Assembly (NCBI GenBank): GCA_015295805.1
Contig: DVEF01000101.1
Span: 1 to 42,399, forward strand
DNA: 42,399 nucleotides
Direction of reading: 5' to 3'
Source: Geminocystis sp. M7585_C2015_104
Lineage (GTDB): Bacteria > Cyanobacteriota > Cyanobacteriia > Cyanobacteriales > Cyanobacteriaceae
Both the position numbers and the translations under genes were made by a program. The number at the start of each line of letters is the position of its first letter. Position 1 is the first letter of the stretch. This document shows positions 1 to 42,399 of the stretch, one piece after another. A model generated the notes under the pieces. It saw only the letters and a list, made by a program, of their open reading frames with translations. It was not told where the DNA came from and ran no database searches.

Positions 1-76
1 ATGTAACCCCATCATACCCCCGATTGTAGCAAAAAAAGGGGAAACTGTCAAGGGGTGTGGGGAGGAAAGTGGGGGT

Positions 77-532
77 TTAGAGGGATTGAATGGTTTTTAG
101 GGCTTCTTGGACATGGGCTTTGACGTCGAAGAGAGAGTTGAAAATGTGTCGGATGATGCCGTTTTTGTCGATGACATAGGTGACTCTACCGGGAAGGAAG
201 AAGAGGGCGTTGGGCACACCGTATAGTTTCCTAACCAGGTTGTTTTCGTCACTGAGGAGGGGAAAGGGGAGTTGGTATTTGCCGGCAAATTGGCGATGGG
301 ATTGGGGAGAATCACCGCTGATGCCGATAACCTCAGCGCCAGCCTCTTGAAATACTTGGTAATTATCCCTGAATGTACAGGATTCCATGGTACAACCGGG
401 AGTGTCGTCTTTGGGGTAGAAAAACAAGACAACGGCTTTTTTGCCGAGAAAGTCACTAAGACGAACTATCTTACCATCCGCACTGGGCAGGGCAAAATCT
501 GGTGCTTTGTCTCCAACCTTTAAGCTAGTCAT
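77..532 (-). CDS. bcp: Thioredoxin-dependent peroxiredoxin, PrxQ/BCP type
   Basis: A 151-residue cytosolic peroxidase that reduces hydrogen peroxide and organic hydroperoxides, with thioredoxin as the usual donor. The active-site stretch [15 protein letters not shown] gives the peroxidatic Cys47 and a resolving Cys52 five residues later, the classical BCP arrangement with both cysteines on one helix. The length fits the family and there is no signal peptide. The start is the ATG at 532, giving [13 protein letters not shown]. The gene is divergent from trhO, with about 95 bp between them. A second, exported PrxQ with a differently placed resolving Cys lies at 21708-22271. The family call is firm; the electron donor is inferred from the family. 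Confidence 0.95.
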
Positions 533-626
533 AATCTAAAGGAAAATGGCTAATAAGATAATAACTAATTTGAAGATTAATTGTATCTCACCACCCACAG
601 GGGTTATGATAATAAGAGGAGGCTAG

Positions 627-1412
627 ATGGCAAGTGGCAAACAGGAATTTATGAATCTAACTTTGGCGTCGTTTTATCGGTTTTTGCCTTTGGAGAATCT
701 GAGGGATTTACAGGAGAAAATGTTGACGTGGTGTAACCAGGAGGGGATAAGGGGCACTATTTTGTTGGCGTCAGAGGGAATAAATGCTAATATTGTGGGG
801 GAAAGGCAAAAGCTGGATGTGGTGATTGACCAGATAAAAAAAATACTCAACTGTGAGGATATAGAAGTTAAATATGCCCCGGTAACAGACTACCCCTTTA
901 GGAAAATGAAGGTGAAAATAAAAAGGGAAATTATCACTTTTGGCCCAGGGGCAAATCCAAATGAAAGGGTGGGCATATATGTGGCAGCAAAGGATTGGAA
1001 TGACTTAATCTCTCAACCAGATGTAAAAGTGATAGATACTAGGAATGAGTATGAGGTGAAAATTGGAACTTTTAAAGGCGCTATTAACCCCCATATCCAC
1101 TCTTTTAGACAATTAAGGGAGTATATAGAGAAAAATTTAGAACCCCAGAAAGATACCAAAATAGCAATGTTTTGTACAGGGGGAATTCGCTGTGAAAAGG
1201 CGACTGCCTATATGTTAAACAGGGGGTTTAAGGAAGTTTATCACCTGAAGGGAGGTATTTTAAAATATCTAGAGGAAATACCACCAGAAAAGAGTTTGTG
1301 GGAAGGGGAGTGTTTCGTCTTCGATGACAGGGTGGCAGTGAAACATGGCCTAGAAAAGGGAAGTTATAAACTGGACAGTAAAACAGGAAATCCTATTCCT
1401 ATTGAGGGTTAG
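627..1412 (+). CDS. trhO: tRNA uridine(34) hydroxylase (rhodanese-like), TrhO
   Basis: The 261-residue product matches the TrhO/YceA family, which makes 5-hydroxyuridine at the wobble position of tRNAs. An N-terminal ferredoxin-like domain (about 10-105) precedes a rhodanese domain (about 115-220). The catalytic loop reads MFCTGGIRCEK, with Cys183 as the expected active Cys and Cys189 in the second conserved position. The start is well supported by AGAGGAGG five to twelve bases upstream of the ATG at 627. It precedes the HATPase-like gene by 22 bp and may share its transcript. Nearly all arginines here are AGG/AGA rather than CGN. Confidence 0.93.
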   Translation: MASGKQEFMNLTLASFYRFLPLENLRDLQEKMLTWCNQEGIRGTILLASEGINANIVGERQKLDVVIDQIKKILNCEDIEVKYAPVTDYPFRKMKVKIKREIITFGPGANPNERVGIYVAAKDWNDLISQPDVKVIDTRNEYEVKIGTFKGAINPHIHSFRQLREYIEKNLEPQKDTKIAMFCTGGIRCEKATAYMLNRGFKEVYHLKGGILKYLEEIPPEKSLWEGECFVFDDRVAVKHGLEKGSYKLDSKTGNPIPIEG

Positions 1413-1434
1413 TGGAGTTTAAGGGAAGGAGAAA

Positions 1435-2031
1435 ATGCTGATATTGGGAGATTTTATCCAACAATTTCCCCCAGAGAGGGATTCCCTGGAATTGACTTTT
1501 ACTCCCACATCTGTGCCCCTGAAAAAACGCTGGCGAAACAACAGACTATCCGCCCACTTTATAGCAGACTATTTTACCACTTTTTTGCCTCTGGATGACA
1601 GTGACGCTGAACAACAAAAGAGAATTCAAGAAAGTAAGTCAGCAGTGTCGTATATAGCAAACGAGTTGTTAGAGAATGCAATGAAATACAATTATGAAGA
1701 AGCACAAACACAGGTGAAATTCGGTGTTCATTTTTTGGGCAATGAGAGTCTGATAGCAGTGGTTTTTGCAACTAACGGTATAAGTGCAAAAAGACGGGAG
1801 AAATTGGAGAATTTCATCCATAAACTCTTTTCTAGTGATCCGGAACAATTATACATGGAACACATAGAAAAGGCAGCAAATGACTGTCATGAGGAAGAGG
1901 ATTCCTGCGGGTTGGGATTGTTGACGATGATTAATGATTATAATGCCAAACTGGGGTGGAAATTTGAAGAGGTGAGTAGGGGGGAAAGAAAATTCTATAT
2001 GGTAACAACAATGGTACAAATAGAGGTATAA
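1435..2031 (+). CDS. HATPase-fold protein, SiaB/DUF6272-like (anti-sigma-factor-kinase type)
   Basis: A 198-residue soluble protein with a GHKL ATPase signature. An N-box-like ANELLENAMKYN lies at about 75-86 and a G-box-like SCGLGLLTM near 157-165, but there is no HisKA domain. This looks like the DUF6272 group, which includes the Pseudomonas kinase SiaB and cyanobacterial slr1658-type proteins. By family analogy it would phosphorylate or bind a STAS-domain partner, and the next gene (2080-2433) encodes one. AAGGGAAGGAG sits just before the ATG at 1435. The fold assignment is fairly secure. The subfamily is recalled, not searched, and the regulated target is unknown. Confidence 0.7.
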   Translation: MLILGDFIQQFPPERDSLELTFTPTSVPLKKRWRNNRLSAHFIADYFTTFLPLDDSDAEQQKRIQESKSAVSYIANELLENAMKYNYEEAQTQVKFGVHFLGNESLIAVVFATNGISAKRREKLENFIHKLFSSDPEQLYMEHIEKAANDCHEEEDSCGLGLLTMINDYNAKLGWKFEEVSRGERKFYMVTTMVQIEV

Positions 2032-2079
2032 ATTGGAATATAATAAGTCCAAGTTATTGGAAGGGAAAGTGAAAGGGAA

Positions 2080-2433
2080 ATGGAGAGAAAAAGAATAGAG
2101 GGGATAGACTATGTGGTAGAATTTGAGCCGGAGAAAGTTTGTGTGAATTTCAAGGGGGAATTAAGTTTGGGAGGGCCTCAAGAATATTCACCAATAAGAG
2201 AATTGTTAGAGGCGGTGGCGGAGGAAGAGCCAGAAAATATGACTATTGATCTGAGGGATTTGCACTTTTTAAATAGTTCCGGAATTAGCATGCTGTCTAA
2301 ATTCATAATAGGGCTGAGAAAGAGAAAAAAAATTCAACTAACCATACTAGGATCAGAGCAAATACCGTGGCAAAAAAAATCCCTAAAAAACTTCCAAAAG
2401 TTCCTCCCAGGACTAAAGTTGGAAATAAGCTAA
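2080..2433 (+). CDS. STAS-domain protein, anti-sigma-factor-antagonist-like
   Basis: A 117-residue protein made almost wholly of a STAS-like domain: a beta-rich start with VCVNFKGELSLGG, then MTIDLRDLHFLNSSGISML. Ser66-Ser67 in LNSSGIS correspond to the place where SpoIIAA/RsbV proteins are phosphorylated. It follows the HATPase-fold gene by 48 bp, and the two form a natural kinase/antagonist pair. The ATG at 2080 is preceded by GAAAGGGAA. The C-terminal tail is lysine-rich. No adjacent sigma factor or PP2C phosphatase is present, so the output is unknown. Synechocystis slr1658/slr1659 is a similar pair from memory. Confidence 0.75.
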   Translation: MERKRIEGIDYVVEFEPEKVCVNFKGELSLGGPQEYSPIRELLEAVAEEEPENMTIDLRDLHFLNSSGISMLSKFIIGLRKRKKIQLTILGSEQIPWQKKSLKNFQKFLPGLKLEIS

Positions 2434-2452
2434 TAGAAGGGGGATGTAGAAT

Positions 2453-2920
2453 TTAATAGCTGAGTTTGGCAAAAAGGGGGGTAAAAAAAAGAGAACTACA
2501 TACGCCTAAAAGTAGTCCCACCAAAACTTGAAAAGGGGTATGACCCAATAGTTCTTTCAGCCTTTCCTCATTGAATTTCTCATTACGTAGTTCATCCATA
2601 ATCTGATTAAGAATACGGGCTTGTTTGCCAGCGGCTTGTCTGACACCGGCGGCATCATACATGACAATAAGAGCAAACACAGTGGCAATGGCGAATTCGG
2701 GGGAATTCCATCCTAAAGTTTGTCCAACGCCAGTAGCAAGAGCGCCTACAAGAGCAGAATGGGCACTAGGCATACCACCGGTGCTAACAAGGAAACGGAA
2801 ACTGAATTTACGATGGCTGATGGTATCCACCCAGACTTTAATAATCTGGGCGAGGACACAGGTAAGAAGGGGTATAACAAGTAATTGGTTGGTAAGGATT
2901 GCCCTAAAAACGTCCATCAT
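2453..2920 (-). CDS. Divergent PAP2 family membrane protein (DUF212)
   Basis: A 155-residue polytopic membrane protein of the divergent PAP2 family, distantly related to PA-phosphatase and haloperoxidase enzymes. Conserved motifs are present: STGGMPSAHSALVGAL near 47-62, and VMYDAAGVRQAAGKQA near 86-101. About four hydrophobic segments can be seen. It starts at the ATG at 2920, five bases after the crtE stop, so the two are almost certainly co-transcribed. The PSAH and YDAxGVR motifs suggest phosphate-ester chemistry. Its substrate is not known. A prenyl-diphosphate-related role is only a guess from the crtE linkage. Confidence 0.85.
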   Translation of the reverse strand: MMDVFRAILTNQLLVIPLLTCVLAQIIKVWVDTISHRKFSFRFLVSTGGMPSAHSALVGALATGVGQTLGWNSPEFAIATVFALIVMYDAAGVRQAAGKQARILNQIMDELRNEKFNEERLKELLGHTPFQVLVGLLLGVCSSLFFTPLFAKLSY

Positions 2921-2925
2921 GGGGA

Positions 2926-3849
2926 TTAGTTACTGCGGTTGACGACATACTCGGCAATAGCGCGAAGGGGGGTAGCCTTTTCCCCGTAGAAGGAGAGTTG
3001 TTGGATGGCGGCATCAACTAATTCTTGGGCTTTCTGACGGGAGACTTCCACTCCCCACAGTCGAGGATAGGTGGCTTTTTGGGCGGAGACGTCTTTACCG
3101 GCGGTTTTGCCTAACTGTTCGGTGGTGGCAGTAACATCCAAGATGTCATCTATAATTTGGAAGGCTAAACCGATGTTTTGGGCATAAACAGAAAGACGTT
3201 GTAAATCTTCCTGTTGAGCGCCAGCTAAGACTGCCCCACAGGAGACACAGGCTTCCAGGAGGGCACCAGTTTTACGACGGTGGATGGAAGTCAACATTTC
3301 TGCGGTGATGTCAGTTTTCCCCTCGCATTCTAAGTCTAACACTTGCCCTCCTACTAGTCCCTTTGCACCCACGGCTTCACCGAGAATAGCCAAAACCCTT
3401 ACTACCCTTTCTGGTGGTACTCCAGTAGTATTTTTAGCGACATATTCAAAGGAATAAGCCAACAAACCATCCCCTGCCAGGATAGCAATGTCTTCCCCAT
3501 AAACCTTGTGGTTTGTAGGACGCCCTCTCCTATAATCATCATTGTCCATGGCAGGCAAATCGTCATGGATCAGAGACATGGTGTGTATCATTTCTAGGGC
3601 GATGGCAGTGGGCATAGCCACCTCTTCCGTTTGCCCTAACAATTCTGCAGTAGCCAGACACAAAATGGGGCGTAGACGCTTACCCCCCGCCAGGAGGGAG
3701 TAACGCATGGCCTCATATATTTTAGCAGGATCGCCTATGGGCAAGGAGGCATCCAGTGCTCTTTCTATCTTTTCCTTCTTTTCCTGGAGATACTGTTGTA
3801 GGTTGAAGTGCTCGGTGTTGCCTGTGGGTTTTACTCCTAATGGTATCAT
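2926..3849 (-). CDS. crtE: Geranylgeranyl/farnesyl diphosphate synthase
   Basis: A trans-isoprenyl diphosphate synthase that condenses IPP with allylic diphosphates. It supplies precursors for carotenoids, the chlorophyll phytyl tail and quinones. The first Asp-rich motif is [15 protein letters not shown] and the second is [11 protein letters not shown], followed by GKTAGKD. DDxxxxD in the first motif is typical of short-chain bacterial enzymes. I chose the ATG at 3849 (307 aa, [10 protein letters not shown]). An in-frame TTG at 3891 would add 14 residues. Neither has a clear Shine-Dalgarno sequence. The gene is divergent from icd and overlaps none of its neighbours; the PAP2-like gene follows five bases later. 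The exact chain length cannot be fixed from sequence alone; GGPP is expected in cyanobacteria. Confidence 0.92.
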
Positions 3850-3938
3850 TGTGGGAACTTGAGTTACACAATAGAGAGGCTTTGTAGTCAATTATCAACG
3901 ATTGGGGACGATAGATCAAGAAAGTGGGGTAGAGGGGA

Positions 3939-3944
3939 TATAAT
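3939..3944 (+). promoter_or_regulatory. Candidate -10 element for icd
   Basis: A perfect TATAAT lies 39 bp upstream of the icd ATG, in the icd-crtE divergent gap. No convincing -35 hexamer sits at 17 bp. A second candidate, TATAGT at 3973-3978 with TTGCCA at 3952-3957, would leave a nearly leaderless message. Both are motif matches only. Confidence 0.35.
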
Positions 3945-3983
3945 ATTGCATTTGCCAAGTGTAGATACTGTGTATAGTAGGAA

Positions 3984-5411
3984 ATGTTTGAGAAGATAAC
4001 GCCTCCAGAGAGGGGGGGGAAGATTCAGTTTAACAATGGACAGCCCATAGTGCCCGATGAGCCTATAATTCCCTATATTAGGGGGGATGGGATAGGAGTG
4101 GACATTTGGCCTGCCACAGAGAGGGTGATTGATGCGGCGGTGGAGAGGGCCTATGGTGGCAAGAGGAAGATACATTGGTTTAAGGTGTATGCGGGGGATG
4201 AGGCTTGTGAGAAATATGGGGCTTATCAGTACCTCCCCGAGGATACCATCAATGCCATTAGAGAATATGGTATAGCCATAAAGGGACCGTTAACTACACC
4301 TGTAGGTGGGGGGATTCGCTCATTAAACGTAGCCTTAAGACAGATTTTTGATCTATACGCCTGTGTACGTCCTTGTCGTTATTATGAGGGCACACCATCC
4401 CCCCATAGGAATCCAGAAAAGCTAGATGTGATTGTTTACAGAGAGAATACAGAAGATATCTACTTGGGGATAGAATGGCAGGAGGGGTCAGAAATAGGAC
4501 AGAAACTCATTAAAATTCTGAACGAGGAGTTAATACCTGCTACCCCTGAACACAAAAACAAGAGGATTCCCCCGGATGCCGGCATTGGAGTTAAACCCAT
4601 CAGTAAAAGGGGTAGCCAAAGGTTGATTCGTCGTGCTATCCAACATGCCCTCAGACTCCCTAAACCCAAACGGGTGGTGACTTTAGTACACAAAGGTAAC
4701 ATCATGAAGTACACAGAGGGAGCATTTCGTGACTGGGGGTATGAGTTGGCCACCACGGAATTTCGGGCAGACTGTGTTACCGAGAGGGAATCCTGGATTT
4801 TAAGCAACAAGGAGGCCAATCCTCACATCACCATTGAAGAGAATGCCCGTCAAATAGAACCGAGTTATGATACCCTCACTCCCGAAAAACGAGCTCAGGT
4901 GTGTGAGGAGGTGAAAAGGGTATTAGACTCCATTTGGACTACCCATGGCAATGGCCAATGGCGGGATAAAGTCCTGGTCAACGACCGGATTGCTGACAAT
5001 ATTTTTCAACAAATCCAAACTCGTCCCGAGGAGTATTCCATCCTAGCCACCATGAATTTGAACGGGGATTACCTCTCCGACGCGGCGGCTGCTATTGTTG
5101 GCGGCTTAGGCATGAGTCCTGGTGCCAACATTGGTGACAATTGTGCTATATTTGAGGCGACCCATGGCACAGCCCCCAAACATGCGGGGTTAGACAGGGT
5201 AAATCCCGCTTCTCTGATTCTCTCCGGGGTGATGATGTTGGACTTCATGGGTTGGCAGGAGGCTGCTGATTTAATTCGTCATGGTATTAGTAGGGCCATT
5301 GCTTCCAGACAGGTCACTTATGATTTAGCCCGTCTTATGACTCCCCCCGTCTCTCCCCCCTTAAAATGTTCTGAGTTTGCCCAGGCTATTATCCATCATT
5401 TTTCCTCTTAA
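3984..5411 (+). CDS. icd: Isocitrate dehydrogenase (NADP+)
   Basis: Oxidative decarboxylation of isocitrate to 2-oxoglutarate, the carbon skeleton for ammonium assimilation in cyanobacteria. At 475 residues it is the normal cyanobacterial length. The substrate-loop Ser113 ([13 protein letters not shown]) is present; this is the residue phosphorylated in E. coli Icd. [21 protein letters not shown]-like sequence near the C-terminus carries the cofactor-binding region. The start is the ATG at 3984, with only a weak AGGA upstream. Eight consecutive Gs at 4012-4019 fall inside codons 9-12. The gene is divergent from crtE. Confidence 0.97.
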
Positions 5412-5448
5412 CCCAGGGTTTACAACTGGATATTAACACTTAATATTT

Positions 5449-5472
5449 GGCCCTTGGAGGCCTATTTTTTTT
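5449..5472 (+). terminator. Possible intrinsic terminator after icd
   Basis: A short GGCC/GGCC stem (5449-5452 with 5459-5462, 6-base loop) is followed by a run of eight Ts at 5465-5472. The stem is weak, but the position 38 bp after the icd stop is right. Confidence 0.45.
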
Positions 5473-5610
5473 AGACCATCTCGTCAGAAACCCCGGGGAA
5501 ACTTTAAGAAAAATTAGTAAAAAAAAGGTAAAAATAAGGGATAATACTGATTGCAGCTGGAGGAAAAACAATTAACATCGTAGCTAGGGAGGGAGACAGA
5601 GAGGAAAAAC

Positions 5611-6645
5611 ATGAAGACGGGATTGCTCATGAGTGGGAAGACGGAAGCCAGAGTGGAAAAGCCCTGGTGGAATCGTCCTCTGATTGGGGAGAGGACACTA
5701 TGTGAGTATTTATTTAAAGGCCATTCCCGTCTGCAGATTTGTAAGGAGGTAGTCTCTCTCCACGATTATTATTTAGAAGTTTTAGGGGGGGTCACTGTTA
5801 ATTTAAGGGCACTTTTTAACGAAAAATTCAGCCAGCCTGGTTTTCTTATTTTTGCTCGCCTTCAGGCCTATTTTCAGCGGTATTATGAGTCTAACAATCA
5901 CTACATTTTGGTGGGGAAGGAGTTGTTCAAAACTGTAATAGACAACATAGAAATTCTGCAGAAAATTCAGAGTATAGAAGATACTGCTACCAGCGAAGAA
6001 GCCCAAGAATTTTTCCAGGAGGTATTCAGGCTAGTAAGGGAGAATCATCACAAATTAATCTTTCAGGAAAAACTCAACAAACTGGAGACACAATTCCGGG
6101 GAAAAGTGGAAGATGAAAAAGAGCAGAAATTGATAAGCAACTATAGTAGCTGTTACCGCAAAGTATCGGAGATAGACAGTTTAATTAACTTCATCGAGTT
6201 GTTAAAAACAGAAAAGCTAAACAACTGGGAGGTGTTTGCTAAAATCAAAAAGTTTCTCCACTGTCAACAGGTGGAATCCTTGGAGACTTTGAAACCCCTA
6301 TTGTTGTTTACAAAAACAGAGGAAACATTTTTCCTCTCCCTGGCGGATAGGATTCTACACATGAGAGAAGATAAGGAGACTCAGCTGACAAACATAGCAA
6401 GAATTATCCAATATATAGGGTTAAATGACAAATACGCCCAGATTTATCCTCAATTCCAGCTATTTCTCCGCCAGTTGAGGAAATGGGAAAAGGTGTACCA
6501 TTCTATCACCTCCATCAGAAATCAGTATGACGGCAATCAATTTATTATCCCCCCCAGTTTCAAAACCAGACTACCAGGGTTTGAATTATATAAAACCTAC
6601 CATGACTATCTGGAACATGCCCATTTTGTCAAGATGATCTATTAG
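5611..6645 (+). CDS. Uncharacterised soluble helical protein
   Basis: A 344-residue protein that I do not recognise. It has no signal peptide and no membrane segment. Most of it looks alpha-helical, with charged stretches (for example residues 110-180, rich in Glu, Lys and Gln) and little glycine. No nucleotide-binding or metal motif stands out. GAGAGGAAAAAC precedes the ATG at 5611; an internal Met at codon 7 is an alternative start. It lies upstream of the DUF928 and sigma-factor genes on the same strand, 84 bp before the first, so it may belong to that group. Its function is unknown. Confidence 0.7.
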   Translation: MKTGLLMSGKTEARVEKPWWNRPLIGERTLCEYLFKGHSRLQICKEVVSLHDYYLEVLGGVTVNLRALFNEKFSQPGFLIFARLQAYFQRYYESNNHYILVGKELFKTVIDNIEILQKIQSIEDTATSEEAQEFFQEVFRLVRENHHKLIFQEKLNKLETQFRGKVEDEKEQKLISNYSSCYRKVSEIDSLINFIELLKTEKLNNWEVFAKIKKFLHCQQVESLETLKPLLLFTKTEETFFLSLADRILHMREDKETQLTNIARIIQYIGLNDKYAQIYPQFQLFLRQLRKWEKVYHSITSIRNQYDGNQFIIPPSFKTRLPGFELYKTYHDYLEHAHFVKMIY

Positions 6646-6729
6646 CAAATAAACAATAGTTTAAATATTTCCTCAGGCCTTATAGTTCCCCTGCTAGAAT
6701 TAACAATAGGCCTATAAAAACTAATTCTC

Positions 6730-7548
6730 ATGTCAGCCATGGGGAAACTCACAAAGAGGTATAGTGGGGCGGGGGTTGGTTTTGCTACCATTATGGTTTT
6801 TTGCTGTGTATCTCTCCTCCACAGTCAGACTACTATAGCTACAACCACAACTACGACTATCATAAAGCCCAATAGCCAAGCCGGCAGGGAGAAACTAAAC
6901 CCCGGGTTGAAATTAAAACTGCCACCCCCCCCGCCAACTGGTACACCCATAGGTAGTAATAGAAGCCAAACCAGGGGTGCAACACGCTCGATTTCCACCT
7001 GTAATCTAAGCAATCCTTTATTAGTGGCCTTAACTGCCAATCAGGGGAATGACTACACTCTCCATCGCTACCCCCATTTTTGGTTTTACCTACTTGTCCC
7101 TACCACTAAGATAACAAATCTGGAATTCACTCTTAAAGACACCACCAACCAAAAAATGACTTACCACCCACCCCTTGAGGCTGATTCCACCGGCTTATTC
7201 AGGATTTCTCTTCCTAAGAAAACTGAATTTGCCCTAAAGGATGGGGAAAACTATACTTGGGAGTTGAAAATAGTCTGTCAGGAGGGGAAACGCGGGGTAG
7301 AGGCAACAGTGACGGGAGGCATTCAAAAATTGGCAACCACCCCCGAATTGGAGTTGCAACTCAGTAAATTGTCTCCCCTGGAAAGATATGAACTCTATAG
7401 AGATAATAACTTATGGTATGATGCCGTGGACGAACTGGCACGATTGTATCAGGACAATATAGACAACCTTGTTATCAGGGAAAAATGGCAGAGTCTGTTG
7501 AAACTTCTACAATTACAAGATCTGTCTTTTCAGCCTAAGGGCGGTTAG
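6730..7548 (+). CDS. Secreted DUF928 domain protein
   Basis: The 272-residue product has a hydrophobic N-terminal segment (about residues 13-31, VGFATIMVFCCVSLLH) that acts as a signal peptide or anchor. A Thr-rich linker (TTTTTTII) and a proline-rich stretch (KLPPPPPTGTP) follow. The rest resembles DUF928, a cyanobacterial family of presumed periplasmic proteins: a beta-sandwich-like part (about 85-200) followed by a helical end with LSPLERYELYRDNNLWYDAVDELARL. Translation starts at the ATG at 6730 or at Met4. It is 36 bp upstream of a sigma-factor gene. DUF928 genes are often found near sigma factors and DUF1822/CHAT proteins in cyanobacteria, from memory. Its biochemical role is unknown. 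Confidence 0.75.
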   Translation: MSAMGKLTKRYSGAGVGFATIMVFCCVSLLHSQTTIATTTTTTIIKPNSQAGREKLNPGLKLKLPPPPPTGTPIGSNRSQTRGATRSISTCNLSNPLLVALTANQGNDYTLHRYPHFWFYLLVPTTKITNLEFTLKDTTNQKMTYHPPLEADSTGLFRISLPKKTEFALKDGENYTWELKIVCQEGKRGVEATVTGGIQKLATTPELELQLSKLSPLERYELYRDNNLWYDAVDELARLYQDNIDNLVIREKWQSLLKLLQLQDLSFQPKGG

Positions 7549-7584
7549 TATAACAGTTGATTTCAAGAAAAATAGCCACACACC

Positions 7585-8775
7585 ATGCAGCCGAGAAATG
7601 ACTTAATGGACTTGTTTTCCACCTTTATACAATTTTCTGGGGATAGGTTTGGGGGATGGCTAACCGATTTTAGACTTAGGAGGAATATAGAAAAAATTCT
7701 TCAACAGGAGGAATCCAGAAGCATCAACGAGAAATTCTTAGCCCTCCACTTCTATAGACAATGGCTTCATTGCCCCAATTCCCTAGCAAGAAACCATCTC
7801 CTCGCCTATCTGCAAGAACCCTGTTATTTGACCGCCCTGAACGTTTTTAGGAAATTTCCTCATCTTCCTTATACTTTATCAGATTATTTTCAAATTTGCA
7901 TAGCTAACTATGAAGAAATACTAAGATACTATAAACCAGCCCAGGGCACATCCCTAGTGGGTTTTGCCAGGGTGGGATTCAGGACAATACTTAATAATAG
8001 TTTAAGACAAAAGGCAGCGGCAGACATTTGCACCGACTGGGCGTTGTTGCGCAAAACCAGTAAAAAGAGGCTAATTGCCAGTCTAAAAGAGGCGGGGTTA
8101 GATAGTCTTACTATACAACAGTACTGTTTACTTTTCAGCTGTTTTCAGAGAATTTACACCCCTAATGACAAGAAAACGTCTCAGAAGCTAACATCGCCGC
8201 CGCCGGATGTTTGGGAGAAAATCATTGCTGCCTACCAACAACAGCTGAAAAATTATCCCCAATTATCAGAAAACACAACCCAACTAGAGCCGGAAAAATG
8301 TGCCAAAATACTAAAATACTGTGCCCTACTTATCCGCCAGTATTTATATCCAAAAACAGTTTCCCTAAATGCCGCTATTAACCAAGAGGAATCCGGGGAG
8401 TTATTAGAGACAATTGCCTCTGAGAAATCCTCTCCCCTCCAACAAATTATAGACGCCGAAGAAACCGCTATAAGGGGTAGAATTTACATAGACATCCAAC
8501 AGATACTCACGGAAAGTCTTCGAAAACTTCCCTCTGAATTGTCACGAATACTCGAATTGTACTATAGGGATAATCTTACTCAAAAACACATTGAGCAGCA
8601 AACGGGTATAAAACAATACAATGTCTCCCGCAAATTGGCAAAAGCAAGGGAGATACTTCTAAAGAATCTAATGGCTTGGGTTAAGGATAACCTGAGCATT
8701 GATACAAATATAGATGACATTAAATATTTGGATACAATCTTGGAGGGATGGCTGATTAAACATTACAACTCCTAG
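7585..8775 (+). CDS. Alternative sigma-70 family RNA polymerase sigma factor (group 3/ECF-like, cyanobacterial)
   Basis: A 396-residue protein whose C-terminal part is a clear sigma region 4: LRKLPSELSRILELYYRDNL, then a helix-turn-helix of TQKHIEQQTGIKQYNVSRKL (about 315-360). Upstream, residues about 115-150 (FARVGFRTILNNSLRQK) resemble region 2. The long N-terminal and middle segments are typical of a cyanobacterial sigma subgroup and not of compact ECF factors. No zinc-binding anti-sigma gene lies beside it. The secreted DUF928 protein 36 bp upstream is a candidate partner from position only. The ATG at 7585 has no strong Shine-Dalgarno sequence, which fits translational coupling to the upstream gene. 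Confidence 0.8.
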   Translation: MQPRNDLMDLFSTFIQFSGDRFGGWLTDFRLRRNIEKILQQEESRSINEKFLALHFYRQWLHCPNSLARNHLLAYLQEPCYLTALNVFRKFPHLPYTLSDYFQICIANYEEILRYYKPAQGTSLVGFARVGFRTILNNSLRQKAAADICTDWALLRKTSKKRLIASLKEAGLDSLTIQQYCLLFSCFQRIYTPNDKKTSQKLTSPPPDVWEKIIAAYQQQLKNYPQLSENTTQLEPEKCAKILKYCALLIRQYLYPKTVSLNAAINQEESGELLETIASEKSSPLQQIIDAEETAIRGRIYIDIQQILTESLRKLPSELSRILELYYRDNLTQKHIEQQTGIKQYNVSRKLAKAREILLKNLMAWVKDNLSIDTNIDDIKYLDTILEGWLIKHYNS

Positions 8776-8914
8776 AATTTTTTTACACGAATGTATTTTT
8801 TTGTATTTTTAGACATTTTAAAGGCAATTCATATTAAGAAAAGTAAAGGGTATAAAATAGAAAAAATATAAGGGTTATAATCGAGAAACAAGATGAAGAA
8901 GCCGGAGGGAAGTC

Positions 8915-9346
8915 ATGACAAGAACATTTGTAGAATTCACCCCAGAATATCATACGGGGAATCAAAAAATAGACAAAGAACACCAACAATTGTTTACAAT
9001 TATTAACAGACTGCACAGTGCCATGAAAGAAGGCAAAAGTAAAATCATATTGGGAGAAATACTGGATGAGTTGTTAGAGTATACTGTAAAACATTTCACC
9101 GATGAGGAGTTATACATGTTATCTTATAACTATCCTCGTTATCACGAACACAAGAAAATCCACCAAGAATTGACGGAGAAGGTGAAAAAATTTCGACAAG
9201 AGTTTATGGCGGGTAACAGTTTTATCAGTGTAGAATTGCTGCTTTTCCTCAATAACTGGTTAGCCAGCCACATCAAAGTGGAAGACTTCGCCTACATGAA
9301 ACACATCAGAGAAGTGGAGAAAAACAAACAAGTAGAAGCCGGATGA
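8915..9346 (+). CDS. Bacteriohemerythrin
   Basis: A 143-residue single-domain hemerythrin, an oxygen-binding non-heme diiron protein. All seven expected ligands are visible: His23 (IDKEH), His60 and Glu64 (HFTDEE), His79 and His83 (HEHKKIH), His119 and Asp124 (HIKVED). It is soluble, with no extra signalling domain. GGAGGGA precedes the ATG at 8915. It lies between the sigma factor and an FHA/c-di-GMP protein, separated from the latter by about 250 bp. Oxygen storage, delivery or sensing are all plausible. Confidence 0.93.
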   Translation: MTRTFVEFTPEYHTGNQKIDKEHQQLFTIINRLHSAMKEGKSKIILGEILDELLEYTVKHFTDEELYMLSYNYPRYHEHKKIHQELTEKVKKFRQEFMAGNSFISVELLLFLNNWLASHIKVEDFAYMKHIREVEKNKQVEAG

Positions 9347-9593
9347 TTCTGATTGCCAGTTGTTGTCGATACGAACTAGTTTAGGGGGGTTGTTAAGACT
9401 CTCTTTTTTTTTGCGGTTTATTTCCAGTCATCAAAAATGGGTTATTATATTAGCAGTATTGTCTAGTGAGTAGGTTATGTTGTGACCGGGTTGAAGGCTA
9501 AAACAATTAAATTAAAGAGAGGAACAAATAAAGGAAGGGGAGGAGAAAATTTCGACGACATTTAACTCAACGGCATTTAAAGAGTTACCGGGT

Positions 9594-12086
9594 ATGGGAG
9601 AACATTCCAATTCTCAACATATATTGACAATAAAATACGGGGATGTTGTCCAGAGAATATCATTGAATCAAGAAGTATATTCAGTGGGGCGTCATTCCAG
9701 CAATAAAATTGTAATTCATCACCCGATAGTATCTCGCTTTCATTGTACCATTTTGCCGGTGAAATACAAGGGAGAAGCACAACAAAATTTGTTTTGGATT
9801 ATAGACGGGGATTTAAAGGGCAACAGGAGCAGCAATGGAATTTTTGTCAACGGAAATAAAATCCTCTCCCATGAATTAAAAACCGGGGATATAATTCACA
9901 TTGGCGGAGAGGAAATAGAAATGACCTATGAAATAATTGAGGGATTTAAACAGGATTCACTCTCAGTCACAACACCCCCTCCTATAGACTCAGAAGGGGA
10001 AGTAAATGGGTTGGAACAAAAGTCTACCCTGTTGAAAAAGGCGGGTTCTGATACAACAGTGCCTGAAAAAACAAAAGGAAATGGGGTAAATTTCTTCCTA
10101 AATGAAATCCTTTTTATTCTTGAACAAAGCCAATACCAGTTATCCTGTCCCCAATTGAAGATTAGTAGCGACAATAAGTTAATAGAAGCCAATGATATTT
10201 TCCGAGAGACATTTCCCCATATCGAATTAGACGAAAACCAAAATCCCTTCCTAAAAAATGCATGGCTGGAATTGGAAAAAAGCAGAAAAGATTTCTCAGT
10301 GAGGGAGGTGGAATATGAGGGGAAAATATATAGCCAGTATCTGAGATACACCCCAGATAGAAAAGCCATAAATTCCTACATTTTCTCCTTCTGCGACAGA
10401 TACAATCAGGAGAAGACTCTAAGAGAAAATGAGGAGAAATATAGGGCAATAGTAAGACAAATATCTGAGGGTATTATACTAGTAGATCCGGCTACAAAAA
10501 AAATAATAGAAGCCAATCCCGCCTACTGTAGTCTGGTGGGTTATAAACAGGAAGAAATAGTCAGTCTAAGAATATATGACGTGGTGGCCACAGATCCAGA
10601 GATAAATGATAATATTATAGGGAAGGTGCAAAGGGAGCGTCTAAATATAACCCAAGAGTCAGTACACCGTCACCGCGGCGGCAGTTTGATAGATGTAGAA
10701 GTGAATGTTAGCACAATTTGTTATGGGGCGAAGGAATACATTTGTTATGCGGTGAGGGACATCACGGAGAGAAAAATGGCAGAGGGGTTATTATACTACC
10801 AAGCCTCCCATGACTGGCTAACCCGCTTGGGAAACAGGAGTCTATTCAACGATAAACTCCAAAAAGCAATTGCCCGGGCTCGGAGGTATAATGGCAGTCT
10901 AGCAGTAATTTTCATCGATTTAGATCGCTTCAAGAATATCAATGATACACTGGGTCATGACGTGGGGGATCGTTTTTTACAGCAAGTAGCCATCAGACTC
11001 AAAAATTCTCTAACAAGCCGGGATACAATTGCCAGATGGGGGGGGGATGAGTTTACCATCCTGTTGCCGGAAATAACAAACCCTGAGGATGTTGCCATTG
11101 TTGCCAAAAGGATATTTGAAAGCTTTCAACAGCCGATTGTGGTTGCCGAATATCAACTCTACTGTCATCTGAGTATGGGTGTTGCCATATATCCCCAGGA
11201 TGGCGAAACCCCAGAAACCCTAGTAAGAAATGCGGATGTAGCCTTGTATCGCAGTAAAGACAATGGTGGCAACCAGTATCAATTTTACAACCCCTCCATG
11301 AATCAGAGAAAAGAAGACTCCCTGCATTTAGAAACACATCTGTATCGTGCCATCGAAAATAAACAACTATACTTAGTATATCAGCCCCAGATTAATATTC
11401 ACTCCGGACAAGTAGTAGGAGTAGAAGCCTTACTCCGGTGGCTACATCCCGAGTGGGGGATAATCTCACCGGCAGACTTTATTCCCATTGCCGAAGAAAC
11501 GGGTTATATTAACACCATTGGCGAGTGGGTTTTATACACAGCTTGTCTAGACCACAAGAGATGGCAAGAAGCTGGCCTACCTCCCATAAAGACAGCCATT
11601 AACCTGTCTGCCAGACAGTGTCAACCCAGTTTACTTCCCACCATTAAGGGGATCATCAGAGAAACGCAAATAGATCCAAATCATTTGGAGTTAGAAATAA
11701 CGGAGACGACTATTATAGCCCATCCCGATTTAACAAGGGAAATATTACAGGAATTGACGTTAATGGGGATTTCAATCGCGATTGACGATTTCGGCGCCGG
11801 TTATTCTTCTCTTAGTTATTTGAAGAAATTTCCGTTTAAGAAAATAAAAATAGATCAGAGTTTTGTGGGAGAATTAAAAGAGGATTCTCCGGAAGACGTG
11901 GCGATTATTTCAGCAATAATTACCCTAGGGAAGGGATTTAATTTGGAAGTGGTGGCGGAGGGGGTAGAAAATACACAACAGGCTGGCTTACTGGAAAGAC
12001 TGGGTTGTAAGATAATGCAGGGTTATTTATTCAGTAAGCCTCTGTTGGCAGAGGAGATAATTCCCTTCATAAAAGGCAAAATTTGA
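9594..12086 (+). CDS. FHA-PAS-GGDEF-EAL signalling protein
   Basis: An 830-residue cytosolic protein with an FHA domain (about 27-113; VGRHSSNKIVIHHPIVSRFH and NGIFVNG are the phosphothreonine-binding loops), a less certain sensor-like middle (about 165-270), a PAS domain (about 280-395), GGDEF (about 405-560, motif at 483-487) and EAL (about 580-830, E611-A612-L613). The EAL catalytic set IDDFGAGYSS and VVAEGVEN is present, so phosphodiesterase activity is likely. The GGDEF motif is intact, but the I-site position holds TSRD and not RxxD, so product inhibition is probably absent. The FHA domain suggests input from Ser/Thr kinases. A run of nine Gs encodes the W-G-G-D of the motif. Confidence 0.92.
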   Translation: MGEHSNSQHILTIKYGDVVQRISLNQEVYSVGRHSSNKIVIHHPIVSRFHCTILPVKYKGEAQQNLFWIIDGDLKGNRSSNGIFVNGNKILSHELKTGDIIHIGGEEIEMTYEIIEGFKQDSLSVTTPPPIDSEGEVNGLEQKSTLLKKAGSDTTVPEKTKGNGVNFFLNEILFILEQSQYQLSCPQLKISSDNKLIEANDIFRETFPHIELDENQNPFLKNAWLELEKSRKDFSVREVEYEGKIYSQYLRYTPDRKAINSYIFSFCDRYNQEKTLRENEEKYRAIVRQISEGIILVDPATKKIIEANPAYCSLVGYKQEEIVSLRIYDVVATDPEINDNIIGKVQRERLNITQESVHRHRGGSLIDVEVNVSTICYGAKEYICYAVRDITERKMAEGLLYYQASHDWLTRLGNRSLFNDKLQKAIARARRYNGSLAVIFIDLDRFKNINDTLGHDVGDRFLQQVAIRLKNSLTSRDTIARWGGDEFTILLPEITNPEDVAIVAKRIFESFQQPIVVAEYQLYCHLSMGVAIYPQDGETPETLVRNADVALYRSKDNGGNQYQFYNPSMNQRKEDSLHLETHLYRAIENKQLYLVYQPQINIHSGQVVGVEALLRWLHPEWGIISPADFIPIAEETGYINTIGEWVLYTACLDHKRWQEAGLPPIKTAINLSARQCQPSLLPTIKGIIRETQIDPNHLELEITETTIIAHPDLTREILQELTLMGISIAIDDFGAGYSSLSYLKKFPFKKIKIDQSFVGELKEDSPEDVAIISAIITLGKGFNLEVVAEGVENTQQAGLLERLGCKIMQGYLFSKPLLAEEIIPFIKGKI

Positions 12087-12176
12087 AGACACCCCCACCC
12101 CACCTGAAATCCAACCCCCACAGGGAGTGGGAAAATAGGAATATAAAAGACAGGGAAAAGAAAAAGGGGTGTTTGG

Positions 12177-13211
12177 ATGTCAGTTATTGCTTTTGTCTGC
12201 TTCAATCTCCTGCTTTGGCAAACGATTGCTACCTTTATTCTTCTTAGAAATTTTATTGACAAACTAGGGCGACGATACCGTATAATCCCAACAGTACCCC
12301 ATCTGGGTTTGATTGGCAAGGTAAGTGTTATTATAATACCTGCCGGTGACGATAAGAATATCTACCGTTTGTTGGCAGGAATTTCCAGACAAAGTTATGA
12401 GGTAAGGGAAATCCTTGTCTTGGCTACCCGTGATTGTTTTAAAAACGAGAACATAAAAGTATTATCAGAGAAGGACCCTAGGATTAGATTTCTTGATGTC
12501 AACAATGGCATGTTAGACTCAGGACTTTATAATGTTTCCAGAAGGAGTGAATGGGTGTTGGTGGTAAGGGGGGGGGATTATATTCATAAAAATTTGGCAT
12601 CTAGTGTTTTAAGTTTTGCCTTGAAGCAAAATTGTGAAGTAGTTTATCTGTTACCCAAATTTATTCTCCGGCGGGGGTGGAAAGACTTGCCATTAGCTTT
12701 ATGGTTAAGTGGGTGGTATACACTTGGTGGTGGCATTGCCAACTACTGTGTTTTACTGAAAAGACAATTATCACAATCCTCTAACAACAATAAGATTCTA
12801 GGCAAAGGCAATTATAGGCAGGTTGTGGCTGATGGCAGTGATTTAGTTAAAATAAACATCTTTGGGGGGTTAAAGGACTATAATAGGGGATTGGTACTGG
12901 AAATGGGATACTGCCAGTGTGTCTTCTCGATTTTAGTACAGACTTTGCCACTGCCACTGTTGTTGACGTTGACGGGGTTATGGTTATATCATCACTATGA
13001 CTTTTTAACTTTTCGCCTCTTGTTTTTTCTAAATTTTTTCCTTTTTATCCTTCGGCTGGTGATACAAACAGCTGTTATTCCTGCCATCCAATTCCCAGAG
13101 GAAAAGATAAACATTTGGTTTTTCTTCCCTCCCTTTGCAGACATTCTTGCCACCATTCAGTGGTTTTTCCCACTTAATCTTAACGCTCCTAAGACCGACG
13201 TATTTTGGTAA
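12177..13211 (+). CDS. Glycosyltransferase family 2-like membrane protein, probably degenerate
   Basis: The 344-residue product has an N-terminal hydrophobic helix, a GT-A-like beginning (VSVIIIPAGDDKNIYRLLAGISRQSYEVREILVLAT) and three or so C-terminal membrane helices (from about residue 248). This layout fits processive or membrane GT2 enzymes. The usual DxD region reads VVRGGDYIHKN, leaving a single Asp, and no clear QxxRW motif is seen, so catalysis is doubtful. AAAAAGGGG precedes the ATG at 12177. It nearly abuts the ABC permease gene (7 bp gap). It could be a divergent or inactive relative; its substrate is unknown. Confidence 0.6.
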   Translation: MSVIAFVCFNLLLWQTIATFILLRNFIDKLGRRYRIIPTVPHLGLIGKVSVIIIPAGDDKNIYRLLAGISRQSYEVREILVLATRDCFKNENIKVLSEKDPRIRFLDVNNGMLDSGLYNVSRRSEWVLVVRGGDYIHKNLASSVLSFALKQNCEVVYLLPKFILRRGWKDLPLALWLSGWYTLGGGIANYCVLLKRQLSQSSNNNKILGKGNYRQVVADGSDLVKINIFGGLKDYNRGLVLEMGYCQCVFSILVQTLPLPLLLTLTGLWLYHHYDFLTFRLLFFLNFFLFILRLVIQTAVIPAIQFPEEKINIWFFFPPFADILATIQWFFPLNLNAPKTDVFW

Positions 13212-13218
13212 GATAAAG

Positions 13219-14076
13219 ATGTCAGTTATTAGTAGTTTTCTCGGCAGAAAAAAACAGAAAATATCGGATTTTTTAATGAACGTAGGGATTGCTATTACAA
13301 TTACCTTTGTGACGATGGCGATTCTAGCTCCTATGTTACAAAAATGGGGATTGATTCAAAACCCAATACAATCCCTTGCAAATCCAATAAATCACCCCCC
13401 TAATGGCAAATACTGGTTTGGCACAAATGCACAGGGTTATGATGTTTTTTCAAGGACAATTTTTGGTACACAAGCGGCAATTGAGGTGGTGATTTGTGCT
13501 ACCCTATTGAGTTTAAGTATTGGGGTGCCTCTAGGATTAATTAGTGGGTATTTAGGAGGGAGAATAGATAGAATAATTCTGTTTTTGATGGATACAATCT
13601 ACACCCTTCCTGGCTTACTGTTATCTGTAACCCTAGCATTTGTGGTGGGGAGGGGAATTCTAAATGCGGCAATAGCCCTATCTATCTCCTATGTCCCCCA
13701 ATATTATAGGGTTATCAGAAATCAAACCACTAGTGTTAAAACGGAATTGTATGTGGAAGCTGCCAAGGCAATGGGGGCGTCTGCCATCAGGATATTATAC
13801 AAACATATCTTCCTCAATGTGGTGCAAAACATCCCAGTGCTCTTTACATTAAATGCCGCTGATGCTATCCTGATACTAGGGGCATTAGGTTTTTTGGGAC
13901 TGGGATTACCCGAAGATGTGCCAGAATGGGGGCATGATTTAAAAATGGCCTTAGACGGATTGCCCACAGGGGTGTGGTGGAGTGCGTTATTCCCTGGCTT
14001 AGCAATGACAATACTCGTAACAGGATTGTCTTTGTTGGGGGAGGGGTTGAGTGAAAAATTACACCCCCATGATTAG
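13219..14076 (+). CDS. ABC transporter permease, DppC/OppC type
   Basis: A 285-residue inner-membrane permease of peptide/nickel-type ABC importers. NGKYWFGTNAQGYDVFSRTI is the N-terminal OppC-like signature, followed by five to six membrane helices and the EAAKAMGASAIRILYKHIF coupling motif (EAA loop). The reading frame is open from 13135, but I chose the ATG at 13219 (MSVISSFLGRKK), just after the upstream stop, because earlier sequence does not look like the family. No DppB, ATPase or binding-protein gene is adjacent; such subunits are commonly scattered in cyanobacteria. Confidence 0.88.
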   Translation: MSVISSFLGRKKQKISDFLMNVGIAITITFVTMAILAPMLQKWGLIQNPIQSLANPINHPPNGKYWFGTNAQGYDVFSRTIFGTQAAIEVVICATLLSLSIGVPLGLISGYLGGRIDRIILFLMDTIYTLPGLLLSVTLAFVVGRGILNAAIALSISYVPQYYRVIRNQTTSVKTELYVEAAKAMGASAIRILYKHIFLNVVQNIPVLFTLNAADAILILGALGFLGLGLPEDVPEWGHDLKMALDGLPTGVWWSALFPGLAMTILVTGLSLLGEGLSEKLHPHD

Positions 14077-14159
14077 GGGCTGTCCTGAAATTATAACAAC
14101 GATAATCATTTTTTTTATTTCTCCGGGCAAGGGAAATGGAAAGAGGGAGGAAAGGGAAA

Positions 14160-14429
14160 TTAGAAAACCTGAATCCACTCTTTAATCTCGTATTCTGTCC
14201 AAATACCATTTTGCCAGTAGGGGTCTGATTCTACTAGCTTTCTTACAACATCTTCACTTTCTGCCTCATAAATAGCAAAAACCTTGGTATTATCCTTGGT
14301 GGGACCTATGGTGACTAGGATACCCTGTTCTTTTTGTTTTTGTAAACCCTCTAAATGTGCCTGACGGTATGGTATTCTCCTTTCTAGAGCGTTTTCACAA
14401 TAGCTTCCAAACAACACATATTTTGGCAT
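14160..14429 (-). CDS. YciI family protein
   Basis: An 89-residue protein with the YciI/YCII ferredoxin-like fold: MPKYVLFGSYCENALERR, then RQAHLEGLQKQKEQGILVTIGP (the His near position 25 is the conserved one), and a C-terminal FVESDPYW-like block read here as LVESDPYWQNGIW. It is soluble and the expected size. The molecular role of the family is mostly unknown; some members are dehalogenase-like. The ATG at 14429 is clear. Confidence 0.88.
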   Translation of the reverse strand: MPKYVLFGSYCENALERRIPYRQAHLEGLQKQKEQGILVTIGPTKDNTKVFAIYEAESEDVVRKLVESDPYWQNGIWTEYEIKEWIQVF

Positions 14430-14477
14430 AGATTTTCTTCCCTGATTCTACCACTGAACGCTACAAGTGTTAAGAGC

Positions 14478-14780
14478 CTATACCACAGCCTGTCTGTTAT
14501 TATAAAAGGGCGATGATAGGGCATAATTGTAACTCCTAGTCAGACAGTCCATATTTAAATTCTGCCCCACATGAGCACAGTATCTTTGTGCCATTGCGGT
14601 GGCTTCTGTAGAGGTAAAAGGTGCCTTCCCCTCAATCCATCTTTTTATGACTGCAACACATCTATTTTGGTAAGTATTCTCCTGTGGAATTTGAGACAAT
14701 AATGGTAGGGCTTTTACTGTATTCAATAGCAAAACCATAGAGAATAATGGGGTGATTTTCCTAAGGGGAAAAAGTGTCAT
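14478..14780 (-). CDS. Small secreted Cys-containing protein, unknown function
   Basis: I chose the ATG at 14780, which has GGAGG about ten bases upstream and begins MTLFPLRKITPLFSMVLLLN, a good signal peptide. This gives a 100-residue precursor. A longer frame opens at an ATG at 14852 but has no Shine-Dalgarno sequence and would bury the signal. The mature part contains three cysteines (in RCVAV, RYCAH and MDCLT), suggesting periplasmic disulfide or metal binding. I do not recognise the family. It follows the DUF3086 gene on the same strand. Confidence 0.6.
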   Translation of the reverse strand: MTLFPLRKITPLFSMVLLLNTVKALPLLSQIPQENTYQNRCVAVIKRWIEGKAPFTSTEATAMAQRYCAHVGQNLNMDCLTRSYNYALSSPFYNNRQAVV

Positions 14781-14860
14781 CTCTGCCGCCTCCTGCCGGG
14801 GAATAACAACTAAACCGATTTGGGAGATTTTTATATTTCTCCTACTTGCCATTATAACAG

Positions 14861-16138
14861 CTAGGTCCAGTTACTAACGGGGGGTGACTGTCTAGTGTCT
14901 GGTGCAAAGGCAAGCCAGAGGGGGTATTTTAAAAGAGAGAGACTCACCTTGTCATCACTCAAATCCATGATTACTAGGGGTAGATAATTCTCTGCCACAA
15001 GCCTATCACCCCTCTGGAGCAAAGCATCAGTAGTTTCAAAGAGAGCTACACCGCGGTTTGGGCCAAAATCACTACGGGAGATGCCCAGACAGTCTTGCAA
15101 ACCCCGTCGCCACTCCCCCAGTTTTTCTGGTGTGTCTGCCAGTAACAACACACGCACCCTGTCCCCATATAAATGGTATAGGATGGATATGATGGCCGAT
15201 GCCACGAGTATATTTTGTAGTCTTGTGGAAAGACTCGGTACTGCTCCTCTACCGCCGAGGGAGAAAAACCAAGTAGCCACCCTTTCCGCCTGAAGTGGCT
15301 CAAAAGTGCGACGTAGTTGCCAAGGAGGGCCATAATAGTCGGGTTTTGTGCGATACTGGTCTAAAAGACGACGAATCTGTCTAGTTTCTTCCCTAAATGC
15401 CTTTTCTACGAATTGGGGTGTGGCGGGTGTCACTGTTGCCGTCGGTGAGGTGGGTTTTACTTCAACGGGGGTTGGCGAGGGTGGTGATAGGTTGATTTCT
15501 TCTGCCGCCGCCACCAATTCTTGCAAACTGCCTATCAGATAGTCTTTAAATCCCTGTAGTCGGATAGCTAACTCCTGGGATATCCCTAGGAAATTCCGTT
15601 TTATTTCCTGTTCGATTTTTTCTTTCCTCCTCTCTAATTTCTCTATGGCGATTTCCAGATTTCTTCTCTTGTTTTCCAATTCTGCCAACCCATTTTCTAC
15701 TATTTTGCCTATGGCTTTGCTTATCTCCTCCTGTTGTCTTATCAACTCATTTTTCCTGCTGATTAAATCATTTATTTCTGCCAATATGCTTTCTTTATCC
15801 AATTGGATATCTTCCCATTTTTTCTCTTGAAAAGAGGCACTTTTTTCGGTAAGAGGGATATTCTCGGAAGCGGTGTTTTTCTGTTGTGGAGTTTCAGTGG
15901 CTATGGTATTTGTGTCAACGTCGGGATTTTCTTGTTGAGGCAATAAATTCTCCTGGGAAAGACTTGTTTCTTGACTGGCTTGATGTGGGGAATCTTCTCC
16001 GGTTGGATTGGTTTCTATATTGAAGCGACTGCCATCCCCCTCCTGATTTTGTTTTTCCCAAATATCATCGTCATCCTCGAAGTTTTCAAAATTCATAGTA
16101 TTGTTTTTTTCTTTACCAGAGGCTTGAAAGTTGGACAT
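14861..16138 (-). CDS. DUF3086 domain protein with acidic head and coiled coil
   Basis: A 425-residue cyanobacterial protein. Residues 1-100 are acidic and Gln/Ser-rich (low complexity). About 105-200 form a coiled coil (KNELIRQQEEISKAIGKIVE, KLERRKEKIEQEI). The C-terminal half from about 240 is the DUF3086 part, with PDYYGPPWQLRRTFEPLQAERV and LLLADTPEKLGEWR. An ATG lies at 16138, an alternative at 16096, and a TTG at 16150 opens the frame; none has a clear Shine-Dalgarno sequence. The DUF3119 gene lies just upstream on the same strand, 40 bp away, a pairing I recall from other cyanobacteria. The function is unknown. Confidence 0.82.
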   Translation of the reverse strand: MSNFQASGKEKNNTMNFENFEDDDDIWEKQNQEGDGSRFNIETNPTGEDSPHQASQETSLSQENLLPQQENPDVDTNTIATETPQQKNTASENIPLTEKSASFQEKKWEDIQLDKESILAEINDLISRKNELIRQQEEISKAIGKIVENGLAELENKRRNLEIAIEKLERRKEKIEQEIKRNFLGISQELAIRLQGFKDYLIGSLQELVAAAEEINLSPPSPTPVEVKPTSPTATVTPATPQFVEKAFREETRQIRRLLDQYRTKPDYYGPPWQLRRTFEPLQAERVATWFFSLGGRGAVPSLSTRLQNILVASAIISILYHLYGDRVRVLLLADTPEKLGEWRRGLQDCLGISRSDFGPNRGVALFETTDALLQRGDRLVAENYLPLVIMDLSDDKVSLSLLKYPLWLAFAPDTRQSPPVSNWT

Positions 16139-16178
16139 AAAACATGACAACTAAAACCTGGACTATTTTATTATACAA

Positions 16179-16577
16179 TTATTGCCGTCTAGGAGCAGGC
16201 ACATGAGTTTCTAAACACTCTTGGAGGGTAACGGCATCAAAAATAATGGGCAACAAGTGAATGCTTTTTACCTCCTTAAAGTAAAATATAATTGGCAGGC
16301 CGGGCCAAAAAATTAGCCAATTCTCCCAGTCTTGATAGGGGAATACTCTGATTTTAGCACCCCCCCGATATACTTCCAGGGCTGTGGGTGTAAATCGCAG
16401 TCTAATGATACTGGTTTGAAGAAAAAGAAAAATGCCGAAGAGGGTAAGCAACAACCCCAACCACCAAAGGAAAACAGTTAATGCCACCCCCATGAGGATT
16501 ATAACCGATGAGAGGGCGTAACGGGGAGCCAATTCCACAGTGCCGCCAGTAGAGATTTTTTTATTCACGGACAACAC
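16179..16577 (-). CDS. DUF3119 family membrane protein
   Basis: A 132-residue protein with two adjacent hydrophobic segments (about 24-55, SSVIILMGVALTVFLWWLGL and LLTLFGIFLFLQ), followed by a small PH-like beta domain containing LEVYRGGAKIRVFPYQDWENW. This matches the cyanobacterial DUF3119 family. The frame starts with GTG at 16577; a second GTG three codons on is possible, and there is no ATG nearby. It is placed directly before DUF3086 and is likely in the same operon. Its function is unknown. Confidence 0.8.
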   Translation of the reverse strand: MLSVNKKISTGGTVELAPRYALSSVIILMGVALTVFLWWLGLLLTLFGIFLFLQTSIIRLRFTPTALEVYRGGAKIRVFPYQDWENWLIFWPGLPIIFYFKEVKSIHLLPIIFDAVTLQECLETHVPAPRRQ

Positions 16578-16623
16578 GAGTCAATGATATCATGTCAACT
16601 TTGATTCTAACCCAAAACTAGAA

Positions 16624-18132
16624 CTATTGACTGTCTTTCTTTTCTAGGGAGTCTATAATGCCTGCCACCACACAGTCCCCCCAGACATTTATGGTGGTGC
16701 GACAACGGTCTAAAAACCAATCTATAACTAGAATTAAAGATATGCCCTCTACAGGCAGATTAACGGCCTTTAGTACCATTACCATGGTAACCAATCCCGC
16801 TTCTGGAATGCCGGCTGCGCCAATGGCTGCTAGGGTTGCGGTAAAAAAGACAATTACCGCTTCTGCCAATCCCAACTCAATCCCATAAATTTGGGCTATG
16901 AATACTGCCGCCACTGCCTCATATAGTGCTGTCCCATCCATGTTTATTGTTGCTCCTAGAGGTATTACAAAATCGGCAATTCTACTATCCACCCTATTGT
17001 TTTTGATGACACATTCCAGGGTGACGGGGATGGTAGCGGAACTGGAGGCGGTGGCAAAGGCCGTCATCAGGCAGGGAAAACTCCTGCGCAAATACCGCCA
17101 TGGGGATTTTTTTGTGATAGTATAGAGAAATAGGGGTAGTATGACTATGCCATGAATAAGAAGGCCGAAGAAAACGGTAAAAACATACCTTCCCAGGAAA
17201 ATTAAGTCGGTGGTGAAACCACTCCACCCACCCGCTTCTCCTAAACGGCCGGCGACTAGTGCGCAAATCCCTAATGGGGCAAATAGGAGTATAATGTCAA
17301 CAATTTTTAGAATAACAGTGTTGAGGGTTGAACAAAAGTCAATTATTATTCTCCCACCCTCTACAGTAGTTAAAACCCCCCCGAAAAGCAGGGAGAAGAC
17401 GATAAGGGGCAACACGTCATTTTCTGCCATTGCCTGGAAAATATTACGGGGTAATAATCCCACTATTACTTGTTTTAGGGTTTCGGCTACGGTAGTTTCT
17501 TTTTTTTCCTCTAGTTTTTTTGTTACAGTCAAATCGATTTTTATACCCTTTCCCTGGGGGGATGGTTTAACTGTTTCTCCTCTGGCATCTCGCCAACCGT
17601 CTACTACAATTGTCTGGGAGTTTGTCTTTATTTTCTCAGAGATATTGCCGGTTATATTTTGGTCTATTAATAATACGAAATAACGCTCATCCCATGAGCT
17701 TTTGAATTCTCCCCCAAAAATGGTAACCTTGTTATCGTTGACAAAGTATTCAACATCAGCCAATAATTCTCCTCCTCTTATTTTCAGTCTTTCCGCTTCT
17801 GTATCTGCTACTCCTGGTTGAATTACATTTACTAAAATTAATCCCAGAATCACGGCAACGGCGGTGGTTATCATGTAGAAAAATATAGTTTTATATCCCA
17901 ATCCTCTCAGTTGTCGCAAATCTCCCAGGGATGTGATACTTGTTATCATTGAAATCATCACCAGTGGCACTACCAACATTAATAGGGTGTTAATAAATAA
18001 CTCTCCCAAAAACTTTACTTCTTGCCCCAATTTTGGCATAAATCCTCCCAGGATAATTCCCAATGTTATCCCGGTAAACAGACTTACAAAATAGTTCCAG
18101 GAAAACTCATAACTGTTGTTATTTCTAGTCAT
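16624..18132 (-). CDS. Dicarboxylate/amino acid:cation symporter (DAACS family)
   Basis: A 502-residue secondary transporter of the GltP/DctA family, moving C4-dicarboxylates or acidic amino acids with Na+ or H+. The family signatures are present: a Ser-rich hairpin SSSATIPVTLECV and the NMDGTALYEAVAAVFIAQ segment in TM7, then a second hairpin region GAAGIPEAGLVTM. Residues about 108-215, after IQPG, form a hydrophilic insertion roughly 80 residues longer than usual, probably outside the membrane. The start is the ATG at 18132. It is divergent from the RNase gene, 179 bp apart. The substrate cannot be fixed from sequence. Confidence 0.9.
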   Translation of the reverse strand: MTRNNNSYEFSWNYFVSLFTGITLGIILGGFMPKLGQEVKFLGELFINTLLMLVVPLVMISMITSITSLGDLRQLRGLGYKTIFFYMITTAVAVILGLILVNVIQPGVADTEAERLKIRGGELLADVEYFVNDNKVTIFGGEFKSSWDERYFVLLIDQNITGNISEKIKTNSQTIVVDGWRDARGETVKPSPQGKGIKIDLTVTKKLEEKKETTVAETLKQVIVGLLPRNIFQAMAENDVLPLIVFSLLFGGVLTTVEGGRIIIDFCSTLNTVILKIVDIILLFAPLGICALVAGRLGEAGGWSGFTTDLIFLGRYVFTVFFGLLIHGIVILPLFLYTITKKSPWRYLRRSFPCLMTAFATASSSATIPVTLECVIKNNRVDSRIADFVIPLGATINMDGTALYEAVAAVFIAQIYGIELGLAEAVIVFFTATLAAIGAAGIPEAGLVTMVMVLKAVNLPVEGISLILVIDWFLDRCRTTINVWGDCVVAGIIDSLEKKDSQ

Positions 18133-18311
18133 TTTCTTCTCACTCCAGTCCTTGACAAGAGGGATTAATTAAGATTCATTGATATGTTGTTTCTAGTTGT
18201 GCTGTGGTGGCGAGGGAAAAGACAAATTCGCCTGGATACAGTAGTTACAGAAAATTAGGTATGGGATAATATTATATACGAAGATAAAAGCCGAGAATTG
18301 GTCAGAAAAGT

Positions 18312-20564
18312 ATGAAAACAGAAATAAAACCCAGGAAATTTAGGGAAAAGCATTTGCAACAGGCTTACGCCATTAACTTGGCTGATTATTATTGTCAGAG
18401 ATTGCCTGTATTTGGAATCACTATAGATGATAGCAATACTATGGATAGAGACGATGGCATTTGGTTGAAAGAGTTGGAAGATGGCAAATTGGAATTGCAG
18501 GTTAGTATAACTGATGTTGCCAGTCTAATTCCTAAAGATTCTCCCATTGACATAGAGGCGAAAAAAAGAGTAATTACCCTTTATCATACTAATCCTCCTA
18601 CCCCAATGCTTCCCAGTCGTCTCAGTAATGATTTAGCCTCACTGGAGGAGAATAAGGAAAGATTGGCCATTACTCTATTTTTTAGGTTGAATAATCAGGG
18701 AGATGTGGAAAGTTTTACTATCAGAGAAACCATTTTTACCAACAAAAAGGCATTTAGTTATGAAGAGGTGGAGAAGATTCTGAATAATCCCCAGGATAAG
18801 CCGGAGGAAAAACTACTAGTTAAGATGCAAAAACTGGCGAAGTTGTTAGCCTTAAAAAGAGGTGGTAAATCGGGTATTTTAACTAAAGACGGCTACATAG
18901 ATGAAGACGGAAATCTAATAAAAGAAAACGCCAATGCTTACCAGATGATAGCCGAGTTTATGATTCTAACAAACAGGGTGGTAGCTAATTTTCTTGCCAC
19001 AAATAAAGTAGCAGCACTGTATCGCACTCAGGATGTGGGAATAGAGGATTTAGAATTAGCCATAAAAACCATGGGGCATTGTCTAGTGCCTGCGGTTTAT
19101 GACTCTTCTCCCAGGCCCCATGTGGGATTAGGATTGAGGGCTTACACCCATTTTACCAGCCCTTTGAGGAGATTTGTTGATTTGGTGAACCACCGCATCC
19201 TTAAGAATTTTCTTAATGGGCAATCCTCTCCCTATAGTCTTGAAGAATTATCAGAAATTGCCAAAATGGTCAATGAATTTCAGTCAAAATTCAAGATAGA
19301 TAAGTCTAATTACATGCGGGAGAAAAAGAGGGCGGAGTTGGAGTGGCAATATAACAATCTTTCAGAGGAATTGTTTAAAAATCTATCCCAAGGGGAGTTG
19401 TCAGATTTAATCCAGTATATAGCAATCAAGATAAAGAATAGATGTTGCCAACGAGTGGATTTGTTCACTAGACTTTTAGAATTAAGAAGAGGGGAATTAC
19501 AGACAAAAGACTATTACTACATCTGGTTTGTAGCAGGAATTGACAAGTTTTTTGACGACGAGAATGTGGATGCCGTTTCAGTGTTGTTAGTCAAATCACA
19601 ACTGGAAGACTCAGTGGTAGAATACAAATTTGAATATTGTGAGTTAAGGAAGAAATATTTTGCCTACTGTTACATAGACGGGAAGACAACGGTTAATCCG
19701 GAGGGAGATGCCAGGAAAAATAGAGTGAAACACAAGGCAGCGTTGGCAGCCATCAAGTCATATATCCGGGGAGAATTGACAGATAAACCCAATCCCATAC
19801 CTCCCCCAACCATAGAAGACTTTATAACCAGCAAGTTGTCATGCAAGGAGGGGAAATGTGACATCAAAGATTTAGAGGGAAAAGACTTCAGCAAGTTGAT
19901 AGAATTTTGTCTAAAAACCCAATTTGACAGTCTAGTGATAGAGGAAATTAACAGAAGAATTAAAAGTCTGACAGTGAAAGACTTATACAATATATGGTTT
20001 GTGGGGAGACTCAGGGTATGTCTGGATGATACTGATGTAGATTCTCTAGGATTAAATGCAGTTTCTGTGGTGTTAACTTACTCACAAAAAGAAAACCTTC
20101 CCCTGGAATTTAAAATAGAATATTCTCCTTCTCACAAACAATATTATGCCCACTGTTATATCAATAATCTAACCCATCCTTATCCCCAATGGGACAGTAG
20201 AAAAAATAAAGCCAAACAAAAGGCATCCCTTGCCTACATTAAGAGTTATTTGGAAAACACCCTCACCAATAATCCCCAGGCTATTGACAATCTCGTTGAT
20301 ACTGCCAAAAATAGTCTCATTTTAAAAAAACCGGAAAAACCCACAACTCGAGACTGGGTATCAAAACTCCATCAACTTTGTCAGAAAAACAACTGGCAAA
20401 TCCTCAATTATAGATTTATAAGCCTCAATGGCATTTTTTCCTGTGTTGTTTCTCTTGAATTGGAGGGGAAATCGCTGCAATCTCAGGGTTATGGAAGAAG
20501 CAAAAAAGAGGCAAAACAGTGCGCCTGTAGGGTTTTCCTCATCCAACACCAGTTATTAGAATAA
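18312..20564 (+). CDS. RNase II/R-type RNB nuclease with C-terminal double-stranded-RNA-binding-like modules
   Basis: A 750-residue protein. The RNB catalytic core occupies about 20-345: the metal-binding cluster ITIDDSNTMDRDD puts Asp39, Asp45, Asp47 and Asp48 in the register of E. coli RNase II Asp201/207/209/210, and YTHFTSPLRRFVDLVNHRIL (from Tyr278) carries the conserved Arg. The usual N-terminal cold-shock domains and C-terminal S1 domain are missing. Instead there are two similar modules (about 390-488 and 551-648), each ending in a basic helix of type KNxxKxKAxLAxIKSY, then a typical dsRBD (about 676-750, GYGRSKKEAKQCACRVFL). It probably degrades structured RNA 3' to 5'. Its target is unknown. 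Confidence 0.85.
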   Translation: MKTEIKPRKFREKHLQQAYAINLADYYCQRLPVFGITIDDSNTMDRDDGIWLKELEDGKLELQVSITDVASLIPKDSPIDIEAKKRVITLYHTNPPTPMLPSRLSNDLASLEENKERLAITLFFRLNNQGDVESFTIRETIFTNKKAFSYEEVEKILNNPQDKPEEKLLVKMQKLAKLLALKRGGKSGILTKDGYIDEDGNLIKENANAYQMIAEFMILTNRVVANFLATNKVAALYRTQDVGIEDLELAIKTMGHCLVPAVYDSSPRPHVGLGLRAYTHFTSPLRRFVDLVNHRILKNFLNGQSSPYSLEELSEIAKMVNEFQSKFKIDKSNYMREKKRAELEWQYNNLSEELFKNLSQGELSDLIQYIAIKIKNRCCQRVDLFTRLLELRRGELQTKDYYYIWFVAGIDKFFDDENVDAVSVLLVKSQLEDSVVEYKFEYCELRKKYFAYCYIDGKTTVNPEGDARKNRVKHKAALAAIKSYIRGELTDKPNPIPPPTIEDFITSKLSCKEGKCDIKDLEGKDFSKLIEFCLKTQFDSLVIEEINRRIKSLTVKDLYNIWFVGRLRVCLDDTDVDSLGLNAVSVVLTYSQKENLPLEFKIEYSPSHKQYYAHCYINNLTHPYPQWDSRKNKAKQKASLAYIKSYLENTLTNNPQAIDNLVDTAKNSLILKKPEKPTTRDWVSKLHQLCQKNNWQILNYRFISLNGIFSCVVSLELEGKSLQSQGYGRSKKEAKQCACRVFLIQHQLLE

Positions 20565-20710
20565 ACTTAACTCTAATGGGCCCACTAGGGGCACAACCAT
20601 TGTTTGTTTTTATTTGTTTTTTCTCTCCAGTGAATAGACCGCAAAACAGGCCCATTCTACCACTGACTTCATTTTAAAATAACAGAGTAGAGTTGTCAAC
20701 CGCCGGGGGT

Positions 20711-20716
20711 TATAAT
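20711..20716 (+). promoter_or_regulatory. Candidate -10 element for lgt
   Basis: A perfect TATAAT 25 bp before the lgt ATG. TTGTCA at 20693-20698 is only 12 bp upstream, too close for a standard -35, so only the -10 call is offered. Confidence 0.35.
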
Positions 20717-20741
20717 TGCCGATGAAGTTCGGAGAAATGAG

Positions 20742-21572
20742 ATGGAACAAGGGATAATAATGCAGTTACGTTCTCCTGGTCCAATTTTGTTCCAATTAGG
20801 GCCTATAACCATTCGTTGGTATGGATTTCTAATTGCCCTAGCAGTATTAATTGGAGTGGTGTTGTCTCAACAGTTAGGGAGAAGACGTCAGGTGTCACCG
20901 GAGTTAGTGGCGGACATGGCGATGTGGTTAGTGATTGGTGCCATTCCCATGGCTAGAATTTATTATGTTTTATTTCAGTGGGAAAACTACGCTGGACGCC
21001 CCCAGGATATTATTGCCATATGGCAGGGTGGAATTGCCATTCATGGTGCTATCATTGGTGGTATTATAGCCGGTATAATTTTTGCTAAGATAAACCGTCA
21101 GTCCTTTTGGCAATTAGCAGACATTGTGGCTCCTTCTCTCATTTTAGGTCAGGCTATTGGTAGGTGGGGCAATTTTTTTAATTCCGAGGCTTTTGGTACG
21201 CCCACTGACCTACCATGGAAATTATATATTCCTCCCAGCCATCGTCCGGTTGAATACCTGGAATTTGACTATTTTCATCCCACTTTTCTTTACGAATCTA
21301 TTTGGAATTTTTTGGTTTTTTTTATCTTAATATATCTCTTTTTCCGGGTAGATAGTAACGGCAAGAAACTCAAAAAAGGCACTATATTTATTGTGTATTT
21401 GATAGGCTATAGTATTGGGAGAATATGGATTGAAGGGCTTAGGACTGATAGTTTAATGCTGGGGGGGATAAGAGTAGCTCAACTGGTTAGTCTGACAGCC
21501 ATAATAATGGGGTTAACAGCCTTATTTTGGTTGTATATTTTAAAGAGGGAATTGCCCGACGTGATTGGGTAA
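20742..21572 (+). CDS. lgt: Prolipoprotein diacylglyceryl transferase
   Basis: An inner-membrane enzyme that transfers diacylglycerol from phosphatidylglycerol to the lipobox cysteine of prolipoproteins, the first step of lipoprotein maturation. The 276-residue length is normal. The signature [13 protein letters not shown] (Arg141) and the conserved [11 protein letters not shown] are present, with about seven membrane segments. The ATG at 20742 has GGAG eight bases upstream; a second ATG six codons later (MQLRSPGP) is equally typical of the family. Confidence 0.96.
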
Positions 21573-21707
21573 GGGGGAGTGGGGGTAGGCGGCTTAATTT
21601 GTAGTCCTTCTTCCGTTTACCTAGTGCAATAGAGTATCAATTTGCTGGGAAAGGGTAAAGACAGTGGCGGCGTGGCGTCGGGCGCAAGGAAAAGTTAAAA
21701 TTGCTAG

Positions 21708-22271
21708 ATGGCACAATGTCTCAACCTAGCCATGTGGAAGCGGATAATTGGACTGATTTTTATATTTTCAAGCCTATTGTGTAACCCCTCGGCATTGGCG
21801 TTGGGGGGGGTACAACCGGCCCTGAATCAACCCGCACCAGATTTTACCCTGCCTACCAATAGGGGCAACGAGACGGTGTCGTTAAAAGACTATCGTGGCA
21901 AGTGGGTGGTGTTGTATTTCTATCCTCAAGACTTCACTCCCGGTTGTACCATAGAGGCGCGCAAATTCCAGGAGGATTTAGAGAAATACCACCAACTGAA
22001 TGCAGAGGTGATTGGTGTTAGTGTGGATTCTGTAGCTTCTCATGAGAGTTTCTGCGAGGAGGAGGGATTGCAATTCCCCCTTCTCTCTGACACAGACGGG
22101 AGTGTGAGTAAAGCCTACGGTTCTTTCCTAGCGGGTCGTTCACTCCGTCACACCTTCATTATAAACCCTGAGGGCATTCTAGTGGCAAAATTCTTATCAG
22201 TAAGGCCTATTATCCACAGCAAGGAGGTTTTGGCAAAACTAGAAGAGTTGTCGGGCAAACGAGAAACATAG
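21708..22271 (+). CDS. Exported PrxQ-type peroxiredoxin
   Basis: A 187-residue precursor. The N-terminal hydrophobic stretch (IIGLIFIFSSLLCNPSALA) is a Sec-type signal with a likely ALA cleavage; an ATG at 21732 (MWKRIIG) may be the true start. The peroxiredoxin domain follows with FYPQDFTPGCTIEARKF. The peroxidatic Cys80 has no partner at +5; instead Cys116 (SHESFCEEE) lies 36 residues later, the same spacing as Cys48/Cys84 of Xanthomonas PrxQ. It probably protects the lumen or periplasm from peroxides. A G8 run at 21803-21810 lies in the signal region. It is 135 bp downstream of lgt on the same strand. Confidence 0.92.
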   Translation: MAQCLNLAMWKRIIGLIFIFSSLLCNPSALALGGVQPALNQPAPDFTLPTNRGNETVSLKDYRGKWVVLYFYPQDFTPGCTIEARKFQEDLEKYHQLNAEVIGVSVDSVASHESFCEEEGLQFPLLSDTDGSVSKAYGSFLAGRSLRHTFIINPEGILVAKFLSVRPIIHSKEVLAKLEELSGKRET

Positions 22272-22275
22272 AGTT

Positions 22276-22301
22276 GGGGGGGAAAAAAACTCCCCCTTTT
22301 T
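22276..22301 (+). terminator. Intrinsic terminator after exported PrxQ
   Basis: A G-run (22276-22282), an A-rich loop, a C-run (22292-22296) and five Ts (22297-22301), immediately after the PrxQ stop and before the convergent TPR gene. Confidence 0.65.
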
Positions 22302-22305
22302 AATT

Positions 22306-23085
22306 CTAGTTACTGTTTTCAGAGAATAATTGGGAACCCACCACCACTTCTTGGGCTTTCCCATTGTCCAGGGTGCGGATTTCGTGGATGTTACGACTCA
22401 TTTCTCGGGCTTGGTGGTAGCTTTCAATATCCCCCTGCTCAAAATAGAGTAGGGCTGCCCTTCTTAAGTCGTCCACTGCCTTTTGTTTCATCCCTTGTTC
22501 CAAATACAATACCCCTCTCCTGTGATAGGCTTTTGCCATATTGCTGTCTCTCTTGATGGCCTCTGTATAGTCTTCTATAGCACCAGCATAGTTACCTAAT
22601 TTTTCGTAACCGACGGCGCGTTGGTAGAAGAATTCGGCAGAATTGGAGTGGGAATGCAGCCGTTGAGAGAGGTTTTCTATTTCCTTAATGTTGCTGACAA
22701 CGTTATTTAACTCTTGGTACTGTAGATCCAGTCGTTTGATTTCCTGGGCCATGTCTTGTTTTACTGTTGTCAGCATCTGTTGGAGGGAATGTTGGAATTT
22801 TTCGAGGCTGTTGCCAAAATCTGCCTTGTATTCTACCAGTTTGTCGTTCAACTGTTGTCCGGTAGTCTCTAGCTGGCTATTCAACTGGGTGATTAACTGT
22901 TGTTGTTGATTGTAGGCTTGTAACAGCTGTTTGTAATTTTGTTGGCTACTAAAAACACTACAGCCAACCCCCACAGTGATACCGAGGTAAGCGATAACAG
23001 GCATCTCCGCGAGGGCGCCAACCACCGTGCCGAAAATAGAGGCGCCTATGGCGGCATAACCGAGAAAGTCTTGTTTGGCTTCCAT
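22306..23085 (-). CDS. Membrane-anchored coiled-coil TPR protein (Slr0151-like)
   Basis: The 259-residue product has two N-terminal hydrophobic segments (about 8-45: YAAIGASIFGTVVGALA and VIAYLGITVGVGCSV), a Gln-rich coiled coil (about 50-140) and TPR repeats (about 145-230: AEFFYQRAVGYEKLGNYAGAIEDY, MAKAYHRRGVLYLEQG). It is the last gene of the PSII-assembly cluster, in the position and order of Synechocystis slr0151, a TPR protein implicated in PSII assembly and repair. It begins 15 bases after the preceding gene. No SpkG-type kinase (slr0152) follows; the next gene is convergent PrxQ. Confidence 0.85.
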   Translation of the reverse strand: MEAKQDFLGYAAIGASIFGTVVGALAEMPVIAYLGITVGVGCSVFSSQQNYKQLLQAYNQQQQLITQLNSQLETTGQQLNDKLVEYKADFGNSLEKFQHSLQQMLTTVKQDMAQEIKRLDLQYQELNNVVSNIKEIENLSQRLHSHSNSAEFFYQRAVGYEKLGNYAGAIEDYTEAIKRDSNMAKAYHRRGVLYLEQGMKQKAVDDLRRAALLYFEQGDIESYHQAREMSRNIHEIRTLDNGKAQEVVVGSQLFSENSN

Positions 23086-23100
23086 AGTGTCTCACCCCTT

Positions 23101-23553
23101 CTATTGTAGTACAACACAATTCAGCTCAAAGGCGGGAAGGGCAATTTTGGCTTCTTCCGGGGTTAGGAGTTGACGCATGACTTCCAACAACACCTCGTAG
23201 GTGTCATTGTTATCATCGGTAAAGGAGAAGGCGCGGGAGATAGTTTGAAACCACAATAACGCGTTAGTGCGGTGTCTCTCCAAATCGTCAAACAGTATGG
23301 CAGCCGCGCTATAACGCAATAGGTCCATCAAATCCCGTTTACAGGTAGCATAGAAGTCTTGGAATTGGGGATTACGTTTTTGCTTTCCAAGACGTACTTG
23401 TTCTATGATTTTATCGGCATTGTCTCTGATTTTGTTATATATTTGAACCCTCAAATCCAGGGAGTCTAGGTAGTCTTCTAGGAATTGTAACTCGTAGTCT
23501 TCGGCGTAACGGCCATCAGCCTCGAGGGTTAAATCAGCTAGTTGTCTTAACAT
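23101..23553 (-). CDS. Phycobiliprotein-like protein (Slr0149-like)
   Basis: A 150-residue all-helical protein resembling the phycobilisome-protein globin fold. TCKRDLMDLLRYSAAAILFDD matches the core helix of phycobiliproteins (C-x-R-D-x5-R-Y). Cys71 falls in the register of the bilin-attachment Cys84 and Asp74 in that of the conserved pyrrole-binding Asp. It is in the same operon as the ferredoxin and TPR genes and corresponds by order to Synechocystis slr0149. Whether it carries a bilin is untested here. The start ATG at 23553 is clear. Confidence 0.82.
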   Translation of the reverse strand: MLRQLADLTLEADGRYAEDYELQFLEDYLDSLDLRVQIYNKIRDNADKIIEQVRLGKQKRNPQFQDFYATCKRDLMDLLRYSAAAILFDDLERHRTNALLWFQTISRAFSFTDDNNDTYEVLLEVMRQLLTPEEAKIALPAFELNCVVLQ

Positions 23554-23573
23554 ACAGTGATTCTCCTGATATA

Positions 23574-24059
23574 CTACACGGCATCGGTAACCTGAGAGAG
23601 ATACCTAGCGGCTTCAACCTTAGTGTCTTTTAACTGGGTAATCATAGATCTAGTAATTAACTTACCTTTTTCCACCAACACCTTACCAGTGATGGGGTGA
23701 AGGATATCCTCTTGTACCCTTTTCCCTATCAAAGACTCGATGTCGTCAATTTGATGGAGATACATCCCCGGGGGCAATTCTACCACCACACCGTCCCCAA
23801 TGACTCTTGCCTGGCAAGCGAGACGGGAATTGGGTTTACAGGTAGTAATGACTTCCAATGTTCTTTTTTCGCGACGGTTGAGGGGTGTAAGACTTTCCAT
23901 GCCCTCTTTTATGTACACATGACAGGTGGAACACATCCCCCTCCCGCCACATTCTTGTAGTACATTTAGTTCGTTTTTCAACAATGCAGAAAGGAGATTG
24001 TCATTGGTTTTGACGGCGGTATCCTTGCCGAGGGGAACTATTCTGATGATTTTTGCCAT
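23574..24059 (-). CDS. 2Fe-2S ferredoxin with C-terminal extension (Slr0148-like)
   Basis: A 161-residue protein. The ferredoxin domain (about 1-100) has cluster cysteines Cys37, Cys43, Cys46 and Cys82, giving C-x5-C-x2-C-x35-C, the adrenodoxin/ISC-type spacing and not the plant-type photosynthetic one. Residues about 100-161 are an extension with ILHPITGKVLVEKGKLITR, an element reminiscent of linker sequence in RNA polymerase beta-prime, of unknown function. The ATG at 24059 is 72 bp after the V4R stop. By order it equals slr0148; the second ferredoxin of that operon (slr0150) is absent. It could donate electrons during PSII assembly. Confidence 0.87.
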   Translation of the reverse strand: MAKIIRIVPLGKDTAVKTNDNLLSALLKNELNVLQECGGRGMCSTCHVYIKEGMESLTPLNRREKRTLEVITTCKPNSRLACQARVIGDGVVVELPPGMYLHQIDDIESLIGKRVQEDILHPITGKVLVEKGKLITRSMITQLKDTKVEAARYLSQVTDAV

Positions 24060-24131
24060 AGGTAGAGGTATTGGCGTGTTGTGATACTAGGTCTATTTCC
24101 AGATTAACCTATTCCCATCACAAAGCCCATC

Positions 24132-24812
24132 CTAACTCTCATTATTTACTTGTGTGTTGCAAAGCATTTCGAGAATGGAGGTATGGTCATGTCCTTCTTC
24201 AAGCCAGGTTTTAGCTATTTTCACCCTTTCCAGAAGGCCTAGGATGAAGGAGTTAACTGGCGCACCCATGGATTCACAGGAGGTTTGAATGCAGCCGAGA
24301 TTTTCTCCTGTGAGTTGACTGAAGAAGGAGGCGAGTATTCCGGCTTCTAGTTGACAGGCGAAACCTTCTCCTTTGGGCGCGGCGGCTGCAAAGGGGGAGT
24401 TGGTGGTATAGATAACTATCAGGCCGTGGGGGTAATAGTCAAAGTTGAATTCAATTGTACCCCAGCCATGGGTTTTCCAACACTGCTTAAAGCAACTTAA
24501 AAATTCTACCATTTCCATTTGTGCCAGGGGGATTCCATAGTACTGGCTTACCTCCTGTTGGAAGCGACGGAAAAAACTTTTGCCCCACCAGCGACCACAA
24601 TTGTATAGTACTAGGGGGTAGGCTTGTCCTAACTCATGTTTCAATCCCTCATACATCCCCTGTAAAAACACCTCTGGTAGGGCGATTAAACGAGCCCCTA
24701 GACGGGTTTCCAACAGTCCCAATTCAAAGTCGCCTTGCACGTAGGCTTCAGGGGCGAAATAATTGCCTTTGAGGGGTTTTTTGGAATTCAACAAGTCGGC
24801 TACAGAAATCAT
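24132..24812 (-). CDS. V4R domain protein (Slr0147-like)
   Basis: The 226-residue product is of the 4-vinyl-reductase (V4R) family, a fold used for binding small hydrophobic ligands, including tetrapyrroles in some members. An alpha-helical N-half is followed by the C-terminal V4R core with GFACQLEAGILASFFSQLTG and LGCIQTSCESMG (Cys174, Cys179). The third cysteine found in the upstream paralogue (25660-26376) is Asn187 here. The N-terminus MISVADLL resembles the short [ST]VxxFF motif of its operon neighbours. It starts 8 bases after the preceding gene and corresponds to slr0147. Confidence 0.85.
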   Translation of the reverse strand: MISVADLLNSKKPLKGNYFAPEAYVQGDFELGLLETRLGARLIALPEVFLQGMYEGLKHELGQAYPLVLYNCGRWWGKSFFRRFQQEVSQYYGIPLAQMEMVEFLSCFKQCWKTHGWGTIEFNFDYYPHGLIVIYTTNSPFAAAAPKGEGFACQLEAGILASFFSQLTGENLGCIQTSCESMGAPVNSFILGLLERVKIAKTWLEEGHDHTSILEMLCNTQVNNES

Positions 24813-24820
24813 GACTCCTC

Positions 24821-25285
24821 CTACTGGACGTTTTGAATGTGGGCTTGGGCTTGATTCAAAAAGGGCTCAATGTATTTAAAACCATCTGAGGGCAATTCTT
24901 CTTTTAGCCTTTCCACTAACAATGCCTGTAGTTTTTGTGATATATGTTGGTATTCATATACCCGGACAATGTCAGTGAGCCATTCCAGTAAACGGCGTTG
25001 TAGGTATTCAGGGTTGTTGAGCAACATAGCCATGGCGCTGTAGCGGGTGATGGATAGCCAGTGGCGGAGACAGTTTTCGATATTACGGGTTTTTTCCTGG
25101 GGAAGCTGTTTCAACAGCTCATCGGCCACCTTTTGAAATATATGTACTTCATTGTCCCGTAAATACCGGTACACAGCCAGTCTTGGCCGCATACCTGACA
25201 TCTCCTGCATCAACCGCAGTAAATCCGACTGTTGCAGGTATTTAGACTCAGCTTCGTGAATTAACTCCTGTAATAGGGGGTACAT
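24821..25285 (-). CDS. Phycobiliprotein-like protein (Slr0146-like)
   Basis: A 154-residue helical protein with a phycobilisome-like fold. The segment NCLRHWLSITRYSAMAMLL aligns with the phycobiliprotein helix CLRDxxxxLRYxxYALL: Cys72 is in the chromophore-Cys register, and the following conserved Asp is replaced by His75. It shares the helical plan, and the RxxxYxxxRDN element (RLAVYRYLRDN; RVQIYNKIRDN in the other), with the Slr0149-like protein in the same operon. The ATG at 25285 lies 9 bases after the repeat-protein stop. Bilin binding is possible but unproven. Confidence 0.82.
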   Translation of the reverse strand: MYPLLQELIHEAESKYLQQSDLLRLMQEMSGMRPRLAVYRYLRDNEVHIFQKVADELLKQLPQEKTRNIENCLRHWLSITRYSAMAMLLNNPEYLQRRLLEWLTDIVRVYEYQHISQKLQALLVERLKEELPSDGFKYIEPFLNQAQAHIQNVQ

Positions 25286-25294
25286 ACTGGACTC

Positions 25295-25663
25295 CTAAAA
25301 CAAGTCTGATAAATCCTTGACATTGATTTGTTTTTTTCCCCATTCCTGTGGGTTTAGGGGTGTGTCATGAGTTTCTCGTGCCGATTGGGGCTTAGAGGTG
25401 GGGGAATACCAGCCCATACGGAGGAAAAACTCAGCCACACTCATAGTTAGGGGAAGTATGGTTGGGGATATGGGAGGAGACGGAGCTTGTTTGCCATTCC
25501 AGTTATAGAGGCTAAAAAACCTTTCCACGGTGAGGCTGAGACTGACTTGAGGCGAAACCTCTTGTGGTGTTGTCAGTTTTTCTGCCCCTGTTGGTGGTAA
25601 ACCCTGCCAATTTGCGTTTCGGAAGAAGTCGCCAACGGTTTTGCCATTCAACAGGTTAATCAT
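25295..25663 (-). CDS. Short repeat protein with three [ST]VxxFFxxxxW motifs (Slr0145-like)
   Basis: A 122-residue, proline-rich and probably largely disordered protein. It contains three exact copies of [ST]-V-x-x-F-F-x4-W: TVGDFFRNANW (9-19), TVERFFSLYNW (45-55) and SVAEFFLRMGW (75-85). A degenerate fourth copy, INVKDLSDLF, forms the C-terminus. The copies are separated by proline-rich linkers of about 25 residues and look like docking peptides. The start ATG overlaps the stop of the V4R gene (ATGA at 25660-25663), so translation is coupled. By order it equals Synechocystis slr0145. The function is unknown. Confidence 0.8.
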   Translation of the reverse strand: MINLLNGKTVGDFFRNANWQGLPPTGAEKLTTPQEVSPQVSLSLTVERFFSLYNWNGKQAPSPPISPTILPLTMSVAEFFLRMGWYSPTSKPQSARETHDTPLNPQEWGKKQINVKDLSDLF

Positions 25664-26376
25664 TTGAGATATTCCCCATTGATAAGTCTTTTTTCAATAT
25701 CCCGGGCACTAGCGCCCTCATTCAACCAGAATGCCGCTGCGTCGATTCGATCTTGTTTTCCTAAAAGAAACTTGCAATAGGTTTCCCCCATGGAGTAGCA
25801 TTGAATCTCGATACAGTTGAGTGGCTTGTTGATAAAACGACTGAAGAAACCAGCCAGTAACCCCGCATAGATATGACACACGGGTTTGCCAACGTCCCCC
25901 AGGGTGCGTGCCACCGCTGAGTCAAAGATGTTTACAAACATAAAACCATTTTTTTGTTCACTCAAATCCACCTCCCAATTTCCCCAACCCTGGGCGGTAA
26001 AAGGCCACCACCAGGCTTCCAACACGTATAGTAGGTTCATATCGTGTATATCTTGGGGGTACTGGTATTCTTCTTGAAACCATTTTTCAAAGAATTCAGC
26101 ATCTCTCATTCCCCAAGCCTTACCGATGTTGTACATTACTACACTGGAGGCGGCACCAACTTCTTCTTCCAAGCCTTCAATCAAACCGATGATGAAGTCT
26201 TCTGTTACTAGCACGTTACGCGCCTCATTCCAATCGATGATAGTACCATTTCCCACATCGAAGTAAAAAAAGTCTTCCACGGTGTAATGGTCGTGTTTTT
26301 TGGGATACTTACTCTTCCACAGATTTTTGGTTATTTTAGCAACTACTTGTTTTGATGGAGTCGGTGTAACAGTCAT
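25660..26376 (-). CDS. V4R domain protein (Slr0144-like), first gene of PSII-assembly operon
   Basis: A 238-residue protein with an N-terminal TVEDFF element (32-37), a helical middle and a C-terminal V4R core: VCHIYAGLLAGFFSRFI, then NCIEIQCYSMGETYCKF with Cys188, Cys193 and Cys201, the full Cys set of the family. It is related to the second V4R protein at 24132-24812, which has lost the third Cys. As the first gene of the seven-gene run it corresponds to slr0144. Deletion of the Synechocystis operon is known to impair PSII assembly. The ATG at 26376 is unambiguous. Confidence 0.87.
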   Translation of the reverse strand: MTVTPTPSKQVVAKITKNLWKSKYPKKHDHYTVEDFFYFDVGNGTIIDWNEARNVLVTEDFIIGLIEGLEEEVGAASSVVMYNIGKAWGMRDAEFFEKWFQEEYQYPQDIHDMNLLYVLEAWWWPFTAQGWGNWEVDLSEQKNGFMFVNIFDSAVARTLGDVGKPVCHIYAGLLAGFFSRFINKPLNCIEIQCYSMGETYCKFLLGKQDRIDAAAFWLNEGASARDIEKRLINGEYLK

Positions 26377-26627
26377 AGGTTTTTATCTTTTTGGCTAATT
26401 GAAGTGAGTTATATCTCTTGTCCCAATTCTAGCCTTTGTTTTTTCTTTTCATCTAGTTTTCAGTGCCTTTGTGTAAGTTTATTTAACAATTTGCTTTTTT
26501 ATTTCCCTGGTCATCCGGGTATTTTCTTACAGAAAACACATTCTTTAATATTTTTTATTTCTTTTGTAGTCACAACTGCCTAGGTACTATCCCTTAGCCG
26601 AACTGGGGGAAAAACCGTAAACACCAC

Positions 26628-26656
26628 TTGACAAACAGGGGAGCAATTAGTAATAA
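26628..26656 (+). promoter_or_regulatory. Sigma-70-type promoter for tRNA-Gln
   Basis: TTGACA (26628-26633), a 17-bp spacer, then TAATAA followed by T (26651-26656). Expected transcription start is near 26663, about 12 bp before the tRNA. This is the best consensus promoter seen in the window. Confidence 0.7.
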
Positions 26657-26674
26657 TAGAAGAGGCAGTCGCGA

Positions 26675-26745
26675 TGGGGTGTAGCCAAGCGGTAAGGCAC
26701 CGGGTTTTGGTCCCGGCATTCCTAGGTTCGAATCCTAGCGCCCCA
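26675..26745 (+). tRNA. tRNA-Gln (anticodon UUG)
   Basis: A full cloverleaf can be drawn. The acceptor is TGGGGTG with CGCCCCA, the D arm GCC-AAGCGGTAA-GGC, the anticodon stem CCGGG/CCCGG with loop TTTTGGT (anticodon TTG), and the T arm CTAGG-TTCGAAT-CCTAG. CCA is not encoded. Length is 71 nt. It is divergent from the PSII-assembly operon. Confidence 0.95.
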
Positions 26746-27109
26746 GTAGGGTTTTGCCCCTGTAACCCTTCACCCTCGTCGACGACCGGGGTAGAATGGT
26801 GTCCTGTGGGGGTGAGGCAAGACTTTTCCTACAGGCGCCAGACGGGGGTGGGGACGGTGGCCCTCCGAGGGTTATGTAAAATAAGGGAGGGGGCGGGAGA
26901 CAAGGTAGAAAAGAGAAGGGATAAGGAAAACGGCAGCCTGCCATGGGTGTACGGGCCAGAATCTTGGGGCGCCGGTGTAGGTGGCACAAAGTGGGCTGCT
27001 TGTAAAGGGGGGGTGAGGGATAGAGATTCACACAAATTGTACAAAAAACAAAAAGAGAAAGGCAGAGGGGATAAAACCCTTCCTCTGCTGGGCTAGCTGT
27101 TGTAAGCAA
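26746..27109. other. Intergenic stretch without a recognised gene, GC-richer than its surroundings
   Basis: No convincing coding frame: the open frames are short, low-complexity and lack family features. The + strand is strongly purine-rich (26880-26935). A stem is possible between CCTGTGGG (26801-26808) and CCTACAGG (26828-26835). Near 27062-27088 is the terminator of the minus-strand gene. A small RNA in 26750-27000 is possible but unproven; I could not match it to RNase P, tmRNA, SRP or 6S RNA. Confidence 0.4.
27043..27088 (-). terminator. Intrinsic terminator of the coiled-coil gene
   Basis: Reading the minus strand, GCAGAGG (27088-27082) pairs with CCTCTGC (27068-27062), followed by the T-rich tail CTTTCTCTTTTTG (27061-27043 region). 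It sits 22 bp beyond the stop of the gene at 27110-28252. Confidence 0.7.
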
Positions 27110-28252
27110 TCATATATAAAAACGGGTGCGCCATTTGTTGAGGGTGTAGTCGGCGATGGCGGTGACGGATTCCAACTCGGCGATTCTCTTTTGTAACCCT
27201 TCAATAATATTTTTCTGTTGGGATATATATGCTTCCTTTTCTGCCAGAAGATAGCTGTCTTTTACTATTTTTCTTTCCAGACTTTCTTTCTGTCTCTCTA
27301 GGTTATTTATCATATTTATGAGGCCCTTTTGCTCCTCCTCTTTTTGACGATTTCTGCTTTCTAAATCGGCTATTTTGAGTTGGAGTTTGGAAACTTCTTT
27401 TGTTTTTTCTGTAGCTACTTCTTCCAGGTTTTTAATACGAGCGAGCTCCTTTATTAGATTTTCATTGTCCTTTTGAATAGACGCTATTTTTTCAGAAAGT
27501 TCCAGCTGTCTTTTCTCCCAGGTATTCTTAAGAGTTTCTGTCTCTTCTTTTTGGTTGGCCAGTTGTTTCTCAAGACGGCTAACGGCGGCTATTTTATTAG
27601 CCAAATTATCCAGTAAACGTTGGTTCTCTTCGTTTTTTTCTGCTAACAGCTTCTCCATTTGTTTTACTTTTTTCTCTATTTCCGCTCGTTTACTATCTGA
27701 AGCAGCTAGCTTATTCAATTTCTCAGCTATTAGTTGATTCTCCCGGGCCTTTTCAGCTAATAAGCCTTCCAGCTGCTGGATTTTTTCCTCTAATTCCCTC
27801 CGTTTACTTTCTGAATTCTCCAGCTTCTCCAAATCTTCAGCTACCAACCTTTCTAATTTCTCAGCTATTTGTTCGTTTTCTTTATTTTTCTCCGTCAACA
27901 GACTCTCCAGCTGCTGTATTTTCTCCTCTAATTCCTTCTGTCTTTTTTCCGAGTATTCTAGTCTTTCCTGAAGATACTCTGATTCAGTGAAACTTCTGGG
28001 GGAAACCTCTCCATACAACTCCCCGTCTTCCCTAGACTTGATGGTGATAACTCTATCAGGATTGTTACCAGAAATGGCAATGTCTCCCTGAAAGATTTTA
28101 TCCAACAAAGCTGACTCAGTCTCTTGGGTTTCTTTCGTTAACTTTTCTAGGATTTTTTTTGTTTCTTGACTGACACTGACACTCACCCTTGACTTGGTAA
28201 CCGACTTGGCAACAGCAAAGCCACTTCCACTTTTTACCCTTTTTCTACTCAT
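27110..28252 (-). CDS. Coiled-coil protein with probable ribbon-helix-helix head
   Basis: A 380-residue protein of unknown function. Residues 1-20 are basic. Residues about 21-58 (RVSVSVSQETKKILEKLTK, then a turn, then ESALLDKIFQGDIA) have the strand-helix-helix pattern of ribbon-helix-helix DNA-binding domains. From about 90 to 365 it is an almost continuous coiled coil. Within it, three similar units (about 103-137, 149-183 and 187-221) share KRxxELEEKIQQLExLLxEKxxEN. The C-terminus ends LNKWRTRFYI. It is monocistronic, with its own terminator. It might organise DNA or bridge it to other structures; that is inference. Confidence 0.7.
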   Translation of the reverse strand: MSRKRVKSGSGFAVAKSVTKSRVSVSVSQETKKILEKLTKETQETESALLDKIFQGDIAISGNNPDRVITIKSREDGELYGEVSPRSFTESEYLQERLEYSEKRQKELEEKIQQLESLLTEKNKENEQIAEKLERLVAEDLEKLENSESKRRELEEKIQQLEGLLAEKARENQLIAEKLNKLAASDSKRAEIEKKVKQMEKLLAEKNEENQRLLDNLANKIAAVSRLEKQLANQKEETETLKNTWEKRQLELSEKIASIQKDNENLIKELARIKNLEEVATEKTKEVSKLQLKIADLESRNRQKEEEQKGLINMINNLERQKESLERKIVKDSYLLAEKEAYISQQKNIIEGLQKRIAELESVTAIADYTLNKWRTRFYI

Positions 28253-28361
28253 AATTTCTCTACTTCCTACTTCATAGAAACAGCCACTCCACGCCTGCTG
28301 GGTTCATTGTATTATAGGATACAGACTTTCCCACAAAAATGCAACAAAAGTTCATATAGTC

Positions 28362-29009
28362 CTAGCGTCTTCTTTCTTGTAATTTTTTGTATACTTGACG
28401 CAAATCGACATGGTGGTAGGCTAAAGCTACAAGGGTGTGGTAAAACAAGTCAGCAGCCTCTGCAACGATAGCCTCTTTATTGTCGTCTTTGCAAGCCATA
28501 ACAAATTCAGCAGTCTCCTCGCCGATTTTTTTTAGGATTTTGTTATCTCCTCCTTCATACAGTTGACAGGTATAGGAATTCTCCTTGGGGTGTTGGCGAC
28601 GTTGAAATACTACCTTGAATAATTCTGTGAGGGTATCAGCTGGGGGTGAGGCTTTGGTTTTATCTATCTGGTGAAAACAACTTCTCTCCCCCGTGTGACA
28701 GGCAGTATCCCCGATTTGCTCTACCACTAGCAGAAGAGCATCACTATCACAATCATAGCGGATGGATTTAATTTTTTGAATGTGTCCGGAAGTTGCCCCC
28801 TTATGCCATAATTGTTGACGTGAACGACTCCAATACCACGCTTCTCCTGTTTCTAGAGTTTTCTGTAGCGATTCGGGGCTCATCCATGCCATCATTAGTA
28901 CTGTCCCATCTAGATAATCCTGGACGATAGCCGGTACTAATCCTTGTTCATTGTATCTAATGGAATCCATGGGCACTGCTTCCTTCAGGTTGGTTGAATA
29001 ATTGCTCAT
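28362..29009 (-). CDS. hisIE: Bifunctional phosphoribosyl-AMP cyclohydrolase / phosphoribosyl-ATP pyrophosphatase
   Basis: A 215-residue fused enzyme catalysing two early steps of histidine biosynthesis. HisI domain (about 15-115): [20 protein letters not shown] and [10 protein letters not shown] supply the zinc/metal cysteines Cys87, Cys104 and Cys111. HisE domain (about 125-215): [20 protein letters not shown] and [13 protein letters not shown] form its acidic metal site. The start is the ATG at 29009, and the gene is divergent from rsmA with a 64-bp gap. Confidence 0.96.
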
Positions 29010-29073
29010 TTTTCCTCGTTATTTGCGCTAATTTTGTTTCCCCGTTCCGGCCATTATACCACAACATTTGCCT

Positions 29074-29892
29074 ATGATTATTAAGCCTCGAAAAAGATTT
29101 GGCCAACACTGGCTAAAAAGTGAGATTGCCCTTGAGAATATTATTAAAACTGCCCAGTTAAAAAGGGAGGATAGGATACTAGAAATTGGGCCTGGTACTG
29201 GAATTTTAACGGAAAGATTGTTGCCACAAGTGAACCAAGTATTGGCTGTTGAAATTGATAGAGATTTGTGTAAACTTTTAAGGACAAAATTCGCCGGCTG
29301 GTCCAACTTTCTGTTGCTGGAGGGGGATTTCTTGGCGCAGGAGTTTTTTCCCGGTTTCTTGGAATACAACAAAGTGGTGGCTAATATCCCCTATTATATC
29401 ACCGGTCCCATCCTAGAAAAATTGCTAGGCACTATCAGCAAACCGTCGCCAAAACAGTTGGAATTTATTGTCTTATTGATTCAAAAGGAGGTGGCGGAGA
29501 GACTGGTGGCAAAACCAGGCAACAAAAATTACGGCGCTCTTACCCTTAAGGTAAGATATTTGGCAGACTGTGAGATAGTATGTAAGGTGCCAGCAAGGGC
29601 ATTTTATCCGCCGCCAAAGGTAGACTCTGTGGTGGTGAAAATAACCCCAAGGAAGATTGATAATCCACCTAAAAATCCCGCCTTTCTGGAAAAAATTATC
29701 CGCATGGGTTTTAATGGAAGAAGAAAGATGCTAAAGAATAATCTAAAACCCATCGTTAAGCCAGAATTGTTGGAAGTAATCCTGGCAAATTTTAACATAA
29801 ATCCTCAGGTGCGGGCGGAGGATTTGGACTTGCAAGATTGGATTTTGCTAAGTAACATTTTGTCGGATAGTCCAGACTGTGGTGAAGGTTAA
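29074..29892 (+). CDS. rsmA: 16S rRNA (adenine1518/1519-N6)-dimethyltransferase
   Basis: The 272-residue KsgA enzyme dimethylates two adenines near the 3' end of 16S rRNA during small-subunit maturation. The N-terminal KPRKRFGQHWL, SAM motif I ILEIGPGTGILTERL (35-49), acidic VEID (59-62) and catalytic NIPYYIT (104-110) are all present. I prefer the ATG at 29074; an in-frame TTG two codons earlier opens the frame. The long gap after it (about 600 bp) makes it the last gene of its transcript. Confidence 0.96.
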   Translation: MIIKPRKRFGQHWLKSEIALENIIKTAQLKREDRILEIGPGTGILTERLLPQVNQVLAVEIDRDLCKLLRTKFAGWSNFLLLEGDFLAQEFFPGFLEYNKVVANIPYYITGPILEKLLGTISKPSPKQLEFIVLLIQKEVAERLVAKPGNKNYGALTLKVRYLADCEIVCKVPARAFYPPPKVDSVVVKITPRKIDNPPKNPAFLEKIIRMGFNGRRKMLKNNLKPIVKPELLEVILANFNINPQVRAEDLDLQDWILLSNILSDSPDCGEG

Positions 29893-30494
29893 AACACAGG
29901 AGATGCTATATGTTGAGACTGTTAGCAGAGGATTAATTCTAAAAGGAGGCAGATAATAAACGGTTTAAACCTCAAAAAAAAAAATGGTTGTCCCAACAAT
30001 TAGGGCTTGTTAGGTGTTTTTTCCTTTTTTTTTAACCCAACAAAAACCTGTAAAAGAATCTGAAAGAATGGAGTGTTAGGAGTTGTCAGTATTCTTTGCT
30101 TAGAGTCTAAACTGTTGGGAATGAAAGTAAAAATAGGCACCGTTTGGTTTTTTCGGACTACACATTATACCGATTTGCTCTCCATCATATCATGGCCATC
30201 AGAGAGATAAAGTTAGTTGTCTTCCACAGTTGGTGATAAAATCATGTGTCTGACGGTGTTGGCTAAACCAAGGCTTTGGATAATGGCAAGTATGATAAAT
30301 GGCAGGCACAGTAATAGTAAATTATGAGTTAAAACTAAAACAGGTAAGACAATTTTATACTAGGATAATTATAGAACCCCCACAAGCCCCGTAGGGACAA
30401 GCCCATAAACACAAGAGAGGGAATATGAAAAATAAACAAGTTCCACACAGTTGAGTGGTTAAATGGATAATAGCAGAATAGGTGTAAAGGTACT
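29893..30494. other. 602-bp intergenic region, no gene recognised
   Basis: AT-rich, with homopolymer runs (A11 near 29974-29984 and T9 near 30024-30032). A 17-codon frame at 29903-29956 has a Shine-Dalgarno-like AGGAG too close to its ATG and is not convincing. The region presumably contains the 3' end of rsmA and the leader and promoter of the receiver gene at 30495. Confidence 0.4.
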
Positions 30495-30971
30495 ATGGAT
30501 GATAACCTATTAATCAATTCTTCTTCCGAACCTATAATACTAGTAGTAGACGATTTGAAACAGAATCTGAAACTATTAAATGTTATCCTGGAGTCAGCTA
30601 ACTATCAGACTAGTCTGGCAACCAGTGGTAGGGATGCCTTGGAGAGACTTAAAGTCTTAACCCCCGACTTAATCTTGCTGGATTTGATGATGCCAGAAAT
30701 GAGTGGCTTGGAAGTATGTCGTATTATCAAGTCTCACCCGGAATACAGGGATATACCTGTCATCTTTCTCACAGCTAGTGTGGAGGAAAGCCATTTAGTG
30801 GAGGCTTATAGTCTGGGCGCCTCCGACTATGTTACAAAACCCTTCCGGAAACCGGAATTGCTTGCTCGTATTGCAACCCAAATTACACTAAGACGACAAG
30901 CCCAATTGATTCGTCAATTACAGGAGGAAATCCGACAGTTAAAACAGTGTCTTAATTCTACCCCTCGCTAA
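30495..30971 (+). CDS. Single-domain response regulator
   Basis: A 158-residue receiver-only protein. The acidic pocket VVDD (18-21), phosphoacceptor Asp63 (LILLDLMMPEMSG), Thr in FLTAS and Lys in VTKPF are all present. A short helical tail (RRQAQLIRQLQEEIRQL) follows instead of an output domain. It is convergent with the REC-PAS-GGDEF-EAL gene (25 bp apart) and close to a hybrid kinase, which makes a phosphorelay plausible. It resembles CheY-like or PatA-like receivers of cyanobacterial relays. Confidence 0.93.
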   Translation: MDDNLLINSSSEPIILVVDDLKQNLKLLNVILESANYQTSLATSGRDALERLKVLTPDLILLDLMMPEMSGLEVCRIIKSHPEYRDIPVIFLTASVEESHLVEAYSLGASDYVTKPFRKPELLARIATQITLRRQAQLIRQLQEEIRQLKQCLNSTPR

Positions 30972-30996
30972 GTGTTTTTGTGGTTGCGGGTGGTTT

Positions 30997-33270
30997 TTAT
31001 GGTTGGTTTTTACGAGTGGAGGATGGTTTTGCCGGTTTATGGGGGGAGATAACGAGTTTTTTGCTAGCGATGGCTTCTTCCACTTGCGCGGCTGTTAGGG
31101 GAGGGGAGAAATAGTAACCCTGGGCAAACTCACACCCTAATTGTTTTAAAATTCTCACTTGGTGAATGTTTTCCACTCCTTCCGCCACTACATCCATATT
31201 CAGGGCATGGGCAAGCAATATAATAGTCTTAATGATTTCTAGATTTTGTTTTCCCTTTGTCATCTGACTCACAAAAGTCCGGTCGATTTTGAGGGTATCT
31301 ATGGGAAAATGGTGGAGGTAGCTGAGAGAAGAGTAACCTTGTCCAAAATCGTCAAGGCTGAGTAAAACGTTTTTTTCCCTGAGTTTTTGCAATTTTTCAG
31401 TGGTGTCTTCTCCTTGACTCATCATTGTGCTTTCTGTTATCTCTAGTCGCAGACTGCTGCCTGGGATAAGGGTATTTTCTAATACTTCTTCCAACTTGTC
31501 TAGGATTTGAAGATTTTTAATTTGCTTACTGACGACATTGACACTCATACTTAGATTTTCGCCGTGGGGGAATTTCTTTTGCCAAATGCCAAGTTGTCTA
31601 CAAGCCTCTGCCAAAACCCAGTTGCCTATTTCCACAATCAAATCTGTTTCCTCGGCTATGGGGATGAATTCGTCTGGTGGAATAAATCCCCGTTGTGGAT
31701 GACGCCAACGAAGTAATGCCTCAAACCCGACTAATTGGGATGTTTTTAGACAAATTATTGGTTGATAGTGCACCACTAACTCTTCTCTTGCCAAGGCAAG
31801 TCGCAAGTCGTTTTCTATCCTGATGATTTTTAGATTCTCCTGGTACATTTCGGGGGTAAAAATGGTATAACGCCCTTTGCCTAAAGCCTTGGCACGATAC
31901 ATGGCAATCTCGGCATCTCTGATAACTTCTCCAGCATTGTCATAATCCTTATTGCCCATTACAATGCCAATACTGGCACTAGAAAAAATATTATGATTTT
32001 CTACAACTAAAGGCCTGGCAAACTGACTTAAAATACTTTCAGCTGTTATTATGGCCTCATTGTCATCATTTAGGTTTTCCAAAAGGATAGCAAATTCGTC
32101 ACCGCTAAAACGCGCCAATGTATCCTCTTCCCCCAAACACTGGGAGATTAGACTGCCTATTTCCTGTAAAAATCTATCCCCTACCATATGTCCCAGGGTA
32201 TCATTTATCCACTTGAAGCGGTCTAAATCCACAAACAAGACGGCAAAAAGATAGTCTGGATTACGCCGCCTTTGTTTTATTGCCCTTTGTAGACGTTCCT
32301 GAAATAGAATACGATTAGGTAAGCCAGTCAAACTGTCATGTAAGGCACTGTGTACTAACTGTTGTTCTGCTTTTTTTTGCCCTGTTATATCCCTGATTAT
32401 GCCATCAAATCTCACTATTTTTCCACTTTCATCATAAATAGCATAACCCCTGTTACTCACCCAACGCACTTCTATTCCCCGTCTTAAAATCCTGTATTCT
32501 TCTGCCAGACTTCCCGTCTTCAGCATTGCCTTAAACGCCTCTTTTACTCTACTTCTGTCGTCTGGATGTACCACGTCCAACCACAGGGACTTGTTGGTAA
32601 AAAAGGATGAACGGGGGTAGCCATAAATTTTTTCCACTGACGGGTTAAGATAGGTAATGGTGAGAGAGTCTGGACTTATTGACCATACTCCATCCTCCAT
32701 AGAGTTTAAAATACTCTCCAGACGCTTCTCACTCTCTTCCAAGGATTTTTGGATTCGTTTTCTCTCTTTAATTTCCTCCCTTAATTGTTCGTTTAATTTG
32801 GTCAATTCCCAAGTCCTTTGTTTAACTCTTTCCTCTAATTCTTTGTTTATATTTTCAAGTTGTCTGCGGGCTATTTTTAATTCTAGTTGATGTCTTATCC
32901 TAGTCAATACTTCTTCCACCTCAAATGGTTTGGTTATGTAGTCTGAACCCCCCGCATCGAAGGCCTTTACCTTGTCCAATACGTCATCAAAAGCACTTAG
33001 GAAAATGACGGGGATGTCCCTCAGTCTGTTATTTTTTTTTATCTCCCTGCACAACTGATAACCGTCAATTTCTGGCATGTTAATGTCTAAAATAATCAGA
33101 TCTGGCGTGAATTTTTCCAGGGCCCTCAGAGCGATTTTCCCTCCCTTAGCGCACCGCACTTCAAAGCCATGACGAGACAAGGTCCTATATAGAACATTCA
33201 AATTTTCTAGTTTATCGTCCACTATTAAAACGGTTTTGCCGTGTAAATCCAGCCTTTTTGTAATTTCCAT
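30997..33270 (-). CDS. REC-PAS-GGDEF-EAL cyclic-di-GMP protein
   Basis: The 757-residue product runs from the ATG at 33270 (a TTG two codons earlier opens the frame). The receiver (about 12-125) has Asp62 as phosphoacceptor ([11 protein letters not shown]). A coiled coil (about 130-185), a PAS/PAC region (about 185-305), GGDEF-type domain (about 315-480) and EAL domain (about 490-745) follow. The GGDEF motif is SGDEF ([13 protein letters not shown]), a variant that may keep or lose cyclase activity, and the I-site position reads GEED. EAL residues [22 protein letters not shown] and AEGVEN are intact, so phosphodiesterase output is likely. It is downstream of the hybrid kinase on the same strand. 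Confidence 0.93.
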
Positions 33271-33496
33271 CGTCAACTATATCATGTCACGATTGTGCAA
33301 TTTCTTCATAGGGGTACAGTGCGGTTTATTCTTGATTATTTCTTGATTATTTATGCCAAGGGGGTAAGATTAGAGAGATAGGGCAGAGGTGGAATAAAGA
33401 CTCATAATCATGAACCAGTAGTCAGTGAAGACATGATATGAAATGGTAGATGAAAAAGGGTGTGCAACCGCGACGCCTTGTCAACCAGTCACTACT

Positions 33497-36220
33497 CTAC
33501 CTTATACCATCAAGTATTGTTAAAAGATGGTCAAAATCAAAATTTCTTATAATTACTTCAAGTTTTTTTATTAGAGAAGGGAATTGGGGGGGGATTTCTG
33601 TCAACAATTCCTCGAGTTTACTCCGATTTAACTGGACAGCGGCATGGTACAATTGGTCCAACCACCGGGGTGGCATTACTAATAAGTCTTCTGGTGTCAA
33701 GTGGTGGGTAACCCCTAAATCCTCCCTATTTTCGTAGATGTAAGTAATCCCCAGGAATTTTGCCATCGTTTCAAAAATGACATTTTCCCTGAAGGGTTTT
33801 CTGACTATCTCATCAAACAAGTGAGTGTTAGGGATGTTGGCGATAGCTTCTTCTGTCAAACTACTGGCAGTCAAGGCGATAATTACGGGAGTGTTTCCCC
33901 CAGCCTGATGACGAATAGTGGCGGCGGCGGCAAAACCATCCATGACTGGCATGTGTAAATCCATCCAAATCAAATGCGGTTGCCAAGACTGCCAAAAGGC
34001 AACTGCCTCCTTGCCGTTTTCTGCCTCCTTGACTTCAAATCCCACAGGCTTTAACAAGGCGGTAAGAATGTCCCGGTTGTTTTTATCATCATCCGCTATC
34101 AATATCTTACAATGTCTTTTGGAGGAAATACCAATAACACGGGGAGTGGAAGTGGTGGGGGGTGGGTTTTTTTGTTCGGCCAATTCTGCTAGGATGTAAA
34201 AACGGAAAGTACTACCCTTACCCCTCTCACTTTCTACAGTAATCTTACCCCCCATCAATTCTACAAAATTTTTACAAATGGCTAGGCCCAAACCTGTGCC
34301 TTTTTGTAAATTTTTTCCTGCAGAGGTTTGCACAAAAGGCTGAAATAAATCCCCTATCTCCTCTGGGGAAATTCCCACTCCCGTGTCACTAACTGCAAAT
34401 CCCAACTTTACCCTGTTTGCCTCTCCATTTCCTTCTACAGAATCTAGCCAGGCGGAGACAACAACCCCACCCTTGTCAGTAAACTTTATGGCGTTACTAA
34501 CTAGATTTACCAACACTTGACGCAATTTCTGGGCATCCGTTTTGACTGTTTGGGGCAAATCCTGTGATTTTCTTATCTCCAATCTTAAATTTTTTCTATG
34601 GGCATTTTCGCGAAACATCTCCCTCACCAATTCTAGAGTTTGATGTATATCCACCGCCGTTGTCTGTAGCGTCATTTTCCCGGATTCTATTTTTGCCATG
34701 TCTAAGACGTCATTAATCAGTGTCAGAAGGTACTCGCCGCTACGGTTTATAATGGTAATCGTTTCTAAATGTTCTTTTGATAGACTCTTATCCCGACTCA
34801 AAAGTTGAGTGAAGCCGAGAATGGCATTAAGAGGTGTGCGTAATTCATGACTCATACTGGCTAGGAATTCGCTTTTTGCCTTGCTTGCCACTTCTGCCAA
34901 AGCCTTTGCTTTTTCCAATTCCAAAGTGCGTTGTTTTACTTTTTCTTCTAGATGCTCAAAATAGTCCTGTAATTTTTCTGCCATTATATTGAAGGAATTT
35001 GCCAGCTTTTCTAATTCTTTTATGCCACTAATTTTTATTCGAGATGATAGATTACCACTGGCAATTGTGGAGGCTGTTTTTTCAAGTTGCAATACGGGTT
35101 TTGCCAACCACTGGGCGGTTTTTATAGCAGAATATACGGAAGTCACTAAAACGACTATCGATAGTAAGATTGTGTTACGGATATTGCGGTTAATTTCTGC
35201 CAAAAAATCTGACTGGGGTACAGCTGCAATTATCAACCAATCCAAGCCGTAAGCATCTTGCCAGGGGTAGACAGAAATGAAGTATTTTTCTCCTTGGAAG
35301 TAAAATACCCAGTCTTTTTGCTGTTTTATTGTCTTATAATTTCCAGCCTTTTCTCTCACAAATTTGTCCAACTGCTGCCATAGAGGGTGGGGCAAGTTGC
35401 TGAGGTTATGGCGGTAAAATTTTTTATCTTTACCCTGCCAGGATACGGGGATACCGGCACCAGCGACTAAATTGCCATTTCGCTCAACAATTAAAATGTC
35501 ACAGGAGGGGCTAAACTTAATTTCTCTTAAAAATTCGCCGAGGCTATCCAGGGAAATATCGATGTTTATAACCCCCAATATTTTGTTATTTTGCTTGTCA
35601 AAAATGGGCTGATTAGCAGAAATAGCTAAATAGCCGCCGGTAATTCTTCCTTCCCTTCCCCACTCTGTCACATAAACGTCACTCCAAATAGGTTTTCCTG
35701 CTTTGAGGGTTTGGGTGTAAAATTCGTCCACAATGGGGTCATAGTCGTCAGACTCCAGTAGATGGAGAATATTTCCTTCCCCGTCAGTGGCATGGGTGTA
35801 GTCTGCCAAACTGTTTGGGGAATGACGGGATACTACTATGCCATCATAGTCTGAATACCAACGGCCAGCACCAGCACCCCTTCTATCCTGTAGATAATAG
35901 CCTATAAAAGTTAATTGGGGGAATAGTTTTGCTTTTTTCCAGAAGTATGCGGCGGCATCTTCCAGGTTATAGATATTCAGTCTTCCTTTTTGAATGTCAT
36001 CCAATACTATTTGATTCAGCTTATGGGGTAGACTCAAATAGTTGTCCAGATTTTGCACGACCCTTTCTAAAGCTTCTTGTTTTATTTGACTGACTAGGTT
36101 TTCAACAGCTTTTTGTCCATTTTTCCAGGACAAATAGATTACAATGGTGACTGGTAAAACAATTTGGATTACTACTGGTATTGTGAGGACAAATTTTAGG
36201 GGTATGGATTTTGGGGGCAT
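33497..36220 (-). CDS. Hybrid sensor histidine kinase (Cache-HAMP-HisKA-HATPase-REC)
   Basis: 907 residues. A membrane segment (about 10-30) is followed by an extracytoplasmic Cache-like sensor (about 35-340), a second membrane segment (about 349-366), HAMP (about 367-420), coiled coil, HisKA with His458 ([10 protein letters not shown]), HATPase (N box at about 576, DTGVGIS near 612, GTGLGL) and a receiver with Asp754 ([12 protein letters not shown]). A helical tail of about 75 residues follows. The kinase probably relays phosphate to its own receiver and on to other proteins; the nearby lone receiver and REC-GGDEF-EAL protein are candidates. The ligand is unknown. The ATG at 36220 is clear. 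Confidence 0.95.
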
Positions 36221-36426
36221 TTTTCTCCATTGTATATCCCTGTGAAGGAAATATTACTCAACGGCCAGAGAAAAACTGCTTCTCACCCTCATTGTAAATT
36301 ATCTTATTTAAGGGGGGGAATATTAATGGGGAGACAGGTGTTTTTTGTTATCACTGTGGAAGGCGGAGAAATATTTGCTTTGGGAGTTTGAATAAAAACT
36401 AAACAATAAACCCCAATCTTTCCCAC

Positions 36427-37431
36427 CTACATTTTATCCCCTAGATAGTATTCATGACGGATAAAGGGCAATGCCACCACTTCTCCTTTTTCACTCCCCA
36501 CAATGACTTGTAAGCCTTCTCCGCCGGCTTTGGTGCGAATATATCCCAAGGCAAAACTCAATTCTTCTGTGTGGAAATAACTGGTGAGTTTCCCTACTTT
36601 TTCTTCTCCCACTGTGATGTGGATATCTGTGTCTGGGTTAATTTTTCCGGTTAATTTAATGCCCCAGAGTCGTTGTTTTACCCCCCTATATGTGTTTAAA
36701 CGGGCAATGGTTTCTTGTCCGATATAACAGCCTTTGTTGAAGGAGACGGCATGCCATAAACCTGCCTCTAGTGGGTTATAATCTTCAGTTAATTCATGGT
36801 AAACTGCTGGCCTACCTCTGAGTATTCTGAGCCTTTCCCAGGCCTCTTCGTCGATTATTTCAAGAGGAAGATTAGCTAGTTTTTCCCATAAGAAATCAGC
36901 CTTTTCTCTAGACACAATAAGGTTGTATCCTGGGAGTTTTAGGTTACAACCGACCGTGACAAAAACCTCAATGCCATCGATTTTAACTGAAAAGTGTTGA
37001 AATTCAGGGGCAGACAGGACTGAAGATTCGAAGCAGTTTGCCAAAAGATTATTTGCCAAAAGATGTGTACTTTGTTTGCCAATGAGGGTAAAAATACTAA
37101 ACTGAGAAGAAATGTCCCTTAATTGTACCTTATCAAAGGGAAAAATATAACGATCCATCCACTGATAAAGTCTTTGATTTTCGCCGGGAGACACTAGCAA
37201 TAAAATGTCTTCTTGCCTGACGTAGGCGGAGACTAAGTCAATGTTTCTGCCAGTGGAAGTAACAAAGACAGTATCACAACCTTCGCCGGGTTTCAAAGCC
37301 TGAATATTATTTGTAGTTTGGTTGTGAAGAAAGCGAATTCTGTCATCGCCACTAAGGGTTAACAATCCCCAATGACTCCGATTACAGAGGTAAACATTGT
37401 TAGTAAAATCAAAAAAAGGGATGGCCGTCAT
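36427..37431 (-). CDS. ygfZ: YgfZ/GcvT-like folate-binding protein
   Basis: A 334-residue protein related to the glycine-cleavage T protein. The YgfZ signature KGCYIGQE is present (NKGCYIGQETIARLNTY). Members take part in Fe-S cluster enzyme maintenance and tRNA thiolation through folate. The N-terminal half (FFDFTNNVYLCNRSHWGLLTLSG) is the GcvT-like barrel; the C-terminal beta domain follows. The ATG at 37431 is divergent from petM, with 72 bp between them. Confidence 0.9.
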   Translation of the reverse strand: MTAIPFFDFTNNVYLCNRSHWGLLTLSGDDRIRFLHNQTTNNIQALKPGEGCDTVFVTSTGRNIDLVSAYVRQEDILLLVSPGENQRLYQWMDRYIFPFDKVQLRDISSQFSIFTLIGKQSTHLLANNLLANCFESSVLSAPEFQHFSVKIDGIEVFVTVGCNLKLPGYNLIVSREKADFLWEKLANLPLEIIDEEAWERLRILRGRPAVYHELTEDYNPLEAGLWHAVSFNKGCYIGQETIARLNTYRGVKQRLWGIKLTGKINPDTDIHITVGEEKVGKLTSYFHTEELSFALGYIRTKAGGEGLQVIVGSEKGEVVALPFIRHEYYLGDKM

Positions 37432-37503
37432 GGGCGAAAATCAACCTTATATGGTACTATTAATCACCATTAAAACATATGCCAGGTTTGAGGAGGAGAT
37501 GTG

Positions 37504-37614
37504 ATGAGTGCGGAAAGCATGTTGTTTAATGGCGCAATTCTTTGCTTTACGGTTGTCTTGATTGGTTTAGCCTGGGGGTTTCTCTTGTTAAAACTGACAG
37601 GGGAAATCAAATAG
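37504..37614 (+). CDS. petM: Cytochrome b6f complex subunit VII (PetM)
   Basis: Only 36 codons. [19 protein letters not shown] is followed by [17 protein letters not shown]: one transmembrane helix with the conserved GLAWGF. It matches the usual PetM length and start (Synechocystis PetM begins with a closely similar AESML stretch). GGAGGAG lies eight bases upstream of the ATG. A structured region with a T-tailed hairpin downstream (37820-37861) looks like its terminator. Confidence 0.93.
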
Positions 37615-37679
37615 TCTTTCCTTATGTGTTCTTTACAAATCTTTACTTATTCCGCGAAAAGGGGGAACGACTGATAGAA

Positions 37680-37702
37680 TCTTATAATGGATTCCTATAA
37701 GA
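37680..37702. repeat. 7-bp inverted repeat in petM-psbU gap
   Basis: TCTTATA (37680-37686) and TATAAGA (37696-37702) form a perfect inverted repeat with a 9-base spacer. It could be a protein-binding site or a small hairpin. Only the symmetry is seen. Confidence 0.4.
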
Positions 37703-37749
37703 AGGGGGGACAGGGGGCTATGGGGAGGGTTGGCGATACCAGTAGTCAG

Positions 37750-37791
37750 TCTAATTAGTTTAGTCCAATTAGTTTTGTCTAATTGGTACTT
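37750..37791. repeat. Three imperfect 14-bp tandem repeats
   Basis: Units tctaattagtttag (37750-37763), tccaattagttttg (37764-37777) and tctaattggtactt (37778-37791) are closely related. They lie between petM and psbU, 180 bp before psbU. Their meaning is unknown. Confidence 0.6.
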
Positions 37792-37819
37792 GCCCATGCA
37801 TGGTGGTGTCAACCCGCCC

Positions 37820-37861
37820 GCCGCCCTATTGTAACCCCAGTGGGGATCGAGGCGGCTTTTT
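37820..37861 (+). terminator. GC-rich hairpin followed by T5
   Basis: GCCGCC (37820-37825) pairs with GGCGGC (37851-37856); the inner stem is CCCC-AGT-GGGG. Five Ts follow at 37857-37861. This is a good intrinsic terminator, 206 bp after petM and before psbU. The remaining 356-bp gap holds no recognised gene. Confidence 0.65.
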
Positions 37862-37970
37862 CCAAAGGGCTGCCAGAGGGATAGGATTTTATAATTTATA
37901 AGCTAGAGTGCAATAACTTAAACAGATATAAACTCAGGAGAAAAGATAGGATTTTGGAGGTAAGGAATTC

Positions 37971-38396
37971 ATGAAAATGTGGCGTAGAGTTGTTTGGATG
38001 GTGGGGGTTGTTTTTTTCCTGGTGACTTCAGTGGCGGTGTCTCCGGCTAAGGCTGTAGATGTAACCACTGTCATGGAAACCACCCCTCGGGTTTTGGCAG
38101 CGGAGACTACTCGTCGCAATGAGGCAGATGAAGTTTTGAGAAAGATAGGTCAAAAAATCGACCTCAACAACAGTGACGTGCGTGACTTTCGCCAGTTGAG
38201 AGGCTTTTATCCCAAACTAGCTAGTATAATAATCCAAAATGCCCCCTATGAGAAGGTAGAGGATGTACTAAACATCCCTGGCTTAACCGAAGCGCAAAAA
38301 CAAAGACTACAAGCCAACTTGGACAACTTTGTAGTCACCCCTCCCTCCCCCGTATTCAATGAAGGGGATGAGCGTTACAATCCCGGTGTTTACTAG
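37971..38396 (+). CDS. psbU: Photosystem II extrinsic 12 kDa protein (PsbU)
   Basis: A 141-residue precursor of a lumenal PSII subunit that stabilises the oxygen-evolving Mn cluster together with PsbV and PsbO. A signal peptide (about 1-29, ending SPAKA) is followed by the mature helix-hairpin-helix part: KIDLNNSDVRDFRQLRGFYP, then LASIIIQNAPYEKVEDVLNI and PGLTEAQKQRLQ. The length is typical. TTTTGGAGG lies nine bases or so upstream of the ATG. TATAAT at 37890-37895 is a possible -10. It is convergent with murD. Confidence 0.97.
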   Translation: MKMWRRVVWMVGVVFFLVTSVAVSPAKAVDVTTVMETTPRVLAAETTRRNEADEVLRKIGQKIDLNNSDVRDFRQLRGFYPKLASIIIQNAPYEKVEDVLNIPGLTEAQKQRLQANLDNFVVTPPSPVFNEGDERYNPGVY

Positions 38397-38431
38397 TGTT
38401 TATTGGTTGTCAAACCCAGTCAAAACCACAA

Positions 38432-38505
38432 GGGGGGCCCCCCCCAAGGGGTTGAGACCTAGATGAAGGGTCTACCACTCGGCCAAGAGGGGGGACAACC
38501 CCCCT
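38432..38505. terminator. GC hairpins between convergent psbU and murD
   Basis: Two strong GC elements: GGGGGGCCCCCC (38432-38443) and AGGGGGG-ACAA-CCCCCCT (38488-38505, a perfect 7-bp stem with a 4-base loop). They probably end transcription of both genes, though neither has a long T tail. The minus strand between them contains a stretch like the 5' half of a tRNA (TTGGCCGAGTGGTAGA). Confidence 0.5.
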
Positions 38506-38542
38506 AATTTACACAAATGATAGGAAGGGTATAATCTCCCTC

Positions 38543-39898
38543 CTATAGACTATAACACAACTGACGGAAATCGTCACCCCTTTCTTCAAAACTGCTATAC
38601 TGGTCGAAACTGGCACAGGCGGGGGAAAGGAGGACCACTCTAGCATTGAATTTTTCTGCCATTTCCCTGCTACGGGGCACAGCCTTAGCCATATTTTCTA
38701 CAATTTCGTGACTACTGAAGCCAGCCTGACTGAGGCGCTGGGCAAGGGAGGGGGCGGCGTCGCCTATGAGTAGGACAAAGGCGCATTTTTCCTTGATTTT
38801 GGCTATCCATCCGGTGTCATCCCCTTTTTTGGCCAACCCGCCGGCAATGAGAATGACAGGTGCCTCAACGGCATCCAATCCCACCAAGGCGGCATCGTAG
38901 TTAGTAGCTTTGCTGTCGTTAATATAATCCACCCCATTAATAGTCCTAACCAATTCTAGCCTATGGGGAACTCCTTTAAAGGTGGAGATGGCATCTACAA
39001 TAGCCTGTTTATCTACACCAGCCAGTCTAGCGGCGGCTATTGCCATGAGGAGATTTTGTTGATTGTGTCTGCCTACCATTTTAAAGATGGAAACGGGGGC
39101 AATTAATTCTCTGAAGGCGACAATCCAGGAGTCTTCCAGATAAACACCCTTTTCCAAATCTCCTAACAGGTATTCTTTGCCTCTTATACTAGTCCAGTGT
39201 ACATTTTTCCACTGTAGATTCAAGCCGAAGTTGTAGAGATGGGCGTCGTCAGCGTTAAGGATTTTTAAGTGTGAGCGTTCCAGGAGAGTTGCTTTTATGC
39301 GATGATAGTTTTCAATGGTTTTGTGTCTTTCTAGATGGTCAGGGGTGAAGGTAGTCCAGATGCCGATTTTGGGTGATAATTCAAAGGAGGATTCTATCTG
39401 ATAGCTACTGATTTCCGCTACCACCCAGTCTAGGGGGTTGGTGATTGCTTCTAGGGCTAAATCACAGGCGGCATAGCCAATATTTCCGCAGGCTTTGGTT
39501 TTGAATCCCCCAGCTTTCAAGATAGCCTCTACCAGGGCAGTAGTGGTAGTTTTGCCGTTAGTGCCAGTTATGCCAATCCAGGGGTAGTCTTTGAGATACT
39601 GCCATGCCAACTCCATTTCCCCTATGGTTTTAATGCCTAGGGCGCGTGCCTTTTCCAGTATGGGTATGTCCCAAGGCACTCCTGGGCTAACTACAATTAA
39701 GTCTGGTATATTCTCTTCCAGGGAGGGTAAACTTCCCAGTTTGACAGTGATTTTTTCCTTCTCTAGGTTTTCCTTTTGGCTTAAGAGGGAGGGGGATTGG
39801 CTACTATCGTAAACAGTTACCTGATAATTTTTTTTGTGTAGGAGTCTGGCGGCGGCTAATCCTGATTTTCCTAAACCTATAACAAAAACTTTACTCAT
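38543..39898 (-). CDS. murD: UDP-N-acetylmuramoylalanine--D-glutamate ligase
   Basis: The cytosolic Mur ligase adds D-glutamate to UDP-MurNAc-L-Ala in peptidoglycan synthesis. I chose the ATG at 39898 (MSKVFVIGLGKSG; 451 aa); a TTG five codons upstream opens the frame. The Rossmann-like N-domain, the ATP loop GITGTNGKTTTT (109-120), NDSKATNYDAA and LLSPACASFDQYSSFEERG near the C-terminus are typical. It is transcribed toward psbU and follows an RDD gene on the same strand. Confidence 0.96.
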   Translation of the reverse strand: MSKVFVIGLGKSGLAAARLLHKKNYQVTVYDSSQSPSLLSQKENLEKEKITVKLGSLPSLEENIPDLIVVSPGVPWDIPILEKARALGIKTIGEMELAWQYLKDYPWIGITGTNGKTTTTALVEAILKAGGFKTKACGNIGYAACDLALEAITNPLDWVVAEISSYQIESSFELSPKIGIWTTFTPDHLERHKTIENYHRIKATLLERSHLKILNADDAHLYNFGLNLQWKNVHWTSIRGKEYLLGDLEKGVYLEDSWIVAFRELIAPVSIFKMVGRHNQQNLLMAIAAARLAGVDKQAIVDAISTFKGVPHRLELVRTINGVDYINDSKATNYDAALVGLDAVEAPVILIAGGLAKKGDDTGWIAKIKEKCAFVLLIGDAAPSLAQRLSQAGFSSHEIVENMAKAVPRSREMAEKFNARVVLLSPACASFDQYSSFEERGDDFRQLCYSL

Positions 39899-39953
39899 CG
39901 ATGGTCCGAACAAATGAAAGTTTTTCTAGCTTTTATCCCTGTGATTTTAAAGA

Positions 39954-40499
39954 TTATCTCCTATTTGTTTCCCTAGAGAGCCAATTTTGTTTTGCCTGAC
40001 GCCAGAGTTTTTTGATTTTTAAATCCAAAGAGATTCCCCGTTGAGTAGGAACAACAATGGTATCACAAAAACGGTCATGAAAAGCGCGCTTCCCCTCCTC
40101 ATCTATTAAAACACCAATACCGTCCAGGATAACCGGCACCAGTAACAGAAGCATTAAAAGGAAGTCATGGAAATTGATTTTCAAACCAACCATCGCCAGG
40201 AAGGAAATAAAGGCAATAATGGCCTCCCTTTTTGCTAGAATGTGTGCCGGCGGAATCCTCTGAAAACGAGCATCCATGATTTTCAAGTCCATTGCCCACC
40301 GCCCTAAACTTTGCCCTTTGTTGACGGAAACTACAATCACCCTGAGGATAAACCAAAGAAAAACAAAGACAATAAATTCCAAAAAAATATTTCTCACCAG
40401 GGAGGAGAACAGCCAAACAGTGATATAATCGATGAGAAAGGCATAGAATCGACGCTCCAGATTGGGGGCACGACGGTATTTGACTTCTTGGGGGTACAT
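39954..40499 (-). CDS. RDD family membrane protein
   Basis: A 181-residue protein with several hydrophobic segments (about 17-30, 40-55, 95-113, 120-140). The RDD signature begins NLERRFYAFLIDYITVWLF; GQSLGRWAMDLKIMDARF and AFHDRFCDTIVV complete it. Start at the ATG at 40499 (MYPQEVKY); a GTG at 40517 opens the frame. The RDD family is of unknown or transport-related function. It lies 55 bp upstream of murD on the same strand. Confidence 0.85.
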   Translation of the reverse strand: MYPQEVKYRRAPNLERRFYAFLIDYITVWLFSSLVRNIFLEFIVFVFLWFILRVIVVSVNKGQSLGRWAMDLKIMDARFQRIPPAHILAKREAIIAFISFLAMVGLKINFHDFLLMLLLLVPVILDGIGVLIDEEGKRAFHDRFCDTIVVPTQRGISLDLKIKKLWRQAKQNWLSRETNRR

Positions 40500-40647
40500 A
40501 GGAGTACAACCTGACACAGTCCAGGCGAAGGGGGCCTTGCTAGTCCCTATCTAAGTATAGCAGCTAGCAGTTGCCTCTTCCCAGAATATGACTTGTTGCC
40601 GGGGGATGATTTAATATTATTGTCCCCTACTTACCTTTCTGAGTTTC

Positions 40648-42093
40648 ATGAGTATTATTAAGCAGCTACAGAATCAACTGAGGAATAAGGAGCGTTCGGC
40701 AGTAGAGATTACAGAGGAATACCTGAGTAGGATAGAGCAATTAGAGCCAAAACTGAAAAGCTTTTTGTGTGTCACCAGGGAGGAAGCATTGGCAACGGCA
40801 AGACAGGTGGACGAGAAAATAGCCAAGGGGGAGGAGCTTCCGCCATTAGCAGGAATCCCTATTGCTGTAAAGGACAACATTGTCACCCGGGGCATCCCTA
40901 CCACTTGTGCTTCCAAGATTCTGGAGAACTTTATCCCCTGTTATGAGTCAACGGTAACCCAAAAACTCAGAAAGCAGTTGGCGGTGATAGTAGGGAAAAC
41001 AAATCTAGACGAATTTGCCATGGGAAGCTCTACGGAAAACTCCGCCTATGGACGCACTGCTAACCCCTGGGATGTGGAAAGGGTGCCAGGGGGCTCATCA
41101 GGAGGCTCAGCGGCGGCAGTGGCGGCGAAAGAGTGTGTAGTGGCCCTGGGCTCGGACACGGGGGGTTCAATCCGTCAACCCGCCTCCTTTTGTGGCGTAG
41201 TGGGGCTAAAACCCACATATGGTTTAGTTTCCCGTTTTGGCTTGGTGGCCTATGCTTCTTCTCTGGATCAAATCGGGCCTTTTGGCCGTACAGTAGAGGA
41301 CACTGCCATTTTATTACAGGCCATCGCCGGCCATGACCCCCATGACTCCACTAGTCTAAAAATAGAGGTGCCCGACTATACCCAATATTTTACCACCGAC
41401 CTAAAGGGTCTCAAAATAGGTATAATCACAGAGACCTTTGCCTCCGGTTTAGACAGTCAGGTGGCAGACAGGGTTACCCAGGCCGTCAAGGAGTTGGAAA
41501 AACTGGGGGCGGAAGTAAAAGAGGTGTCTTGTCCCCGTTTCCGTTATGGCTTGCCCACCTATTATATCATTGCCCCTTCGGAAGCCAGTGCCAACCTTGC
41601 CCGTTACGATGGGGTTAAGTATGGCCTACGGGAGGATGCAGATAATCTCCTGGAGATGTACACCAAAACCAGGGCAAGGGGATTTGGTGCAGAGGTAAAA
41701 CGTCGGATTATGTTGGGCACCTATGCCCTTTCTGCCGGCTATTACGACGCCTATTACCTGAAAGCCCAAAAGGTCCGTACCCTTATTAGACAGGATTTTG
41801 ACAACGCCTTTACCCAGGTGGACGTTTTGGTATGCCCTACCTCCCCCACCACGGCCTTCAAAGCTGGGGAGAAAACCGCTAATCCCCTCAGTATGTACTT
41901 GTCCGACTTGATGACCATCCCTGTAAACCTGGCTGGGTTGCCCGGGATTAGCATCCCCTGTGGTTTTGACCACCAGAATTTGCCGGTGGGGATGCAACTG
42001 ATTGGCAATGTCCTACGGGAAGACTTGTTGTTTAGGGTGGGTTACGCCTATCAGCAGGTCACCGACTGGCACACCCATACCCCCCCTAGCTAA
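40648..42093 (+). CDS. gatA: Aspartyl/glutamyl-tRNA amidotransferase subunit A
   Basis: The amidase subunit of the GatCAB complex, which converts Glu-tRNA(Gln) to Gln-tRNA(Gln), and Asp-tRNA(Asn) where needed. It is needed because cyanobacteria generally lack GlnRS; tRNA-Gln itself is at 26675-26745. 481 residues. The Ser-cisSer-Lys triad is visible: Lys75 (AVKDN), Ser150 (PGGSSGGS) and Ser174 (DTGGSIRQP). The ATG at 40648 begins MSIIKQLQ. No gatB or gatC is adjacent. It is convergent with psbD. Confidence 0.97.
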
Positions 42094-42111
42094 TAACTTC
42101 CCATAACCCAC

Positions 42112-42134
42112 AAAAAAAGCCCCCCGGGGGGGCC
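42112..42134 (-). terminator. Intrinsic terminator of psbD
   Basis: The palindromic GGCCCCCCGGGGGGC stem on the minus strand (42133-42119) is followed by a run of seven Ts (A tract on + at 42112-42118). It lies 23 bp after the psbD stop and could also serve gatA from the other side. Confidence 0.85.
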
Positions 42135-42157
42135 TGTCCATAGCTTGTGGTTAGGAA

Positions 42158-42399
<242 letters not shown>

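Follow-up and report, generated by a model that had tools for sequence, protein, structure and literature searches.

A predicted RNB exoribonuclease with three C-terminal dsRBD folds in Geminocystis, and the clade to which it belongs

The DNA analysed here is from Geminocystis sp. M7585_C2015_104 (assembly GCA_015295805.1, contig DVEF01000101.1), and the whole stretch, positions 1–42,399, is referred to as the window. Positions 18312–20564 on the forward strand hold a single intact open reading frame of 750 amino acids with an ATG start and zero internal stops. The gene is under purifying selection, with an overall dN/dS of 0.09 against its nearest relative (86% identity). By part, the value is 0.06 for the core, 0.06 for module 1, 0.21 for module 2 and 0.11 for the third double-stranded RNA-binding domain (dsRBD); it was not computable for the linker. 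The features of the gene are listed below in window positions.

18312..20564, + strand: whole gene, predicted 750-amino acid RNB-dsRBD exoribonuclease (open reading frame; all 15 family genomes, its own included, have the full-length form)
18408..19301, + strand: RNB catalytic core, residues ~33–330 (Pfam RNB E 4e-65; model match to RNase R 8cdv)
18426..18455, + strand: catalytic Asp39, Asp45, Asp47 and Asp48, as predicted from the alignment of 55 family members
19026..19118, + strand: shortened tri-helix "wedge" region, residues 239–269, 31 residues (alignment; one low-confidence helix in the model)
19155..19172, + strand: TSPLRR motif with the catalytic Arg286, as predicted from the alignment of 55 family members
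19374..19547, + strand: helical part of module 1, residues 355–412 (profile alignment, AlphaFold model)
19572..19769, + strand: divergent dsRBD-like fold of module 1, residues 421–486 (model topology; module profile against Loquacious, E 1.4e-5)
19878..20030, + strand: helical part of module 2, residues 523–573 (profile alignment, AlphaFold model)
20058..20252, + strand: dsRBD of module 2, residues 583–647 (Pfam dsrm E 1.2e-5, above the cut-off; model)
20346..20555, + strand: C-terminal canonical dsRBD, residues 679–748 (Pfam dsrm E 4e-10 when scanned alone; DCL3 dsRBD, Z 11.7)
20502..20516, + strand: KKxAK motif of the third dsRBD, residues 731–735 (conservation in 18 aligned relatives)

The protein belongs to the RNB family according to Pfam (E 4e-65, 220.7 bits against a cut-off of 29.3), and the model of its core aligns with RNase R (8cdv) at Z 34.0 and rmsd 2.4 over 301 aligned residues (VIA-align). 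The original prediction, made by a model from the sequence, had listed four catalytic aspartates (39, 45, 47 and 48) and the arginine of the TSPLRR motif; the alignment contains all of them, and the arginine is Arg286. We take Asp39, Asp45, Asp47, Asp48, Tyr91, Tyr150 and Arg286 to be the equivalents of D201, D207, D209, D210, Y253, Y313 and R500 of E. coli RNase II. In the alignment of the 55 family members, Asp39, Asp47, Asp48, Tyr91 and Arg286 are each kept in all 55; Asp45 is kept in 54, the one exception being Asp-to-Glu, and Tyr150 in 49, the six others having His (five) or Phe (one). The columns of F358, E390 and E542 of RNase II were excluded from this reading of the active site because the alignment there is unsure. 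In the E390 column the 750-amino acid protein has Ala214, followed by Glu215, which does not vary among 18 relatives. The protein is very probably a working 3′-5′ exoribonuclease.

Two related modules had been placed downstream of the core, at about 390–488 and 551–648, together with a typical C-terminal dsRBD at about 676–750. Both modules are present with slightly shifted bounds (~355–492 and ~522–655), and the C-terminal dsRBD was found at ~679–748. Modules 1 (355–492) and 2 (522–655) are tandem duplicates (hhalign probability 100, 127 columns, 40% identity), each with a helical part ahead of a dsRBD-like part, and their matches to the third dsRBD alone are weak, with probabilities of 7 and 23 (hhalign, local mode). 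Scanned alone, the C-terminal 75 residues and module 2 match Pfam dsrm at E 4e-10 and E 1.2e-5, respectively, both above the 23-bit cut-off, and module 1 of the 750-amino acid protein scanned singly gave no Pfam match; among 40 modules scanned singly, dsrm appeared at E 1 or better in six, the best being 6e-6. The profile of the 40 modules, searched against the PDB, reached Loquacious at E 1.4e-5 (best single domain 0.0093) and further dsRBD chains, i.e., ADAR (2.2e-5), RDE-4 (3.1e-5) and TRBP (5.6e-5), as well as one unrelated designed repeat protein (3.4e-5) which matches the helical part. The family profile also matches the dsRBDs of Loquacious, TRBP and PKR by sequence.

The AlphaFold model of the whole protein, made with 15 sequences, is of moderate confidence (pLDDT 79.4, pTM 0.48), and that of residues 355–750 has a pLDDT of 83.7 and a pTM of 0.54. 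Both models have the α-β-β-β-α topology at 421–486, 583–647 and 682–745. The top Foldseek matches are TRBP (346 columns, E 2.7e-7) and Loquacious-PB (357 columns, E 1.9e-5); the rmsd of these alignments is about 25 Å and the TM-scores are low, as is expected when the domains match singly and their arrangement differs. The third dsRBD aligns with the DCL3 dsRBD at Z 11.7 and rmsd 1.8 over 70 aligned residues (VIA-align), and its other high structural matches include Staufen dsRBD5 and the Dicer-TRBP interface dsRBD. Please note that the VIA-align matches fall largely on the core and on the last of the three dsRBDs, so dsRBDs 1 and 2 rest on the long Foldseek alignments, the topology and the profiles. 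Structure prediction of the C-terminal part had been named as a check of the original prediction; with residues 355–750 modelled, modules 1 and 2 are predicted to adopt dsRBD folds and not other folds, and the models support dsRBD folds for all three C-terminal domains. Since dsRBDs 1 and 2 are divergent in sequence, they may not bind RNA. In the third dsRBD, K731, K732 and A734 are invariant in 18 of 18 aligned relatives and K735 is nearly so; we take KKxAK at 731–735 to be the RNA-contact motif of dsRBDs.

Pfam agrees with the reported absence of cold-shock and S1 domains: with E values up to 10 allowed, no CSD, OB or S1 model was found in the whole protein, the first 38 residues or residues 331–750. 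The genome encodes three RNB proteins, i.e., the 750-amino acid protein, Rnb (679-codon frame, L002) and a Zam-like protein (763-codon frame, L001), and the two paralogues served as positive controls. OB_RNB, CSD2 and S1 were detected in the Zam-like protein, and CSD_RNase_II (strong) and S1 (weak, E 0.007) in Rnb, the layout of which is a CSD-like barrel, a winged helix, a double HTH and the weak S1 match. A genome-wide S1 scan, which missed this weak S1 of Rnb, gave eight matches, none of them in the 18312–20564 gene. The sole other dsRBD match in the genome falls within an open frame of 248 codons, probably RNase III, on a different contig.

Against TIGR00358 (VacB/RNase II superfamily), a model that extends beyond the RNB core, the protein scores 188.9 bits with a cut-off of 368.6. 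It is also below the cut-off of the RNase R equivalog TIGR02063 (189.8 against 597.85 bits) and of the RNase II equivalogs TIGR02062 (118.2 against 641.9 bits) and NF003455 (130.9 against 542). An identity as RNase R was rejected on the TIGR02063 score, with no CSD1, CSD2 or S1 found by Pfam, a 31-residue tri-helix and a separate clade in the tree described below; an identity as RNase II was rejected on the equivalog scores, the differing domains and the separate clade. Zam was rejected as well, the active site being intact, no CSD or S1 having been found, and the protein lying outside the Zam group (support 100/100); in the own-genome Zam-like protein, the equivalents of D209, D210 and R500 are lost in the alignment. 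An anti-phage defence label was set aside with zero PADLOC families for four of four members scanned at E 0.01.

The length of the tri-helix region is a detail absent from the original prediction. It was measured in the alignment as the span from Arg484 to His555 of E. coli RNase R, ends excluded, with K544 lying inside. All 15 host-family proteins have 31 residues there, 39 fewer than the 70 of E. coli RNase R and the fewest of all groups compared. The span is 37–83 residues (median 46) in 28 other cyanobacterial members, 50–53 in five actinobacterial and 45–51 in three gammaproteobacterial plasmid members, 51–52 in three viral-contig members and 43 in L067, a 462-amino acid protein encoded on a Synechococcus elongatus plasmid. 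Among the proteins that do not belong to the clade, 13 Rnb proteins have 41 residues, E. coli RNase II has 69, four Zam proteins have 72–78 and 10 viral proteins of RNase R type have 72. A study of human Dis3L2 (PMC10023572) describes the tri-helix linker of the RNB domain (P612-M669) as parting the RNA strands; in the enzyme without this linker, degradation of dsRNA is impaired and that of ssRNA is not, and the protein accumulates at the duplex. For RNase R, PMC12320835 indicates that the tri-helix element, to which K544 belongs, matters too, that the RNB domain alone retains some unwinding, and that swapped accessory domains let RNase II degrade duplexes. According to PMC3293843, RNase II stalls at duplexes and Synechocystis Rnb is unable to degrade them. 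RNase II has a 69-residue span and yet stalls, so span length alone is not decisive for unwinding.

A one-off layout is not borne out by our survey of cyanobacterial genomes, plasmid records, phage genomes and viral contigs, which gave 55 distinct members: 15 from the host family (Cyanobacteriaceae), 28 other cyanobacterial proteins (two of them on Acaryochloris plasmids) and 12 others, i.e., five actinobacterial and three gammaproteobacterial plasmid proteins, three proteins of large viral contigs, and L067. Left out of the counts were sequences cut by contig ends (L056, L060), Zam-like proteins (L062–L064), gene repeats (L036–L042, L156–L159, L161, L163, L164, L166), a protein of CSD/S1 type by eye (L167) and a fragment (L168). 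Pfam RNB was found in 55 of the 55 members and dsrm in 54, L067 being the miss. In a tree built from 84 RNB cores, a branch with an ultrafast bootstrap of 99 and an SH-aLRT of 98 separates the 55 members from all other sequences, and the same branch recurs in 99% of 200 bootstrap trees. The other sequences are E. coli RNase II and 13 Rnb, 4 Zam and 11 RNase R-type proteins; the RNase R group does not come out as one clade in this tree. The end branches of L067, L172 and E. coli RNase II are long, so their exact placement is unsure. On these alignments and this tree, the 750-amino acid protein is one form of a broad clade separate from RNase R, RNase II, Rnb and Zam.

Within a set of 100 genomes, the full-length form is present in 15 of 15 host-family genomes (G000–G014), the own genome included, two of which are only 63% and 67% complete; the other 14 proteins have 47–86% identity. 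Shorter relatives of 626–638 amino acids, composed of RNB, one module and one dsRBD, occur in at least three of the 85 other genomes of the order (L020, L021, L022). The architecture search across cyanobacteria suggested along with the original prediction took the form of a class-wide draw of 388 genomes, 27 of which carry a member of the RNB-dsRBD clade (E ≤ 1e-80 in the score table of the alignment profile; matches near 1e-50 include Zam-like and Rnb proteins). Seven of the 27 are of the host family and 20 are others, two of the latter being fragments at contig ends, and six of the 20 have at least two copies, with two candidates per genome scored.

P0003, a viral-contig relative, was searched against 72,556 plasmid records and gave 158 matches, 55 of which extend over at least 80% of its length (a count taken from the coverage figures). 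Acaryochloris, Rhodococcus, Streptomyces and Pseudomonas are among the listed plasmid matches with such coverage; nine Acaryochloris records are separate plasmids from two strains, and three RNB genes are present on pRHL1, a plasmid of Rhodococcus jostii. The annotations seen on the plasmid matches are generic, i.e., "RNB domain-containing ribonuclease", "ribonuclease catalytic domain-containing protein", "Ribonuclease R" and "hypothetical protein". The viral-contig members lie on contigs of 126, 437 and 536 kb (L076, L091 and L165, respectively). Of 224 relatives, 80 loci were kept; L076 and L091 have a dsRBD by profile and the 78 others do not, and L165 is from a separate search. On the 437- and 536-kb contigs the neighbours include ThyX-type thymidylate synthase, homing-endonuclease-like and dNMP-kinase-like proteins, a predicted gene content that fits jumbo phages. 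In phage genomes, tblastn gave 36 records with the 750-amino acid protein and 38 with P0003, none covering 80% of the query, and the matches listed (15 and 12) are to the RNB core.

The E. coli enzymes Rnr (RNase R) and Rnb (RNase II) share with the 750-amino acid protein the RNB core, the active-site residues and the expected 3′-5′ hydrolysis; the 750-amino acid protein differs in having no CSD or S1 detected by Pfam, a shortened tri-helix and three predicted C-terminal dsRBDs. Cyanobacterial Rnb (sll1290/alr1240; the own copy is L002) shares the RNB core and a short tri-helix span of 41 residues, but is without a dsRBD and belongs to the other clade; the own copy has the CSD-like barrel, winged helix, double HTH and weak S1 match given above. 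PDB 2r7d, which we take to be DrII of Deinococcus radiodurans, is an RNB protein with a single continuous alignment to the core and a Z of 30.4; DrII is said to have an N-terminal HTH and a C-terminal S1, and we know of no dsRBD in it. TRBP and Loquacious have tandem dsRBDs too but no nuclease. RNase III likewise combines a nuclease with a dsRBD, but it is an endonuclease and has a single dsRBD. RNB exonucleases are regarded as enzymes for single-stranded RNA, with lids made of OB folds, and a clade that swapped the lid for dsRBDs would be a second route for them to structured RNA. Zam, represented in the same genome by L001, is of the RNB family and differs in having OB/CSD and S1 domains and a degenerate active site, the latter as described for Zam proteins in PMC9145284. 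Dis3L2 is also an RNB exonuclease acting on structured RNA, and differs by its mobile CSDs, S1 and tri-helix wedge (PMC10023572).

The 2022 review of cyanobacterial RNA decay (PMC10989914) gives two or three RNB proteins per sequenced cyanobacterial genome and describes the existence of an RNase R-like enzyme in cyanobacteria as unclear; the 750-amino acid protein is a testable candidate for this question. A HEPN survey (PMC3710099) describes a HEPN-RNase III-dsRBD fusion in cyanobacteria, which is distinct from RNB-dsRBD. Vibrio VPA0607 was considered as a related system and set aside, being closely similar to E. coli RNase II according to PMC9894610. The original prediction knew of no characterised bacterial enzyme of this layout, and in the titles, abstracts and passages that we searched, a scope with subscription papers mostly outside it, no published RNB-dsRBD protein was found. 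The domains and the RNB family are known already; the RNB-dsRBD clade is undescribed as far as we found.

From the observed architecture, active-site conservation and predicted folds, we infer RNA binding, activity, direction and substrates for the protein, and we consider it rather probable that it is an active 3′-5′ exonuclease tethered to duplex RNA by its dsRBDs and trimming 3′ tails. The single-strand-only lid (cold-shock plus S1) would be gone, and an array of three dsRBDs in its place would hold the duplex. These dsRBDs would dock on double-stranded or folded RNA, i.e., RNase III products, sense-antisense pairs, and terminator or tRNA/rRNA stems, and the open mouth of the RNB core would take the 3′ tail adjoining the duplex and hydrolyse it as far as the duplex or into it, perhaps downstream of RNase III. 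As the OB domains that keep duplexes from the RNase II channel are missing, a duplex could approach the core mouth; as the tri-helix wedge is shortened, 3′-tail trimming with slow, breathing-limited duplex invasion would be expected and not RNase R-like unwinding. The dsRBDs may tether the enzyme to duplexes without degradation through them. The original idea of a processive 3′ exonuclease gripping dsRNA keeps its grip and its nuclease, consistent with the predicted dsRBD folds and the active-site residues; its processivity we do not accept, given a wedge of 31 residues against 70.

The protein could instead be an RNase R equivalent, in which the dsRBDs replace the CSD/S1 and Lys-rich-tail grip and duplexes are melted and degraded processively. 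No OB lid was detected by Pfam that would hold a duplex off, and the lone RNB of RNase R can unwind while swapped accessory domains give RNase II duplex degradation (PMC12320835), which is why full equivalence keeps some weight; moreover, the RNase R role looks vacant because Synechocystis Rnb does not degrade duplexes (PMC3293843) and Zam is degenerate (PMC9145284). However, the tri-helix has 31 residues, compared with 70 in RNase R, 45–53 in the plasmid and viral members from outside the cyanobacteria and a median of 46 in the other cyanobacterial ones, and Dis3L2 without its tri-helix module accumulates at the duplex (PMC10023572). We regard this equivalence as unlikely, though worth keeping in mind. 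Still less probable to us is that the dsRBDs serve mainly for protein-protein docking and recruit a single-strand exonuclease to RNase III, to the ribosome or to itself as a dimer. The third dsRBD of TRBP and dsRBD5 of Staufen are such docking modules, and this role would suit two divergent dsRBD modules and a third dsRBD whose high structural matches include Staufen dsRBD5 and the Dicer-TRBP interface dsRBD, but K731, K732 and A734 kept in 18 of 18 aligned relatives and the sequence match of the family profile to the Loquacious, TRBP and PKR dsRBDs argue against it. That the protein is a pseudo-nuclease, i.e., an RNA-binding regulator with catalysis lost or fading as in Zam, has a precedent in the degenerate Zam-like paralogue of the same genome, but is highly improbable when the metal-binding aspartates and the arginine are kept across 55 members with a single Asp-to-Glu change overall.

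The occurrence of the clade on plasmids and on viral contigs of large size hints at a part in the control of antisense or duplex RNA. As a speculation that we hold to be doubtful, the clade may consist of exonucleases widespread in bacteria which trim or erase dsRNA on plasmids and jumbo-phage-like contigs, with a chromosomal RNase R substitute in one family. If so, the plasmid and phage-like copies would act on antisense or RNase III-made duplexes controlling replication or gene expression, the plasmid hosts being Acaryochloris, Rhodococcus, Gordonia, Streptomyces, Pseudomonas and Vibrio, and one cyanobacterial family would have fixed the enzyme on its chromosome, with a dsRBD grip instead of the OB lid and wedge.

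With regard to gene context, nine neighbouring stretches (seven of the own family and two from outside) were compared with the window; no conserved operon partners were found among them, and nearly the whole neighbourhood is common only to the nearest relative. A symporter-like neighbour (a name inferred here) at 16624–18132 recurs in three of the seven compared family stretches, the nearest relative included.

The genome that carries the RNB-dsRBD gene also encodes RNB paralogues outside its clade (positions here and below are within each locus):

L001, Zam-like protein, contig C102, 766-3054
L002, Rnb, contig C3, 1177-3168

In the alignment, the Zam-like protein lacks two metal-binding Asp residues and the catalytic Arg, a degenerate active site like that described for Zam (PMC9145284); because of these missing residues, it is, judging from sequence, probably not a nuclease. 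Rnb is ordered as a CSD-like barrel, a winged helix, a double HTH, RNB, and a weak S1 (Pfam), in contrast to E. coli RNase II, which has two CSDs. The tri-helix span, i.e., the RNB wedge region, is short in Rnb too, being 41 residues long in all 13 aligned Rnb proteins, L002 included.

Related RNB genes were also found on plasmids and viral contigs:

L065, Acaryochloris marina plasmid pREC3, 5620-7923
L066, Acaryochloris plasmid pREC4, 5998-7869
L067 (462 aa), Synechococcus elongatus plasmid pIITB3_1, 5989-7377
L076, RNB-dsRBD, 126-kb viral contig, 978-2720
L091, RNB-dsRBD, 437-kb viral contig, 5004-6737
L165, RNB-dsRBD, 536-kb viral contig, 4001-5797

Thymidylate synthase (thyX)-like, homing-endonuclease-like, and dNMP-kinase-like genes are among the neighbors of L165 and L091, which suggests that these two contigs are jumbo phages. 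The linear megaplasmid pRHL1 of Rhodococcus jostii RHA1 bears three RNB genes (L068, L160, and L162), and Pfam assigns RNB plus dsrm to each product. Among the plasmid record matches, nine separate plasmids from two Acaryochloris strains carry RNB genes of this kind; in the neighborhoods read, for the pREC3 and pREC4 copies, the former is close to recA and a RecD-like helicase gene and the latter to parA/parB. The short Synechococcus protein L067 has no Pfam match for a dsRBD, but its tail is dsRBD-like as judged by eye; this protein is possibly a clade member in minimal or eroded form. A CyRepA1 plasmid replication gene lies near it on pIITB3_1.
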